DNA from: Bifidobacterium polysaccharolyticum
Lineage (GTDB): Bacteria > Actinomycetota > Actinomycetes > Actinomycetales > Bifidobacteriaceae
Length of the DNA: 64,000 nt
Assembly: GCF_016101585.1 (NCBI RefSeq)
Contig: NZ_JACFQG010000001.1
Coordinates: 558,001 to 622,000 of the forward strand
Direction of reading: 5' to 3'
Under the pieces are notes generated by a model. It made no database searches. It saw only the letters and a list, made by a program, of their open reading frames with translations, and had not been told where the DNA came from. Each line of letters opens with the position of its first letter. The first letter of the stretch is position 1. Positions 1 through 64,000 of this stretch are shown here, piece after piece. The position numbers were made by a program, and so were the translations under genes.

Positions 1-182
1 CGCCGATTAATGGCCATAGTCGTGGCATCGTCGACAAACACCCCAGTATCTGACCACTCGAAACGTATGAGCGCATCCGTAAGAATGCCTATTCTCCATC
101 GGTCGCCCTGCACAACTGAACCTTCGCACATCCGAGGATGCGCCCCCATGCTCTCCAACGAGAACAAGCGAGAATCAACCAT
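1..182 (-). CDS. GH31 family alpha-glycosidase, 5' part only (runs off the window)
   Basis: The first 60 codons of an open frame that leaves the window at base 1. The ATG at 182 follows GGGAG at an 8-base gap. The predicted N-terminus contains GDRWRIGILTDALIRFEW and then GVFVDDATTMAINR, which resembles the N-terminal beta-sandwich of GH31 alpha-glucosidases and alpha-xylosidases, where the protein describes 'r.tvLTp.liRlE.s.dG.feD..T..v.nR'. Catalytic residues lie outside the window, so substrate cannot be told. It is transcribed in the same direction as the mannosidase operon but lies beyond a strong hairpin, so it may have its own promoter or depend on read-through. The family call rests on a short stretch only. 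Confidence 0.6.
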   Translation of the reverse strand, partial: MVDSRLFSLESMGAHPRMCEGSVVQGDRWRIGILTDALIRFEWSDTGVFVDDATTMAINR

Positions 183-212
183 CCGTGTATCTCCCTTTGT
201 TTACTTGCTTCA

Positions 213-250
213 AGTGGGGATCCTTCGTTCGTTCTCGAAGGATCCCCACT
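213..250. terminator. Perfect 15-bp hairpin after the beta-mannosidase gene
   Basis: Arms AGTGGGGATCCTTCG (213-227) and CGAAGGATCCCCACT (236-250) pair perfectly around an 8-base loop. It lies 19 bases past the stop of the GH5-like gene and 30 bases before the GH31 start. Neither side has a clear T-run, so it may be a weak or Rho-assisted terminator, or a stem that protects the 3' end of the operon mRNA. Confidence 0.6.
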
Positions 251-269
251 GTCGCGCTCCGAGTTAGAT

Positions 270-1538
270 TCAATCCGATCGGGCTACATTGCTGTACACA
301 TTCCCTGTACGAAGCTCAACTGGCAGGCATTCACGTATGCCCCTTGCATTCAGGCTCTGCTCGTCATGCACACAGGCAGATGTGACCACTGCAGGATGCT
401 CTCCTGAGCGCGACAACTGCATCCAAGCTTCGAACACAGAGCCTCCAGGAGCCAAGGAGCCCCGCGACAGCGGCAATCCCTGCTCGTCCACATCGACTAT
501 TACAGCGACCTGTCTATCGACAACCATGGGCAAGGGCTCAGCCACTATCTGAGAAAAGGCTTTGCCGACCTCCGTTAGATTCCCTTTTAGATCAAACAGA
601 CCCAGGTGATGCTCCAATTCCGGGAAGTCAACAAAACGCCCATCGACATCGTGGGAACACCACCAGGTAATACCGTAGAGATCGCTGCAACGCAGCATCC
701 TCTGGATTGAGCGACTGCAGAAAACCCCAGATTCACTACTGGTTATGACATTATTCGGAGCCCCAATCTCTTGGACCCATACCGGCCGATGATCATGACG
801 TGCGAATGCTTTGGACAATTCGACAAGGTATTCAGCATGACCAACACTTTCGACGCTCAGAGCACCGTAATGCTGGGCAGTTCCGTTGAAGACCCACGAA
901 TGGATAGCTGTCACATCTCCCAGATTCGCTGCCTGGCCGGGAGTAAATGGATGACCGTCGGCATACCAGACCTCATCATTTTCACTGTGCAGAAGCACTC
1001 TCCCATCGTGGTGGGCACGTTCCTGCAAGGGCAGCAGCAAGGCGCGAAGCCAGGCATCGGCCTGCGCCTTTGTCAGTGGCATTGGCGAAGGATGCGTCAT
1101 ACTCGCGAACTGGTTGCATTCATTGCCTAGAGTCAATCCGGCAAAGCCTTGAACATCAGCCATAGCGTCATAGATGGCCATAACCAGCTGGCTCTGAGCC
1201 TGTACAGCTTCAGCATCGACAAACATATTGCGAGAATGCCAAGAGCGCAGCCAAGATGGAAGAAAATCAAAACTGGACAAGTGCCCCTGAAGCACATCTA
1301 CATAACAGTCCAAACCTGCTTCCGCTGCCAGTTCCCCCATATGCCGTAAGTCATCCAGCGCTTGAGGATTGATATAGTTTCTGTTCGGTTGCAGGATAGG
1401 CCATAGAGGGAAGATCCTTACATGGTCCACCCTAATCGAGGCTATCTGTTCCAGATCTTCTCTGATACGTCCCCAATCAGGATGAAGCCATGTATAGAAC
1501 CAACCGGCGGATGGTGTGTAATTAACGCCGTATTTCAT
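270..1538 (-). CDS. GH5_18-like exo-beta-mannosidase (Man-beta-1,4-GlcNAc type)
   Basis: A 422-residue TIM-barrel glycosidase with no signal peptide, so cytoplasmic. The N-terminus MKYGVNYTPSAGWFYTW and the catalytic pair in LGNECNQF (acid/base Glu after Asn) and WVQEIGAP (nucleophile Glu) fit GH5. Bifidobacterial GH5_18 enzymes of this length cleave the beta-mannosyl bond of the N-glycan core, and that is the likely role here given two GH38 alpha-mannosidases and a CUT1 transporter in the same operon. The start at 1538 was chosen over 1640 because the longer form adds a serine-run leader unlike the family and would overlap the permease gene by 86 bases; the chosen start leaves a 16-base gap. 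Endo-mannanase activity is the main alternative. Confidence 0.75.
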   Translation of the reverse strand: MKYGVNYTPSAGWFYTWLHPDWGRIREDLEQIASIRVDHVRIFPLWPILQPNRNYINPQALDDLRHMGELAAEAGLDCYVDVLQGHLSSFDFLPSWLRSWHSRNMFVDAEAVQAQSQLVMAIYDAMADVQGFAGLTLGNECNQFASMTHPSPMPLTKAQADAWLRALLLPLQERAHHDGRVLLHSENDEVWYADGHPFTPGQAANLGDVTAIHSWVFNGTAQHYGALSVESVGHAEYLVELSKAFARHDHRPVWVQEIGAPNNVITSSESGVFCSRSIQRMLRCSDLYGITWWCSHDVDGRFVDFPELEHHLGLFDLKGNLTEVGKAFSQIVAEPLPMVVDRQVAVIVDVDEQGLPLSRGSLAPGGSVFEAWMQLSRSGEHPAVVTSACVHDEQSLNARGIRECLPVELRTGNVYSNVARSD

Positions 1539-1554
1539 GAGTATCTGTATTCCG

Positions 1555-2388
1555 TTATTCCTTAACTCCGCCGACTTCCAGTCCGTGGAAAATATAGCGC
1601 TGGAAGACGAAGAAGAAGATGAGAATAGGCACCAAGGCAATGACAGTCCCTGCGGCTACCAATCTGGGATCCGAGACAAATGTTCCCTGCAAACGAGACA
1701 TCCCCAGTGTCAAAGTGTAGTGACTGTCGTCTGTCAGAACAATCAGAGGCCAGAGGAAGTCATTCCACGAACCCATGAATGAGAAGATAGCCACTAGAGC
1801 CATGGTCCCCTTGACCTGCGGCGCACAAATCATGGTGAATCTTTGCCAAACGCTAGCGCCATCCATTTCCGCGGCCTCAATCAGATCTCGAGGTATCGCA
1901 CGAAATGCATTAACGAACAGCAGGATGTTCATCGCGCTTACAATGCCGGGCAAGGCGACACCTATCAAGTTGTTCTGTAAGTTCAAAGAACGGATGATCA
2001 GGAACTGCGTAATCATAACTGTTTCTCCAGGAATCAGCATGGAGAGGAACAGAATTCCTACTACGATCCGCTTGCCTTTGAACTTGAGCAAAGCAATGGC
2101 ATAGCCGGCCATAGTACCGCTGATGACATTGCCGACAATATTGATAGCAGCCACGACCAGTGTGTTTAAGGCATAGCCAACTATAGGCAGACGCTTGAAG
2201 ACTCCGCTGAAGTTACTGACCGTAGGGTCACGAGGCCAGAAGTATGGCGGAACTGCGTACATATCATCCTTAGGCCCCTTGAAAGCCAAGGATATCTGCC
2301 ATAGCAGCGGGCAGGCAAGGAAAAGGAAGAGCAGGACCAAGACGGCATACTTCACAACTTTGCCCACTGTTATATGCTTACTCGTCAT
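1555..2388 (-). CDS. Carbohydrate ABC transporter permease, MalG type (CUT1)
   Basis: 277 residues with about six membrane segments, the first at residues 10-32. The EAA-loop sequence EAAEMDGASVWQRFTMICAP near residue 175 is the site that docks the ATPase. It forms a heterodimer with the permease encoded just upstream; its start overlaps that gene's 3' end by 11 bases, which implies translational coupling. No ATPase gene is in the operon, so a shared MsmK/MalK-type ATPase elsewhere in the genome probably powers the transporter, as is common for CUT1 systems in bifidobacteria. Confidence 0.9.
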   Translation of the reverse strand: MTSKHITVGKVVKYAVLVLLFLFLACPLLWQISLAFKGPKDDMYAVPPYFWPRDPTVSNFSGVFKRLPIVGYALNTLVVAAINIVGNVISGTMAGYAIALLKFKGKRIVVGILFLSMLIPGETVMITQFLIIRSLNLQNNLIGVALPGIVSAMNILLFVNAFRAIPRDLIEAAEMDGASVWQRFTMICAPQVKGTMALVAIFSFMGSWNDFLWPLIVLTDDSHYTLTLGMSRLQGTFVSDPRLVAAGTVIALVPILIFFFVFQRYIFHGLEVGGVKE

Positions 2389-3352
2389 CAGAGGACCTCG
2401 ATTCCAGGAACCATTCGAAGAGAATCAGAGCACCGAGCACAAAGAACATAACCAGACCCAATGCCCCGGCATATCCGGTTCGGGCATTGATGCCAGTGCC
2501 TTCGTTCTTGATTAGCATTGTCATCGTTATGTCAGCTCCGCCGATTCCACCGCTGCCGTTGGTCAACATGTAAATCTCACCAAAGACTCTGAAAGCTGAC
2601 ATAGAAGACAGCAGGGAGATCAGAATCATAGTCCAGGTGCATCCAGGTAGGGTTACATGGATGAATTGACGAATTGCGCCTGCTCCATCGATTTGTGCAG
2701 CCTCATACAAGACCGGATCAATATTGGCGATAGTCGTCAAATAGATAATCATGTAGTAGCCCAGACCGGTCCATATGGTTATAGTCATGGCGCTGAACAA
2801 GAGCAACCAGCGATCAGTGAGAAATGGAATGGGCTTGCTTATCCAGTGCAAGGCACGGAACAGACCGTTGACCAGACCCTTGGAATCCAGCAGGTTGGTC
2901 CATATCAATCCAACCACCACACTGGACATGATTACCGGGACATAGAACGATGTTCTAAAGAATCCCATTATTCTGGTTCTTTCGGCCACCAACGCCGCAA
3001 GAATCAACGGCAGGATAATCATGAAGGGCACAACGCAGACGACATACAGCGATGAGTTTGTCATTGCCGTTCTGAAATGCGGATCATGGAACATATCGGT
3101 GAAATTCTGGAATCCGATGAATTTTCCAGGACGCAACAAGGTCGAATCCGTGAAGGACAAGCGGATTGTGTTCAGGAACGGCAACAAGGAAAAGACCAGA
3201 ATCCACAAAATCGGGATAGTCACGAAGAGCCATGGAGCAACACGACCGCTCCTGTTGGCCCCCAAAGGATGCACATAGGTGCCGTCAGGGTTAAGGCGCC
3301 GGGCGCCGGCGGAACCGGCGCCCTTACGCTGTCTATGAGACAACTGGACCAT
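2378..3352 (-). CDS. Carbohydrate ABC transporter permease, MalF type (CUT1)
   Basis: 324 residues; a basic cytoplasmic N-terminus of about 35 residues is followed by membrane segments beginning GRVAPWLFVTIPILWILVF. The EAA loop reads YEAAQIDGAGAIRQFIHVTLP. It is the partner of the MalG-type permease downstream (11-base overlap). Its ATG shares a base with the stop codon of the binding-protein gene upstream. Substrate specificity cannot be read from the permease itself; context points to mannose-containing oligosaccharides. Confidence 0.9.
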   Translation of the reverse strand: MVQLSHRQRKGAGSAGARRLNPDGTYVHPLGANRSGRVAPWLFVTIPILWILVFSLLPFLNTIRLSFTDSTLLRPGKFIGFQNFTDMFHDPHFRTAMTNSSLYVVCVVPFMIILPLILAALVAERTRIMGFFRTSFYVPVIMSSVVVGLIWTNLLDSKGLVNGLFRALHWISKPIPFLTDRWLLLFSAMTITIWTGLGYYMIIYLTTIANIDPVLYEAAQIDGAGAIRQFIHVTLPGCTWTMILISLLSSMSAFRVFGEIYMLTNGSGGIGGADITMTMLIKNEGTGINARTGYAGALGLVMFFVLGALILFEWFLESRSSDDE

Positions 3353-4617
3353 TACTTCAACCTGCCGTTGGCGTATTCAACAACATTATCCAGTGCCTGC
3401 TTGGGAGTCACCTTGCCCTGCAGGGCCTGAACAATCTGCTCCTGAAGTCTGGTGCCGTCTACTGCAGTAAACTGCGGAGGACCCCATATACGTCCTTCAC
3501 GCACCTGCTTGGCGACCATCCTCATGCCTACAGCATTCATATCGTCACCAGATGGGTTGAAGAATGGATCGTCAATGGTGCCCTTAGAGGATGGGAAGAC
3601 ATTGGCTTTCTTATCGAAGGTCAGCTGGTTCTTGGAGTTGGTCACGAATTTGGCCAGTTTCAGCGCCATATCCTTATGCTTGGAATTGGCATTGACGGTC
3701 ATCATTTCCAACATCATGTTCGGATGGGTGTTGGCTACCATGTTGGTAATGCCCATATGTTCAAAAACATTGGGGGCATTCTTTTTCATATCGTCAATGC
3801 TGTATAGGCTGCCATTGAGGAAAACCTGTGATCCTGAGTTGAAGCTCTTTGACTCGCCGCTATTGGAGGTGTTCAGCATCTCGTCAGTAAAGGCCTTGGC
3901 CTTATACATGTCCACATAATGCTGGACAAAGGCCACACCCTTAGGATCATTAAAGGTGAACTTGGTGTGATCCTTGTTCATCAGCGGGACGCCGTACATG
4001 CCGAAATCCTGGATGCTGGGGATACCGGTGGTCATAGCATACTTGCCGCCACACTTCGGTCCGAAGATTTCCGCATTGGCAAACATCTCATCCTGAGTCT
4101 TTGGCACTTTGAGTCCGCACTCATCGAGCAAGGCCTTGTTATAGAGGGTAGGGCCTGTATTCAGGTACCAAGGCAGTCCATAGGTGCCCTCCTCCAGATG
4201 CGGACCTTTGAAAGTGGCCGATTGCCATGCAGCATCAAGATATTGATCCTTGGCTTTCGGCTCCTCCTTGGCAATGTTGAGCAGCGCTCCAGCACTAGCC
4301 AAGGTATACGCAGGCTCAGGCCCCATATCAATTACATCGGGCAGGGAATTTGCGGCGGCATCGGTTGAGAGTTTGTCCTCATAGTTGTCAGCCGGCTGAT
4401 CTACCCACTTAATGTGGACGCCTTTGTTCTCCTTTTCAAACTGCTTGATCAGATCCTGGAAGTATCCTGTGAACTTGTCGTTTTTGAGGTTCCATGTCTG
4501 GAACTTCAGTTCGATAGGACCAGACCCGGAGGATGCGCTTCCCCCGCATCCTCCGAAGCTCACGACTGCCGCTGCTGAGCACAGCAACGACAGCGCCGTT
4601 TTTATGGTTTTGTTCAT
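3352..4617 (-). CDS. Sugar-binding lipoprotein of the ABC transporter (CUT1 family)
   Basis: 421 residues. The N-terminus MNKTIKTALSLLCSAAAVVS then FGGCGGS is a lipoprotein signal with the lipid-bearing Cys at about residue 24, so the mature protein is tethered outside the membrane. The body is a cluster-B solute-binding fold: FQTWNLKNDKFTGYFQDLIK near the start, and GLPWYLNTGPTLYNKALL, typical of oligosaccharide binders. It is the first transporter gene after the two mannosidase genes, 21 bases from the nearer one. It likely captures the glycan that the operon's hydrolases digest. Confidence 0.9.
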   Translation of the reverse strand: MNKTIKTALSLLCSAAAVVSFGGCGGSASSGSGPIELKFQTWNLKNDKFTGYFQDLIKQFEKENKGVHIKWVDQPADNYEDKLSTDAAANSLPDVIDMGPEPAYTLASAGALLNIAKEEPKAKDQYLDAAWQSATFKGPHLEEGTYGLPWYLNTGPTLYNKALLDECGLKVPKTQDEMFANAEIFGPKCGGKYAMTTGIPSIQDFGMYGVPLMNKDHTKFTFNDPKGVAFVQHYVDMYKAKAFTDEMLNTSNSGESKSFNSGSQVFLNGSLYSIDDMKKNAPNVFEHMGITNMVANTHPNMMLEMMTVNANSKHKDMALKLAKFVTNSKNQLTFDKKANVFPSSKGTIDDPFFNPSGDDMNAVGMRMVAKQVREGRIWGPPQFTAVDGTRLQEQIVQALQGKVTPKQALDNVVEYANGRLK

Positions 4618-4638
4618 TGTGATTTCTCCTTTACTAAT

Positions 4639-7600
4639 TCATCCTTGAATTCCGGCTTTAGAAAGCCGAAGAGTAGCAATCTGGAAAGGTCCCAGATCAA
4701 GCCGAGCCCCCTCAGCAGCCCCCGGCTGTTTGAGAGCATCAGGCTCACCCTGATAGTGGCGGTCCCGCTCCAGCAAGTCGGTCTCATAGACCTGTGCCCC
4801 CACCATGGGCCCATTCACTGCAAGCGATGCAGATGCCGGTTGGCCTTTGGCCTCGTAGATACGCACTATCAAATCACCTGAGCCATCGTCAGCCATCTTG
4901 ATCCAATCGACGACAGGCAAGCCCTGCACATTTTGCAGACCAATCAAGGGCTCCATATCAGGCACATCCTTCAACACTGGTGCATTGATTTCCGCAGCTG
5001 CAGCCAAGGTCGAATCCAGATCAGGACCAGGCACCAGAGCCCAATCAAACTCATGGTGGCCCAGATCTGCATGCGGGTCTGGTGCTTTTGGAGCACCTAC
5101 CAAGGTCAGGCGTACCTGAGTGCCGACTTCCGGACCATTCTCTGGTCCATATATGGCGGACACATCGGATCCATAAGTCGACCCATTGACGATGCCAACG
5201 CCAAATTCTTCATTAGCTATGCGGACGAAACGATGCGTGCAACTCTCGAAACGTGCCTCATCACCCTCGGTATTCTTCACGATAGGACGTTCGATAAGGC
5301 CGAATTGTGTTTCATACTGGGCACGGTCTGCTCTGACAGCAAGCGGAAGAGCAACCTTGAGCAGCTTTTCCGGCACGAGCCAATCAACGTCAGCATGAAA
5401 ATCAAGCTGTCTCAAACCTGGACGCAAACTGATGCTGGTTCGAATATTGCTGGCGCGGTATTTGTTGATCACATGGACGTGAACAGTACCGTCCTCGTCA
5501 GTCTTCACATCTTCGATTTGGCCTTGATCCAAATCAGAAACAGCCAAGAATGCATCGCGCTCTACATCCCAAGCATCAAAGACGCCAGGCTCATCTTTGA
5601 GTACCTGATAAAGCCCACAGGATTGGCCAGGTGCCACTATTTCTCTGCCGGTTGCCAGATCGCATATGGATGTCACTGCTCCAGATTGAGCAATGACAAC
5701 GCGCAAAAGGCTGTTGTCCAGAATCAACTCGCTGTTTGCATTATGAGATACAGCGACGGCTGAAGCATTCCTGACTATTCCCTTTGCATTAACCGGACTC
5801 CAGGATGCCTGTCCCGATTCAGCTCGTCCGACCTGCATGATTCGCGCCTCAGGCCAAATTCTGGTCTTAGTAGATGCTTCGACCGCACGCAAGGCTTCGG
5901 CGGTCAACTCCCGCAGCCGGGCTATACCTTCTGCATACTCCTTGCGAGCCACGCGGTATATCCAGGCGATGCCAGATCCAGGCAAAATGTCATGGAACTG
6001 ATTGAGAAGCAAGGTCTTCCAAATTCTGTCAAGCTCTTCTCGCGGATAAACATATTCCTCATTGACCAATTCGGCATAGGCACAACAATATTCCGCCATG
6101 CGCAGCCATGATTCCTCTTTGCGACAACCACGTTTCATGTCCTGCTGGGAGGTCAACGTCTTGCGATGGAGCTCGAGATACAACTCGCCTTTCCAAGTGG
6201 GCATCTCACTGCCAGCCTGGTCAGCCATATCGTGATAAGCCACGTCAAAGAAATGATCTGGATTGTCATATTCCACCCGAGGAAGGCCTTCGAAGCTACG
6301 AAGACGCGCAGCCCTCATGGTCATCTCTCTTGTTGGTCCACCACCGCCGTCTCCATAGCCGAACAGCAGAATCCCGTGATCCGACAGATCCTTATCCTTA
6401 AAATTCTGTTCCGCATAGTGCAGGTCCTTGGGGGACATGTCGGAATCGTACTTATCTGCTGGAGGGAAATGGGTGAAAATCCTGGAACCGTCAATCCCTT
6501 CCCACATAAACGAATGATGCGGCAATCGGGTCGTATCATTCCAACAGAGTTTTTGCGTCAGGAACCAACGTGCTCCCGACCGGCGAGCGATTTGGGGCCA
6601 TGAACCTGAGTATCCAAAACTGTCCGGCAGCCAAACCCCATGGGTTTCAACACCGAACTTCTGCTTAAAATACCGTTGCCCATAAGAAAGCTGACGAATC
6701 AGCGACTCGCCTGAGGGAACCATTCCATCCGACTCGACCCACATGCCTCCTACAGGAATAAACCTTCCCTCCTGTACGTAGCGCTGCACACGTTTGAACA
6801 AATCCGGGTGCCGTTCCTCGAGCCAGGCATACTGCTGGGCAGAACTCATGACGTAGCAGAACTTTGGATCGTTATCCAGGAGGGTCAGCACATTGGCGAT
6901 TGTCCGTCCTACCTTGCGTTTGGTCTCACGCACAGGCCAAAGCCAAGCTGAATCGATGTGAGCATGCCCCATGGCGGATAGCTGCAAAGCAGAAGGTGCA
7001 GAGGGTTTATTCATCACCGCTTCCAGCGTTTCACGCGCAGCAGGCAGGGTGGCTCTCACAGTCTCTTCATCAGCTCCATCAAAGATGTTCATGGAACGCT
7101 GTAGCGCCTTGGCCAGCTTCCAATACCGTGGCGAACCGGCATCCAACTGTTCTACAGCGCCGCTGACGATGTCGAGGTCTATCCAGTATTCATGGACTTC
7201 GTGATCATATTCGGCGATTTGCACCGATTCAAAGACGTAACGCTCATCCGCCTTGCCCGTGGGGGCATCGCCAAGACTCGTAACCGTGAAAGACGGGACG
7301 TTAGGATTGTATGCCGCTTCAACGTAGACAGTGAAGGCTCCGTCATGATCAACGACTTGGTCCGCCTTGCCTTGATCATCAACCAATGGAATCCAGTAGT
7401 TACGTGGATGGATGGCCTTGATTACCGAGCCATCAGGCCGATACACCATTCCTTCGATGTGTCCGCCAACTGGCCAATCCAGCCAACCCAGATTGAAAAG
7501 CAGTTCGATCGGGTGTCCATTGCCTGAGTTGCGAGGCAATTGGCCAGTCACTTTCATCCACGTCGTCCCCCATGTGGTGCCCCATGGCTCACCGACGGCA

Positions 7601-7785
7601 AGAGGGGTGAATGCCACACCCCCATGCCGTGCTTCATCAAGGAAGGTTGACGGATTCACCGGTTCCCCCGTATAACGAACAGCCTGTACATCGCACTGGG
7701 CGAGCACATGGTGGATATGAGGGCGTACCCGCTCATTCATGACCCGCTTGCAGCGATCAACCTCACGCTGTACTTTAAGCAACAT
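4639..7785 (-). CDS. Alpha-mannosidase, GH38 (second copy)
   Basis: 1,048 residues, no signal peptide. Zinc-site motif GHAHIDSAWLWPVRETKRK near residue 272, nucleophile Asp in WLPDSFGYSGSWPQI near 383, and NQFHDILPGSGI further on mark GH38. GH38 enzymes remove alpha-1,2, -1,3 and -1,6 mannose by a retaining mechanism. The ATG at 7785 is preferred to the TTG two codons earlier because AAGGG lies 9 bases before it. It is a clear paralogue of the gene 24-30 bases upstream; conserved blocks include the pre-barrel motif GTTWGTTWM and the segment MPTWKGELYLELHRKTLTSQ. The two enzymes may split linkage types between them. Confidence 0.93.
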   Translation of the reverse strand: MLLKVQREVDRCKRVMNERVRPHIHHVLAQCDVQAVRYTGEPVNPSTFLDEARHGGVAFTPLAVGEPWGTTWGTTWMKVTGQLPRNSGNGHPIELLFNLGWLDWPVGGHIEGMVYRPDGSVIKAIHPRNYWIPLVDDQGKADQVVDHDGAFTVYVEAAYNPNVPSFTVTSLGDAPTGKADERYVFESVQIAEYDHEVHEYWIDLDIVSGAVEQLDAGSPRYWKLAKALQRSMNIFDGADEETVRATLPAARETLEAVMNKPSAPSALQLSAMGHAHIDSAWLWPVRETKRKVGRTIANVLTLLDNDPKFCYVMSSAQQYAWLEERHPDLFKRVQRYVQEGRFIPVGGMWVESDGMVPSGESLIRQLSYGQRYFKQKFGVETHGVWLPDSFGYSGSWPQIARRSGARWFLTQKLCWNDTTRLPHHSFMWEGIDGSRIFTHFPPADKYDSDMSPKDLHYAEQNFKDKDLSDHGILLFGYGDGGGGPTREMTMRAARLRSFEGLPRVEYDNPDHFFDVAYHDMADQAGSEMPTWKGELYLELHRKTLTSQQDMKRGCRKEESWLRMAEYCCAYAELVNEEYVYPREELDRIWKTLLLNQFHDILPGSGIAWIYRVARKEYAEGIARLRELTAEALRAVEASTKTRIWPEARIMQVGRAESGQASWSPVNAKGIVRNASAVAVSHNANSELILDNSLLRVVIAQSGAVTSICDLATGREIVAPGQSCGLYQVLKDEPGVFDAWDVERDAFLAVSDLDQGQIEDVKTDEDGTVHVHVINKYRASNIRTSISLRPGLRQLDFHADVDWLVPEKLLKVALPLAVRADRAQYETQFGLIERPIVKNTEGDEARFESCTHRFVRIANEEFGVGIVNGSTYGSDVSAIYGPENGPEVGTQVRLTLVGAPKAPDPHADLGHHEFDWALVPGPDLDSTLAAAAEINAPVLKDVPDMEPLIGLQNVQGLPVVDWIKMADDGSGDLIVRIYEAKGQPASASLAVNGPMVGAQVYETDLLERDRHYQGEPDALKQPGAAEGARLDLGPFQIATLRLSKAGIQG

Positions 7786-7815
7786 AATCAATGACCCTTC
7801 ATTGTTCTTTCGATC

Positions 7816-10800
7816 TTATTTGCCGATAATTTGTGGTTGGTGCAGTCTGAGGGTGGTGAATTGGAAGGGCATAAACTCCAGAGAGGCACCTTCAGCATTC
7901 ACCTCACCTTTATCTACCAATCCATGACGCAAATCGTCAGGCAAGGGCGACTCCTCCAAGGAATCGGTCTCTCGTACCGTAGCCCCCTTCAACAACGGTC
8001 CCAGCCTCAGACGACCGCAGGCAGGGGAGGAATCAGGATCATATACACGAATCACCAGATCACCACTGCCATCGTCAGCCATCTTCATCCAGTCAATGAC
8101 TAGCCTTCCGGAGATGGTGTCCAAACTCACCAGAGGCTCTGCGTCAGGCAGACCATCTGGGAAGACAGGAGCATTAAGCCGATAAGCTTGAGCTAAGACA
8201 GCGTTTTGGTCTTCGTTAGGGACCACGGACCAGGCAAACTCATGATGACCTCGGTCAGTGTCCGGATCTGGGAAAACTGGCGCAGAAAGCAGTGTCAGAC
8301 GAACTAAAGTTCCTGCCTCCTTACCATGAGCCGGATCAGCTGGAATAGGTGTGGTATCGCCGCCATAGGTCGAGGCATTTACCACGCCAACGGCTAGATC
8401 GTCATCCCTAACCCGCACAAACCGGTGGGTGCAACTTTCGAATTGCGCCTCTTCAGCCGCATTGTTCTTCTGTATAGGCCGGTCAATGAATCCGTATTGA
8501 CATTCAAACTGGGCATAACGTGCTTGGATAGCCAAGGGAAGATCCACTTTCAGCAACTGCTCATCCTGATGCCAGTCCACGGAAGCGGTGAAGTCCAGCC
8601 TCCTGGCCCCAGGCGACAGGCTGATGCCCGTAGTGATCCGCGTGTCACCGTGGGTTCGGACCACGTCCACCCCGGACTTCTTCGCAGTGATCTGAACAGG
8701 GTCATCCACCGGCATGGCGGTAAGCAGGGCGTCACGTTCCAAATCCCACGCATCCCACATAGTGGGCTCATCCTTGAGCAGTTCGTAGCCACCCATTGTT
8801 GAACCCCTGGGAATCAGCTCTCGTCCGGAAACGACATCCAGCAAGGAGTGGACTGTGCCATCAGTCCCCACAACCGCCTTGATAAGGCCATTGTCGAGAA
8901 TATATCCCTGGTCGTTGGCAGAAACTTGGACCATAGCTGTTGGTCCGCCTGCCTTGGGCACTGACGGTACAGCCCGCCAAGCGTTATTCCCATCAATATC
9001 CATGGGGTTTATTAGCGCAGAAGGTACGCGTTCGATTTCCTTCTGTGCTCTGGTAACGACGCTGGCGGCCTCTTGACCGATTTCTCTCAAGCGATCAATG
9101 TCACGCTGATAATCCTCGCGAGCGAGTCGATGAACCCAAGAGATGGCTGAACCGGGCAGAATGTCGTGGAATTGGTTCAGCAGCAAAGTTCGCCAGATTT
9201 GATCCAGCTCAGCGTGAGGATAGTCATAATTCGCATCAGCCAGGGAAGCATAAGCGCACAGGTACTCCACAGTACGCAGCATTGCTTCTTCCTGCCGGCA
9301 GCCACGCTTCATATCCTGCTGGGAAGTCAGTGTCTTACGATGGAGCTCCAGGTAGAGTTCGCCTTTCCAGACCGGCATCTCTCGACCAGCGCGTTGATGA
9401 ATCTGTTTACAGGATTCACGGAAGAAATCATCCGGAGTCTCATAACGTGCCTTTGCAACACCTTCCACATCACGCAGACGGTCAAACCGACCCAGCATTT
9501 CGCGAGTAGTGCCGCCGCCTCCATCACCATAGCCGCACAGGACTATGGCTCTATCGGAGAAGTCTTTGTCCTGGTAGTTTTCTTCAGAATGATTAAGCTC
9601 CCGGGCAGTCATGCTTGAGGAGTAGGTATCCATCGGTGGAAAGTGAGTGAATATAGGCGTGCCATCGATACCCTGCCAGTCAAAAGTATGATGAGGGAAC
9701 TTTGTAGTGTCATTCCATGAGATCTTTTGCGAAAGGAAATAACGCATGCCAGCACGCCGGGCAATTTGAGGGAACTGGCCCGTATAGCCGAAACTGTCAG
9801 GCTCCCAGACTACATCGGTATCTACGCCTAAATGCTCACGATAGTAGCGTTTTCCATAGCTGAACTGGCGTGTCAATGATTCACCCGCTGGCAACATCCC
9901 ATCAGATTCGACCCACATGCCACCCACAGGAATGAAGCGTCCCTCTTTGACGCGACGCAAAAGGCGAGCAAACAGATCTGGATGATCAGCCTCAAGCCAG
10001 GCATACTGTTGTGGGGAACTCATTACATAGATAAAATCGGGATCTCGCTCCATCAGCGCCAGCATATTAGAGACTGTACGGGCTACCTTTCGGCGAGTTT
10101 CACGCTTGGGCCAAAGCCAGGCCGAATCAATGTGTGAATGACCTACTACTGCATGATCCAAACTGCTTGACACAGCCGGCAGGCTGAGTTCTTCGGCCAG
10201 GGCCGTACGGGCCTGCTGCAGACTAGCTGCATCACCCTCCCGATAGCTGTTCAAGGAAGTCTGCAGGGCCTTACCCAGCCTCCAATAGCGTGGCTGCTTG
10301 GGGTCGCACTCCCGGATGATCTGGCTGACCGCTTCCAGATCCATGGCATAGTTCCACATCTCATAATCGAAATGACAGACATCCAGCTGATTCAGAGCGT
10401 TAGGCTCGTCGGCTCGGCCCGTGGTGCCTTCACCCAAACGAGTCTTAACGAATGGAGGAACTCCGAGTATGAGCGGGTTGCAGGCTGCCTCCAGATAGAG
10501 GGTAAAAGTGCCATCGGACCTGATAAGCGAAGGTTCTTCATCAATGGCTGACCCTTTCCAGTCTCTGCCATCAAGGGGAATCCATTTATTCTTCGGGTTA
10601 ACGGCTTTAATTATGGAACCATCGGGGCGGTAAGCCTCTGCCTCGTAGTGGCTCCCCGGTGAGTCTGGCTGCCACCCAAGGTCCACGATTAGTTCCAACG
10701 GGGTTTCATCGCGGTGATCCTGGTCAATGCTTCCTGAAATTTCCATCCAAGTGGTCCCCCAGGTGGTCCCCCAGGATTCGCCTACGGCCATGTGCTCAAA

Positions 10801-10974
10801 GGGAATATCTCCTTTAGCCAAGCGAGTGAAGAAGTCCTGGGAAGCAATAGGCTCGCCAGGGATCCGGTAGGCCCTGACATTGCAATGGCCAACCGGCCGA
10901 TCGACATAAGGCAACAGTCGTTGCCTCATGACTCGATCACACCTGTCGAGTTCACGCCCCACGTTTAGCTGCAT
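7816..10974 (-). CDS. Alpha-mannosidase, GH38 (first copy, operon head)
   Basis: 1,052 residues, cytoplasmic. GHSHIDSAWLWPKRETRRK (zinc ligands) lies near residue 277, the nucleophile region EPDSFGYTGQFPQI near 390, and NQFHDILPGSAI later. ATG at 10974 follows AGGAGG at an 8-base gap, so the start is firm. This is the first gene of the glycan operon, directly behind the promoter and operator at 11013-11059. Having it first and paired with a second GH38 suggests stepwise trimming of oligomannose taken in by the transporter encoded downstream. Confidence 0.93.
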   Translation of the reverse strand: MQLNVGRELDRCDRVMRQRLLPYVDRPVGHCNVRAYRIPGEPIASQDFFTRLAKGDIPFEHMAVGESWGTTWGTTWMEISGSIDQDHRDETPLELIVDLGWQPDSPGSHYEAEAYRPDGSIIKAVNPKNKWIPLDGRDWKGSAIDEEPSLIRSDGTFTLYLEAACNPLILGVPPFVKTRLGEGTTGRADEPNALNQLDVCHFDYEMWNYAMDLEAVSQIIRECDPKQPRYWRLGKALQTSLNSYREGDAASLQQARTALAEELSLPAVSSSLDHAVVGHSHIDSAWLWPKRETRRKVARTVSNMLALMERDPDFIYVMSSPQQYAWLEADHPDLFARLLRRVKEGRFIPVGGMWVESDGMLPAGESLTRQFSYGKRYYREHLGVDTDVVWEPDSFGYTGQFPQIARRAGMRYFLSQKISWNDTTKFPHHTFDWQGIDGTPIFTHFPPMDTYSSSMTARELNHSEENYQDKDFSDRAIVLCGYGDGGGGTTREMLGRFDRLRDVEGVAKARYETPDDFFRESCKQIHQRAGREMPVWKGELYLELHRKTLTSQQDMKRGCRQEEAMLRTVEYLCAYASLADANYDYPHAELDQIWRTLLLNQFHDILPGSAISWVHRLAREDYQRDIDRLREIGQEAASVVTRAQKEIERVPSALINPMDIDGNNAWRAVPSVPKAGGPTAMVQVSANDQGYILDNGLIKAVVGTDGTVHSLLDVVSGRELIPRGSTMGGYELLKDEPTMWDAWDLERDALLTAMPVDDPVQITAKKSGVDVVRTHGDTRITTGISLSPGARRLDFTASVDWHQDEQLLKVDLPLAIQARYAQFECQYGFIDRPIQKNNAAEEAQFESCTHRFVRVRDDDLAVGVVNASTYGGDTTPIPADPAHGKEAGTLVRLTLLSAPVFPDPDTDRGHHEFAWSVVPNEDQNAVLAQAYRLNAPVFPDGLPDAEPLVSLDTISGRLVIDWMKMADDGSGDLVIRVYDPDSSPACGRLRLGPLLKGATVRETDSLEESPLPDDLRHGLVDKGEVNAEGASLEFMPFQFTTLRLHQPQIIGK

Positions 10975-11012
10975 CCCGCAAACCTCCTCGTTTCAGCCGA
11001 TTCAACATTGAT

Positions 11013-11059
11013 AACTAAAGCGGTTTAGTTAAATTGTAGCACGATTCGCAGAGAAGCAA
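11013..11059 (-). promoter_or_regulatory. Promoter and operator of the mannosidase operon
   Basis: On the minus strand TGCTACAAT gives an extended -10 (TACAAT at 11033-11038) with a weak -35 TTGCTT (11054-11059) at a 15-base gap. Immediately after the -10 lies AACTAAAGCGGTTTAGTT (11013-11030), a perfect 7-bp inverted repeat with a 4-base centre. It would cover the transcription start, as expected of a LacI- or ROK-type repressor site. Which regulator binds is unknown; the same repeat was not found before the ROK gene at 16334. Confidence 0.65.
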
Positions 11060-11344
11060 TGACTCACACGATAAAACCCGATAATCCAGGCTGATAACCC
11101 AAATTGCCGGCGTGTCGTCAAAGGCTGATGATCAAACGGAGAAAAGTCAGAGCAATCACTAATCTTCAGACTACTGTCTAAGGTGCAAGTAGACAGCGCT
11201 CGAACACAGACAATGCCAATGAAAAACCCATTGGCGCAACTCGACTGTCGGTACACAATTGAGATACCGGTGCCTTTTCCCCTGTTCAAGTTTGAAGATA
11301 CCTTTGACGAGTCTTGTCTTTCGTACCAGAAGGAGATCTACCTT

Positions 11345-11416
11345 ATGAATCGAATCACAGATCCGTCACTGTGTAAAACTATTTCATTGTTTTACTTGAC
11401 CAAATCCTTTTGGTAG
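11345..11416 (+). CDS. Possible 23-residue peptide or truncated gene start
   Basis: ATG AAT CGA opens a 23-codon frame ending TAG, preceded by AAGGAG at a 9-base gap. The peptide begins MNRITDPSLCKTISLF and matches nothing I recognise. The stop overlaps an inverted repeat and a promoter-like sequence, so this may be the 5' end of a gene that has been lost, or a leader frame. Coding status is unproven. Confidence 0.2.
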   Translation: MNRITDPSLCKTISLFYLTKSFW

Positions 11417-11615
11417 ACTTTCAGCATGTATTTGAAGCAGGCTCAGCCTTCATAGGTCTTGTCGATTGTATTGTTCACGCTAGAGTTGACGCAGACCCGA
11501 TAAAGCTGGAATTGCCAGACAAAGCGAATACTCTTGAATTTTGATTAAAGTCCTCATTAACTCGTTGACCATCGAAATAGTCTGCCCCTCCATGAAGTCC
11601 TGAGCATTCAAATCT

Positions 11616-11793
11616 TTGAAAGCGCTGGCAAAGGCTCCTGAAACTATGGCGAGATTAATGAATTCAAAGAAATCAATCGGCCGCTTGCCAAAACCGGCAG
11701 ACATTGCCAGTTGTTTAGTCCTGGCATACGGCGCTCACCGGCAGCCTCTCGATGTATTCGGGAGGCGCGGCCGACAAGACCGTGGCCACGTGA
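11616..11793 (+). pseudogene. Remnant of a short-chain dehydrogenase C-terminus (frameshifted)
   Basis: In one frame the translation reads MARLMNSKKSIGRLPKPADI, matching the 'P.GR.g.PeDIA' region of short-chain dehydrogenases. The expected continuation appears in another frame as ALTGSLSMYSGGAADKTVAT and a stop at 11791-11793, resembling the '.TG..l.vdGG' end of the family. The frame change falls around 11730. An in-frame TGA lies at 11601. I read this as a decayed gene end; the similarity is by eye over about 45 residues. Confidence 0.35.
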
Positions 11794-11926
11794 AGACTTG
11801 GAACCGAGGAGCACTCACATTGAGCCATTTAGGCTGGGATTCGACTGGTTGGCGGCCTAGATAAATTCCTGACTGGGGTCGTCGCGCCATTGCATGGAAT
11901 TAGCAACGGCGGCATCTGCTTACTTA

Positions 11927-12010
11927 ATGCAGACCCCGGGAGGCACCATTGGCACGCCTGACATTGCCAGCATTCTTAACTTCAGTCAACGATACGAGGA
12001 CCAAATATGA
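11927..12010 (+). pseudogene. Second short dehydrogenase-like remnant
   Basis: A 27-codon frame contains TPGGTIGTPDIASILNF. It shares the DIAS core and the base string GACATTGCCAG with the remnant at 11616-11793, so it may be a second decayed copy of the same type of gene. Too short for a firm call. Confidence 0.2.
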
Positions 12011-12052
12011 CTTGTCCTAATTCATCGCGAACCTGCAGGCACAACACCTCAA

Positions 12053-12118
12053 ATAAGAAAATTCGGCCCCACACAGTGCCAGGAGCATCGCATGAGGCCG
12101 AAGACAGAATTTTCTTAT
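12053..12118 (-). terminator. Terminator of xylA
   Basis: Starting two bases past the xylA stop, ATAAGAAAATTC (12053-12064) and GAATTTTCTTAT (12107-12118) are perfect inverted repeats, and inner TTCGGCC/GGCCGAA arms also pair. Read in the xylA direction the GC stem GGCCGAA is followed by TTTTCTTATTT, a good intrinsic terminator. Confidence 0.8.
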
Positions 12119-12120
12119 GC

Positions 12121-13464
12121 TCAGGCCTGGGCCAGAGCCTCGACGATGTAGTTGTTGATGGTGGCCTTGACCACTTCAAGGTGGTCGGACTTGTCGGCGG
12201 CGATCAGTTCCGCCTGTGGCTTGTCAAGGCTGTACTCCTCCAGGGAGGCCAGCGTGGCTGTGCCGTCCTCAACAGTGGCGCCGATGCCGGATTCGAAGGA
12301 GGAGTAGCGCTCCTGCTGTAGCTGCTCGATATAACCATCCTCATGCATCTTGGCAGCGACCAGAAGACCAGCGGCATAGGTGTCCATGCCCACGATGTGG
12401 GTCCTGAAGAGGTCCTCAGGCAGGAAGGAGGAGCGGCGCGGCTTGGCATCAAAGTTCAGGCCTCCGCGGGGCCCGATGCTCCCATTGGCCAGCACCTCCC
12501 ACATGACGGCGGTGGCATCGTAGAGGTCCGAGGGAAATTCATCCATGTCCCAGCCGATCAGCTTGTCGCCCTGGTTGGCATCCAGGGATCCCAGGAATCC
12601 AGCCTCTCGGGCCACGCGGACCTCATGCTGATAGGTGTGCATGGCCAGGTTGGCGTGGTTGCCCTCGATGTTGAGCTTGAAGTTATCCTGCAGGTCGTAG
12701 GTGCGCAGGAAGTTGATGGTGGTGGCCGCGTCGTAATCGTACTGGTGGAGGGTGGGCTCCTTGGGCTTGGGCTCGATCAGGAACTGCGCGTCGAAGCCGA
12801 TCTCCTTGGCGTAGTCCACGCACATATGGAAGAGGGCGGCCATATGGTCCTGCTCTTCCTTCATTCGGGTGTTCCAAAGGGATTCGTAGCCCTCACGACC
12901 GCCCCAGAAGACGTAGTTCTCAGCACCGAGCCGCTTGCCGATCTCCAGGCTGTGCTTGAGCTGGCCTGCCGAATATGCATAGATATCAGCGAAAGGCGAG
13001 GTGCCGGCACCGGCCTCGAAACGAGGGTTGGTGAAGAGCGACGAGGTGTTCCATAGTAGCTTGACGCCCGTGTCCTTCATGGCGGCCTCGATGCGGTCGA
13101 TCACCTTGTCAAGATTGGCATCGGTCTCGCGCAGGGTGTCGCCCTCGGGAGCCAGGTCACGGTCGTGGAAGCAGAAGAACTCGACCCCCAGCTTGGTGAA
13201 GAGCTCGAAGGCGTAATCCACCTTGGCCAGCGCCTGATCCATGGGATCGGTGTAGCGGTAGTAGGGCCTCTGAGCGGTGGGATCGCCAAAGGGATCCACC
13301 AGACCCTGGTTGAAGGTGTGCCACCAGGCCACGGCGAAACGCAGCCAGTCCTTCATAGGCTTGCCGGCCACCACCTTGTTCTTGTCGTAGTAGCGGAAGC
13401 CCAGGCCTTCCTTGACGCCCTGGCGACCCACATATTCGATTTTGTCAACGTCCCACAAACCCAT
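12121..13464 (-). CDS. xylA: Xylose isomerase
   Basis: 447 residues. [20 protein letters not shown] is the usual N-terminus in this genus, and the ATG at 13464 follows AAGGAG at 8 bases, so 27 extra codons upstream were dropped. Active-site blocks [13 protein letters not shown] (catalytic His-Asp) and [16 protein letters not shown] (metal-binding Glu/His) are present; the latter is usually EANHATLAGHTF, so it differs at a few positions. The enzyme interconverts xylose and xylulose and, more slowly, glucose and fructose. No xylulokinase lies nearby; a fructokinase is encoded 4 kb upstream. The gene has its own promoter and operator-like sites. Confidence 0.95.
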
Positions 13465-13496
13465 CCGAAATGCTCCTTTGCCTATTGCATTTGCCT

Positions 13497-13510
13497 TTAC
13501 AGCGTTTACA
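13497..13510 (-). promoter_or_regulatory. cre-like operator in the xylA leader
   Basis: On the minus strand TGTAAACGCTGTAA matches the catabolite-response consensus TGWAANCGNTNWCA at 13 of 14 positions. It lies between the proposed -10 and the start codon, a place where a bound LacI-family protein would block elongation. The binding protein is not identified in this window. Confidence 0.45.
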
Positions 13511-13544
13511 GGGGAGGAAACCAATTCCTGCCTCCTGAGCAACA

Positions 13545-13573
13545 AGAGTAGAGGGATGAATCGATTTTGTCAA
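13545..13573 (-). promoter_or_regulatory. Candidate xylA promoter
   Basis: TTGACA (13568-13573) and TACTCT (13545-13550) are separated by 17 bases on the minus strand. The palindrome AATCGATT (13559-13566) lies in the spacer and could be a second LacI-type half-site. The -10 is imperfect. A TATAAT a little upstream lacks a -35 partner. Confidence 0.45.
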
Positions 13574-13718
13574 TTCGTTGAATTATATAGAAGCGGTATC
13601 ACTCCCCCTAGTACCACTCAGCTGATTTCAAGAAGCTCCTTCGCCGTATAAGACCCAGTGCTCAACAAGCACCCGACGACAAAAAACCGAACTCGTCTTG
13701 GTAGGACAATTATCCTGT

Positions 13719-13761
13719 CGGTTTTAAGCTTTGGCATAAAACCGGCCAAAGCTTAAAACCG
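13719..13761. terminator. Perfect 17-bp hairpin between GH20 gene and xylA
   Basis: CGGTTTTAAGCTTTGGC (13719-13735) and GCCAAAGCTTAAAACCG (13745-13761) pair perfectly around a 9-base loop, extendable to 21 pairs with one mismatch. It lies 157 bases past the hexosaminidase stop and upstream of the xylA promoter, so it most likely ends the hexosaminidase transcript. The remaining bases of this 453-base gap show nothing else beyond the xylA control sites. Confidence 0.6.
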
Positions 13762-13917
13762 GCAGACGAGGCACAGACCATTTTCCTGGCTCGAGATTTA
13801 TGCAATCCTAAGACTTCGTGCAAGAAACGTCCAAAAAGCCGCAGAGCCATGCTCTACTCATTGATGATCATTCTCGCGCTCTTCCCGCCTTTCGATATGA
13901 ACTCGCAATCGATCCGA

Positions 13918-15924
13918 TCAGGAGTTCGCTCCCTTCCGAAGAGTGTCGGCGAAGCCCCAAATCACAGAGGCGATCCTTCCCAACTCTGATTCCCGACTGA
14001 CCTGACGCCAGACCGTAGCGTAAGACTCAAACCAGATCTCAAAAGCATCGGCCAGGCCCCGATCGCCTTCTGCATCCGGAGCTCCAGGCAGAACGCCATA
14101 GCGAACGGCCAGACTACGACCCAGTGCGTTAAAGAGGCGTTGACCATGGACAGCTATCAACTGAGCCTGCAAAGTTCTGCGCGCATCAGCCCGGCATCCG
14201 GCGGCCGCCCTGCCCATGCGTACAGCCGCGTCGACCAGCAGAGCGTCACGCTGATCCACCTGCTCAAGACGAATGCGCAAAGCCTTAAGCAGGCTCCGTC
14301 GAGCTTCGTCGAGATCGGCAGACGAATCCAGTGCAGGCACGCCTGCGCCCGGCAATGTAGAGGCCACATCCTGGTTGAGGCCCCCATGTCCGTCATCAAG
14401 CTCCCAGTAACGCACCATATCGTCCCAGCCGAAGACCGCACTGGAGCCAGCTTGGATCAGTGCCGGCAGATAGTCCCCCGCCGCATCCCCATAGACCAAC
14501 AGGCCCAGATCCCTGTCCACCCGGTCTCGATCATCGTCATTGGGGTTCCAGAAGCACTGCGCAGCGTAGGCCATGCCAGGCAAGCTCATGCGCGGATCGT
14601 TGATGTGCCCGTAATCACCCCAGTCGGTGACCATGGCTCCAACGGCACCGTACTGGATCCCATATTGACTCAGACGGCTGATGTTCTTCCAGGCATTGTC
14701 GATTCCAGGAAGGAGAAGATTCCAGGCATGAACGGCCGAGCAGACTACCTGTCGGGCCCCCGTCGAGGCTACAAGGGCAACCTTGTCCGGTTCCACCTGC
14801 GGGTCATAGAGCCAGTTGAGCAGCGTACAGTCCTCGGGCAGCCTGTCCAAGATTCTGGGCATGGACACAGCGACATCGCCCCAGAACATGGGATGGCGAC
14901 CCTGCCCATGCAGGTGATCGCACAGGCTAATCAGATAATCGGCATACATGTCAGCAGGATCCTTGCTGGAACCATCCTTCCGCGAACGCCCCTTGCCCAG
15001 ATCGAAGGTCTCATCTCCGCCGATATTGAAGTTACGCGTACGCATAAGCGGCGCATAGGCGTCAATCAGCCCAGTGGAGAATGCCAGGGCCTGTGGATGG
15101 TTGACATTGATGGTGTGATGCTCCTGGCGCTCTATAAAAGAGTAGGGCCGGTCCGCCTGCTCGGGAAACTCGCCCAGATCCCTGAATCCGCGAGTGCGAA
15201 GGCTGGTGTAATGGTGGCCGAAGGTGGAAATCGAAGGCACCAACTCGATGCCCAGGCGGGCGCAATAGTCATCGAAGTCGGTGATCTGCCCGGGCTCCAG
15301 AGGGCTTGTGCCCCTCCAGGCCTCGCTCATGCCCGGGAAAGCCATGGTGTGCTCAATGTAGAGCTGCAGCTGATTGAACTTATACAGGGCCAATATGTCC
15401 GCCCAGTGCCGCAGCCATTCCATGGTGGGCACCCGACCGCGGGTCACATCCAGACTGTAGATGCGCGTTGGATAGGCGGGGCGGTCCTGAATGTGCAAGG
15501 CGGGAAGCACCGGACCGCATTGCATGATGACCTGGCGGAGGGTCTGTACCCCCCATCGCAGTCCCTGACCGTCGCCGCCGCGGACATCCACGATGGGGCG
15601 GCGCTCCCCCTGATCGGCGATGCTCAGAAGATACTCTTGAGGACCAAGTTTTTGGTCCAGGTCCAGACTGATTGCGCCAGTCCAAGCCCCCCCTCGCGAA
15701 TGATCCCAGACCATACCCGTAGCCTGCTTGATGGTATCTGTCAACTGGTCGCTGAGGACGGAAGCCAGCTCCTGGTCAACTGCTGAACCGCAGACAATTC
15801 TGCCCGCCACTGGCAACAGCAGCTGACCCCGATCCCTTTGCATGTGAAGCGGCCGGGGAATCAGGGCCAGCGGCCGCTCCTTCGACGGATCGGCGACGGT
15901 GTCGATGCCATTATCAAGACTCAT
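13918..15924 (-). CDS. Beta-N-acetylhexosaminidase, GH20
   Basis: 668 residues without signal peptide. An N-terminal GH20b-like domain (IPRPLHMQRDRGQLLLPVAG) precedes the catalytic barrel, which starts near residue 140 (RIYSLDVTRGRVPTMEWL). The Asp-Glu pair of substrate-assisted catalysis is in FNIGGDETFDLGKG, near residue 301. It should release terminal GlcNAc or GalNAc from imported glycans, fitting the neighbouring mannosidase operon. The start MSLDNG at 15924 has AAAGG 10 bases before it; the 33 codons upstream are rich in Trp/Arg and unlike the family. Expressed alone, divergent from the ROK gene. Confidence 0.88.
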   Translation of the reverse strand: MSLDNGIDTVADPSKERPLALIPRPLHMQRDRGQLLLPVAGRIVCGSAVDQELASVLSDQLTDTIKQATGMVWDHSRGGAWTGAISLDLDQKLGPQEYLLSIADQGERRPIVDVRGGDGQGLRWGVQTLRQVIMQCGPVLPALHIQDRPAYPTRIYSLDVTRGRVPTMEWLRHWADILALYKFNQLQLYIEHTMAFPGMSEAWRGTSPLEPGQITDFDDYCARLGIELVPSISTFGHHYTSLRTRGFRDLGEFPEQADRPYSFIERQEHHTINVNHPQALAFSTGLIDAYAPLMRTRNFNIGGDETFDLGKGRSRKDGSSKDPADMYADYLISLCDHLHGQGRHPMFWGDVAVSMPRILDRLPEDCTLLNWLYDPQVEPDKVALVASTGARQVVCSAVHAWNLLLPGIDNAWKNISRLSQYGIQYGAVGAMVTDWGDYGHINDPRMSLPGMAYAAQCFWNPNDDDRDRVDRDLGLLVYGDAAGDYLPALIQAGSSAVFGWDDMVRYWELDDGHGGLNQDVASTLPGAGVPALDSSADLDEARRSLLKALRIRLEQVDQRDALLVDAAVRMGRAAAGCRADARRTLQAQLIAVHGQRLFNALGRSLAVRYGVLPGAPDAEGDRGLADAFEIWFESYATVWRQVSRESELGRIASVIWGFADTLRKGANS

Positions 15925-16333
15925 GATCCATACCTTTCGTGCAATAGACTGATGCCACTGACGACCGCGTCGTTGACATGCTCCAGCCATGACCATCGAT
16001 GGCCACCTCATCAGTCTACCCATAAGCCGGAGACGAGAAGAGGTGCCGGCGTTTAGGGCGAACGGGCACCGTCAGAGCCCAATATCCACCGCACAAGCAG
16101 CTCGCTTAGGACTGCGAGCCTACAAGAACCTACTATCCATCGCACTGGTGAAGAAGTAGAGGCTGATGAACTTCTTGGCTGCGATGAAGCGGCCAACGAC
16201 GGGATTGTCTTGTCGAGAAACCTTGAACAACTTTGAAAGTTTGTGAAAGGATAATAAACAGTGTTAATATATAAACGTTGTTCATAAAGTGCACGAAGAT
16301 CGTGAGACTGTACTACTCAAGGAGGAGGTCGAC
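15925..16333. promoter_or_regulatory. Divergent control region between GH20 and ROK genes
   Basis: A 409-base gap. For the plus-strand ROK gene a candidate promoter is TTGTGA (16241-16246), 18 bases, TAATAT (16265-16270). The AT-rich run around it contains GTTAATATATAAAC, a near-palindrome that could be an auto-regulatory ROK site. No convincing promoter was found for the hexosaminidase strand, and nothing else is visible. Confidence 0.35.
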
Positions 16334-17611
16334 ATGCGCGGCAGTCCATACGCCAGCACACCAAAGGCCCTCTCCGAACTCAATCAGTCACGCATCGTCC
16401 AATATCTGCATCAGCACGGCACCAGTTCACGAGCCCAGATGGCACGGGACCTCAACCTGACGCCGGCGGCCGTAGGCAAGCTGGTGGCCCGCCTAATCAG
16501 CTTGGGCCTAATCAGCGAGACCGGAAGCATGGACTCAGAGGGCGGCCGTCGATCCATCGGCCTGGCCCTGAACGCCGACCGCTACCAGGTCATCGGAGTC
16601 AAGTTCGCCCGCAGTTTGGTCAGCATCGGACTCTTCGACATCAGCGGCCATCTCCTGGACTCGGAGGAGCTGCCCCCCGTCGATCCCGATGACATCCCCG
16701 GCACAGTAACTGAAGTCAGAACGCGAGTGAGAAAACGTCTGGAGACAAACCCCACCATCGTGGCCGTGGGCATGGCTGTGCCGGGCCCCTACCTGCGAGA
16801 AACCGGCCGCATCGCCCTGGTTACCAGCATGCCCGGCTGGCGTGGCGTGGACTTTATACACGAATTCGGCCAGGCTTTCCGCGTACCCACCTTCATCGAG
16901 CAGGATGCACGAGCTGGCGCGCTGGCCCAGAGCCTCTTCGACCCCCGCGTGAGCGCTTCCAGCATGGCCTACTTCCTGGTGGGCGAAGGCGTGGGATTAG
17001 GAGTCATAGACAGAGGCGCCCTGGTGGACGGAAGCCAGGGAGCGGCCACCGAAATCGGCCACGTCAGCATCGACCTGAATGGCCTGTCCTGCGAGTGCGG
17101 CAACCGCGGCTGCCTGGAATGCTACTGCTCGGCGGTAGCCATCCACCGCCGCATGTGCCAGCCGGATATGCGGGATCACTTCCCTGGAATCGAGACCATG
17201 ACCCACGCCAAGGCCTGCACAAGTCTGTTCGACCAGGCCCGCTCGGGCCAGCAGGTCGCCCGGACCTTGGTGGATCAAATAGCCGACTACGTGGGCTATG
17301 GCTGCGTGACCATCGTCAACGCCTACAACCCTGCTCAAATCATCATCGGAGACATGGTGGCCGCCGCTGGTTCCCGCCTACTGGAACGAGTTCGAACCAT
17401 AGTATCCCAACGCGCCCTGCCCGGCTTGCGCGAGCACACGCAGATTCTGCTCTCCCGTCTTCCAGCCGATGCCACACTGACCGGAGCCGCTGCGGTGGCG
17501 GCCAGCCAATTTTTGGAGCACCCGGCCAGCATGGGCCGCACAACTGTGAAATCAGCAAACACAAGGCGGGCACATCGCCCGTCGTCAGGAAAGGAACACC
17601 ATGACCAGTAA
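16334..17611 (+). CDS. ROK-family transcriptional regulator
   Basis: 425 residues. A winged helix-turn-helix occupies about residues 17-70 (SRAQMARDLNLTPAAVGKL is the recognition region), followed by a ROK domain with the zinc motif CECGNRGCLECYC. Such proteins are NagC/XylR-like regulators that sense sugars. ATG at 16334 follows AGGAGGAGG by 6 bases, which settles the start over an upstream GTG. It overlaps the fructokinase gene by 11 bases, so the two are co-expressed, and it is divergent from the GH20 gene, which it may control together with xylA or the mannosidase operon. Confidence 0.9.
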   Translation: MRGSPYASTPKALSELNQSRIVQYLHQHGTSSRAQMARDLNLTPAAVGKLVARLISLGLISETGSMDSEGGRRSIGLALNADRYQVIGVKFARSLVSIGLFDISGHLLDSEELPPVDPDDIPGTVTEVRTRVRKRLETNPTIVAVGMAVPGPYLRETGRIALVTSMPGWRGVDFIHEFGQAFRVPTFIEQDARAGALAQSLFDPRVSASSMAYFLVGEGVGLGVIDRGALVDGSQGAATEIGHVSIDLNGLSCECGNRGCLECYCSAVAIHRRMCQPDMRDHFPGIETMTHAKACTSLFDQARSGQQVARTLVDQIADYVGYGCVTIVNAYNPAQIIIGDMVAAAGSRLLERVRTIVSQRALPGLREHTQILLSRLPADATLTGAAAVAASQFLEHPASMGRTTVKSANTRRAHRPSSGKEHHDQ

Positions 17612-18500
17612 ACCCGTGGTCCTCAGCATCGGCGAGATCCTCTGGGACGTCCTGCCAACAGGCAAGCGGGCCGGTGGAGCACCGGTCAACTTCAGTTATC
17701 ATGCCGCAAAGAACGGGGCGGAAGGCTATGCCTTCAGCGCCGTGGGCCGGGACGACCTGGGCCGGGAGCTTGAGGAGGCGGTCCAGAAGGCCGGCGTCGA
17801 TGCCTTCCTACAGCACAACGACCACCCCACCAGCACCGTCGAGGTCCAGCTGACCGAGGGCATCCCCCAGTACGTCTTCAAGCCTGATGTGGCCTGGGAT
17901 CATCTGGAATACACGGATGACCTGGCCGGGCTGGCCAGCAAGGCCGACGCCGTCTGCTACGGCACGTTGAGCATGCGCAGCAGTGGGTCCCGCGAAACCT
18001 GCCTGCAGGTCCTGCGCCACACCAAGAGCCATGCCATGCGCTTCTTCGACATCAACCTGCGCGGCACCTTTTACAGCAAGGATCTAATCCAGGAACTGCT
18101 GGACATGGCCACGGTTTTCAAGCTCAACGACGAGGAACTGGTCACCCTGCGCGACATGTTCCACATTCCTGGGGCCACCGACGACGAGCTCTGCAGCTGG
18201 TTCATGGACCAGTGGCATCTGGACACCATCGTGCTGACCGCCGGCAGCGACTACAGTACAATCTACCTGGCGGATGGGCAGTCCTCACACCTGCCTACGC
18301 CTAAAATCACTGTGGCCGACACAGTCGGGGCCGGCGATGCCTTCTCCGGCACCTTCGCAATCAACCGCCTATTGGGGGCCTCCCTGACTCAGGCCCACCG
18401 GGCTGCAGTCAACACCGCTGCCTTCGTCTGCACCCAGCAGGGCGCTTGGCCCGAATATCCTGAGCATATCCCCGACTATCTAGGCCAGCAGGGCCAATGA
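17601..18500 (+). CDS. PfkB-family sugar kinase, probable fructokinase
   Basis: 299 residues. The N-terminal substrate side reads SIGEILWDVLPTGKRAGGAP and the C-terminal anion-hole motif is DTVGAGDAFSG with the catalytic Asp. This short form resembles bacterial fructokinases (ScrK-like PfkB members) rather than ribokinase. It would give fructose 6-phosphate, which enters the bifid shunt directly. Start overlaps the ROK regulator; ATG follows AGGAA. Together with xylA nearby it could handle hexoses from the glycan operon after isomerisation, an inference from position only. Confidence 0.8.
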   Translation: MTSKPVVLSIGEILWDVLPTGKRAGGAPVNFSYHAAKNGAEGYAFSAVGRDDLGRELEEAVQKAGVDAFLQHNDHPTSTVEVQLTEGIPQYVFKPDVAWDHLEYTDDLAGLASKADAVCYGTLSMRSSGSRETCLQVLRHTKSHAMRFFDINLRGTFYSKDLIQELLDMATVFKLNDEELVTLRDMFHIPGATDDELCSWFMDQWHLDTIVLTAGSDYSTIYLADGQSSHLPTPKITVADTVGAGDAFSGTFAINRLLGASLTQAHRAAVNTAAFVCTQQGAWPEYPEHIPDYLGQQGQ

Positions 18501-18754
18501 GTCCTGTCCTTGAGCATGACTGTGGTCCCGCCAGGTCGAGCCGTCAATGCCGACAGGACGGGACCAAACTTATATCTACGGAATTGAGAATTTACCGGAT
18601 GCCGATGAGCTGCCACGCGTCGACAGGACTCTGCGGCTTGACTAGGATCCAAGACAATGCCCAGGGAGAAGCGGGAATATCCACAGCGTCCATCTGTTGT
18701 ATACTGACGAGGCTGGTCCGGAATGGCACCAGCGGAGCTTGATAATTCAAGATT

Positions 18755-19150
18755 GGGGCTGATCGGTTTCGACGGTGACCTGTTCGTCGCAGGGAAGCGT
18801 GCCGAGAACGCGGGGGTCCGCTCGTTAATGTCCTCCCGCAAACAACAAGTGCTAAATCTAACCGCACTGAGTTCGCTCTCGCTGCCTGAGCTTCGCGCCA
18901 GGATTAACCAGTGAGCAGCTGCTCCGTTCACTCCCCTTCGCCTTCGGGGGGATGCTGAGCGTCATTAAGAAGACTTGCCTGGACTGCCGCGCCACAGGGC
19001 GGTTCGGGGACTTTTTCTGCGGCTATGCCCGCCACCGGTTGTCTGCGACACAGGTGGGGGCAGACAGATAGCCACAAAGGCCAGCAGACTACGCACGTAG
19101 AAGACTGAGGGTGCGGTCACCGGACCGGGGTTCAATTCCCCGCAGCTCCA
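18755..19150 (+). ncRNA. ssrA: Transfer-messenger RNA (tmRNA)
   Basis: The 5' end GGGGCTGATCGG and the 3' end CAGCTCCA form the 7-bp acceptor stem of the tRNA-like domain; GGTTCAATTCC supplies the T-loop. The tag frame starts with GCT at 18851 and reads AKSNRTEFALAA before TGA at 18887-18889, the tag known for bifidobacteria. The RNA rescues stalled ribosomes with SmpB. CCA is not encoded. A TATACT at 18700-18705 is a plausible -10 for the precursor. The preceding 18501-18700 shows no gene. Confidence 0.96.
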
Positions 19151-19153
19151 CAA

Positions 19154-19200
19154 GACAAGGGCCAGCCGAGGCAACTTGGCTGGCCCTTGTCATACCGTTT
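19154..19200 (+). terminator. Intrinsic terminator of tmRNA
   Basis: GACAAGGGCCAGCC (19154-19167) and GGCTGGCCCTTGTC (19178-19191) form a perfect 14-bp stem with a 10-base loop four bases after the tmRNA end, followed by ATACCGTTTT. Confidence 0.9.
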
Positions 19201-19339
19201 TACAGTTCAAGGATCCATCTTTCCGGATTACTTTGTACATCACACTGTCAATAACCTTACTCATGAATCTCAGGCCATCCTCGTTTCTTTACTTGCAGTG
19301 TTTAAATGACTCCAAGGTAACTCCATCCGGAGCAATAAT

Positions 19340-19377
19340 GATATAATTTTGGAGCTAAGACAAATAATTGAGCAATT
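19340..19377 (+). promoter_or_regulatory. Promoter and operator of the toxin-antitoxin pair
   Basis: TGATATAAT provides an extended -10 with a consensus TATAAT (19342-19347). AATTG-AG-CAATT (19366-19377), a perfect palindrome, lies between it and the antitoxin start, where RelB-type antitoxins usually bind to repress their own operon. Confidence 0.55.
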
Positions 19378-19393
19378 GAAGCAGGCGAAAGCA

Positions 19394-19648
19394 ATGAAAG
19401 AGACAGCGAGAATTCAAATTCGCACCAGCGAGGATATGAAACGTCGGGCCTCACAGCTTTTCGAAGACCTAGGCCTTGATCTCGGCACGGCAATTAACAT
19501 GTTCCTCTCTCAGTCGTTGCGCGAGGGAGGGCTTCCATTCCGCTCCCAACTTTCCAAATTTGACAGGGAAATGGAGGAAGCCGAGGCTTCACCGGTCACT
19601 CACGTGGGTGATGCAGAGAATATGAAAGACATCATCCATCATGTATGA
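19394..19648 (+). CDS. RelB/DinJ-family antitoxin
   Basis: 84 residues. KETARIQIRTSEDMKRRAS is the ribbon-helix-helix DNA-binding N-terminus, and GLDLGTAINMFLSQSLREGG the second helix pair, both typical of DinJ. The acidic C-terminal tail would cover the toxin. ATG at 19394 gives the family N-terminus; an upstream TTG at 19349 would start within the promoter's initial transcribed bases and is unlikely. The frame overlaps the toxin gene by 8 bases, the usual coupled arrangement. Confidence 0.88.
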   Translation: MKETARIQIRTSEDMKRRASQLFEDLGLDLGTAINMFLSQSLREGGLPFRSQLSKFDREMEEAEASPVTHVGDAENMKDIIHHV

Positions 19649-19919
19649 GTTTGCATATACGCAAAAATTCCTGCGTGATGTCAAGAAAATCAAGAAGAAG
19701 CATTTCGACTTAAGCAGGCTCGATCAAGTGCTCGACGATTTGGCTAACTACAATTCAGCACTGCTTAAACGTAAATATCGAAAGCACCAGTTGAAAGGAC
19801 GCTGGTCCGAATACGAGGAACTACATGTCGACGCAGACTGGCTCCTAGTGTACAAGCGCGATAAGAATCGAATGGTTCTTACCTTGATGACCACCGGCAA
19901 CCACGACCAAACACTGTGA
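19641..19919 (+). CDS. YafQ/RelE-family mRNA interferase toxin
   Basis: 92 residues of the RelE superfamily. The stretch KHQLKGRWSEYEELHVDADW and LVYKRD, then TTGNHDQTL, matches YafQ, whose catalytic residues include the His of HQLKG, His and Asp of LHVDAD, and the His near the C-terminus; all four positions look intact. It should cut mRNA in translating ribosomes when free of the antitoxin encoded just upstream. No frameshift or truncation is seen, so the pair is probably functional. Confidence 0.88.
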   Translation: MYEFAYTQKFLRDVKKIKKKHFDLSRLDQVLDDLANYNSALLKRKYRKHQLKGRWSEYEELHVDADWLLVYKRDKNRMVLTLMTTGNHDQTL

Positions 19920-20242
19920 CATAAGTGAAAGTCTCGGCAATCAAGCCTTGTTCCGACCCACACGACTCACTGTACTCGATACACAAATTTGACCGCTAAT
20001 TGTTTATCTACTCCTATGTTAAAGGTTAACCGTCCACAGGATCTCCTAAAGAATAACTTGCCATAATGGCGATACTCATCTTCGAGCATCCAGCATGTAT
20101 TTATCGTATTGACCTGTGTTGGCCTATACGACAAGGAACTGCCCGTTGATGAATATGCCACACACAGCCATGGCCGAAATCAATGCTTGGCAAGACCGCT
20201 CAATTACACATCGCGGACCCAACAATTAAAGCTCACTGCCGA
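19920..20242. other. Intergenic gap with no recognised feature
   Basis: 323 bases between the convergent toxin and ABC permease genes. The AT content is higher than in the genes. I found no terminator hairpin, promoter or short gene that could be defended. Confidence 0.5.
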
Positions 20243-21682
20243 TCATTCGCCTATAGCGCCTTGCAAAATGGCCATGGGCGAGCGCTTCAAAGCAGGCCGC
20301 GCCGTCAGCATGGTCGCCAGTGACCCGACAATGATGATCGGCAACCCGCATATAAGGAAGAACTGCCAAGGAAAGACTATGGACAAAGTGTGGACAAGAG
20401 GCCAGTAGACCGTAGCTGTGCTTAGTCCGACCAGTCCGGTGCCGCCTGCTGCGATGATAATGCCTGTAGTCATCACGATGGTGCCGTCCAATGTGGATAT
20501 AGCAGTAAGCTGCTGCGGGTTTGCCCCAGCGATTGACAGGAGCGCCAGATCGAGGTCACGATCCCGAGCGGCGATGGCGAACCCCGCGATCACGCCGACC
20601 AGGGCGACCAGCAGCGCTGCCCAGAAACCATAGAGCAACTCCAAAGTCCCGCCCGCTGTGGCACTCGGTATTCCCGGCACCTTGTTCATAGCGACGGTAC
20701 TGGTGCCTCCGGCAGTCAGCAGACCGCCGACCAGAAACATGCAGGCGGTCAACGCTATGACCGTTGAACCGAATGTCGTGTCTTTGCTTCTGACCACAGC
20801 CTGTGAACGCGCTACCCGCCAGACGGCAGACGATGACGGCACCAGAGCAGTCCAGAGTTGAGTGACCCTGCCTATAACCGGCCCACCAGCGCGAGCCAAG
20901 GCTATCAGCAGCAAGAGAATGGCGAAAAGCGGTCCACTTCCAACGGCACTTATGACCGCCCGGACTTGCTTAGGATCCAAGGACCCAGAGTCGCTGTGCG
21001 AAAGATAGGCAAAGACAGGCAACGGCAATAGCAGCAAGGCCAGCCCAAGGAAAAGGGCCACAAGACCACGTCCATGTCTCGGCCGTTCAACCGATTCGCT
21101 CTCCTCAGCACGGTGCACCATCCGGACTGGTGTCATCTTCCTCAAATCCCGCAATGTCCGGCTGGTCGCCAAGACGGCCGTGGCCAATCCCACTGCAAGA
21201 CCAGTCAGGGCAGACCTAGGAAAACCGCGCCAGGTAAAAGCGAAATGTACCGGCATTCGCATCCCGGTGGAATACCAATCGAGGATCCTTACAGCCAGCG
21301 CAGGTGAAAGAGCCACGGCAACAAGGGAGGCCGGCAGAAGCAAAATCATCACCTGCAAAAGCGTAAGCACCAGGACCTGCTTAGGCGTAGCTCCCAGCAG
21401 CGAGAGAAGGGCCAGCCCCTGCCGACGTTGGCGAATTGATGCCTGCAGGGTCTGCTTGATCACCAGACAGCCGAGCACAATGACCGTGAGGAAGACCAGA
21501 CTCAGAGCCGAAGCCAAGCTCTTAGCAGGATCCCTGGTCTTGACCGACAGACCTTGGTAATAGCTGTTGATTCCCATGCTCACACTCATGGCACAGAGCA
21601 AGGTTTGTGTGACCACAAGAACGATAAAGACGCCAGCCCAAATGCCGCTATTGGCTTTCAGATCACGTAAGGCCCAAGTCAT
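20243..21682 (-). CDS. FtsX-like ABC transporter permease without adjacent ATPase
   Basis: 479 residues with about eight membrane segments. Residues 55-130 hold an FtsX-type core (TLQASIRQRRQGLALLSLLG then ATPKQVLVL), repeated in weaker form near 370-420. Such permeases work with a LolD/MacB-type ATPase in peptide-antibiotic efflux, sensing or lipoprotein handling. No ATPase gene lies on either side, so its partner must be encoded elsewhere or has been lost. ATG follows AGGTG by 8 bases. Three 11-bp-spaced direct repeats about 100 bases upstream suggest control by a two-component response regulator. Confidence 0.75.
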   Translation of the reverse strand: MTWALRDLKANSGIWAGVFIVLVVTQTLLCAMSVSMGINSYYQGLSVKTRDPAKSLASALSLVFLTVIVLGCLVIKQTLQASIRQRRQGLALLSLLGATPKQVLVLTLLQVMILLLPASLVAVALSPALAVRILDWYSTGMRMPVHFAFTWRGFPRSALTGLAVGLATAVLATSRTLRDLRKMTPVRMVHRAEESESVERPRHGRGLVALFLGLALLLLPLPVFAYLSHSDSGSLDPKQVRAVISAVGSGPLFAILLLLIALARAGGPVIGRVTQLWTALVPSSSAVWRVARSQAVVRSKDTTFGSTVIALTACMFLVGGLLTAGGTSTVAMNKVPGIPSATAGGTLELLYGFWAALLVALVGVIAGFAIAARDRDLDLALLSIAGANPQQLTAISTLDGTIVMTTGIIIAAGGTGLVGLSTATVYWPLVHTLSIVFPWQFFLICGLPIIIVGSLATMLTARPALKRSPMAILQGAIGE

Positions 21683-21778
21683 GATTCATTCACCTGCCAC
21701 ATCCTCGTGCGTACACTCTGCCAGTTCCTTATATGTATATGAATAGCCGATCGACACAGAAGACAACATCCGGCAAAC

Positions 21779-21806
21779 CCCTGAAACGACCCTGAACTAA
21801 CCCTGA
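21779..21806 (-). promoter_or_regulatory. Three direct repeats with 11-bp period upstream of the permease
   Basis: On the minus strand TCAGGG occurs three times, at 21801-21806, 21790-21795 and 21779-21784, exactly 11 bases apart (TTAGT, TCGTT between). Head-to-tail hexamers at one helical turn are the usual site shape of OmpR/PhoB-family response regulators. They lie 97 bases upstream of the permease ATG and 152 bases before the SMR pseudogene. Confidence 0.55.
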
Positions 21807-21957
21807 TTCCTTCTTACAATGGACCGTTGGCCACTCCACCTGCTTATTCATGTATCAGAGTGTTACCCTCGTGCTATTTTGATGCTCAGAATCTGATTCA
21901 GGTTCCCGGACGATGGTCAGGTACCCGGACAGCGACAAGACTTGCCGAAAGGGAACC

Positions 21958-22273
21958 ATGTCCTCGTGGATCGTACTCATACTCGCCGGCATCTGTGAAT
22001 CGGCCTGAGCAACCGCCTTAGGCAAGTCTCAAGGCTTTACCAAAGTCGTCCCCGACATCTTTTTTATCGTGGGATTGATCTCAGATGGTTGGTCTGGCCT
22101 TTGCCATGCACAGCATCCCTACCAGTACAGCCTACGCGGTCTGGGTCGGCATCGGAGCTGCCTTGACTGTCCTCTACGCCATGGCTACAGGATCGGAGCC
22201 AATTTCGCTTGCCCGAATTCTGCTCATCATCGGCTTGGTCGCCTGCGTGTTCGGGCTCAAGATCGTCAATTGA
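21958..22273 (+). pseudogene. SMR-family (SugE-like) multidrug/guanidinium exporter, disrupted
   Basis: ATG at 21958 (GAAAGG 5 bases before) starts MSSWIVLILAGICESA with the essential membrane Glu at residue 14, then TGA at 22006 replaces the conserved Trp of the family. The frame resumes with ATALGKSQGFTKVVPDIF and reaches LIS, where one extra base near 22084 shifts to the frame of MVGLAFAMHSIPTSTAYAVW and a C-terminus ending GLKIVN. Repaired, it would be about 105 residues with four membrane helices, the standard SMR size. Two independent lesions make a sequencing artefact less likely. The last 62 codons alone are not a functional gene. Confidence 0.85.
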
Positions 22274-22341
22274 GAATAATGCCCCATCAGCACAGATATA
22301 TCCCAACAACAAACAAACTCAAGAGGAAAGGAGTCGCCATC

Positions 22342-22860
22342 ATGACCGCAGTAATACGGCAATGCACCTCGGATGATGCCGGGCTGATACGTTCCATGGG
22401 CATGATCACCTTCCGTGACACCTTCGCCGCCGACAACAGCCGGGAGAACATGGACGATTACCTCCGGCACTCCTTCTCCCCCGAACTGGTCAAGTCGCAA
22501 CTGTCTGAACCCGAATCCGTTTTTATGCTGGCCAGCGTGGGCGGCACTCCCGCAGCCTACATGCAGCTCAACATTGGGAAGGCCCAGACGGAGCAGTTCG
22601 GTGATACTTCCATGGAGATCGAGCGGCTATACGTTCTATCAGACTTCAAACGCCAGGGACTGGGCACCATGCTGGTCAATCAGGCCTTCGAACGAGTCAG
22701 GAACCGGGATCTGAGCACAATCTGGTTGGGCATATGGGAGCGCAATGAACCCGCTCAACGTTTCTACCAAGCCATGGGCTTCAAACGGACCGGCGAGCAC
22801 ACATTCACCTTGGGCACAGACATTCAGACCGACTGGATTATGACCGCAGCGGTCAATTGA
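22342..22860 (+). CDS. GNAT-family N-acetyltransferase
   Basis: 172 residues. The acetyl-CoA-binding motif lies at YVLSDFKRQGLGTMLVNQAF (Q/RxxGxG/A pattern RQGLGT), and WERNEPAQRFYQAMGFKRTG is the conserved C-terminal beta-alpha unit. ATG at 22342 follows AAAGGAG at 9 bases; longer upstream frames run through the SMR pseudogene and are not used. The acceptor is unknown; similar short proteins acetylate small amines or ribosomal N-termini. Transcribed just after the pseudogene, perhaps once in one unit. Confidence 0.85.
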   Translation: MTAVIRQCTSDDAGLIRSMGMITFRDTFAADNSRENMDDYLRHSFSPELVKSQLSEPESVFMLASVGGTPAAYMQLNIGKAQTEQFGDTSMEIERLYVLSDFKRQGLGTMLVNQAFERVRNRDLSTIWLGIWERNEPAQRFYQAMGFKRTGEHTFTLGTDIQTDWIMTAAVN

Positions 22861-22944
22861 TGGCTACCTCTGTGCAAACACGAGGCACCGGGTGCCGCTT
22901 TAGAAATCGGCGATACCCGGCATCACCAACCCCAAGCACAAACT

Positions 22945-23001
22945 TGCGCGTCTGACGCCCGAATCAGGGCAATCGGCCCTGACCCGAGCACCAGACGCGC
23001 A
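22945..23001. terminator. Nested hairpin between convergent genes
   Basis: Outer arms TGCGCGTCTG (22945-22954) and CAGACGCGCA (22992-23001) enclose inner arms TCAGGGC (22964-22970) and GCCCTGA (22976-22982). The structure sits between the convergent acetyltransferase and POT-like genes and could end transcription from both sides, although T-runs are weak. Confidence 0.6.
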
Positions 23002-23076
23002 GGTCATTCATACACACAACTGTCATGTATCACGGTTCCCTGCAGAAGACCGATCCTCCGGCAGGGAACCAGTTGC

Positions 23077-24642
23077 TCAATCCGACATGACCGTCGCGTC
23101 GATCTTGCCTCGGAAGAGCATGACCGCCACAGCCACGACAATTTCAATGATGCCGATGATCAGCATCAACGGCAGCTGCTGGTCCAGGGTGGTCAGTTTG
23201 CCATAAACCAGCAGCATGATAGCCGTGCCGATGGCAGCTGACAGAGTGAAAGCGGTCTGCATCTGTGTCTCATAGGACTTGGGGGCTATGGCCGCTACAG
23301 TCGAGTTGGCTGCAACGCCGTAGGGGAAGCCGCCGAAGTTGGAGACCACATAGTAGAGCAGCAGCCAGAGCACGGAATATCTAGCCGTATGAGGATTGAG
23401 CACCACAGTGGGAACGATCAGCAGCAAATTAGAGATGCCGAAGAAAGCGAATCCGAACCAGAGACGGTTGGTGGACTTCCAACGCTTGCCCGTGTCGGTC
23501 AGCCAGAACCAGCTGAAGAAGATGCCGGCCAGCATGGCGATGATGCCCACGAGAGTGTTGAAGGAGCCCGGCGCGATTTCAATACTGCCGAACTTTCTGT
23601 TGATCCGCTGGTCCAGGAACATGAGCAGGGTGGTGCCCTGAATGGCGTAATCCACCCCTGCAACAATCTGCATGATCACGATGGGTACGAAGGCCTTGAG
23701 CCGACGACGCTCCACACCGACGATTCTCTTGGAACGCCAGATGACCAAGAAGAAGGCGATGGCCACCACGAAGGTGCAGGAGCTGACCGTATTGGCCAGC
23801 GCATTGACGCTGATCTTGTGGGTGACAAGAAGGACGGCGATGAACAGGCCGATTACCACCAGCACACCCAGGGCACCCCATCCGTAGCGTTTACGCTCCT
23901 GGCTGTTGAGCGGGCGTGAGGGCTTGGAGCCCAGCGAACCGAAGAAACGATTGCCCGGCACGCCGATGATGGCGGCGTAAATCAGCGCGGCTACTGCTCC
24001 GATGGCGAATCCGTAATGATAGTTGAGCAGACCGAGCTGAGCAGAGATGATTGGGGTGATGAACCCGGCGATGTTGTTGGCAATGGCGTGAATGGCGAAA
24101 GCGCCGTCACGACGGTTGTCCTTGCGGTGGAAGAGCATGCCGGTCAGCGAGGCGTTCGAAGCCCCCATGATGGGTAGGTTCATGAGGATCATGCCCACGA
24201 TGGCCATGGCTCGGCCCTGACCGATCGAGAATGCCGGAATGGCCAACAGCCCGCAGGACAGTCCCTTGACGATGTTGCCGATGACCAGGGCCTTGCGCGC
24301 ACCGAACACCCTATCCGCCAGCCAGCTGCCCACGATGCCGAACATGGAATTGATGGCCGCAACGATGGCTATAAGCTGTGCTGCCTCCCCCTGGCTGAAT
24401 CCCAGACCCTGGGTCCAAGGCTTATAAAGGTAGTAGATCGTCACGGCCCCATAAGAGGCCCAACAGATCGAATTGAAGAAATTGCCGGCTGCCAGGGCAC
24501 CGATGCCCTTGGGGTAGCCGAAGAAGGAGCGGTCCGCTCTCAGCTGGTTCAGCTCCTCCTCCTGTCGTCGGTCAACCTTGAGGCCGGATTCATCGACCAC
24601 AATGTCCGGTTGTTCGCCGCCGTTTTCCGTTGGTGTTGCCAT
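23077..24642 (-). CDS. POT/PTR2-like major-facilitator transporter
   Basis: 521 residues, about 12-14 membrane segments. GIVGSWLADRVFGARKALVI matches the POT-family loop 'GGwlADr.lGar.tvl.G', and NNIAGFITPIISAQLG followed by YHYGF matches the 'NlGafisPli...gfh.gF' block. The ExxER proton-coupling motif of helix 1 is not present; the equivalent segment reads FFNSICWASYG. So it is probably a diverged peptide-type transporter with other coupling or substrate. ATG at 24642 follows AGGAG by 7 bases. It is divergent from the GH127 gene, which suggests a joint function. Confidence 0.7.
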   Translation of the reverse strand: MATPTENGGEQPDIVVDESGLKVDRRQEEELNQLRADRSFFGYPKGIGALAAGNFFNSICWASYGAVTIYYLYKPWTQGLGFSQGEAAQLIAIVAAINSMFGIVGSWLADRVFGARKALVIGNIVKGLSCGLLAIPAFSIGQGRAMAIVGMILMNLPIMGASNASLTGMLFHRKDNRRDGAFAIHAIANNIAGFITPIISAQLGLLNYHYGFAIGAVAALIYAAIIGVPGNRFFGSLGSKPSRPLNSQERKRYGWGALGVLVVIGLFIAVLLVTHKISVNALANTVSSCTFVVAIAFFLVIWRSKRIVGVERRRLKAFVPIVIMQIVAGVDYAIQGTTLLMFLDQRINRKFGSIEIAPGSFNTLVGIIAMLAGIFFSWFWLTDTGKRWKSTNRLWFGFAFFGISNLLLIVPTVVLNPHTARYSVLWLLLYYVVSNFGGFPYGVAANSTVAAIAPKSYETQMQTAFTLSAAIGTAIMLLVYGKLTTLDQQLPLMLIIGIIEIVVAVAVMLFRGKIDATVMSD

Positions 24643-25100
24643 ACGTTTCTCCTCGCTTCTCACTGGTGCCTACCCTCGTTGTGCGGGCACCCCTTTGCTC
24701 TGCGTGGAACCACAGGCTGTTCCACTCTGAACCGTAAATCCTCATCCCGTCGGGCGTAGGTGCAAAGAGAATGCGAAAAGGTGGATATTTCTCGGTAATG
24801 CCACCTGGCCGCTACCGGACAAGGCTTCCCGGGCAGGTCGTTCCTTGCTCAGAAAGCCCGCCATTGCAAGGATTGGGAAGAAATAGAAGCTAACCAGAAC
24901 AACTCCAAGCCAAAGGCACAAGATTGTCCACCCATTCGACGATTTCCCCCACCTTCCTGACCGGGCTTCCGTCCATAGACTGATGAGGTAAGGCGCACGA
25001 AGGCGTCGGGGCAGAGCGGCGCCGACGGATCGGAGACGACCCGACGGAAACCATGACCGGCCAGAATCCGCCTGTCAGCGGAGGAAGTAGGTAATTCATC
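24643..25100. promoter_or_regulatory. Divergent region between POT-like and GH127 genes
   Basis: 458 bases without a gene. Toward the GH127 gene, TTCCTG-16-TAGACT around 24953-24980 is a weak promoter candidate, and GCGGAGGAAGTAGG precedes the start. No clear operator palindrome was found. An AraC activator encoded after the GH127 gene is the natural candidate to bind here. Confidence 0.3.
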
Positions 25101-27419
25101 ATGACATCATCCATGCACACTGATCAGGACTGCGTCGACGAGGCGGCCCGTCAGATCTACATCGGCAACACAGGCACCGTGGACTTCGACCTGAAACTAC
25201 CGACCGAGGGGGTGGAGGGAACCACCATCGAATGGGCCAGCAGCGACGATCGATGGGTGAACCCTCAAGGCAAGGTCAATCAACCCGAATATGGTCGAGG
25301 CGACCGGAATGTAACCCTGACCGCGACCGTCACCAAGGGCGGCGCCAAGGCGCAGCGCAACTTCGATGTGACCGTGCTGCAGATGCCCAACAAGATCGAA
25401 GTGCGCAAGGTCTACCCCATCGAGATCAAGGCGCGCAAGGGCGCCACCTACTATCTGCCCATGTTCACGGCCGTGCTGACCAAAGACGGGCAGAAGGTCT
25501 CCCAGCGGGTCAACTGGGACGAAGGCGTTGAGCAGCGGGACGAGCAGACCGGCGAGCACGACTTCCAGGGTTCCATAGACGGCAGCGACATCCGTGTGCA
25601 ATGCAATGTTCAGGTGATCGATGAAGACCCCGAACAGCCCGTAGATTCGAGCCCTAAGGTCCGCCGCGTGCCCATCTCCCGGGTGCGGCTGACCGGTGAT
25701 GGCATGCTGGCAGGCAACCAGCGCCGACGGATAGCTTTCCTGAAGACCCTGGACGACGATCAGCTCCTGGTGGAATTCCGCCGGGCCGCCCACCTGGACA
25801 CCAAGGGAGCCAAGCCCATGATCGGCTGGGACGCTCCGGACTCCAACCTGCGCGGCCACACCACCGGGCATGTTCTGTCCGCATATGCTCTGGGGTATGC
25901 CGCCACCGGCGACGAGGACATTCGGACCAAACTGACCTATCTGGTCGACGGGCTGGCCGAGGTCCAGGCCGCCTTCGCAAAGAGCGGGACCACCAAGCCG
26001 GGCTTCCTGTCCGCCTACGACGAGAGTCAGTTCGACAAGTTGGAGCAGTATGCGCCCTACCCCACCATCTGGGCGCCCTACTACACCCTGCACAAGATCC
26101 TGGCGGGGCTGATCGACGCCTACCATTTCGCAGGCAATGAAACGGCTCTGCGCGTGGCCTCGGACCTGGGTGACTGGGTCTATGACCGCGTCCACCGGCT
26201 CCCCCACGAGCAGCTTCAGAACATGTGGAGCATGTACATCGCCGGCGAGTTTGGCGGCATGAACGAGTCCCTGGCCCATCTGTACGCCATCACCGGCCGC
26301 AAGGAGCACCTGGATGCCGCCCGGCTCTTCGACAACGACCGCCTCATGGTTCCCATGCGTCAGAAGGTGGATGCCTTGGGCGGACTGCATGGCAACCAGC
26401 ACATCCCCCAGGTCATCGGCTCGGTGGAGCTCTTCCGCCAGACCGGTCTGCCCTACTACCTGCAGCAGGCGGAATTCTTCCTCAAGTCGGTCATGGGTCA
26501 TCACATCTACGCCATGGGCGGCACCGGGCAGGGCGAGATGTTCCAGCAGCCCGACGTGATTGGCGCCCTGCTCAAGGACAACACCGCCGAGTCCTGCGCC
26601 TCCTACAACCTGCTCAAGCTGTCGGCACTCCTGTTCTCCTTCGACCCGGATCAGGAGTATGCAGACTACACCGAGCTGACCACACTCAACCACGTCGCCG
26701 CCAGCACCGACCATGTGCCTCAGGGCGGCAGTCTCTACTTCTTCCCCACTCAGCCGGGTGGCCGCAAGGAGTTCGATGAGGAGAACAGCTGCTGCCACGG
26801 CACCGGCCTGGAATCGCACTTCTACTACGCCGACGGAGCCTTCTACACAGATGAGAAGACCCTGTGGATCGAGCAGTATCTGCCCTGCAGCCTGAACGAC
26901 ATCGACCAGAAGATGGCGCTGAGCGTGGACGTGGACGACCGCCACCCCGAGAAGGTAACCATCACCATAGAAGCCCTGGACAGACCGCGCCTGGCCCTTC
27001 GCATTCCCGCCTGGACCCGCGGCAGGGTCCACATAGACATCGACGGAACCCCGGTTTCCCAGGCTCTCATGGGCACCGACCCGGCTGTGGCGGTCCTTGA
27101 TGCGAGCGCCTGCGGTCTGAATTCCTGGTCAGGAACCACCATTACACTGACATTCGACCCGACCATCCGGCTGATCGGCACCCCGGACAGACCTTCCCTG
27201 GCTGCCGTGGCCTGGGGACCCTACGTGCTTGCCGCCTTGAGCCCCAGCACCGATATGCAGAGCCTTAACATCGACCGGAAGGATCCCGGGTCCGCCTTCG
27301 AGCGCCAGGGCGAGAAGCTGGTCTTCCGTCACCGGGACAGCGGCCTGGAATTCGTCCCCCTCTGGACCATTGACCATGACCAGCCCTATCATGCCTACGT
27401 CGAAGTGGCCAGCCACTGA
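25101..27419 (+). CDS. Beta-L-arabinofuranosidase, GH127
   Basis: 772 residues, no signal peptide. Residues about 10-190 are beta-rich, resembling bacterial Ig-like modules (VDFDLKLPTEGVEGTTIEWA). The GH127 barrel begins near 210. The zinc-thiolate catalytic site is visible: Glu and Cys in TAESCASYNLL near residue 497 and the Cys-Cys pair of NSCCHGTGLESH near 563, one Cys being the nucleophile. Known bifidobacterial relatives release L-arabinose from beta-arabinofuranosides attached to hydroxyproline-rich plant glycoproteins. The gene is followed at once by an in-frame AraC regulator and is divergent from a transporter. Confidence 0.88.
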   Translation: MTSSMHTDQDCVDEAARQIYIGNTGTVDFDLKLPTEGVEGTTIEWASSDDRWVNPQGKVNQPEYGRGDRNVTLTATVTKGGAKAQRNFDVTVLQMPNKIEVRKVYPIEIKARKGATYYLPMFTAVLTKDGQKVSQRVNWDEGVEQRDEQTGEHDFQGSIDGSDIRVQCNVQVIDEDPEQPVDSSPKVRRVPISRVRLTGDGMLAGNQRRRIAFLKTLDDDQLLVEFRRAAHLDTKGAKPMIGWDAPDSNLRGHTTGHVLSAYALGYAATGDEDIRTKLTYLVDGLAEVQAAFAKSGTTKPGFLSAYDESQFDKLEQYAPYPTIWAPYYTLHKILAGLIDAYHFAGNETALRVASDLGDWVYDRVHRLPHEQLQNMWSMYIAGEFGGMNESLAHLYAITGRKEHLDAARLFDNDRLMVPMRQKVDALGGLHGNQHIPQVIGSVELFRQTGLPYYLQQAEFFLKSVMGHHIYAMGGTGQGEMFQQPDVIGALLKDNTAESCASYNLLKLSALLFSFDPDQEYADYTELTTLNHVAASTDHVPQGGSLYFFPTQPGGRKEFDEENSCCHGTGLESHFYYADGAFYTDEKTLWIEQYLPCSLNDIDQKMALSVDVDDRHPEKVTITIEALDRPRLALRIPAWTRGRVHIDIDGTPVSQALMGTDPAVAVLDASACGLNSWSGTTITLTFDPTIRLIGTPDRPSLAAVAWGPYVLAALSPSTDMQSLNIDRKDPGSAFERQGEKLVFRHRDSGLEFVPLWTIDHDQPYHAYVEVASH

Positions 27420-27464
27420 CCGCGTCCCAAGGCCAAGGTTTCAGCTACAGGGAGGACGGTCAGC

Positions 27465-28343
27465 ACGGATCAGGCAATCATCACCAGTTTCCCCAACGAT
27501 GCGGCGGTCTTCAAATCCGCGGGGCGCTTCATCGGCACCCCCGGATGGATCCACGAGCGCCGCACCGTTGACAGCTTTGAGCTGATCCTGGTTGAAGAGG
27601 GCATCCTTCCGCTGACCGTAGCCGGACGGCATCATGATTTGAAGGCAGGCGGCCTGCTGCTGATCCCGCCCGGCACCCCTCATGAGGGCAGTCGACGGCT
27701 GGGACAGGAGCCTCTGACCTTCTACTGGGCCCACTTCACCTTGCCTGACTGGCATAGGGTTCAAGGCCTGCCTGACGAACAAAGGGATGGAAATGACCAG
27801 GGCGCGGCACGCGTGGTGCTGCCCCTGGATTTTCGTTTGGCAGACAACAATCGGCTGACCGTCATGTTCAACCAGCTGCTGGACATCTACCAGCGCACCT
27901 ACCCGGATCCCAGCCCCTACTGCAGCTATTTCATGACCTGCCTGCTCATGGAGATCTCCATGGGAAGACCCACGCCCAAGAACCATCAAGAAGCTGACGA
28001 CGAGGACAGCACCCTCCAGAAGGTCCAAGATTGGATCCGTATCAACGCCTGCGACCGGATCAGTGTTGCCAGCGTAGCAGAAAACTTCAACTATTCGCCC
28101 TCGTACCTATCGACCATCTATAAGCGGCGGTTCGGCATCGGTATCACCGGACAGATCAGGCGGATCCGCATCGAACGAGCTCAGGAGCTGCTCCTGTCGA
28201 CCTCCATGGGCGTCAGACAGATAGCCGAAGCCTGCGGATATGACGACCCCAAATATTTCATGCGCGTCTTTAAACGGTTCTCCGGCCTGACCCCAACCAG
28301 ATACCGATCCAGCTTTTCCCAGCGACACTACAACAACGCCTGA
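27465..28343 (+). CDS. AraC-family regulator with non-canonical start (probably ACG)
   Basis: Two AraC helix-turn-helices span about residues 190-290 (VASVAENFNYSPSYLSTIYK, then GVRQIAEACGYDDPKYFMRV). The sensor-domain homology starts well before any ATG, GTG or TTG: from 27465 the frame reads TDQAIITSFPNDAAVFKSAG, GWIHERRTVDSFELILVEEG and so on, the usual cupin N-terminus. The only canonical start in frame is TTG at 27639, which would delete 58 residues of that domain. AGGGAGG lies 9 bases before ACG at 27465. I therefore place the start there, 292 residues. The frame is also continuous with the GH127 frame past its TGA. It probably controls the GH127 gene and the transporter. Confidence 0.75.
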   Translation, partial: TDQAIITSFPNDAAVFKSAGRFIGTPGWIHERRTVDSFELILVEEGILPLTVAGRHHDLKAGGLLLIPPGTPHEGSRRLGQEPLTFYWAHFTLPDWHRVQGLPDEQRDGNDQGAARVVLPLDFRLADNNRLTVMFNQLLDIYQRTYPDPSPYCSYFMTCLLMEISMGRPTPKNHQEADDEDSTLQKVQDWIRINACDRISVASVAENFNYSPSYLSTIYKRRFGIGITGQIRRIRIERAQELLLSTSMGVRQIAEACGYDDPKYFMRVFKRFSGLTPTRYRSSFSQRHYNNA

Positions 28344-28361
28344 AGTCCTTAGACTGGAACC

Positions 28362-28862
28362 ATGAGAATCGTCATACAGCGGGTCAGCCGTGCCCGGGTC
28401 GATGTTGTCGATGAGCAGGGGCGGCCGAATCCCGATTTTAAACCCCAGAGCATCGGCATGGGGCTCATGCTTCTGGTAGCCGTCCAGGATGGCGACGGGG
28501 CAGACCAGGTGGACTATGCCGTCCGCAAGCTGACCCGGATGCGCATCTTCGCCGACGAGAAGGGCCGGATGAACCGGTCGATCCTGGACTGTGGCGGCTC
28601 CATCCTTTCCATCTCCCAGTTCACTCTTTACGCGGACCTTCGTCGCGGCAACCGTCCCAGCTTCATGGCTGCGGGAGAGCCCCAACACGCCCAAAGCGTC
28701 TGGCAGGATCTGAACCGGGCCCTGGCGGCAACCGGTGTGCCGGTTGCCGTCGGACGCTTCGGCGCCCACATGCGAGTGGATCTGGTCAACGACGGACCGG
28801 TGACCATCCTGCTGGACACCGACAGGTTGATGAAGCCGGCAGCTCCTTCAACGACTATTTGA
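28362..28862 (+). CDS. dtd: D-aminoacyl-tRNA deacylase
   Basis: 166 residues starting MRIVIQRVSRARVDVVDEQG. The catalytic signature SQFTLYADLRRGNRPSF and the cross-subunit NDGPVTILLDT loop with its Gly-Pro are intact. The homodimer frees D-amino acids and glycine from mischarged tRNA. It lies 18 bases after the AraC regulator and ends 8 bases inside the convergent ftsQ gene. Confidence 0.95.
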   Translation: MRIVIQRVSRARVDVVDEQGRPNPDFKPQSIGMGLMLLVAVQDGDGADQVDYAVRKLTRMRIFADEKGRMNRSILDCGGSILSISQFTLYADLRRGNRPSFMAAGEPQHAQSVWQDLNRALAATGVPVAVGRFGAHMRVDLVNDGPVTILLDTDRLMKPAAPSTTI

Positions 28863-30132
28863 CAATGGGCCTAAGGGGCGCCGAGACATCCAGCTGATGC
28901 TTATCGCCAATCTTGGATGGATCGTTGATGATCTTGTCGACCACGGCCTGCTTGAGCTTCAGATCAGAGCCATCACCCCAGATGATCACATGTTTGCCCT
29001 GGTCCAGCTCGGTGGTGATGGAGTCTTGGGTTTTCGCAGTCACCTTGGTCACCGAATGGCGCATGGCCTCCGGCATGGTTGACAGAATCCGAAGAGTCTG
29101 CCTGACCGCCTGATCCTGCTGGGCACGCTTGACGGTGGCAACCTGGATGACCGGCACCCCCTCCACTGGCTTGGACACAGTATTGAGCACCCTGCCCTGC
29201 CTGTCTACAGCCGTCAGTTTCCGCTGCGCATCCTTGAAGACCGCAGTAGGCTCCTGGGCATCGAAGGTCACCTCCAGACCATGCGGAAAACTCTTACGGA
29301 CCTTGGCATCGGTCACCCCGGCCATGCCGCTGATCTCCTGCTCGACGCCATTGGTGGAAATCAGCAGCAGAGAGCGATCACCCTGATTGGCCACGATTGA
29401 GACCACTCGATCGTTGGACACCCAGGCATTGCCGCCACTGACGTTGATCTTGTCGGTCTGCAGGCGAAAGACCGGCGAGAGAAAAAGCAACCATGCCAGT
29501 CCTGCTATCAGAGCCATGACCACGACGACGACACCCGTCCGGATCAGGACCAGCCTGCGGCTGACCTTCTTCTTCTCGCGCACCCGAGCCTGAAAATCCA
29601 GAACCTTGGGCCGAACAAAAATCCCCAGCCCCTGATCTTCCTGATCAGTGCCTATTCTGCCTGAGACGGGTCGGTCCGGCGGTATGGCCCGGGCATCGAC
29701 GAATCCTCCGGCCGAACTTGTCGAGCGTGAGGTCGCGGACTTGGATGCCGCAGACCTGGAGACTGATACGCTACTGCCTTTTATCAGAGCGCGGGAGGAT
29801 GATGAGGCGGATCTGGCGCTACGAGTACGTGAGCTGCTTGTATTCTTGGAACGACTCGGACGACCCCTGAAACGCTTCGAACCTTTGAAACGCTTGGACC
29901 GCTTAAGGCGCCTGCCCTCACCACCTGTTTTTTCCACCTTGGACCGGCTGGCCTGTGCCGAAGCATCGGAGGCGGCCGACTTGCCCGATCTGGCGGTTCT
30001 ACCGGTCCGCTGCTCCTCTTCCGAAGGCCTGGTGCGCCCAGACCGGGCAGTCCGTGCGGCCTTTGCAGCCCGGACTGCCCTGGTTCTGGACGAGGCTCCG
30101 CTGGAGGCCCTGCGACTCTTGCCGTTCTTCAC
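28855..30132 (-). CDS. ftsQ: Cell division protein FtsQ
   Basis: 425 residues. Residues 1-145 are an Arg/Lys/Ser-rich low-complexity tail in the cytoplasm. One membrane helix lies near 192-212 (VVVVVMALIAGLAWLLFL), then a POTRA domain (VFRLQTDKINVSGGNAWVSN) and the FtsQ beta domain. FtsQ links early and late divisome proteins with FtsL and FtsB. Its ATG overlaps the murC stop by 4 bases. It is the last gene of the dcw run seen here; ftsZ is not next to it in this window, where the convergent dtd follows. Confidence 0.88.
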   Translation of the reverse strand: MKNGKSRRASSGASSRTRAVRAAKAARTARSGRTRPSEEEQRTGRTARSGKSAASDASAQASRSKVEKTGGEGRRLKRSKRFKGSKRFRGRPSRSKNTSSSRTRSARSASSSSRALIKGSSVSVSRSAASKSATSRSTSSAGGFVDARAIPPDRPVSGRIGTDQEDQGLGIFVRPKVLDFQARVREKKKVSRRLVLIRTGVVVVVMALIAGLAWLLFLSPVFRLQTDKINVSGGNAWVSNDRVVSIVANQGDRSLLLISTNGVEQEISGMAGVTDAKVRKSFPHGLEVTFDAQEPTAVFKDAQRKLTAVDRQGRVLNTVSKPVEGVPVIQVATVKRAQQDQAVRQTLRILSTMPEAMRHSVTKVTAKTQDSITTELDQGKHVIIWGDGSDLKLKQAVVDKIINDPSKIGDKHQLDVSAPLRPIVK

Positions 30133-31763
30133 TGCTCATCCCGTTCAGCCAGCTTATCGAGAATGACCGGCCCCATGGCCGTGACATCGCCGGCGCCCAC
30201 GGTCAGGATCACATCCCCAGGCTCCGCTCGTTCGGCCAGATCCAGAGCGGCCTGACGCATGTCCGAACAGGCCCGGAAGACGGTCTCAGTCGACTTATGC
30301 CCTGAGTCCTGGGGCTTGTGGTCCGATGCCTTGCGGGCGGTGGCAGGGATGGTGCCGGCATCCACGCCCGGAAAATCGCTGGCCAGCTCACGGGCAGGGA
30401 AGATGTCAGTTACCGTCACATCGTCCGCTAGGGACAGAGCAGCAGCGAACCGGTCGGCGAAGATGGCGGTGCGCGAATACAGGTGAGGCTGGAAGAGCAC
30501 CCTGATGGTCCGGCCCGGATAGCGTCGCCTGGCGGCGGTGAGCAGGGCGGCGATCTCCGTGGGATGATGGGCGTAATCGTCCACTACGGTGACCCCATGC
30601 TGGCATCCGCGGACCTCGAAGCGTCGAGAGGCACCACGGAAGTCGGCGGCGGAAGCGGCGGCCGTATCAGGATCCATCCCCAGCAGGACGGCGGCGATGA
30701 CGGCTGCTGCTGCATTACGGGCGTTGTGGATGCCGGGAATCGCCAAATCCACCTGCAGATCGAGCGGCTTGCTGGCATCCAACCCTGCCGCCTGAAGCAC
30801 CTGCACGGGGAGAGCCAGACGGCAATGTTCACGGCCGCTGCCGCTGCTCTCGGACTCGGACCCGATGCGGACCAAGCCCAGAACCCCATGCAGGGAGTCA
30901 ATGCTCAGCTGGGGATCTGATGCATAGACGATGATCTTGGCGCGGCAGTCCCCTTGCAGCCGCCGCAACACCTCCAGGGCCCCCTGGTCGTCCCCGCAAA
31001 TCACCAGGAAACGTCGGGCATGCCGGGCATGTTCCACAAAGGCCTGGTGGAAGGCATCAGCCGTGCCGTAGTGGTCTAGATGGTCGGGCTCCACGTTGGT
31101 GATGATAGCGATGTCAGGAGTGTACTTGCCAAAGCTGCCGTCGGACTCGTCCGCTTCGGCCACTAGAACCCGTCCGGCTCCCACGTGCCCGCCGTCCATA
31201 GGCCCCTGGCTGCTCTGGAGGCTGCCCCCGATGGCGTAGCTGGGATCAGCCAGATCCCCTCGTCCGCCCTTGGTCAGCAGGTGGGCCAAGAGCGCGCTGG
31301 TGGTGGTCTTGCCGTGGGCTCCGGCCACGGTGACTGAAATCCTAGAGGCCATAAGCAGGGCCAGAATGTCGCTGCGATGGACCAGCCGGGCGCCCGCGTC
31401 ACGAGCTGCCAGAATCTCGGGATTGTCAGGTTTGATAGCACTGGACCAGACCACCGTGCGGGCCCCGGCCACATTGCTGGCTTGTTGACCGATGACGACC
31501 CGGATTCCTAGCTGACGCAGGCGTCGGGTCTTGTCCCCCTCAGCACGGTCGGATCCGGAGACCTGCACCCCCTCCTGGTGGAGCATCTCGGCCAGCACGC
31601 TCATCCCGGCACCGCCGATGCCGATGAAGTGTGTGGGCCCCAGATCCTTGGGGTCGCACACTCCGGCCTGGGCCAGAGCGGGCAGGCAGGGATCCAGGAC
31701 CGGCAGGGACCTGTCACCGCCGTCCTGCCGACCGGGCACTGTATTCAATTCATGCTTGGGCAC
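30129..31763 (-). CDS. murC: UDP-N-acetylmuramate--L-alanine ligase
   Basis: 544 residues. The UDP-binding start THFIGIGGAGMSVLAEMLHQ, the ATP loop VAGAHGKTTTSALL, and later VVDDYAHHPTEIAALL are diagnostic for MurC. It adds L-Ala to UDP-MurNAc, the first amino acid of the peptidoglycan stem. The start is a GTG with GGAGGAG 11 bases before it. It is longer than the usual 460-490 residues because of a 40-residue leader and a linker rich in Lys/Asp near residue 490. Confidence 0.95.
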   Translation of the reverse strand: MPKHELNTVPGRQDGGDRSLPVLDPCLPALAQAGVCDPKDLGPTHFIGIGGAGMSVLAEMLHQEGVQVSGSDRAEGDKTRRLRQLGIRVVIGQQASNVAGARTVVWSSAIKPDNPEILAARDAGARLVHRSDILALLMASRISVTVAGAHGKTTTSALLAHLLTKGGRGDLADPSYAIGGSLQSSQGPMDGGHVGAGRVLVAEADESDGSFGKYTPDIAIITNVEPDHLDHYGTADAFHQAFVEHARHARRFLVICGDDQGALEVLRRLQGDCRAKIIVYASDPQLSIDSLHGVLGLVRIGSESESSGSGREHCRLALPVQVLQAAGLDASKPLDLQVDLAIPGIHNARNAAAAVIAAVLLGMDPDTAAASAADFRGASRRFEVRGCQHGVTVVDDYAHHPTEIAALLTAARRRYPGRTIRVLFQPHLYSRTAIFADRFAAALSLADDVTVTDIFPARELASDFPGVDAGTIPATARKASDHKPQDSGHKSTETVFRACSDMRQAALDLAERAEPGDVILTVGAGDVTAMGPVILDKLAERDEQ

Positions 31764-31836
31764 AGTAGTTGCATCTCCTCCAACAGTTCAGGACCATTCA
31801 GGACGGCCGCGCATCTTCTGCCTCCATTATGCCCGA

Positions 31837-33138
31837 TTAGTCCCTCCCAGAGTCCTTGCGGGCAAGGTGTTGGTCGGCCATGGTCAGGATCTGCTCGGCC
31901 ATCACCTGAGCGGCATCGCGAATCCCGTACCCCCAGGCTCGGCGGCGCATGTCAGCCAGCCTATCCCCGTTGGCCATAAGGGCAGGAATGTGGTCGGCTA
32001 TCCATTTAGCATCCAAGGCCGCATCATCGACCATGAGCCCTCCCCCGGCATCAACGACCGGTTGGGCATTGAACCGCTGCTCACCATTGCCGATGGGCAG
32101 GGGCACGTAGACGGCCGGCACGCCCAGGGCGGCCAGCTCGCTGACAGAACCTGCACCAGCCCTGCAGACCACCAGATCAGCACAGGCGAAGGCCAAATCG
32201 ATCCGCTCCAGGTATTCAGCCATATGGTAGTCCCCCTGGCCCCGGTGAGCCGGGTCCAGATCGTTGATAGCCGCATCGCCCAGGTCAGCCGTCACTTGTT
32301 CCCTGACCTGGTCGGCCTTGCCACGGCCCGTCAGATGGATGACCTGTGTCCGATCCAGCAGCTGCCGGGCTGCGCCAGCCACCGCCTTGTTCAGGCTGAG
32401 CGCTCCCAAGGATCCTCCAGTCACCAGCAGGATGGGCCTATCGGGATCCAACCCCAGAGAATGCGCAGACTCCCGGCGGGCTCCTGCAGGGTCAGCCTCC
32501 ATCTGCTTAGCCAGTCGGGCGATGGTCGGCCGCAAAGGCAGACCCACGCGGCGCACTGGTACTCCGGACCGGGCCCGTATGCCTGTATTCTCATAGGCTG
32601 TACCTACGAAATCGGCCCAGCGGGCACCCAGCTTGTTGGCCATGCCCGCCCGGGCGTTCTGCTCGTGGACGACGATGGGCAGACCCAGGTTCCGTGCGGC
32701 CCTGTATGCCGGCGCCGAGGCATAACCGCCAAAGCCGACCACCAGATCGGCTGACCGATCCTGCAAATACCCTCGGACTCGCTGCACCTCACGCCGCCAA
32801 CGCCGGGGGAAGTCTAGTGCGGCCTTGCCAGGACGACGAGGGAAGGGCACCTTCTCAATCAGGTCAAGGGGAAGTCCGGCGGCCGGCACCAGGTCGTGCT
32901 CCAGCCCGACAGCAGTGCCAATTACGCTGACAAAAGCCTGCGGGCAGCGCTCCCTAATGGCCGCAGCCACACTGAGCAGGGGGTTGACATGCCCTGCCGT
33001 CCCTCCCCCGGCCAGCACCAGATGGGGACCAGCACCTTTCCCGGAATGCTCCTGGGCATCCCCAGGCATCCCTTTCTCGGTCCTCGTCGCTGTCGTCATC
33101 CGCGAATCCGCTTCCTTTCCGCCATGTCCATTCCGCAT
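31837..33138 (-). CDS. murG: Peptidoglycan glycosyltransferase MurG
   Basis: 433 residues, GT28 family. The lipid I-binding glycine loop is [20 protein letters not shown], and the C-terminal donor site includes [23 protein letters not shown]. It converts lipid I to lipid II at the inner face of the membrane. The family core begins at about residue 39, so the true start may be ATG at 33099, which has AAGGAAG 11 bases before it, rather than the ATG at 33138 that sits one base after the ftsW stop. A 73-base gap follows before murC. Confidence 0.93.
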
Positions 33139-33139
33139 C

Positions 33140-34372
33140 TCAGGACCCGTCTGTGGCCGCCATGGCCGCCATCACGTCTGGTTGGGTCCGAATCATCTTC
33201 AGAGCCACCCCGGCCGAAGCCAGGCAGGAGATCAGGGCGGTCCCTCCAGCCGACACGAAGGGTAGGGGCAGCCCAATGACCGGCAGCAGACCCAGAACCA
33301 CACAGATGTTGATCAGGGCTTGGCCCACCAGCCACACATCCAGGCAAATCAACACCATGCCCGCATACCGGTTCCTGGTAGTCAGGGCGATTCTCAGCAT
33401 GCACCAACCCATGACCACGAAGACCAGAATAAGCATAGCCGCCCCGACAAAACCCAGCTCCTCGCCGATGACAGCGAAGATGAAGTCATTGTGCGCCTCG
33501 GGCAGATAGTTCCACTTCTCCCTGGAGTTGCCCAGACCGACTCCGGTCAATCCTCCCGAAGCCATGGCGTAGAGCCCATGGATGGACTGGTAGCAGACAC
33601 CCTGGATGTCATCCGCCGAGCACTTGCCGTAGGCGGCCATGATCCGCTGGGTCCGGTTACTGTTGCCATAGACCGAAAAACCGATGACCGCAGCCATCCC
33701 CAGGACCGCCAGGCTGAGCAGCCAGCGCAGGGGGAAGCCTGAGACCAGGAAGGCCACGAAGCCAATGATGACGATGATCATGGCGGTCCCCAGATCCTTG
33801 CCCAGCATGATGAACATGAAGCTGATCAGAAAGCCGAAGGCCGGCTTGGCATAGGCCTTGGCCAGGCTTTTCAGGTCAGAATCCTTGCCGAGCTGCCGCT
33901 GGGCTTCGATCAGTGCCTGGGGCAGCCACAGACACAGGGCCAGTTTGAGCAGCTCGGCCGGCTGCATGGAGATGCCCCCTATCGAGATCCATCCCTCGTT
34001 GCCGTTGGCGGAGCGCCCGAGCGGGGTGCGAGTCAACAGCTGGATGCCCTGGCTGGCAATCAGAAACCAGGTGCTCCAGTTCCGGTAATGATCAATGCTG
34101 ATCCTCACGGCCAGAAGGGCCAGCAAAAGCCCCAACACTGCGTATATGGTCTGGCGGATGACCTGACTCCAGGGTGAGCTGCCCTGGGCCACCAGATCCA
34201 CAGCCGAAGAGGAGAATACCATCATCAGGCCGAAGACCGTGGTGGCGACGACTGTGGCCAGAAAGCCGTAGTAGCACCAGAGCGGGTTGAGAATGGCCCG
34301 CCAGCCCCGGTAGTCTCCCTTGCTGCCAGACCCTCGTGAGTGGGCCTTGCTCGGATCAGTGTTGCGTTTCAT
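33140..34372 (-). CDS. ftsW: Lipid II polymerase FtsW (SEDS family)
   Basis: 410 residues with about ten membrane helices. Conserved SEDS blocks include [33 protein letters not shown] (with the catalytic-region Asp) and [19 protein letters not shown]. FtsW polymerises lipid II at the septum with FtsI. The start MKRNTD at 34372 gives the family N-terminus and overlaps murD by 17 bases; a longer frame running back inside murD is rejected. Confidence 0.93.
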
Positions 34373-35795
34373 GCTCGTGGACCCACTGTTTGGCCTGCTG
34401 GGCAAACTGGTCGCCCCGGTCAGCATAGGAGGCGAACTGATCCATAGAGGCGCAGGCAGGTGCCAGCAGGACCACCTGGCCGGGCTGTGCATAGGAGCCA
34501 GCCGCACGAACAGCCCGGGCCATGACCTGATCTCCAGCACCAGGATCAATCAAGGTAACCGGCAGATCGGGCGCCTGGTCCTTGATGGCTTGGACCATGG
34601 GCTGCTGGTCCTGACCGATGACCACGGCTGCGGCCAGCTTGGACCTGCGGGACCGGACCAGATCGTCGAAGCGTGCGCCCTTGGCCAGTCCACCGGCCAG
34701 CCAGACCACCTGGCCGTCATGGTAGCTGGCCAGGGAAGCCTCGGCCGCATGGGCGTTGGTGGCCTTGGAATCGTCTACAAAGCGGATGGCCTGCGCACCC
34801 TGGCCCAGAGAGGCCACGGTGCTAATCCTGTGGTCGCCGGGCGTGAAAGCGCGCATGGCCTCGATCGCCGCATCGACCTTGGCTCCAGCACCCAGTGCCA
34901 GAGCCAGGGCACAGAGAGCGTCGGCCAGCAGGTGAGGGTAGACCGTGCCGTCAGGCTCACACAGATCCGTCAGGTCGGCCACCCGGACCAGCCTGATGCC
35001 CTCATCACGGTCCTGACCGGTCATTCCGCTGCGGTCCATGACCCAGCCGTCCTCCACGCCCAGCTGCCCAGACTCGGGCCGGCCCAGGGTGAAGCCCACC
35101 CGTCGGCAACCTGGGGCTGGCTGCGCCTGTCTGGCCAGGTTGGAGACCCGGGAGTCATCGGCGTTGTAGACCAGGGCCTTGCGCACGCCCCTGTAGATAC
35201 GCGCCTTGTCGGCCGCGTAGGCCTCGAAGCCCCCGTGCCAATCCAGGTGGTCGTCGGCCAGATTGGTGATGGCCGCGCACTCCAGGGCCGGCGAGAAGGT
35301 GAAATGCAGCTGGAAGGAGCTTAGCTCAACGCAGAGCATGTCATTGTCGGGATCCAGGACGGCTGTGGAGACGGCCTTGCCGATATTGCCCACCGCAGGG
35401 GCCGTGAACCCGCTGGCCTGCATCATGGCGGAGACCATCCTGGTGGTCGAGGTCTTGCCGTTGGTGCCGGTGATCCCGATCCAGGGTGCCGGCCGGCCTG
35501 TCCGGGCTGAGGGTACCCGTAGCAGCCAAGCCATCTCCACCTCGCTGACCACGGGGATGCCCCGACGCTGCGCCTCAAGGATAAATGGGGTGCGCGGATT
35601 GAAGACTGGCGAAGCCATGACCAGATCCACCCGACTCCAGTCCACCTGGTCAAAGTCACGAAGATCGGCCTGCGGGGCGCGCTGGTCCACAGTGGTCACT
35701 CCGGCCGCCCGGCCTCGCAGGGCTGCGGCCACGCTCCGTCCGGAAATGCCCAGCCCGGCGACCAGTACACGCTTCTGGCTCAAGTCCATATCCAT
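34356..35795 (-). CDS. murD: UDP-N-acetylmuramoylalanine--D-glutamate ligase
   Basis: 479 residues. The N-terminal Rossmann start [23 protein letters not shown] loop [17 protein letters not shown] and ELSSFQL are standard MurD features, as is [11 protein letters not shown]. It adds D-Glu to UDP-MurNAc-L-Ala. ATG at 35795 has GAGG 5 bases before it; a GTG six bases earlier is also in frame. Confidence 0.95.
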
Positions 35796-35875
35796 GAACA
35801 CCTCATTCCGCTAGCTCCGGCATCTGCTTGGCATGATACCGGCTGCCGAAAGTCCGGTACCGTGAATGGACGCAC

Positions 35876-36979
35876 TCAGATGGGCAGTCCGGAGCGGACC
35901 ACCCAGTCTGCATAGAAGCAGACCAAGGCCAACAGGACGAAGATCAGGTCCACCATCCAGAACCGGACAACCACCTTGGACTCCTGCCAGCCCATCAGCT
36001 CGAAGTGGTGGTGGATGGGAGCCATCTTGAAGACCCGCTTGTGGGTGAGTTTGAAGTAGCCCACCTGGATGACATCGGAGGCGGTCTCTCCCACAAAAAG
36101 CCCGCCCAGGATGACCGCCAGCAGTTCGGTATGGGTAGCGATGGACAGGGCTGCGAAGAGCCCGCCCAGAGCCAGGGATCCCGTGTCTCCCATGAAGATG
36201 GAGGCCGGATTGGTGTTGTACCAGAGGAAGCCGAAGCAGGCCACAGCAGCGCAGCAGGCGATGATGGCCAGGTCCAGGGGGTCGGAGACAGCGTAGGCAT
36301 GGCCTGGATGGCCGCCGCCCTTCAAGTGGTAGCTCTCCCAGAAGGCGATGATCGTGTAACCCACGAAGGCGATCATGGAGGAGCCCGACGCCAGCCCGTC
36401 CAGGCCGTCGGTCAGGTTGACCGCATTGCTCCAGGCCGTCATCAGCAGATTGACCCAGATGATGAATAACACCACGGAAAGGACGCTGCCCGCCATTCGG
36501 AAGTCGATGATGGGCTGCTCCACGAAGGATATGCCCGCCTGTGCGCTGGGGTAGCCATTTTTGGTGGGCAGTTTCAGGGCCAGCACCGCGTATATTGTGG
36601 CCAGAATAAACTGGCCGGTGAACTTGGCCCTGACCGACAGGCCCAGGTTCTGCTTCTTGCGCACCTTGGCGAAGTCGTCAATGAAGCCCAGTAAGCCCAT
36701 GGAGAGCATGGCGAATAGAACCAGCATGGCAGACAGGGACACGGATTCCCCCCGCGACAGGTAGCGGTAAAGCGCCGAGGCTGCCCAGCCCAGCAGGATG
36801 GCCAGGTTGATGACCAGCCCGCCCATGGTCGGCGTACCACGCTTGACCAGGTGGGACTTGGGCCCGTCCTGGCGGATGTACTGGCCGTAGTGCAGCCGAT
36901 GGACCAGCCGTATCAGCAGGGGGGTCCCCGCCAGCGTCACCACTAGGGCGACCAGGATTCCGATGATGAGGGCAATCAC
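35876..36979 (-). CDS. mraY: Phospho-N-acetylmuramoyl-pentapeptide transferase
   Basis: 367 residues, ten membrane helices. GPKSHLVKRGTPTMGGLVIN, LGFIDDFAKV (catalytic Asp pair), NLTDGLDGLASG and MAPIHHHFELMGWQESKVVV are MraY signatures. It makes lipid I. The GTG at 36979 has GGAG 8 bases before it and gives the usual size; 56 codons upstream in frame lack family similarity and were dropped. It lies 74 bases after murF. Confidence 0.95.
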   Translation of the reverse strand: MIALIIGILVALVVTLAGTPLLIRLVHRLHYGQYIRQDGPKSHLVKRGTPTMGGLVINLAILLGWAASALYRYLSRGESVSLSAMLVLFAMLSMGLLGFIDDFAKVRKKQNLGLSVRAKFTGQFILATIYAVLALKLPTKNGYPSAQAGISFVEQPIIDFRMAGSVLSVVLFIIWVNLLMTAWSNAVNLTDGLDGLASGSSMIAFVGYTIIAFWESYHLKGGGHPGHAYAVSDPLDLAIIACCAAVACFGFLWYNTNPASIFMGDTGSLALGGLFAALSIATHTELLAVILGGLFVGETASDVIQVGYFKLTHKRVFKMAPIHHHFELMGWQESKVVVRFWMVDLIFVLLALVCFYADWVVRSGLPI

Positions 36980-37053
36980 AGTGTGTACTCCAACTCTTGG
37001 ATTCTGTCCTTGAACATTAGACCCCGCTGCGGGGATGCCAGTAGATTCATAGC

Positions 37054-38580
37054 TCAGCCCTGCCACCGGTCGGCCAGAGCGGACAGGCCGGACATGTGCG
37101 AGCCCTTGAGCAGGACAAGATTCTTCCGGTCCGAATGCTTGGCGCACAGACGGCGGACCATCTGGTCAGCCTGGTCAGCGTCCTGAGCAAAGAGTACCCG
37201 CATGGCCCCCGGCTGATCATCGCTCGGATCAGACGGGCCGCCGGCACCACGGACCAGGGCCTGGACCAGACCGTCCATCTGCTGATTCCGGCAACCCACT
37301 GCGACCAATGCATCAATGTCCTGACGACGGCAATAGGCACCGATCTCCTGGTGCAGCTGCTCCCCTCGATCGCCGAGCTCGAGCATGACTCCTAAGACCG
37401 CTATCCGATAGACCGGGCCATCGAATCCCCTCCAGGCAGCCAGGGCATCCAGACCTGCCCGCACGGAGTCGGGATTGGCGTTGAAGGAATCATCGATCAG
37501 AGTGAAGGAGGCACCCGGCAACTGGACCGAAGACACGGCCATCCGATGCGGGCTGATCCGCTGCTGTCGACCGAGCTCATCGGCGATACGCTCTGCATCC
37601 AAACCCAGGGCGTGGGCCACCGTGGCGGCAGCCAGGGCGTTCATGACATTGTGTCGTCCCGGGATGCCCAGACGAAGCCGAACCGGCTGCTGGCCACACA
37701 GGCGCAGCTCGAAGGTCGGCCTGTCCAGGCTGTCACTGTCCAAGTAGCGAGCCGAACCATCCAGGTCGCGGTCCTGCCCGCTGTCCTCAGTGGCCAAGCC
37801 AAACCGCAGAACAGGCCCAGAGGCCAGATCGGCCATGGCCGCCACCCGGGAATCGTCTGCATTGAGCACGGCGGTCCCACCCGGCACCAAACCTTGCACG
37901 ATCTCGCTCTTGGCTTGGGCGATGCGCTCCACGGAGCCGAATTCACCCAGGTGGGCCACCCCCACCTTGAGGACCAGGGCCATGTCCGGAGGAACCATCC
38001 GGGTAAGGCTTGCTATCTCGCCCACGTGATTGGCACCCATCTCCGCCACAAGGTAGCGGGTGTCCGGCCCGACCTCCAAGGCAGTCAGAGGAAGACCGAT
38101 CTCATTGTTGAAAGACCCGACCGGAGCCACCACAGAACCCAACAGGGCCAGCAGGGAAGCCAGCAGATCCTTGGTCGTGGTCTTGCCGACAGAACCGGTG
38201 ATGCCGATGACCGTGAAGGGGCCTGAGTCCTTGCGCCGACGGTCTATGTTGGCCCGTGCCAGCAGCCCCAGGGCAGCAACCGTATCGTCCACAAGAATCT
38301 GCGGCAGGTCAGCGCCCGGAACGAGGTGATCGACCAAGGCCGCGCGGCAGCCCTTGGCCCCCAGGCCGGGAACATAGTCATGCCCGTCCACGTGCTCGCC
38401 CTTGATGGCTATGAAGAGCCCATCGGCTTCCACCTGCCGGGAGTCCGTCACCACCCGCATGCGCACAGACCTGCGATCGGGTTCGCGACCAGGACCGGCC
38501 TCGACCAGCCGACCGTGCACATATTCGACGACCTCTTCCAGGGTCATGGGCATGGACCCGGCCCCTACAGACTGACTCAT
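37054..38580 (-). CDS. murF: UDP-MurNAc-tripeptide--D-Ala-D-Ala ligase
   Basis: 508 residues. An N-terminal Mur domain (VVTDSRQVEADGLFIAIKGE, DGHDYV) precedes the ATP loop VIGITGSVGKTTTKDLLASL and, in the C-terminal domain, LIDDSFNANPDSVRAGLDAL. This completes the UDP-MurNAc-pentapeptide. ATG at 38580 has GAGG 5 bases before it. The gene follows the MurE-like gene by 9 bases. Confidence 0.95.
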   Translation of the reverse strand: MSQSVGAGSMPMTLEEVVEYVHGRLVEAGPGREPDRRSVRMRVVTDSRQVEADGLFIAIKGEHVDGHDYVPGLGAKGCRAALVDHLVPGADLPQILVDDTVAALGLLARANIDRRRKDSGPFTVIGITGSVGKTTTKDLLASLLALLGSVVAPVGSFNNEIGLPLTALEVGPDTRYLVAEMGANHVGEIASLTRMVPPDMALVLKVGVAHLGEFGSVERIAQAKSEIVQGLVPGGTAVLNADDSRVAAMADLASGPVLRFGLATEDSGQDRDLDGSARYLDSDSLDRPTFELRLCGQQPVRLRLGIPGRHNVMNALAAATVAHALGLDAERIADELGRQQRISPHRMAVSSVQLPGASFTLIDDSFNANPDSVRAGLDALAAWRGFDGPVYRIAVLGVMLELGDRGEQLHQEIGAYCRRQDIDALVAVGCRNQQMDGLVQALVRGAGGPSDPSDDQPGAMRVLFAQDADQADQMVRRLCAKHSDRKNLVLLKGSHMSGLSALADRWQG

Positions 38581-38589
38581 CCTCACCTC

Positions 38590-39471
38590 TCAGGACATTT
38601 CACGGGAGACACGCAGGGCGCTCCTGATGTTGTTGCGTTTGACGCCGGCGGCCATGGTCATGGCGATGCACAGGGACAGGTCGTCACTTTCTGCGTCTGC
38701 GGGCAGGGACTGGCGGGCCAGTCCGTCTGATTCCTCGTTGCGCCGGGCCACGATGGTATGCCCGCCCAGGTTGAACCCATATCGGCGGGCCTTGGAAATC
38801 AGCCGCAAGTGTCGCATATCGCGGGTGGAGCCCTCCTGGGCGCCCAGGGCCACCACATCCAGGTCCACCGCCTGCAGGGCATCCTTGGCCAGGGTCTGTT
38901 CATCCACGGAGATGACTACAGCGGCCGCCCCGTCCTCCAGCGTAATGGACAGACTGCGCTGCACATCGAACATGCTCAGGGGATATTCGAGGTCCAACCG
39001 GCGATCCAGCGAATACGAGCCCTTGGCACTGAGAATGCCGACGGGATTGCCCAACACGTGCAGGAAGTCGGCCAGGAGATCCACCTGGTCCTGCACCTGG
39101 GAACCGACCAAGGCGAAGACAGCCAGGGCTCCCGAAGGATCCCCTGCGGCATTGGCCAGCAGCTGGCCCATCTGCCAGGGGTGCATGGTGCCGAAGAGCA
39201 GGGGTATGCGGGCTCGTCCCACCTCTTGGCGGGCCGAAGTCGGCAGCAGGGCTGCATAGGCCCCACGGCGCTCGGCCTCCTCGATCATGCCCTGGTCCAC
39301 CTGCTGGTCTGCAGGCACGTACAGGCTGCCGGGGCGCACTGAGGGCAGGTCGTCCACCAATGAGGTAACCGTGACTGGTTCAGCGAAGTCAGGGACCAGG
39401 GTCAACCCGTAGCGCCCTTTGAGCTGCCCCAGGGTCAACCGTCGGGAGATTGATTCACTCAGCGCGCTCAT
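38590..39471 (-). CDS. MurE-like protein lacking the ATP-binding loop (probable pseudoenzyme)
   Basis: 293 residues in the position normally held by murE, between ftsI and murF. Residues about 30-110 resemble the MurE substrate domain (VTVTSLVDDLPSVRPGSLYV, ERRGAYAALLP, then IPLLFGTMHPWQMGQLLANA with GDPS). Where MurE has GTNGKTT, this protein reads ALVGSQVQDQVDLL, so no Lys-Thr ATP loop. The central fold seems partly kept (KGSYSLDRRLDLEYPLSMFD), but the C-terminal ligase domain with its DNPR motif is absent. The frame is clean and tightly spaced with its neighbours (9 bases to murF, 46 from ftsI), so it appears maintained. A real MurE must be encoded elsewhere. A scaffolding or regulatory role is possible. 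Confidence 0.65.
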   Translation of the reverse strand: MSALSESISRRLTLGQLKGRYGLTLVPDFAEPVTVTSLVDDLPSVRPGSLYVPADQQVDQGMIEEAERRGAYAALLPTSARQEVGRARIPLLFGTMHPWQMGQLLANAAGDPSGALAVFALVGSQVQDQVDLLADFLHVLGNPVGILSAKGSYSLDRRLDLEYPLSMFDVQRSLSITLEDGAAAVVISVDEQTLAKDALQAVDLDVVALGAQEGSTRDMRHLRLISKARRYGFNLGGHTIVARRNEESDGLARQSLPADAESDDLSLCIAMTMAAGVKRNNIRSALRVSREMS

Positions 39472-39517
39472 GCTGCAATCTCTCCTTCGTCCGGGAACGC
39501 CATGATGCCTGCCGGTA

Positions 39518-41299
39518 TCACCATGTTACCGGGATAGCATCGGTCCTTGGCTGCGACGCGGGTACCTGGTATTTCTGCATAAGGAATTCACCGATCTGGG
39601 CAAAGATGGGCCCGGCGGTCATACTGCCGAAAACCCCATCGCTACTGTGAGGGTTCTTCAGCGCCACAGTGACCACAAAATGGGGGTCGTCGGCGGGCAG
39701 GATCCCCACCCAGTCGCTGATGATGCCGCCCAGGTGACCCGAGCTGTCAGCCACCTCGGCGGTTCCGGTCTTGGAAGCCACCCGATAGCCTTCCACCTTG
39801 GCCGTCTTCTCGTACTTCTCGGCCACCGATTCCATGCCGTTCATGACCGCAGCCGCAACCTTCTCATCCACGACCCTGACTTGATTGGCTTTGACCGCGC
39901 CCTGCCCGCGGATGATGGTCTGGTCGGACCGGACCCCCTTGTTGGCCAGGGTGGCGACAGCATTGGTCAACTGAACGGCGTTGGTGGCATAGCCTTGGCC
40001 GAACAGAACCGTGTTACGGGTGCGGCGGTCCCAGGTCTGAGGCGTGGTCAGCAGGCCCTTGGACTCCCCTGGCAGGCCCAGGGCCGAGGCCTGGCCGATG
40101 CCGAAACGGGTCAGATAGTCGTAACGCTTCTGATCAGAGTAGCGATCCGCGGCCATGATCATGCCCACGTTAGAGGAGTTCTGCAGAATGCCGGCAAGAG
40201 TCCAGTGCTCAGCGGGATGGTAGAAGGCGTCCTTGTACTGCTGGTTGTCCACGGTGATGTGGTCGGGCACGGTGAAGCGGTCGCTCATGGAGTGGACCTG
40301 CTCCTGAAGCATGCCTGCAGCAGAGATGGTCTTGCCTATGGAGCCGGGCTCGAAGGTCTCCGCCACCGCCCGTGAGGAGTTGACCTTGGCTTGGTCGCTA
40401 CCCGCCTGGTAATCGTCGGTGTCGGCCAGGGCCACGATCTCGTTGGTGCGGGTGTCCTGAACCACCGCCAGGCCCCAGTCCGCATGGTAGCGCTGGCAGC
40501 CTGACTTGAGGGCCTGACGGACGTACCAGAGCACGTCCTGATCAATGGTCAGGGTCACGTCCTTGCCGTTGACCGGATTGCGCTGACGGGTCACGGTTCC
40601 CGGGATCTCCTGGCCCAGCATTCCCTGCTGATAGACCGTATAGCCGTCAGTGCCGGTCAGCCGCCGATTTTCCATCTGCTCGATCCCGGCCACGCCCTTG
40701 CCGCTGTCGTCGATGCCCCCGATCAATGCCCCCATCAGATCCGCATGCGGATAGGTGCGTTCACTGCTCAGCTCGGCCGTGATGATCCCCTGCAACCCGA
40801 GCTTGTCAATAGCGCGCTTGGCCTCGGGAGTCACCCGCTTGGCCAGGACCACATATCTTCCAGGGATGCTGAGCTTGCCACCCAGCTCCATGGCGTTCAT
40901 CCCCAGGGCCGGCGCCAGGAGGCGGGCCACGCCGGCAGCACCGTCGGCGCCCACTGGATGACCCTTGATACTGTGGCAGTCGCTGCCTGTGCGCTTGGTG
41001 CAGTTGATAGGTATGAAGGAAGCCGCAGCCTCGGGGTCACCAATGATGTTGTAACGCTCCAGGCTCTGGGCCAGCACCCGGCCATTGACATCCAGAATGC
41101 GGCCGCGCTGGGCCTTGATGGTGTGCGGCACGGTGCGACTTGCCGCAGCGGCCTGGGCTATGGACCTTCCATCGAAGAGCTGGATGTAGGCCAGCTTGCC
41201 CAGGGCCAACGCAGCTACCACGATCAGGATCAGGCCTACAGACAACGAACGCTTGCAGAAGGAGATGTGCCAAGAACCCTTGGTTCCCTTGCGGCTCAT
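39518..41299 (-). CDS. ftsI: Septal peptidoglycan transpeptidase FtsI (class B PBP)
   Basis: 593 residues. One N-terminal membrane helix (LILIVVAALALGKLAYI), a PBP-dimer domain (AQRGRILDVNGRVLAQSLE), and a transpeptidase domain with SxxK in EPGSIGKTI near residue 320, SxN in SSNVG near 375, and KTGTAE near 512. It cross-links septal peptidoglycan with FtsW. Its ATG overlaps the ftsL-like stop by 4 bases. Confidence 0.93.
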   Translation of the reverse strand: MSRKGTKGSWHISFCKRSLSVGLILIVVAALALGKLAYIQLFDGRSIAQAAAASRTVPHTIKAQRGRILDVNGRVLAQSLERYNIIGDPEAAASFIPINCTKRTGSDCHSIKGHPVGADGAAGVARLLAPALGMNAMELGGKLSIPGRYVVLAKRVTPEAKRAIDKLGLQGIITAELSSERTYPHADLMGALIGGIDDSGKGVAGIEQMENRRLTGTDGYTVYQQGMLGQEIPGTVTRQRNPVNGKDVTLTIDQDVLWYVRQALKSGCQRYHADWGLAVVQDTRTNEIVALADTDDYQAGSDQAKVNSSRAVAETFEPGSIGKTISAAGMLQEQVHSMSDRFTVPDHITVDNQQYKDAFYHPAEHWTLAGILQNSSNVGMIMAADRYSDQKRYDYLTRFGIGQASALGLPGESKGLLTTPQTWDRRTRNTVLFGQGYATNAVQLTNAVATLANKGVRSDQTIIRGQGAVKANQVRVVDEKVAAAVMNGMESVAEKYEKTAKVEGYRVASKTGTAEVADSSGHLGGIISDWVGILPADDPHFVVTVALKNPHSSDGVFGSMTAGPIFAQIGEFLMQKYQVPASQPRTDAIPVTW

Positions 41300-41787
41300 G
41301 GTTGCCCCGCCTTGCCCTGGGCGTTCTGAGGGGGCTTGTAGCCCTGCAGATCGATGGAGTTCAGACCTTGCTGGGGCTGCATGCCCAATTCCTGGGCCTT
41401 GTCCGGCAGGGAGGCCTGGAGCTGGTCGAGCTTGTTCTGGTCATCCTGGACATCCTGGTTGAGATTACTGATCTCATGCTGGACCCGGGTGGCCTCGAAA
41501 GAGTCCTGGACCATCTGGGTGCGCAACATCAGGGAACCGAACATGCAGGCTGCCAGAAAAACAACCGAGATCATGATGCGCAGCAGAGGATTGCCGCGGG
41601 TTCGCGTCCAGCCGATCAGACGCTGGGCTCCCTCAGCCACTGGACCTCGTTCCGGCTGGCGCGCCTTGCCTGCCTTGCCTGTGCCCTTGATCAGACTGAG
41701 CTCAGGCCTGGTGGGCATCTCTTGGATGCGGGGATGCCCTTTGTCCGGGGATGCCTTGGAACGGACTGAACGTGCTGGCATGCTCAT
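41296..41787 (-). CDS. ftsL: FtsL-like division protein
   Basis: 163 residues, small bitopic protein between rsmH and ftsI, the standard ftsL place. A basic cytoplasmic tail of about 65 residues, one membrane helix (LLRIMISVVFLAACMFGSLM), and an external heptad-like stretch (NLNQDVQDDQNKLDQLQASL) fit FtsL/FtsB. Sequence identity in this family is too low for a motif call, so the name rests on topology and position. Overlaps both neighbours by 4 bases (ATGA). Confidence 0.8.
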   Translation of the reverse strand: MSMPARSVRSKASPDKGHPRIQEMPTRPELSLIKGTGKAGKARQPERGPVAEGAQRLIGWTRTRGNPLLRIMISVVFLAACMFGSLMLRTQMVQDSFEATRVQHEISNLNQDVQDDQNKLDQLQASLPDKAQELGMQPQQGLNSIDLQGYKPPQNAQGKAGQP

Positions 41788-42887
41788 GACCGGCGCCTCG
41801 ATTCCGAACCATGGCCAACATTACGGTGGCGACCATCTGAAACCTCACCACTTGCCTCGGCCTGAAGCCGACGACGACGCTCCTCGGGAATGGATCCGAT
41901 CATCTCCACGGCCCGCAGGCGCACTGAGGCGGACCGGGGGTTGCGTTCCCGCTCGGCAGGATCGGCCTTGATGGCCCCATGAGTCAGATCTAACAGATAG
42001 GGGCGGGCCTGATCGGGCACCACCGGCATGCCTGCCGGCAGGTCCACATGCAGCCCGGGCGCCATGAAGCGCTTGACCATGCGGTCCTCCAGGGAGTGAT
42101 AGGACTCCACGACCAAACGACCTCCCTGAGCCAGTCGCAGAATGGCCTGGGGCAGGGTGCGCCTCAGACGGTCCAGTTCCCCATTGACCTCGATGCGCAG
42201 CGCCTGGAAAACCCTCTTGGCCGGATTGCCCGGGGGACGGTGGCCACGCGGCACGACCCTGTCGACCAGACGGTCCAGCTGCGCCGAGGTGGTCAGTGGC
42301 TGTTCCTGCCTGGCCTCGATGATGGCCCGTGCGATGCGTCTTGCATAGCGCTCCTCCCCATACCGGGAGAAAATGTCGGCCAAGTGTTCCTGGTCATACT
42401 CGGCCAGAACCTGCGCGGCCGTCAGCTCCTGGCTGGTATCCATGCGCATGTCCAGCGGAGCGTCCTGCCGGTAGGTGAATCCCCTGTCGCGCTGGTCAAT
42501 CTGCAGGGAGGAGAGCCCCAGATCCATGAAGACCAAATCCACCTGGCCTACTCCCAGCGCATCCAGCTGCTGGTCCAGCTGGTCAAAGGGGGCGTGCACC
42601 GGCGTGAAGCGATAGGCAAGACCCTCGTCGCGCATCCGGCCAGTGGCTAGACCCAGGGCCTGACGATCCCTGTCAATGCCTATAAGACGGGCCTCAGGGC
42701 AGGACCTGAGGAAGGCGGTGGCATGACCAGCCAAACCCAGCGTGCAATCCACAGCCACCGCCCCCGGGTGCTCCAAGGCAGGCCGGGCCAGTGCAAGGCA
42801 ACGCTCCAGCAGAACGGGACGGTGGACCATGCCCCTGTCCACAGCTTCCTGGTCGGGTGGATTGCGATTTTCCATGAGGGTCTCCAT
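41784..42887 (-). CDS. rsmH: 16S rRNA (cytosine-1402-N4)-methyltransferase
   Basis: 367 residues. HRPVLLERCLALA at the N-terminus, the SAM-binding VAVDCTLGLAGHATAFLRSC, DLVFMDLGLSSLQIDQRDRG and FSRYGEERYARRIARAI are RsmH hallmarks. It methylates C1402 in the ribosomal P site. The ATG at 42887 shares its A with the mraZ stop (TGATG); an ATG at 42875 has a better GGAG and may be used instead. Confidence 0.95.
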   Translation of the reverse strand: METLMENRNPPDQEAVDRGMVHRPVLLERCLALARPALEHPGAVAVDCTLGLAGHATAFLRSCPEARLIGIDRDRQALGLATGRMRDEGLAYRFTPVHAPFDQLDQQLDALGVGQVDLVFMDLGLSSLQIDQRDRGFTYRQDAPLDMRMDTSQELTAAQVLAEYDQEHLADIFSRYGEERYARRIARAIIEARQEQPLTTSAQLDRLVDRVVPRGHRPPGNPAKRVFQALRIEVNGELDRLRRTLPQAILRLAQGGRLVVESYHSLEDRMVKRFMAPGLHVDLPAGMPVVPDQARPYLLDLTHGAIKADPAERERNPRSASVRLRAVEMIGSIPEERRRRLQAEASGEVSDGRHRNVGHGSESRRRS

Positions 42888-43369
42888 CAGCAATCCACCG
42901 CCGGAAGAACATCGTCAGCGATATCGGCGTAGCCCTGCTCCTTGCTCTCCAAGTAGGCAGTCCAGGAATCCTGATCCCAGATCTCAGCACGGGTGCCCAC
43001 ACCGATGACCACAACAGAGCCGGTCAGCCGTGCATAGGATCGAAGCATGGGCGGGACCAGGATGCGGCCCTGCTTGTCAGGGACCTGGTCGACGGCGCCG
43101 GACAGAAATACACGCAGGTAGTCTCTGGCCGACTTGTCGCCCATGGAGGTGTGTTGGATGCGCACGGCCATCCGCTGAAATTCCTCAGGGGGCAACAGAG
43201 TGACGCAGCGTTCCTGGCCGCGGGCCATGACCAGGCCCTGACCTAGCTGAGCGCGGAACTTGGCTGGCAGAGCCAGACGGCCCTTGGAATCCATCTTGGG
43301 CGTGTAGGTGCCCAGAAGCATGGGCGGCAGGGAAGGCGAGGCGGCCTCTGCGTCGTATGTATCAGCCAT
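42887..43369 (-). CDS. mraZ: Transcriptional regulator MraZ
   Basis: 160 residues with two AbrB-like halves: LGTYTPKMDSKGRLALPAKF and DKQGRILVPPMLRSYARL, each carrying the DxxGR/KxxGR DNA-binding signature. MraZ binds TGGGN repeats before its own gene and represses the dcw cluster. ATG follows GGAGG by 6 bases. First gene of the cluster. Confidence 0.95.
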   Translation of the reverse strand: MADTYDAEAASPSLPPMLLGTYTPKMDSKGRLALPAKFRAQLGQGLVMARGQERCVTLLPPEEFQRMAVRIQHTSMGDKSARDYLRVFLSGAVDQVPDKQGRILVPPMLRSYARLTGSVVVIGVGTRAEIWDQDSWTAYLESKEQGYADIADDVLPAVDC

Positions 43370-43438
43370 GCCCCACCTCCAATGCCAGTTTGGTAACCAA
43401 GAGACGGCCCCATCGGGTAGCGTCCCCTACGCAATGCT

Positions 43439-43463
43439 CCCCACTTTACCCCACTTATCCCCA
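43439..43463 (-). promoter_or_regulatory. MraZ-binding boxes
   Basis: On the minus strand TGGGG occurs three times at 43459-43463, 43449-43453 and 43439-43443, with 5-base gaps (10-bp period). This is the known layout of MraZ sites (TGGGN repeats), 70-95 bases before the mraZ start. A matching -10/-35 pair was not clear. Confidence 0.85.
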
Positions 43464-43577
43464 TTGCTCACCACCATGGCACCACTTCAGGCCCAAACCC
43501 AACCATTTGCCTCACCAAAGGGTCCGCCTCGGCGTTTCGCCACCCGGCAAAGACGATGCGACCAAGGGTCTGCCGGG

Positions 43578-43606
43578 CTGAAAAAGTAGAGGTCGAGCGG
43601 TATATT
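43578..43606 (+). promoter_or_regulatory. Candidate promoter of the HelD-type helicase gene
   Basis: CTGAAA (43578-43583), 17 bases, TATATT (43601-43606). Transcription would start near 43613, which supports ATG at 43647 and excludes an in-frame TTG at 43605. Confidence 0.5.
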
Positions 43607-43646
43607 GGATCATCCGATTTTTGAACATTCCACAGAACGGACACAC

Positions 43647-45881
43647 ATGTCGAGCTATTCCTCACAGCTGCATGAAGAGCAGGCGGCGGTGGACAAGGCC
43701 TACGGCCGTCTGGACGAGCTGCGGACGCAGGCCAGGACCAGACTGGACGCGGTTCGGGCCGCCGGCTCCCACGGATCCCCTACCCAGCGCACCGAGCGGG
43801 ATTCCTTCGCCAACATGTATGAGGACCGGCTCACCCAGCTGCGGGCCGTGGAGGACCGTCTGGTCTTCGGCAGACTGGATACTGACCAGGGCAGCCGGCG
43901 ATATATCGGACGGCTGGGCCTTCTGGACAGCAACCACGAGCCCATCCTGACCGACTGGCGGGCCGAGGCCGCACGCCCCTTCTACGAGGCCACACCGGCG
44001 GACCACGGTGACATCGTCATGCGTCGGCACATCACCCTCAACTTCCGCCAAGTCACCGGCATCGAAGATGAAGTCCTAGACTTGTCGGCCCCCGAGGTAG
44101 ACAAGGCAGCCCAGGGCGGTACGCTTGCCGGCGAGGGTGCGCTGATGGCATCCCTGTCCAGCCGCCGGACCGGGCAGATGACCGACATCGTAGCCACCAT
44201 CCAGGCTGAACAGGACCGGATCATCCGCTCCTCCATGACCCGCCCGCTGGTGGTCCAGGGAGGACCCGGCACCGGCAAGACAGCCGTGGCCCTGCACCGG
44301 GCAGCCTATCTGCTCTACACCCATAGGCGCAGACTGGAAAGTTCAGGCGTACTGATTGTCGGGCCTAGCAACGCCTTCCTGCACTACATCGACCAGGTCC
44401 TGCCCTCCCTGGGCGAGACCGGAGTGCTCAGTCGTACCTTGGGCGACCTCATCCCCGGCATCAGCACCGAACGGCAGGAGGATCCGCACGTGGCCCGGCT
44501 CAAGGGAGACATCCGCATGGCCGAGGCCGTAGCCAACGCCGTCGCCTCTCGGGAGCGGGTGCCTGCCTCCCTGCCCACGGTCAAGGTGGATGGGGTTGCC
44601 GTACCCATGCTTGCAGTTGACCTGGAGCAAGCTCTGGTCGATGCCCGACGCAGTCACCAGCCCCACAACAAGGCCAGAAACACCTTTGTGCGCTCGGCCC
44701 TGAACGCCATGACCGCCCGTTATGCCGAAGGAGTGGACTACGAGCCCGGAGCCGAGGAACTCGCCCGGGTCACCTCATTGCTGCGGCTGAACGACCAGGT
44801 TCGGAGGACCCTCAATCTGGCCTGGCTACCTATGAACCCACGCTGGCTGGTCAACGACCTCTGGTCCAGGCCGGATCGTCTGCGCCGGTTCGCCCCCTGG
44901 CTGACCCCGGAACAGATTGACCTGCTGACCCGCCAGGACGGCGCCGAATTGACCGTATCCGACATCCCCATCCTGGATGAGGCCATGGAACTGCTGGGCC
45001 CCGACCCACGCCAGGCGGATCGTGACCAGGCTGAAAAGGCACGTCGCGATGAAGAACGTCGGTTTGCCAGCGACACCTTGGCCCAGAACGGCATTGGCAC
45101 AGGCATCGTGACCTCGCAGATGCTGCTGGATTCCATCAACGGCCAGGACGATAACCAGGCAGCCACTCAGGCGGCCGCCGACCGTGAATGGGTCTACGGG
45201 CACATCGTGGTCGACGAAGCCCAGGAGCTGACGGCCATGGACTGGAGGATGCTGGTCCGGCGCTGCCCTTCCCGGTCCTTCACCATCGTAGGAGACGTGG
45301 CCCAGACGGCGGCCCTTGGCGGCACCCGGTCCTGGGCCTCCACCATGGACACGCTTTTCGGACCGGACGGATGGGACCTGAGGCAACTGACCATCGACTA
45401 TCGCAACCCTCGTCAGGTATCCAACCTGGCCTCCTCCTTCGCAGCCTCCGAGGGTCTCGAGGTTTCAACGCTCAAGGCAGTCCGCGAGGTTGAAGGATCG
45501 GTCAGCCACCTGCGAGCTGACGATCAGGCCAACCTGCTGGACCAGCTGCCTGCTCTGGTGGGCGAACTGACGGAACGCCATCTGGGCAAAGACGGTACCG
45601 GACGCCTGGCGATCATCGTTCCCAACGCTCTGGAAGCGGAGGTCAGCTCACGGCTGCATATTGATAAGGCTCAGGAGCACCAAATCTCGGTCACTACCAC
45701 CGGCCACACCAAAGGGCTGGAATTCGATGCCGTGGTTCTGGTTGAGCCTGGAGCCATCCAGGATGAAGCCCCTTCCAGGCTGAGCGCAGCGGCCGACCTT
45801 TATGTGGCCATGACGCGACCCACTCAGGAGTTGGTCATCGCCCAGACTTCTGAGGATCAGAGGCTGCTGGATCTGGGATGA
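43647..45881 (+). CDS. HelD-type superfamily 1 helicase / RNA polymerase recycling factor
   Basis: 744 residues. An N-terminal helical hairpin (EEQAAVDKAYGRLDELRTQA) is followed by Walker A VVQGGPGTGKTAVALHRAAY near residue 210, and Walker B VVDEAQELTAMDWRML with TIVGDVAQTAALGGTRSW. C-terminal motifs include TTGHTKGLEFDAVVLVEPG and YVAMTRP. HelD proteins use ATP to pull stalled RNA polymerase from DNA, and some actinobacterial forms protect against rifamycins. It is divergent from mraZ. Confidence 0.88.
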   Translation: MSSYSSQLHEEQAAVDKAYGRLDELRTQARTRLDAVRAAGSHGSPTQRTERDSFANMYEDRLTQLRAVEDRLVFGRLDTDQGSRRYIGRLGLLDSNHEPILTDWRAEAARPFYEATPADHGDIVMRRHITLNFRQVTGIEDEVLDLSAPEVDKAAQGGTLAGEGALMASLSSRRTGQMTDIVATIQAEQDRIIRSSMTRPLVVQGGPGTGKTAVALHRAAYLLYTHRRRLESSGVLIVGPSNAFLHYIDQVLPSLGETGVLSRTLGDLIPGISTERQEDPHVARLKGDIRMAEAVANAVASRERVPASLPTVKVDGVAVPMLAVDLEQALVDARRSHQPHNKARNTFVRSALNAMTARYAEGVDYEPGAEELARVTSLLRLNDQVRRTLNLAWLPMNPRWLVNDLWSRPDRLRRFAPWLTPEQIDLLTRQDGAELTVSDIPILDEAMELLGPDPRQADRDQAEKARRDEERRFASDTLAQNGIGTGIVTSQMLLDSINGQDDNQAATQAAADREWVYGHIVVDEAQELTAMDWRMLVRRCPSRSFTIVGDVAQTAALGGTRSWASTMDTLFGPDGWDLRQLTIDYRNPRQVSNLASSFAASEGLEVSTLKAVREVEGSVSHLRADDQANLLDQLPALVGELTERHLGKDGTGRLAIIVPNALEAEVSSRLHIDKAQEHQISVTTTGHTKGLEFDAVVLVEPGAIQDEAPSRLSAAADLYVAMTRPTQELVIAQTSEDQRLLDLG

Positions 45882-45890
45882 TGTACCTGG

Positions 45891-45925
45891 GTGCCAGGCC
45901 TGCATCATGCCTGGCTCCTCTGTTT
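45891..45925 (+). terminator. Terminator-like hairpin after the helicase gene
   Basis: GCCAGGC (45893-45899) and GCCTGGC (45909-45915) pair around a 9-base loop, followed by TCCTCTGTTTATT. It lies 12 bases past the stop codon. Confidence 0.6.
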
Positions 45926-46045
45926 ATTCCCCGTCACAGTTCAATCCCGCCATAGGCCAATCCCAACGCACGCCGACAGAGGCAACTAGCCTGCTGCAAT
46001 GTGGACCTGTTCCGGTCACAATGGCCGGTGGCAAAATTGCTAATT

Positions 46046-46528
46046 TCAGGACTGCACAGTAGGAGATTGGCTTTCAGCAGACTGATCTTCAGCGCGCAGG
46101 GTGTCAATGGCCTGCTGGAAGTCCTCCAGGTTGCTGAAGTTGCGGTAAACCGAAGCAAAGCGCAGGTAAGCCACCTCGTCCAGCTCCCTGAGGGGCTTGA
46201 GGATGGCCCTGCCGACCTCTTCCGAATCGACCTGAGCCAGGCCGCGTGAACGCAGATCCTCTTCAACCTGCTGGCCTAGGAGCTTCAGGTCATTCTCATC
46301 GATGGGCCTGCCCTGACAGGCCTTCCTCACGCCAGAGATGACCTTGTCGCGGTTGAAGGGCTCAGCATTGCCTGAGCGTTTCATGACCAGGAGGATTGAA
46401 GTCTCCACCGTGGTGAACCGACGCGAGCATTGCGGACACTCACGACGACGCCTGATGGCATGGCCGTCGTCACTGATTCGCGTATCTACAACCTTGGTAT
46501 CGGGATTCTGGCAGAAAGGACAGTGCAT
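46046..46528 (-). CDS. nrdR: Ribonucleotide reductase repressor NrdR
   Basis: 160 residues. Zinc ribbon [17 protein letters not shown] with [10 protein letters not shown] gives the four Cys; the ATP-cone follows ([20 protein letters not shown]). NrdR represses nrd genes by binding dATP/ATP and NrdR boxes; none was seen here. ATG at 46528 gives the family N-terminus MHCPFC. It follows the LysM gene in the same direction after 157 bases, the usual actinobacterial lexA-LysM-nrdR order. Confidence 0.95.
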
Positions 46529-46685
46529 ATGCAATATCATAGCGCCTAAGGACCGCAAGACCCACGTATACCGGGCCTATCAGCATACAACCCTGGACAT
46601 ACTCCTCGAATTCAGCTAGTGCATTCATCCATGCGAAAAATCATTGAAGTCCCGTCATTTATTTCCTGGATCGAAAAACACTGCC

Positions 46686-47114
46686 TCAATCGTCACTGGG
46701 AATCAGAATTCGGTCACCAACGCGCAGATTGGGCGAGGACATATTGTTGATCTGCATGATACGGTCTACGTTTTTTGTGACATCCTCGCCTTGCGGAGTG
46801 ATCGAAGTCGCAAAGGACCAGACATTATCACCCGGTCGAACCGTTCTGGTGACAACCTCCTGCGGTCCTGGAGCGGAGCTGGCCGGTCGAGCCATCCATC
46901 CGACCCCAGCAAGGGTCAGAGCGCCGACAGCCAAAGAAACCGCGAATCTACGCACAATGACGCCTACAAAACCTTGCCCGGACACACATACTTTTGCAGC
47001 TCCAAGAAGACGAGCCATGACGGACGAGAACACAGATCTTACATACGCCCGGCAGGCCGAAAACAGGTTCGACGGCGCAGACATGCTGGAACTGGCACAG
47101 GTACGAACAACCAT
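46686..47114 (-). CDS. LysM-domain membrane protein, probable SOS cell-division inhibitor
   Basis: 142 residues. A membrane helix lies near 57-74 (FAVSLAVGALTLAGVGWM) and a LysM domain at about 88-139 (RTVRPGDNVWSFATSI ... LRVGDRILIP). The gene is divergent from lexA and carries two SOS boxes right at its start, the layout of YneA/DivS/ChiZ-type proteins that halt division during DNA damage. ATG at 47114 has AGAGGTG close before it. The function is inferred from context and architecture; the sequence itself shows only a cell-wall-binding membrane protein. Confidence 0.72.
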   Translation of the reverse strand: MVVRTCASSSMSAPSNLFSACRAYVRSVFSSVMARLLGAAKVCVSGQGFVGVIVRRFAVSLAVGALTLAGVGWMARPASSAPGPQEVVTRTVRPGDNVWSFATSITPQGEDVTKNVDRIMQINNMSSPNLRVGDRILIPSDD

Positions 47115-47127
47115 GGCACACCTCTTT

Positions 47128-47235
47128 CGAACATTTGTTCTATCGAACAGATGTTCTCATTCTGGCACCGCGATAGTCATTTGGCAAGGCCGATTCGAAC
47201 ATTTGTTTGATTTTTCACTTCAAGCGGGTTAGACT
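47128..47235. promoter_or_regulatory. Divergent SOS control region with three LexA boxes
   Basis: Boxes CGAACATTTGTTC (47128-47140), CGAACAGATGTTC (47144-47156) and CGAACATTTGTTT (47196-47208) match the Gram-positive LexA site CGAAC-N4-GTTC. Toward the LysM gene, TTGCCA (47182-47187), 17 bases, CAGAAT (47159-47164) is a promoter whose start is covered by the first two boxes. Toward lexA, TTGATT (47207-47212), 17 bases, TAGACT (47230-47235) overlaps the third. Confidence 0.88.
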
Positions 47236-47265
47236 GAGTTCAGTTTCCTAGGAAAGGAGCCCATC

Positions 47266-48081
47266 GTGAGTACCATCCCTTTTGTCGGATCCACGCCCAT
47301 GGGCTCTCTCAACCAATCCACTGCGTCTAAGAGCACCGACTCTCAGAAAACAGCCGAAACTTCAGCCATGAACACAACGAAAGAAAAAGCAGCCGGCGCC
47401 GAGAGCCTGAAGCATGGGTCCAGGCCCAAGCTGACTGATCGCCAGGCCAGGGTGTTGGAAGCTATCAAGCGGCACCTGTCAGAGCGTGGATTCCTGCCCT
47501 CCTATAGGGAAATCGGCAAAGACGCAGGACTACGCAGCACTTCTTCCGTCAAGCATCAGCTTCAGGTCTTGCAGGATCTGGGATACATTCGCCTGACTGC
47601 CAACAAGGGCCGTGCCATAGAGCTGGTCCAGGACCAGCCTGAGCCGACTGCAGGAACCGCCAGGATCGTGCCCTTCCCTGACACGCAGACCGACGAGGCC
47701 ATCATGCAATCGCGCGACGTGCCCCTGGTCGGCAGAATCGCCGCCGGTCAGCCCATTCTGGCCGAGCAGCATGTGGATGATGTCATGCGTCTGCCCGAAC
47801 GTCTGACTGGATCCGGCGAGCTCTTCATGCTTGAGGTCCACGGGGATTCCATGGTCGATGCCGCCATCTGCGACGGAGATTTTGTGGTCGTCCGCCGCCA
47901 GCAGGAGGCTGAAAACGGAGACATCGTCGCAGCCCTGCTGGACGATGGGGCCACGGTAAAGACCTTCCGCCGCGAGGACGGTCACGTTTGGCTGATTCCC
48001 CACAACCCTGCCTACTCCCCCATTGACGGCACCCACGCCGTCATCATGGGCAAGGTGGTCACCGTCCTGCGCAAAGTCTGA
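47266..48081 (+). CDS. lexA: SOS repressor LexA
   Basis: 271 residues. A Ser/Thr/Lys-rich leader of about 50 residues precedes the winged helix (LTDRQARVLEAIKRHLSERG, STSSVKHQLQVL). The cleavage site Ala-Gly is in VGRIAAGQP near residue 160; catalytic Ser in GDSMVDA near 195 and Lys in ATVKTF near 231 are intact. GTG start with AAAGGAG 6 bases before it. Represses itself and the divergent LysM gene through the boxes between them. Confidence 0.96.
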   Translation: MSTIPFVGSTPMGSLNQSTASKSTDSQKTAETSAMNTTKEKAAGAESLKHGSRPKLTDRQARVLEAIKRHLSERGFLPSYREIGKDAGLRSTSSVKHQLQVLQDLGYIRLTANKGRAIELVQDQPEPTAGTARIVPFPDTQTDEAIMQSRDVPLVGRIAAGQPILAEQHVDDVMRLPERLTGSGELFMLEVHGDSMVDAAICDGDFVVVRRQQEAENGDIVAALLDDGATVKTFRREDGHVWLIPHNPAYSPIDGTHAVIMGKVVTVLRKV

Positions 48082-48084
48082 AGG

Positions 48085-49014
48085 CTACATGTCCAAATGC
48101 TCGCCGCTACTGTCCCGGTGCCCCTGCTGTTCTATCTGAAAGGTAGTGTGCTCGACCGAGACTGGGAAATGATCACGCAGGCAGCGTTGCATGCTGGTCA
48201 GAATACGTTCGTTTTCGACAGGCGAGGTGCCCTGACGCACAATCACGTGTGCTGTCAGCTGCGGCAGGCCGGTGGAGACACTGTTGGCATGCAGGTCATG
48301 AACCTCAAGTACGCCGGGTACGCCCTCTAGGTGCTTCCTGACCTTGGCCATATCAAGATCCGCTGGGGTCTCCTCAAGAAGTACAGAGACGCTGCTGGCC
48401 AGCAATTTGATTGCGCGGGGAATCATCAGCAGAGCAATTACGCCTCCCGCTACAGCATCGAATCCAGCCCAGCCGGTGACCATCATGACCACGGCTGATA
48501 CCAGGACCGCCACAGAGCCCAATGCGTCGTTGACCACTTCGAGAAAAGCGGCACGCATGTTCAGGTTGTCCTTATGGCCGGAGGCCAGGACCAGGATGGA
48601 CCCCACATTGGCAGCCAGACCCAAGATGCCGAAGAAGAGCAGGAGCCCCCGTTGCTGGACCTGGTCCCGCCCGGGTGACAAGAGCCGCAAGACGGCCTCT
48701 ACAATGGCGTAAATTCCCACAGCCAACAGAACCAAAGCCCCGCCAGCCGCCGTGATGACCTCCAGACGGGACCAGCCCCAGGTCCGCCGATTTGTGGGGC
48801 GGCGTTCCATCAACACAGCGGTGACAGTGGATGCGATCAGCACGGCCATGTCGGTCATCATGTGCCCAGCGTCGACCAGCAAGGCCAGGCTGCGGGTGAC
48901 CAAGGCGCCGACGACTTCAGCTACGAAGACCGACCCAGTTAGAGCCAAGGTCGTCAGCAACTGTCGACGATGGGCGGATCCGCCACCCTGAACAACACCT
49001 TCATGAGCGCTCAT
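48085..49014 (-). CDS. Cation diffusion facilitator (zinc/cobalt-type exporter)
   Basis: 309 residues with six membrane helices and a C-terminal ferredoxin-like domain (EVHDLHANSVSTGLPQLTAH). Helix 2 carries LLVDAGHMMTDMAVL with the HxxxD metal pair. In helix 5 the expected HxxxD reads EVVNDALGS, with Glu in place of His, which could shift metal preference. It exports divalent metal in exchange for protons. It ends 3 bases from the convergent lexA stop. Confidence 0.88.
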   Translation of the reverse strand: MSAHEGVVQGGGSAHRRQLLTTLALTGSVFVAEVVGALVTRSLALLVDAGHMMTDMAVLIASTVTAVLMERRPTNRRTWGWSRLEVITAAGGALVLLAVGIYAIVEAVLRLLSPGRDQVQQRGLLLFFGILGLAANVGSILVLASGHKDNLNMRAAFLEVVNDALGSVAVLVSAVVMMVTGWAGFDAVAGGVIALLMIPRAIKLLASSVSVLLEETPADLDMAKVRKHLEGVPGVLEVHDLHANSVSTGLPQLTAHVIVRQGTSPVENERILTSMQRCLRDHFPVSVEHTTFQIEQQGHRDSSGEHLDM

Positions 49015-49085
49015 GCATACCCCGTTTCATCAATCACCAAGGTATGCCACCAGGGACTGCGAGGCAAGAGTTTCCTGTGAAATAC

Positions 49086-50051
<966 letters not shown>

Positions 50052-50071
50052 TTATGGACCTCTCTTATCGG

Positions 50072-50088
50072 AACCCGATAAACGGGTT
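50072..50088. promoter_or_regulatory. Small hairpin in the ldh leader
   Basis: AACCCG-ATAAA-CGGGTT is a perfect 6-bp hairpin 24 bases upstream of ldh. It may stabilise the leader of this highly expressed gene, or be the terminator stem of hflX, whose stop lies upstream in the same direction. No T-run supports termination. Confidence 0.3.
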
Positions 50089-50145
50089 TGCCGCTGACAA
50101 CATACGTAGTCTACCCAGCATAGGTGACCTGGTTCGCTTCTGCCC

Positions 50146-51750
50146 TTACGAGTTCAGTCCGGACGATGGCGTGTCACCCGCTGGAGCCTGCAAGGGCTTC
50201 TGATCAATGGCCTGGTCAAGCACGGCAGCCGCCAGCCGGTCATCCACGTCAGCGCTCAGCGCAACCCCATCGGCCCGGTATTCCAATGAATCCACCCGTC
50301 CCAACTGCCGTACCTGCTCCAGCAGGGAGCCGCTGGTATAGGGCAGGATGGCCTGGACATGCACAGCAGGGGCGGGCAACAACTCCTCCACCCGCCTGCG
50401 CAGAGCTTCCAGACCCTGACCCTGCCTGGCCGAGACCAGGAAGGCCTCCGGCTCAAGATTGGCAAGCCGCTGTCGGGCATCCTGGTCGATCAGATCCACC
50501 TTGTTGAAGACCAGCAGGCGGGGAATGGACTCGGCGCCGGGGATGTCTGCCAGTACGGCGTCCACAGCTCTGATTTGGCCAAAAGGATCGGGGTGGGAGC
50601 CGTCCACGACGTGCAGAATCAAATCGGACTGCCCCACCTCCTCCAGCGTGGATTTGAAGGCCTCGACCAGCTGGGTGGGCAGGCGGCGGACGAACCCAAC
50701 GGTGTCCACATAGACGTAGATCCGGCCGTCTGCCGCCTTGGTGCGCCTGACGGCCGTATCCAGAGTGGCGAAGAGGGCGTTCTCCACCAGTTCCTCGGAA
50801 CCGGTCAGCCGGTTGGTCAGCGAGGATTTGCCGGCATTGGTGTACCCCACCACAGCCACAGCCGGCAGCTGGTAGCGCCGCCGGGATCCGCGCTTGACCT
50901 GACGAGAGGGGGCCATCTGGGCGATCTGGCGCTTCAGCCGGGAAATCCGCCGTCTGATGACACGCCGGTCTGTTTCGATCTTCGTCTCGCCTGGGCCGCG
51001 CGAGCCTATGCCGCCGGCCTGCCCGGCAGCCTGGCCACCAGCCTGGCGGGAGAGGGATCCACCCCAGCCACGCAGCCTGGGCAACATATACTCCAATTGA
51101 GCCAGCTCCACCTGGGCCTTGCCCTCGCGGCTTGTTGCATGCTGGGCGAAGATGTCCAGAATCAGGGCCGTCCTGTCGACCACCTTGACCTTGGTGACAT
51201 CCTCAAGGGCACGTCGCTGGGAGGGATGAAGGTCGTCATCGGTAATGATGGTGTCGGCGCTCAGCCGGGCCACAATATCTGCCAGCTCCCGCGCCTTGCC
51301 CGAACCCAGGTAGGTGGCCGGATCCGGCTTGACCCGCTGCTGAAGCAGTCCGTCAAGCACCTCGGCCCCGGCAGTCCTCGCCAGGGCAGCCAGCTCGCGC
51401 AGGGACTCCTCGGCCTGACCGACCGTGGTCCGCGAACCCGACCAGACGCCGACCAGGACCACCCGCTCCAGACGGACCTTGCGGTATTCCACCTCGGTCA
51501 CGTCCTGGAGCTCACCCAGCCCCTCGACATGGCGGAAGGCATTGCGCCGACTGCGCTCCTCCCACTCCTGATCCTGGTCCTGCCCGGCCTGCCCTTCACT
51601 GCCGGTCAGTACCTCGGATTTGTGAGAGAGCGGGTCCTGATGGGCATCGTCAACTGCTGAACCATGCTCTTGGGTCGGTTTTTCTTGGGTCAAAGGCACC
51701 TCTGCGTTGATCTGTGGACTAGGGAACGAATCCGGTATAGGCGGAATCAT
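50146..51750 (-). CDS. hflX: GTPase HflX
   Basis: 534 residues. The HflX N-terminal domain (GSGKARELADIVARLSADTI, DRTALILDIFAQHATSREGK) is followed by GGIGSRGPGETKIETDRRVI and the G domain with G1 VVGYTNAGKSSLTNRL, G3 DTVGFVRRLP and G4 NKVDL. HflX splits stalled or hibernating ribosomes under stress. An 80-residue acidic/Gln leader precedes the core, so the start is uncertain. A GATAAT about 13 bases before the ATG and no Shine-Dalgarno suggest a nearly leaderless mRNA. Confidence 0.92.
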   Translation of the reverse strand: MIPPIPDSFPSPQINAEVPLTQEKPTQEHGSAVDDAHQDPLSHKSEVLTGSEGQAGQDQDQEWEERSRRNAFRHVEGLGELQDVTEVEYRKVRLERVVLVGVWSGSRTTVGQAEESLRELAALARTAGAEVLDGLLQQRVKPDPATYLGSGKARELADIVARLSADTIITDDDLHPSQRRALEDVTKVKVVDRTALILDIFAQHATSREGKAQVELAQLEYMLPRLRGWGGSLSRQAGGQAAGQAGGIGSRGPGETKIETDRRVIRRRISRLKRQIAQMAPSRQVKRGSRRRYQLPAVAVVGYTNAGKSSLTNRLTGSEELVENALFATLDTAVRRTKAADGRIYVYVDTVGFVRRLPTQLVEAFKSTLEEVGQSDLILHVVDGSHPDPFGQIRAVDAVLADIPGAESIPRLLVFNKVDLIDQDARQRLANLEPEAFLVSARQGQGLEALRRRVEELLPAPAVHVQAILPYTSGSLLEQVRQLGRVDSLEYRADGVALSADVDDRLAAAVLDQAIDQKPLQAPAGDTPSSGLNS

Positions 51751-51834
51751 GACACAGTCTTTATTATCATCTTCTTAGCAGACATCAGCGGGTGCCCGAG
51801 GGACGGGCAGACTTCAAAGACGGATGGGATGGAC

Positions 51835-52497
51835 ATGACGCACAGGGACCATGGCAGCAGCCGGGGGCAATCCTCCAGGACCGAGACGGACGGAGGCGAA
51901 CAGTACTTCGTGGCCCGTCCGGCCTCCCCCGACCAACGGCGGACCATCAAGGTGGACTTGGCCGACCGCACCTGCCAGGTGGAGGTCTCTCACGGGGTCT
52001 TCTCGTCGGGCAGGCTCGATCTGGGCACTTCGGTCTTGCTCAAACGCGTCCCTCAGCCACCGACAGAGGGCGACTTTCTGGACCTGGGCTGCGGATGGGG
52101 GCCCATCGCCCTGAGCATGGCCATGCAGTCGCCCAAGGCCAACGTCTACGCTGTGGACACCAACCTGCGGGCCCTGGATCTGACTGCCCGCAACGCCCGA
52201 TCCCAGGACCTTGACAAGGTGCGCACCCTGACCCCGGAGCAGGTGCCGGACGATTTGCGCTTCGATCTGATCTGGTCCAACCCGCCCATCCGAGTGGGCA
52301 AGACGGTCCTGCACGACCTGCTGATGACCTACCTGCCCAGACTGAAGCCCCAGGGCCGGGCCTATCTGGTGGTCCAACGCAATCTTGGTGCCGACTCCCT
52401 GATCCCCTGGCTGGCTGACGCCCTGGGCCCCGGTTGGACGGCCGAGAAGTATGCCTCAGCCAAGGGCTACAGGATCATCGAGGTGGGCCGGGCATGA
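51835..52497 (+). CDS. Class I SAM methyltransferase, RsmC/RlmG-like
   Basis: 220 residues. Motif I FLDLGCGWGPIALSMAMQSP binds SAM and DLIWSNPPIRVGKTVLHDLL is the NPPF-type motif of N-methyltransferases that act on guanine in rRNA. It matches the single-domain RsmC-like proteins common in Gram-positives. Start at 51835 was chosen because 57 codons upstream overlap hflX on the other strand and show no similarity. It overlaps hrpA by 4 bases (ATGA). Confidence 0.82.
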   Translation: MTHRDHGSSRGQSSRTETDGGEQYFVARPASPDQRRTIKVDLADRTCQVEVSHGVFSSGRLDLGTSVLLKRVPQPPTEGDFLDLGCGWGPIALSMAMQSPKANVYAVDTNLRALDLTARNARSQDLDKVRTLTPEQVPDDLRFDLIWSNPPIRVGKTVLHDLLMTYLPRLKPQGRAYLVVQRNLGADSLIPWLADALGPGWTAEKYASAKGYRIIEVGRA

Positions 52498-55400
52498 GGT
52501 TCGAGTATCCTGCCGAGCTACCCATCAGCGCGGCCAAGGAGGACATCGTCCATGCCGTGCAGTCCTCCCAGGTGGTCATCGTCTCGGGTCAGACCGGCTC
52601 GGGCAAGACCACTCAGATCCCCAAGATCCTCCTGGAAATGGGTCGCGGCGACCACGGCCGCCAAATCGTGCACACCCAGCCCAGAAGGATCGCCGCCAGA
52701 ACCGTAGCTGAGCGCATTGCCTCGGAGACGGGCACCAGGCTGGGCGACCAGATCGGCTACCAGGTGCGTTTCACCGACAAGTCCAGCCGCAGCACCCGCC
52801 TGCGAGTGGTCACCGACGGCATCCTGCTTGCGCAGATCCAGGGCGATCCCCAGCTGCGGGCCTACGACACCATCATCATCGACGAGGCCCACGAGCGCAG
52901 CCTGAACATCGACTTTCTGCTGGGGTATCTGACCGCCCTGCTGCCCAAACGGCCCGACCTGAAACTGATCATCACCTCGGCCACCATCGATTCGGTCAAG
53001 TTCCGCGATCACTTCGCCAAGGCCTTGCACGCTAAGGTGCCCGTACTCGAGGTCTCGGGCCGCACCTATCCGGTCCAGACCCTCTATGAGCCCGCCGGAT
53101 CGGCTCCGGCCCTGATGCGACACGTCCCCGGATTCGACTCCGAGGATGGCCAGGACAGGGAGGATCCGGACATTCCCAAGGCGGTGGCCCGGGCCTGCGC
53201 CGAGCTGGTCATTCACTCCACCCACACGGACGGCCCCAGGGACATCCTGGTGTTCGCCGCCGGCGAGCGCGACATCCGCGAGTACGAAACCGCACTGCGG
53301 CGCCATTTCGGCCCGCGGACCTCCGACATGCGCCGCCCGGACGCTTTGGAGATCATCCCGCTCTTCGCCCGCCTGTCGGCCAAAGAGCAGCACCGGGTCT
53401 TCGAACGCCACGGCCATCAGCGCATCGTCATTGCCACCAACGTGGCCGAAACCTCCCTGACGGTGCCGGGCATCCGATACGTGGTGGACCCTGGACTGGC
53501 CAGGATCAGCCGATACTCCAAGTCGGCCAAGGTCCAGCGGCTGCCCATAGAGCCCATCTCCCAGGCTTCGGCTGATCAGCGTGCGGGCCGTTGCGGACGT
53601 GTGGCCGACGGCATTGCCATCCGCCTCTATGCCAAGGACGACTATGACACCCGCCCCAAGTTCACCGACCCGGAGATCCTGCGAACCTCCCTGGGTTCGG
53701 TCATCCTGCACATGCTCTCGGTAGGCGTGGCCCATACGGCCGAGGATGTCACCGACTTCGGCTTCATCGATCCACCCGACACGCGGGCAGTCAGTGATGG
53801 TCTGCGTGAACTGACCGAGCTGCAGGCCATCTCCCGCCAGCAAGGCCTTATCCGGCTGACCAAGCTGGGACGACAGCTGGCCAGGATCCCCATCGACATC
53901 CGTCTAGGCAGAATGATCCTGCAGGCCGGCCAGGATGCCACCCCGGACACCCTGGCCGCCGTTCTGGTGGTCGTAGCCTTCCTCTCCCTGCAGGACCCTC
54001 GTGAACGCCCGGAAGAGAAGCGCGAGGAGGCCGACCGGATTCATGCCCGCTACGAGGACCCCTCCAGCGATTTCCTGACGGCACTGAACATCTGGAACCG
54101 CTTCTTCCCGCAGGACAAAGAGCCCTCCAACGGAGCTCTGCGCAAGGCCTGCAAGCAGGAGTATATGGCCTTCCTGCGCATGCGGCAGTGGCATGACCTT
54201 TACCAGCAGCTGACCCAGATGTGCCGGGGTCTGCATATGAAGGTAGGCTCCCCCGTCCCCGTCAAAGCACCGGATCAGGCCCTGCTGGCCCTGCCTATTG
54301 GGCAGCAGGCAGCCCATGCCCTGGTCTGCTCCTGGGACGACCAGGGCATCCACCGGTCCATGCTGGCCGGTCTACTCTCCAGCATGGGCATGCAGGTGGT
54401 CCACGAGCCCAAGGCTTCCGATTTCGCTGGCCTGCATGGCGCAGCACGGACCAAGGCCATGAAACGGGCGCGCCGGCAAGCCAAGAACGACTATCAAGGG
54501 GCGCGCGGCACGCATTTTGCCATCTTCCCCGGTTCTGCCCTGGCCAAGGCCAATCCGCCTTGGATCATGGCTGCCGAGTTGGTGGAGACATCACGGCTCT
54601 GGGCACGTTGCTGTGCGGCCATCGATCCGGCCTGGGCCGAACCGCTGGCCAAGTCCCTGACCAGGACCACCTACGCCGAACCCCACTGGTCGGCCTCCCG
54701 TGGCGCCGCAGTGGCCACTTCCAAGGTCCTGCTCTACGGCCTGCCCATCGTGCGCGACAGGACGGTCCAATGGGCCCGGATCAACCCCGGCCAAGCCCGG
54801 GACATGTTGATACGCCAGGGCTTGGTCCAGGGCGAAGTGCGCGAGCGCTTCCCGCATGACGGCTTCATCAAGGCCAACCGGCAGGTGCTCAGCGAGGCCG
54901 GCGAGCAGACCAGCCGGACTCGCCAGGTAACCAGCACCGTCACCGAGGAGGACCTTTACGATTTCTACCAGGAGCGCATTCCCCAGGAGGCCACATCACT
55001 GGCCGCACTGGGCTCTTGGTGGCGGAAGCATCACGATGCGGACCCGCACCTGTTGGACTTCGATCCTGACAAAGTGGAGCGTCTGAACGACCAGTCCGCC
55101 TCCTACCGACCCGGGGACTACCCCGACCATTGGCACACCTTGGGCATCGACGGTCGGCCCATGGATCTGCCCCTGACCTATCGCTATCAGCCGGAAGAAC
55201 CGGATGACGGCATCACAGTTCACATCCCCTTGCACTGCCTGAACCAGCTGACACCCGGACAATTCACCTGGACAGTGCCAGGCCTTCTGGACGATCTGAT
55301 CACAGCCACCATCAAGTCCCTGCCCAAGGCCCTGCGAGTCCAGTTCGTTCCCGCACCAGACGCCGCCCGGACCATCCGCACCTGGATAGACGGTCACTAT

Positions 55401-56585
55401 CCCCTGCTGCCCGGCACCGACCCTGCGTCGGCAGAACAAGCCACCTACGGGTCGGCAGAACAGTCTGTACCCATGGATGAAAACGGTGCTGGAGCCATCC
55501 CCGCCGGGGGCTGGCCGGACTTCGAGCAGGCCTTCACCGCCGCAGCCATAGACACGATTGGAGCCCAGCTGCATCCGGAGGTCTTCACCCAAGCCAGGCT
55601 GGAACGACTGCCCGACTACCTGCGGCCCACCTTCCAGGTGGAGGATGATCGGCGCCAGGGTCACAGCCCCGGCCGCAAGAGCCAAGGCCACCCCAAGGTC
55701 CTGGGCCGGTCCAAGTCCTTGACCGACCTGCAACGTGACCTGGCCGGACAGGCCCGGCAGTCGGCCCGGTCCCGGGTGGACTCCCAGGCCAGCAAGGCCG
55801 CCCGTCAGGGTCAGGTGGTCAAAAGCGCCGATCTGCTCCACAAGTCCGGCGCCACGACCAAACCGCGCGAGGAACTGATCTGGCAGGCCGCCCTTGACAA
55901 GCTCCACCTGCCTGCACAGCGGATCTCCTCGCGCTGGCTGAGCCGGGAGGCCCTGATGCTGGCCTCGGCCCCCTATCCCGACACCTCCGCCCTGGCCGAG
56001 GACTTGCAGATGGCCGCCGTCAAGCGCCTGATCCCCCACACCGAGGCCATCACCAACGACCAGACCCTGCAGGAGGCTGTGACCGGCGTCAGCCAGGTCT
56101 ACGAGGACACTGTCTACCAGGTGGCCAAGGATGTGGTCGCCATTTTGGAGACCTCGGCCCAGGTGGACAAGGCCGTGTCTGGCCCGGCCGATCTTCCCCT
56201 ACTCTCTGTCCTGCAGTGGATACGCCAGCATTCGGCGGACCTGGTAGCCAAGGGCTTCATCGGTGCCGACCCGCCCTATGCCATCCCACGCCTGCGCACG
56301 TATCTGAAGGCGGATCTGATGCGCTTGGACAAGGCCCGCAGGGACAAGGACCGTGACGTACGATGGGCATGGCAGGCGCAGACCGCCCAGGATCTGGTAG
56401 ACCAGGCGGCCAAGGCGGCCCAGGCTCTACCCGCCGGTCCCGGACGAGACCAGGCCATGGACCGTACGCGAAGGGGACGTTGGATGATGGAGGAGTACTT
56501 TGTCTCCATCTGGGCCCAGGAGTTGGGGACGGCCATCCCTGTCAGCCTGCAACGAATCAGGAAGGCGCTGGAAGAAAAACCATGA
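52494..56585 (+). CDS. hrpA: ATP-dependent RNA helicase HrpA (DEAH box)
   Basis: 1,363 residues. Walker A IVSGQTGSGKTTQIPKILLE lies at about 30-48, the DEAH box in IIIDEAHERSLNIDFLLGYL, motif III SATID, and motif VI QRAGRCGRVADG. HA2 and OB-fold regions follow, then the long C-terminal HrpA domain (DUF3418-type). HrpA has been linked to mRNA processing and rescue of collided ribosomes. Fits the neighbouring rRNA-type methyltransferase and hflX by theme. ATG overlaps the methyltransferase stop. Confidence 0.92.
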   Translation: MRFEYPAELPISAAKEDIVHAVQSSQVVIVSGQTGSGKTTQIPKILLEMGRGDHGRQIVHTQPRRIAARTVAERIASETGTRLGDQIGYQVRFTDKSSRSTRLRVVTDGILLAQIQGDPQLRAYDTIIIDEAHERSLNIDFLLGYLTALLPKRPDLKLIITSATIDSVKFRDHFAKALHAKVPVLEVSGRTYPVQTLYEPAGSAPALMRHVPGFDSEDGQDREDPDIPKAVARACAELVIHSTHTDGPRDILVFAAGERDIREYETALRRHFGPRTSDMRRPDALEIIPLFARLSAKEQHRVFERHGHQRIVIATNVAETSLTVPGIRYVVDPGLARISRYSKSAKVQRLPIEPISQASADQRAGRCGRVADGIAIRLYAKDDYDTRPKFTDPEILRTSLGSVILHMLSVGVAHTAEDVTDFGFIDPPDTRAVSDGLRELTELQAISRQQGLIRLTKLGRQLARIPIDIRLGRMILQAGQDATPDTLAAVLVVVAFLSLQDPRERPEEKREEADRIHARYEDPSSDFLTALNIWNRFFPQDKEPSNGALRKACKQEYMAFLRMRQWHDLYQQLTQMCRGLHMKVGSPVPVKAPDQALLALPIGQQAAHALVCSWDDQGIHRSMLAGLLSSMGMQVVHEPKASDFAGLHGAARTKAMKRARRQAKNDYQGARGTHFAIFPGSALAKANPPWIMAAELVETSRLWARCCAAIDPAWAEPLAKSLTRTTYAEPHWSASRGAAVATSKVLLYGLPIVRDRTVQWARINPGQARDMLIRQGLVQGEVRERFPHDGFIKANRQVLSEAGEQTSRTRQVTSTVTEEDLYDFYQERIPQEATSLAALGSWWRKHHDADPHLLDFDPDKVERLNDQSASYRPGDYPDHWHTLGIDGRPMDLPLTYRYQPEEPDDGITVHIPLHCLNQLTPGQFTWTVPGLLDDLITATIKSLPKALRVQFVPAPDAARTIRTWIDGHYPLLPGTDPASAEQATYGSAEQSVPMDENGAGAIPAGGWPDFEQAFTAAAIDTIGAQLHPEVFTQARLERLPDYLRPTFQVEDDRRQGHSPGRKSQGHPKVLGRSKSLTDLQRDLAGQARQSARSRVDSQASKAARQGQVVKSADLLHKSGATTKPREELIWQAALDKLHLPAQRISSRWLSREALMLASAPYPDTSALAEDLQMAAVKRLIPHTEAITNDQTLQEAVTGVSQVYEDTVYQVAKDVVAILETSAQVDKAVSGPADLPLLSVLQWIRQHSADLVAKGFIGADPPYAIPRLRTYLKADLMRLDKARRDKDRDVRWAWQAQTAQDLVDQAAKAAQALPAGPGRDQAMDRTRRGRWMMEEYFVSIWAQELGTAIPVSLQRIRKALEEKP

Positions 56586-57469
56586 GCACAAGGCCATCGG
56601 GACGAAGACAAAGGGGCGGGACCAAACGCGGACGAATGACCCTCCGCCGCGCGCAGACCCTGGGGGCCACCCTGATGGCGATAGTCCTGGTGGTCGCCCT
56701 ATGCATCCTGGCCGTCCGCTTCGTCTCCTACCGGCTGATGGTCGGCCGCGCCATCCGCCACCAGGAGCAGCTCTCCCAGGAGTACGTCTTCAATCCGGGC
56801 AGAATCATCACCGATCACCGCTTCCATGACACCTTGGACATGAATGCCGACGACGTCCAGGCTTTCTTGGACCAGAAGGGGGCATCCTGCAACGGATCCA
56901 CCTGCCTGCGCAGCCTGCATATGGATGTCCCTGACCGCCCCAGCGACGGTCTATGTGATGCCTACAAGGGCGGCAAGGGGCAGAGCGCGGCTCAGATCAT
57001 CGACGGGTCCGCCCGCTCCTGTGGGATCAGTCAGAAGGTCCTTCTGACCATGTTGCAAAAAGAGCAGCACCTGGTGGCCACAGACCAGCCCGCCACCCAG
57101 GTCCAGCTCAAGTCGGCCATGGGCCTTTCCTGCCCTGATGATGCACACTGTGACGCCAGCTATGCCGGATTCTTCAACCAGGTCTACGGAGCCGCCCATC
57201 GATTCCGCTACTACCAAGCCCATCGGGACCATTACGCCTACCAGACCAAGGCTCTGAACGATGTGCGCTTCAGCCCCGATGCCTCCTGTGGCAGCGGCAA
57301 GGTCTACATCGAGAACGATGCCACTGCCCTGCTCTACATCTACACGCCCTACCAGCCCAACGAGGCAGCGCTACGGGCAGGCGACGGCGAGGGCGACCGC
57401 TGCTCAAGCTATGGCAACCGTAACTTCGTCATCATCTACAACAGCTGGTTCGGCCGATCTGACCAGTAA
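56582..57469 (+). CDS. Membrane-anchored actinobacterial protein of unknown function (hemagglutinin-like family)
   Basis: 295 residues. A basic N-terminus and one membrane helix at about 27-50 (GATLMAIVLVVALCILAVRF) expose the rest outside. The external part has FNPGRIITDHRFHDT, DVQAFLDQKGASCNG, YKGGKGQSAAQIIDGSARSC, KVLLTMLQKEQHLVATDQ and FFNQVYGAAHRFRYY. This pattern with paired Cys is seen in actinobacterial surface proteins often labelled hemagglutinin. The KEQ segment recalls lytic-transglycosylase-like folds, but no activity is claimed. ATG overlaps the hrpA stop by 4 bases, and it ends 9 bases from the convergent glnA. Confidence 0.6.
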   Translation: MSTRPSGRRQRGGTKRGRMTLRRAQTLGATLMAIVLVVALCILAVRFVSYRLMVGRAIRHQEQLSQEYVFNPGRIITDHRFHDTLDMNADDVQAFLDQKGASCNGSTCLRSLHMDVPDRPSDGLCDAYKGGKGQSAAQIIDGSARSCGISQKVLLTMLQKEQHLVATDQPATQVQLKSAMGLSCPDDAHCDASYAGFFNQVYGAAHRFRYYQAHRDHYAYQTKALNDVRFSPDASCGSGKVYIENDATALLYIYTPYQPNEAALRAGDGEGDRCSSYGNRNFVIIYNSWFGRSDQ

Positions 57470-57478
57470 GCCCCGGGT

Positions 57479-58816
57479 TCAAAGCTTGGGCAGGTAGTAG
57501 GCCAGCTCGTAGGGGGTGACCTGCCGGCTGTATCCGGCCCACTCCCGGTGCTTGTTGCGCAGGAAGTACTCGAAGGTCTGCTCGCCCAGCACCTGGGCCA
57601 CGAAATCCGACTTCTCCATGACCTTGAGTGCCGCGTCCAGGCTGTCAGGCAGGGGCTCGATGCCCATGGCCTGCCGCTCGGCGTCGGTCAGCTCCCAGAC
57701 GTCGTCGCTGGTAGGCTCGCCCAGGGTCATCTTCTGCTCGATCCCGTCCAGTCCGGCAGCCAGCAGCACCGAGTAGGCCAGGTAGGGGTTGGCCCCCGGA
57801 TCCAGCCCGCGGAACTCCATTCTGGCCGAGTTGCCCTTGCCGGGCTTGTACTGCGGGATGCGCAAGAGGGCAGACCGGTTGTTGTGACCCCAGCAGACGT
57901 AGCTGGGCGCCTCAGCCCCGCCCCAGAGACGCTTGTAGGAGTTGACATACTGGTCGGTCACCGCGCAGATCTCGGCCGCATGGGCCAGAATGCCGGCGGC
58001 GAACTGCCGGGCCGTCTGGGACATGTTGAACTCCTGGCCCACCTCGTAGAAGGCGTTGGTGTCCCCCTCGAACAGGCTCAGATGGGTGTGCATGCCCGAT
58101 CCTGGCTTATCGGTGAAGGGCTTGGGCATGAAGCTGGCGTAGATTCCCCGCTCCAGGGAGATCTCCTTGACCACGGTCCGGAAGGTCATGATGTTGTCAG
58201 AGGTGGTCAGGGCGTCGGCATAGCGCAGGTCGATCTCGTTCTGCCCCGGACCGGCCTCGTGATGGGAGTATTCCACAGAGATGCCCATCTGCTCCAGCAT
58301 ATTGACGCAGGCCCGACGGAAGTCCATCCCCGGGCTACGGGGCACGTGGTCGAAGTAGCCGCCTTCGTCGATAGGGGTCGGGACCTGGGACCAATCATCC
58401 TGGTTCTCAAACAGGTAGAACTCGATCTCCGGATGGGTATAGAAGATGAAGCCCTTCTCCTTGGCCTTGGCCAGGGCCCGCTTGAGCACGTGTCGGGGAT
58501 CCCCGCTGCTGGGCTCGCCGTCCGGGGTGAGCACGTCGCAGAAGATCCGCGCTGTGCCCTGTGGCCCGCCCCTCCAGGGAAGTATCTGGAAGGTGGACGG
58601 ATCTGGCTTGACGATCATGTCGTCCTCGGAGACCCTGGTCATGCCCTCGATGGCCGAGCCGTCGAAGCCCAGCCCCTCCTCGAAGGCCACCTCCAGCTCG
58701 GTGGGTGCTATGGCCACTGACTTCAGGGTGCCCAATACGTCAGTGAACCAGAGACGAATGAACCGGACATCGCGCTCCTCGACAGTGCGCAGCGCGAACT
58801 CCTCTTGCTTATCCAT
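57479..58816 (-). CDS. glnA: Glutamine synthetase type I
   Basis: 445 residues. DVLGTLKSVAIAP, GLGFDGSAIEGMTRVSEDDM, HPEIEFYLF, GPGQNEIDLRYADALTTSDN and GSGMHTHLSLFEGD are GS-I substrate and metal sites. The length and the C-terminus ending YLPKL without an adenylylation-loop Tyr consensus point to the GSI-alpha form, usually controlled by feedback. It lies 46 bases after priA in the same direction. Confidence 0.94.
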   Translation of the reverse strand: MDKQEEFALRTVEERDVRFIRLWFTDVLGTLKSVAIAPTELEVAFEEGLGFDGSAIEGMTRVSEDDMIVKPDPSTFQILPWRGGPQGTARIFCDVLTPDGEPSSGDPRHVLKRALAKAKEKGFIFYTHPEIEFYLFENQDDWSQVPTPIDEGGYFDHVPRSPGMDFRRACVNMLEQMGISVEYSHHEAGPGQNEIDLRYADALTTSDNIMTFRTVVKEISLERGIYASFMPKPFTDKPGSGMHTHLSLFEGDTNAFYEVGQEFNMSQTARQFAAGILAHAAEICAVTDQYVNSYKRLWGGAEAPSYVCWGHNNRSALLRIPQYKPGKGNSARMEFRGLDPGANPYLAYSVLLAAGLDGIEQKMTLGEPTSDDVWELTDAERQAMGIEPLPDSLDAALKVMEKSDFVAQVLGEQTFEYFLRNKHREWAGYSRQVTPYELAYYLPKL

Positions 58817-58862
58817 AGAGCTTATGCTCCCATTCCTATATTTCGCAGACTTGCTTATAGCG

Positions 58863-59594
58863 TTAACAATGACCCGAGACCAGGTTCAGCGCCTGTTCCA
58901 GGGTGAAGGCCCCCTCATAAAGGGACTTGCCCAGGATAGCGCTGTCCACGCCCCGATCGGCCAGGTCCAGAATCCTGCTCAGGTCATCCAGGCTGGATAT
59001 GCCCCCAGAGGCGGTCACCTTGGCCGGAGTCCGGTCAGCCACTTGACCCAGCAAATCCAGGTTGGGGCCGGTCATCATCCCGTCGCGGGTCACATCGGTG
59101 ACCACGTATCGGCTGCACCCGTCCCGGTCCAGTCGCTCCATGGCATCAAAAAGGTCCCCGCCCTGTCTGGTCCAACCCCGGGCGGCCAGGGTGTGTCCGC
59201 GTACATCCAGACCCACACAAACCCTTTCGCCGTAGCGACCCAGGACCTGGCTGGTCCACTCCGGATCCTCCAGAGCCGCCGTGCCGATGTTGACCCGGGT
59301 GGCACCTGCGTCCAGGGCAGCCTCCAGGCTTGCATCGTCGCGGATGCCGCCGCTGAGCTCCACCTTGACACGATCCCCCAGTTCGTTGACCAGGGCAGCC
59401 AGCTTGTCACGGTTGTCTCCGGTGCCGAAGGCCGCATCCAAGTCGACCAGGTGGAGCCACTCGGCACCTTGGTCGACCCAAGTCTTGGCTGCATCGGCAG
59501 GCTCACCGTAGACCTTCTCGGAGCCGGAGATCCCTTGCCTTAGGCGAACCGCCTTTCCGTCGCGGACATCGACAGCCGGTAAAAGCGTGAGCAT
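58863..59594 (-). CDS. priA: PriA: HisA/TrpF bifunctional isomerase
   Basis: 243 residues, beta-alpha barrel. [18 protein letters not shown] carries the first catalytic Asp and [15 protein letters not shown] the second. In actinobacteria one enzyme isomerises both ProFAR (histidine) and PRA (tryptophan). ATG at 59594 has AAGG 8 bases before it; a GTG three codons earlier would overlap hisH by 8 bases. Whether a separate trpF exists cannot be seen here. Confidence 0.9.
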
Positions 59595-59595
59595 C

Positions 59596-60369
59596 TCATT
59601 CACCTTTCTCGCAGGAGAGTCCGGAAGCCCCAGAAAGGGTCCGTACCCAATTGGTCAGCAACCGTGCTCCGGCCTGGCCGGACTTTTCAGGATGGAACTG
59701 AGTGGCGCTCAAGGGTCCGCATTCGTAGGCCGCCACGAACCTGCTGCGTCCATAGGTGGCCCAGGTAACCAGCGGTTCACCGAAAGAAGCACCCTGTGAA
59801 ATCTTGTCAGACACTGACTGAGCTGACCTTGGCTGGCTGTCACTCGTCCGATTCAATGCTGACACTCGTAGGGACAAATCGGGCTGGGTCCCAACGGATC
59901 GGTCATCCCCCTTCGCCGCCATGGCGGCATAGGAGTGGACGAAGTAGAAGCGTTGATCCTGGACCCCTGCCAAGAGTCGTGTTCCCTGGGGTGCCTGGAC
60001 ACGATTCCAGCCCATATGGGGCACTACATCAGCGTCCAGTTTCGTCACACGACCGGGTATCAAGCCCAGACCGGGCTCGCTGCGGCCGTCCTCGTCCCCG
60101 AACTGGAACATGACCTGAAGGCCTATGCAGACCCCAAGAACCGGCAGCCCCTGGGCCAGTCGATCCAGGATGATGCGGTCGCCGCCGACAGCCCGTAACC
60201 CCGCCATGCAGGCCCCGAAGGCCCCCACTCCGGGAATGACCAGCCCGTCGGCCTTCATGGCCAGGTCCGGGTCGGCGCTGATTTGCGCATCAACCCCCAG
60301 CTGGGAGAGGGCATGCACCATGGATCTGACATTGCCGAACCCATAGTCAAGCACCTGTATCCTGGTCAT
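59596..60369 (-). CDS. hisH: Imidazole glycerol phosphate synthase glutaminase subunit, with insertion
   Basis: 257 residues, about 40-50 longer than usual. Class I glutaminase triad: Cys in [19 protein letters not shown], His and Glu in [10 protein letters not shown]. An extra Ser/Asp/Gln-rich segment ([17 protein letters not shown] ... [15 protein letters not shown]) sits between [10 protein letters not shown] and [12 protein letters not shown], where relatives have a short turn. It feeds ammonia to HisF, which is not in this window. ATG at 60369 has AGGAGG 3 bases before it, so an earlier in-frame start at 60384 is also possible. Confidence 0.92.
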
Positions 60370-60401
60370 GTTCCTCCTAGCCAAGCCGTTTGCTTGCGCG
60401 A

Positions 60402-61154
60402 TTACTCGACGCGACCCTTGCGAGTCGATCCTCCGGCCCCGAACCTGGTGTGCGAGGCGATGATGCCCATGGCCTTCTCGCGGTTGTACTCCCCCGAGTC
60501 GAAGATGGCGGCCCCATCCTGGCGCAGCCTATCCACTGTGGTGGTCCCGATCATCAGGTCTTCTACGAAGTCTGCAGTGGCGGCAAAGAGGATGGGCGGC
60601 GCGAGCGTCTGTCCCGACTGCCCGCTGATCCATAGGGTCACCTCGAGCTTGTCGGCCCGGTTGACGGCCAGGATGGCGCTGAGCCCGGATACGACCGTGG
60701 TCAAATCGCGGATGGCTGCCTCGGGTCCGTCCCCGTCCAGATTTCTCAGGACGGCCACAGCACCCTCACGGGCCTGGATGCAATAGGCGGAGATATCGGA
60801 TATCTGGCAGAAAGCCGCCAGAAGCTCTGCCGATGCCAGGCGTGTCACCATTACGGCGGCCTTGGCCCGGTTGCCGATCAGACCTTCAAGCTCTTGGTCG
60901 AAATCGGCAGCAACGCCATCAGCCCCATCCGGTTTCGCCGAAGATTCGTCAGCGGGCGCGGAATCCAAACCAGCCTCGTCATCCACGCCTGATCCGGAGT
61001 GATCAACGGGCTGATCCGCTTGATTCTGGCCCTCATTGAACTCAGCCTCAAAGCTGGCCAGAGCCCGCTCGACCTCTTCCTCACTCAGATGATGGCCGGA
61101 ATCCGGCAGGTCTTGATCCCTGCTGTCATTGTTGTCGTATTCATCCGCGCTCAT
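60402..61154 (-). CDS. Conserved protein of unknown function in the his operon
   Basis: 250 residues. The first 95 are acidic and low in complexity ([20 protein letters not shown]), then a compact alpha/beta region ([40 protein letters not shown]). No catalytic motif is recognised and there is no membrane segment. It starts inside the hisB stop (ATGA) and precedes hisH by 32 bases, so it is made with the histidine enzymes. A regulatory or assembly role in the pathway is only a guess. Confidence 0.7.
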
Positions 61155-61753
61155 AGCGACCCCTTGGTGCTGGGGATGCCCTTCACCCTGGGATCAGGCT
61201 CCACCGCGAAGCGCAGAGCCCTGGCTACGGCTTTGAACTCTGCCTCGGCGATGTGGTGCGGATCTCTGCCCGACAAGAGGGTCAGGTGAAGGCAGATGCC
61301 GGCATGCAGGGCGATGGACTCCATGACGTGCCTGACCAGGGAGCCGGTGAAGTGCCCGCCGATCATGGCGTACTCGAACCCCTCAGGCTCGCCGGTGCAG
61401 ACCGCATAGGGCCTGCCGGAAATATCGACCACGGCTCGTGCCAGGGCCTCGTCCAGAGGGACGGTGGCATCGGCAAAGCGCTTGATACCCCGCTTGTCGC
61501 CCAGGGCCTGAGCCAGGGCCTCGCCAAAGACGATGGCAACGTCCTCGACGGTGTGATGGACGTCGATCTGGGTGTCCCCGCTTGCCTTGATGGTCAGGTC
61601 GATCAGGGAATGCCTGCCCAGGGCCGTCATCATATGGTCATAGAAGGGAACCGAGGTGTCGATATCGGTCACCCCGGTGCCATCCAAATCCAGACTCAGG
61701 CTCACCTTGGATTCACTGGTCTGGCGGGTGATGGTGGCTGTTCTGCCTGCCAT
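61151..61753 (-). CDS. hisB: Imidazoleglycerol-phosphate dehydratase
   Basis: 200 residues, the monofunctional form. Metal-binding [20 protein letters not shown] and the second site [20 protein letters not shown] are intact. It makes imidazole acetol phosphate. ATG follows GGAGGAG by 5 bases. It begins 99 bases after hisC, the largest gap in the operon; no terminator or promoter was clear there. Confidence 0.95.
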
Positions 61754-61852
61754 TGCTGCTCCTCCGCTTTCTGCCGCACATTGCAGTTCGCGCTGTATCT
61801 TCTGCGCGGCGTCTAGACCACCAGCATAGCCGTGCCGCTGGTCCGCATCCTC

Positions 61853-63001
61853 CTAGAACCGCTTGAGGACATGGACCAGCGTTTGGCGGAATCGCTCCAT
61901 CTCCACGTCCGTGCCCATGCAGACCCTCAGATAGCCCTGGGGACCTACGGCCCGGATCAACACGCCTTCATCCTTCATGGCCTCGAATACGGCATCCCGG
62001 TCGGGGAAAATGCCGAAGAGGATGAAGTTGGAGGCCGAGGGAACCACAGTCAAGGGCTGACCATGGAACTTCTGTCCGGCCAGCCACTCGGCTGTCTGCC
62101 GACGGGTCTGGCGAAGCTGATCCACCCGAGCCAGCTGGAGGTCCGTGTGCTCCAGGGCAGCCAGGGCCGCAGCTTGAGTCAGGGCGCTCAGATGGTAGGG
62201 CATTCGGACGATGCGGACTGCGTCGACTATTCCTTGGGATGCAACCAGGTAACCCACCCTGGCGCCGGCGAAGGCGAAGGCCTTGGACATGGTCCGGCTG
62301 ACTGCCAGATGGTCGTACTGACCAATCAGGCTGACCGCCGAGGGCGTGCCCGGGTCTCGAAACTCGATGTAGGCCTCATCCACGACGACGATGGGCCGGG
62401 CGGACGGGTCCGCGCCCGCCACGGGAATCTTAGAGCAGACATCCAGGAGCCTAGTCAACTGATCCATGGGCAGGGCCGTCCCCGTGGGATTGTTGGGGCT
62501 GGTTACCAGGACCATGGCTGGCCTCAAAGCCTTGATGCGCTCGATAGTCGTTTCAATATCCAGGCTGAAATCGGGCAGCCGGTGGGCCAGCTCCCAATCA
62601 GTGAAGGTGTCACGGGCGTACTCCTGATACATGGAGTAGGTCGGGTCGCAGCCCAAGGCAGTCCTACCCGGCCCGCCGAAGGCCTGGAAGAGCTGGAGCA
62701 TGATTTCATTGGACCCATTGGCCGCCCAGATCTGCTTGGGTTCAAGCGAGGCACCAGACTCCTTCTTCAGGTAGACGGCCAGGGCCCGCCGCAGGTCCTC
62801 ATGCTCCCTGTCCGGATAGCGATTGAGGCCGGGGGCCACCTGGCGCACACGCTGGCAAATGGCATCGACCACCTCCTGGTCCAGGGGGTAGGGGTTCTCG
62901 TTGACGTTCAGACAGACCGGAACATCCAGCTGGGGGGCGCCGTAAGGCTCCTCCCCTATTAGGTCCATGCGGAGGGGAAGATCAGCTGGTATGGCACTCA
63001 C
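61853..63001 (-). CDS. hisC: Histidinol-phosphate aminotransferase
   Basis: 382 residues, PLP fold I. Substrate-binding LNVNENPYPLDQEVVDAICQ, SPNNPTGTALP, VVDEAYIEF and the PLP-lysine in SRTMSKAFAFAGARVGY are all present. It transaminates imidazole acetol phosphate with glutamate. GTG at 63001 overlaps the hisD stop (GTGA), giving the family N-terminus; the 26 codons upstream in frame lie within hisD and were dropped. Confidence 0.94.
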   Translation of the reverse strand: MSAIPADLPLRMDLIGEEPYGAPQLDVPVCLNVNENPYPLDQEVVDAICQRVRQVAPGLNRYPDREHEDLRRALAVYLKKESGASLEPKQIWAANGSNEIMLQLFQAFGGPGRTALGCDPTYSMYQEYARDTFTDWELAHRLPDFSLDIETTIERIKALRPAMVLVTSPNNPTGTALPMDQLTRLLDVCSKIPVAGADPSARPIVVVDEAYIEFRDPGTPSAVSLIGQYDHLAVSRTMSKAFAFAGARVGYLVASQGIVDAVRIVRMPYHLSALTQAAALAALEHTDLQLARVDQLRQTRRQTAEWLAGQKFHGQPLTVVPSASNFILFGIFPDRDAVFEAMKDEGVLIRAVGPQGYLRVCMGTDVEMERFRQTLVHVLKRF

Positions 63002-64000
63002 AGCAGACCAGCCTTCTCTTCGTTGGCTTCCAGGTCGGCTTTGTTGTAGGGGTCGTCCAGGAACCGGCTCAGGATGCACTCGCCATGGGCGGGCAGGTCT
63101 TCGGATACGGCAAAATCATTGATCTTGGCCGCGATGGGCTTGAGCCCTTCCTCGTCATATTCGATGACTTCGACAGGCTTCATGAAGGTGTGGACACCCA
63201 GGGCCACGTCGAACCGGGCTGTGCCGCCAGTGGGCAGAACGTGGTTGGACCCGGACATATAGTCGCCCAGAGGCACAGGAGAATAGGGGCCGCGGAAGAT
63301 GGCGCCGGCATTCCGAATCCTGTCGATGACGGCATCAGGATCGGCCGTCTGAACCTCCAGATGCTCGGCGGCATAGGCATTGGCCACGTCGATGGACTGG
63401 TCGATCCCGTCGGTCAGGATGATTCCCGACTGGTTGCCGCCCAGGGAGGTGCGCACCCGGTCGGCATGCTCGGTTCGAGGCACCCTGCGCCCCAAAGCCT
63501 CCTGAACACCCTGGGCCAGTTCCTGGCTGTCGGTGATCAGCACCGAACCGGCAAGCTCGTCATGTTCGGCCTGGCCAATCAGGTCTGCAGCAACCCAGTC
63601 GGGGTTGGCCTGCTCGTCGGCAAGAATAGCAATTTCCGTGGGTCCGGCCACGGCGTCGATTCCCACCATGTCGGAGACCATCTGCTTGGCTGTCGCCACA
63701 AAGATATTGCCCGGGCCGGTGATCTTGTCGACCGGGTCGCAAAGAATCTCCCCATCCTGGGGCTCGGATCCCCTGGCCCCGTATGCAAACATGGCCACGG
63801 CCTGGGCACCGCCCACGGCATAGACCTCGTCCACTCCCAGAATGGCACAGGTGGCCAGGATGATGGCAGCCGGCAGACCCCGAGGGTCGTCAGAGGCGGG
63901 CGGAGTGGCCACGGCCAGGGAATCGACGCCGGCAATCTGGGCGGGCACCGCGTTCATGATGACCGAGGAAGGATACAGGGCCTTACCTCCCGGCACGTAG
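62998..64000 (-). CDS. hisD: Histidinol dehydrogenase, N-terminal part missing (window end)
   Basis: The last 333 residues of an enzyme of about 450. The visible part begins at the conserved YVPGGKALYPSSVIMNAVPA, so the frame continues past base 64000 and a GTG at 63996 is not the start. Zinc and catalytic segments are seen in VDKITGPGNIFVATAKQMV, GPTEIAILADEQANPDWVA, DLIGQAEHDELAGSVLI and AEHLEVQ. It oxidises histidinol to histidine in two NAD steps. First his gene in view; the operon promoter is outside. Confidence 0.95.
   Translation of the reverse strand, partial: YVPGGKALYPSSVIMNAVPAQIAGVDSLAVATPPASDDPRGLPAAIILATCAILGVDEVYAVGGAQAVAMFAYGARGSEPQDGEILCDPVDKITGPGNIFVATAKQMVSDMVGIDAVAGPTEIAILADEQANPDWVAADLIGQAEHDELAGSVLITDSQELAQGVQEALGRRVPRTEHADRVRTSLGGNQSGIILTDGIDQSIDVANAYAAEHLEVQTADPDAVIDRIRNAGAIFRGPYSPVPLGDYMSGSNHVLPTGGTARFDVALGVHTFMKPVEVIEYDEEGLKPIAAKINDFAVSEDLPAHGECILSRFLDDPYNKADLEANEEKAGLL

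Follow-up and report, generated by a model that had tools for sequence, protein, structure and literature searches.

The 64,000-nucleotide stretch of Bifidobacterium polysaccharolyticum DNA analysed here (the window) carries a dcw cluster in which, in the order of transcription, mraZ, rsmH, ftsL and ftsI are followed by a gene for a MurE-derived pseudoenzyme and then by murF, mraY, murD, an FtsW-family gene, a MurG-family gene, murC and an FtsQ-family gene; the FtsW, MurG and FtsQ family assignments correspond to matches below the curated cut-offs. The pseudoenzyme gene (38590..39471, minus strand) has an ATG start and an intact frame, and it encodes a protein of 293 residues that matches MurE profiles and is conserved family-wide. 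Upstream of it lies ftsI (39518..41299, minus strand), whose product has Pfam transpeptidase and PBP dimerisation domains, and murF (37054..38586, minus strand), which encodes a complete enzyme, adjoins it downstream. The start of murF, chosen by eye, is probably the ATG at 38580, preceded by GAGAGGTGAGG, and not the GTG that had been listed for it at 38586. The loci related to the window in a locus search came from Bifidobacterium species of the B. asteroides group.

Residues 119 to 130 of the pseudoenzyme (FALVGSQVQDQV; 39082..39117, minus strand) occupy the former site of the ATP loop in the alignment with Mycobacterium tuberculosis MurE. Two new motifs follow. LHxLGNP, at residues 137 to 143 (39043..39063, minus strand), was gained in 67 of 68 aligned family members, and H.LGNP occurs in none of the 17 full-length MurE proteins compared. 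The second motif, E-D/E-G at residues 179 to 181 (38929..38937, minus strand), has E179 and G181 in all 68 members and D180 in 63. The C-terminal segment, residues 263 to 293 (38593..38685, minus strand), has unchanged amino acids across 13 close genomes and may represent the helix that closes the central domain of MurE; when the C-terminal 79 residues were compared with the end of that domain, they fell best at the expected place, though not significantly (hhalign probability 1.3, E 0.039). The 68 aligned proteins come from searches of the genomes of the genus and the family, with duplicates and related-locus copies left out, and measure 280 to 413 residues, with start sites approximated by a script as the nearest Met.

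Position and ancestry of the pseudoenzyme

The earlier note on this DNA had placed a MurE-like protein in the murE slot of the cluster, and both elements of that description hold. In the 68 loci, murF is always the next gene downstream, at a projected distance of -73 to +127 bases, and ftsI is the next gene upstream in 63. A stricter, frame-based count found both neighbours in 62 of the 68, the misses being five loci of genus g12 and one frame artefact. Long frames in G090 (976 residues) and G098 (657 residues) raised the possibility of a fusion with FtsI or MurF, which was discarded as the neighbours are in other frames. In 10 of 12 outgroup loci, ftsI and murF flank a full-length MurE; the exceptions are L096, with murF only, and L092, which is another MurE. 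All 110 genomes searched from the order's other families had a MurE match above the cut-off, and among the family members examined the pseudoenzyme locus never contained a full-length MurE. Because the gene is beside murF in every case, the neighbourhood alone cannot separate partnership from inherited gene order.

A phmmer search of the PDB with the single protein aligned residues 31 to 218 with residues 58 to 247 of M. tuberculosis MurE (E 2.9e-4). With a profile of 27 family members, the meso-DAP-adding MurE of M. tuberculosis (2wtz) was the top match (E 1.3e-15), its N-terminal domain and the first half of its central domain aligning with the pseudoenzyme. The plastid protein PAP11 came second (E 2.2e-15), and far lower scores were obtained with E. 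coli MurF (7.3e-5) and the lysine-type MurE structures 4bub (8.4e-5) and 4c12 (3.1e-4). In profile-profile comparisons by hhalign, the family matched 12 MurE proteins from other families of the order with a probability of 99.0% (E 8.3e-18), MurF with 94.2% (E 1.1e-7) and five MurE proteins of Bifidobacteriaceae with a GTKGKT loop with 92.8% (E 4e-7), a contrast that is indicative, given small template sets of unequal depth (12 versus 5 sequences). The pseudoenzyme differs from these two relatives, with which it shares the superfamily: MurF has the Mur fold and is encoded next door but is a complete enzyme, and the GTKGKT MurE is full-length, has an intact ATP loop and is encoded elsewhere, both matching the profile more weakly than the outgroup MurE.

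The pseudoenzyme alone scored 17.5 bits against TIGR01085 (cut-off 257.3), a Pfam scan detected no Mur domain in it, and at an E value of 0.1 a Mur domain was found in 0 of 27 family members. At an E value of 0.01, the MurE/MurF model matched 24 of the 27 and the murE subfamily model 16. As Pfam finds no Mur domain, the kinship is visible only with MurE-specific models and profiles. The sequence profiles point to a MurE fold. AlphaFold2, run with 11 near-identical sequences, gave a mean pLDDT of 37.3 and a pTM of 0.26. When MurE types and the family are placed in one tree, the family stands apart on a long branch and is not nested within the outgroup MurE; descent from a meso-DAP-type MurE therefore rests on the profiles and on the position of the gene.

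Lost catalytic motifs and conserved residues

The earlier note had reported that the ATP loop was replaced and the C-terminal ligase domain gone, and the comparison bore it out on both counts. In the phmmer alignment, GSQVQDQV faces the GTSGKTTT of M. tuberculosis MurE, and GK[TS] is found in none of the 68 aligned members. Aligned together with 12 outgroup MurE proteins, 6 of the 68 have Lys at the P-loop column, and none has Thr at either of the next two Thr columns. The carbamylated lysine and the DHLDFH region of MurE are lost, the column of that lysine being Lys in a single member; the SSHA motif is missing from the family, and the C-terminal ligase domain with its DNPR-type motif is absent, the conserved columns from reference position 345 onward being occupied by gaps or stray tail residues. 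Relative to 2wtz, the pseudoenzyme thus lacks the ATP loop, the carbamylated lysine and the C-terminal domain. Judged by every motif tested, the family is catalytically dead. The family has kept the N-terminal domain and the front portion of the central domain; it has lost the ATP loop, the region of the carboxylated lysine and the C-terminal domain.

The note had also suggested that the protein could bind UDP-MurNAc precursors. The alignment lends no support to binding in the manner of MurE: at the columns that presumably contact UDP-MurNAc in MurE, the reference residue is found in 2 (S39), 0 (H57), 5 (T164), 0 (T165), 2 (S191), 7 (S192) and 0 (R199) of the 68 members. Reference columns of apparently structural importance persist: G45, G69, P89, P111 and G182 in all 68, A70 in 66, A65 in 65, V207 in 64 and G145 in 62. 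Loss of the ligand motifs, retention of the fold residues, new invariant motifs and a low dN/dS, reported below, together fit a protein-protein function.

Distribution, selection and the full-length MurE

The gene is present in all 27 genomes of the genus and in 177 of 189 genomes of the family, including all 161 with a completeness of at least 90% and a contamination of at most 5%. No internal stops were counted among the matches listed in the genus and family searches. Pooled over 13 close genomes, dN/dS was 0.059 for the pseudoenzyme gene versus 0.126 for murF and 0.110 for ftsI (both partial), values to be read as estimates rather than as a statistical test, since the pairs are non-independent. 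Three segments spanning residues 111 to 262 gave values of 0.020 to 0.076. Having lost its ATP site and its last domain and yet changing more slowly than its working neighbours, the protein probably has a non-enzymatic job. The earlier view of a dead Mur homologue under selection is thus upheld, the frame being intact, the motifs lost and dN/dS low. A recent truncation of a full murE still carried by relatives, which the note had named as one outcome that would contradict it, or a decaying pseudogene, is ruled out within the family by the family-wide presence, the dN/dS of 0.059 and the lengths of the 68 members. Among viral contigs, 30 stretches fit a pattern and none encodes a relative.

In the region 38500-38690 of the window, synonymous change is reduced: the last 31 codons of the gene have a dS of 0.128 versus 0.321 overall, and the conservation of the DNA runs on into the start of murF, beyond the needs of a ribosome-binding site.

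The 12 family genomes without a match are all less than 90% complete, and a profile search of those 12 was also negative. In six of them (one of g4, one of g16 and four of g10), ftsI abuts murF, leaving no room for the gene; in three others (two of g4, and g7), murF is separate from ftsI. Only a divergent Mur ligase was found in G037 and G165, and only a weak match in G162, where the absence probably reflects incompleteness, as the two other genomes of its genus, g8, have the gene. In a MurF tree, a single clade (support 0.88) unites all 72 sequences from genomes that carry the gene, and eight sequences from gene-less genomes fall outside it; the support of the family node is 0.50. The absence of the gene from basal lineages indicates that MurF can do without the pseudoenzyme in another setting.

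A true MurE had been expected elsewhere in the genome, and one was found. The host genome (G000) encodes six Mur-ligase central domains, among them a full-length MurE of 572 residues with a GTKGKTT loop (L002, 985-2703, equivalent to G000:C5 538807-540525), which lies about 17.5 kb ahead of the start of the window. Scanned from ORF residue 81, it scored 695 bits against NF001129 (cut-off 762), 341 against NF010628 (536) and 237 against TIGR01085 (257), below every curated cut-off yet matched along its whole length. NF010628, the L-lysine ligase model, which also picks up ordinary Mur ligases, had matches in 189 of 189 family genomes at an E value of 0.001, none over the cut-off. The GTKGKT protein probably does the ligase work in the host cell.

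The ATP loop of MurE reads GTDGKT in nine proteins from g4, g10 and g16, and GTKGKT in ten from gene-bearing genera, a split that counts as one evolutionary contrast and not as nineteen independent points. The MurE of basal lineages (G036-G039, G166-G169 and G188) is of the GTDGKT type, with a DDPH- or DDPR-like sequence or another at the place of DNPR. In G045, G067, G091, G112, G160 and others, two matches to MurE models of the GTKGKT class are adjacent on one strand. Another locus of the host genome, L004 (G000:C7:389839), encodes a Mur-ligase-domain protein and a short downstream ORF, by eye a MurT/GatD-like pair.

Proposed role of the pseudoenzyme

The gene is almost certainly the old MurE gene of the dcw cluster turned into one for a conserved non-catalytic protein. 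The conversion would have occurred in the ancestor of most Bifidobacteriaceae, the GTKGKT MurE having taken over the ligase work. The pseudoenzyme would then be a module for protein-protein contacts at the cytoplasmic stage, where peptidoglycan precursors are made; by docking, most likely on MurF or the replacement MurE, it would help to hand on the tripeptide intermediate or to coordinate the ligases. We put this docking mechanism forward as tentative, somewhat short of an even chance. MurF would be the most likely partner, as its gene directly follows that of the pseudoenzyme in each of the 68 loci, with little space or an overlap between them; the next candidate would be the replacement MurE. 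The combined statement, a displaced ancestral MurE that has acquired a non-catalytic partner role, is in our judgement evenly poised. Slightly more speculative than the docking mechanism is its strictest form, in which the displaced MurE would have become an obligatory non-catalytic subunit of a cytoplasmic Mur-ligase complex, with LHxLGNP and EDG as docking motif, when the enzyme for the third stem-peptide residue changed in that ancestor.

Alternatively, the nucleotide pocket might have been rebuilt around LHxLGNP and EDG to bind another small molecule, making the protein a ligand sensor that regulates the Mur pathway. LHxLGNP lies just past the former ATP-loop helix and EDG ahead of the lost SSHA, and both are near-invariant amid about 30% identity; LHxLGNP could, however, just as well form a binding surface or belong to the protein core, and we regard a sensor as unlikely.

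More improbable is a function outside cell-wall synthesis, for which plant PAP11 offers a precedent: it is a subunit of the plastid RNA polymerase, according to excerpts of the source (PMC9456514), and as the second-best PDB match it shows that the MurE fold can be recruited. PAP11 resembles the pseudoenzyme in being MurE-like and serves as a subunit of a complex (same excerpts), but it has 768 residues, keeps GTNGKT in the alignment and acts in an unrelated cell context. Moreover, it matches because it is itself a MurE relative, and the pseudoenzyme gene is never away from murF in the 68 loci.

Also improbable, to a marginally greater degree, is a septal scaffold linking FtsI with the Mur ligases, which the earlier note had proposed and which the prevalence of ftsI as upstream neighbour would favour. 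This idea is weakened by genus g12 (G174-G180), whose seven genomes of 0.6 to 0.9 Mb all retain the gene, with no match to FtsI at an E value of 0.001 in any of the seven. Matches to the FtsW/RodA family are also fewer, with one in six g12 genomes and none in G176 (87% complete) versus two in G000, G182, G166 and G036, and the single class B PBP examined in g12 (G180) has the PbpA dimerisation domain. Conversely, ftsI and murF persist without the gene in basal lineages. A loss of all penicillin-binding proteins from g12 was considered as well and is ruled out by PF00905 matches, which correspond to two PBPs in six genomes and one in G176. Each of the reduced g12 genomes (L166, L167) has one class A PBP, to which six of the seven add a second PBP and a single FtsW/RodA-family protein.

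The gene order of the cluster in G174 and G180 is rsmH, the pseudoenzyme gene, murF, mraY and, by Pfam, genes for murD-like and murC-like ligases; a MurG-like ORF between the latter two was recognised by eye in G180. This order indicates that, when ftsL, ftsI and ftsW departed from the cluster, the gene remained together with those for the cytoplasmic precursor steps. Its persistence beside them without FtsI argues for a role at the cytoplasmic stage, where the docking module would act.

The sequence might also be a relic, kept only as DNA that carries signals for murF such as its start region or translational coupling. The low third-position variation in the last 31 codons and the conserved murF start agree with this reading, but the dN/dS values of the whole gene (0.059) and of residues 111 to 262 (0.020 to 0.076), and the lack of stops among the matches listed, largely exclude it; we give it very little weight. 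Least credible of all, despite the MurE ancestry, is that the protein still catalyses or binds as MurE with unusual residues, as the ATP loop, the carbamylated lysine, SSHA and the C-terminal domain are missing and a full MurE is encoded elsewhere.

In a literature search covering sources other than subscription journals, we recognised no report on the pseudoenzyme gene. In termite-associated Bifidobacteriaceae, peptidoglycan synthesis is conserved and, among them, the diaminopimelate pathway occurs only in Ancillula, as stated in passages of PMC11707648, which make no mention of the gene. According to excerpts of another study, B. breve remains viable with a transposon in Bbr_0246, which bears the annotation murE and could be either gene (PMC5449479). 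Annotation guided by position and weak similarity may give genes for the pseudoenzyme the name murE, even though the MurE that does the work is encoded at another locus.

Mur ligases are core enzymes and antibiotic targets. A role for them in the assembly of ligase complexes has long been proposed and is hard to test with active enzymes. The slower change of a dead Mur homologue, compared with the adjacent murF and ftsI, suggests that Mur proteins do more than catalysis, for instance by taking part in such assembly, and bifidobacteria would offer a case in which catalysis and non-catalytic function have been separated naturally. Were the pseudoenzyme indeed an obligatory subunit of a Mur-ligase complex, gut bifidobacteria and their relatives would possess a lineage-specific component of wall synthesis.
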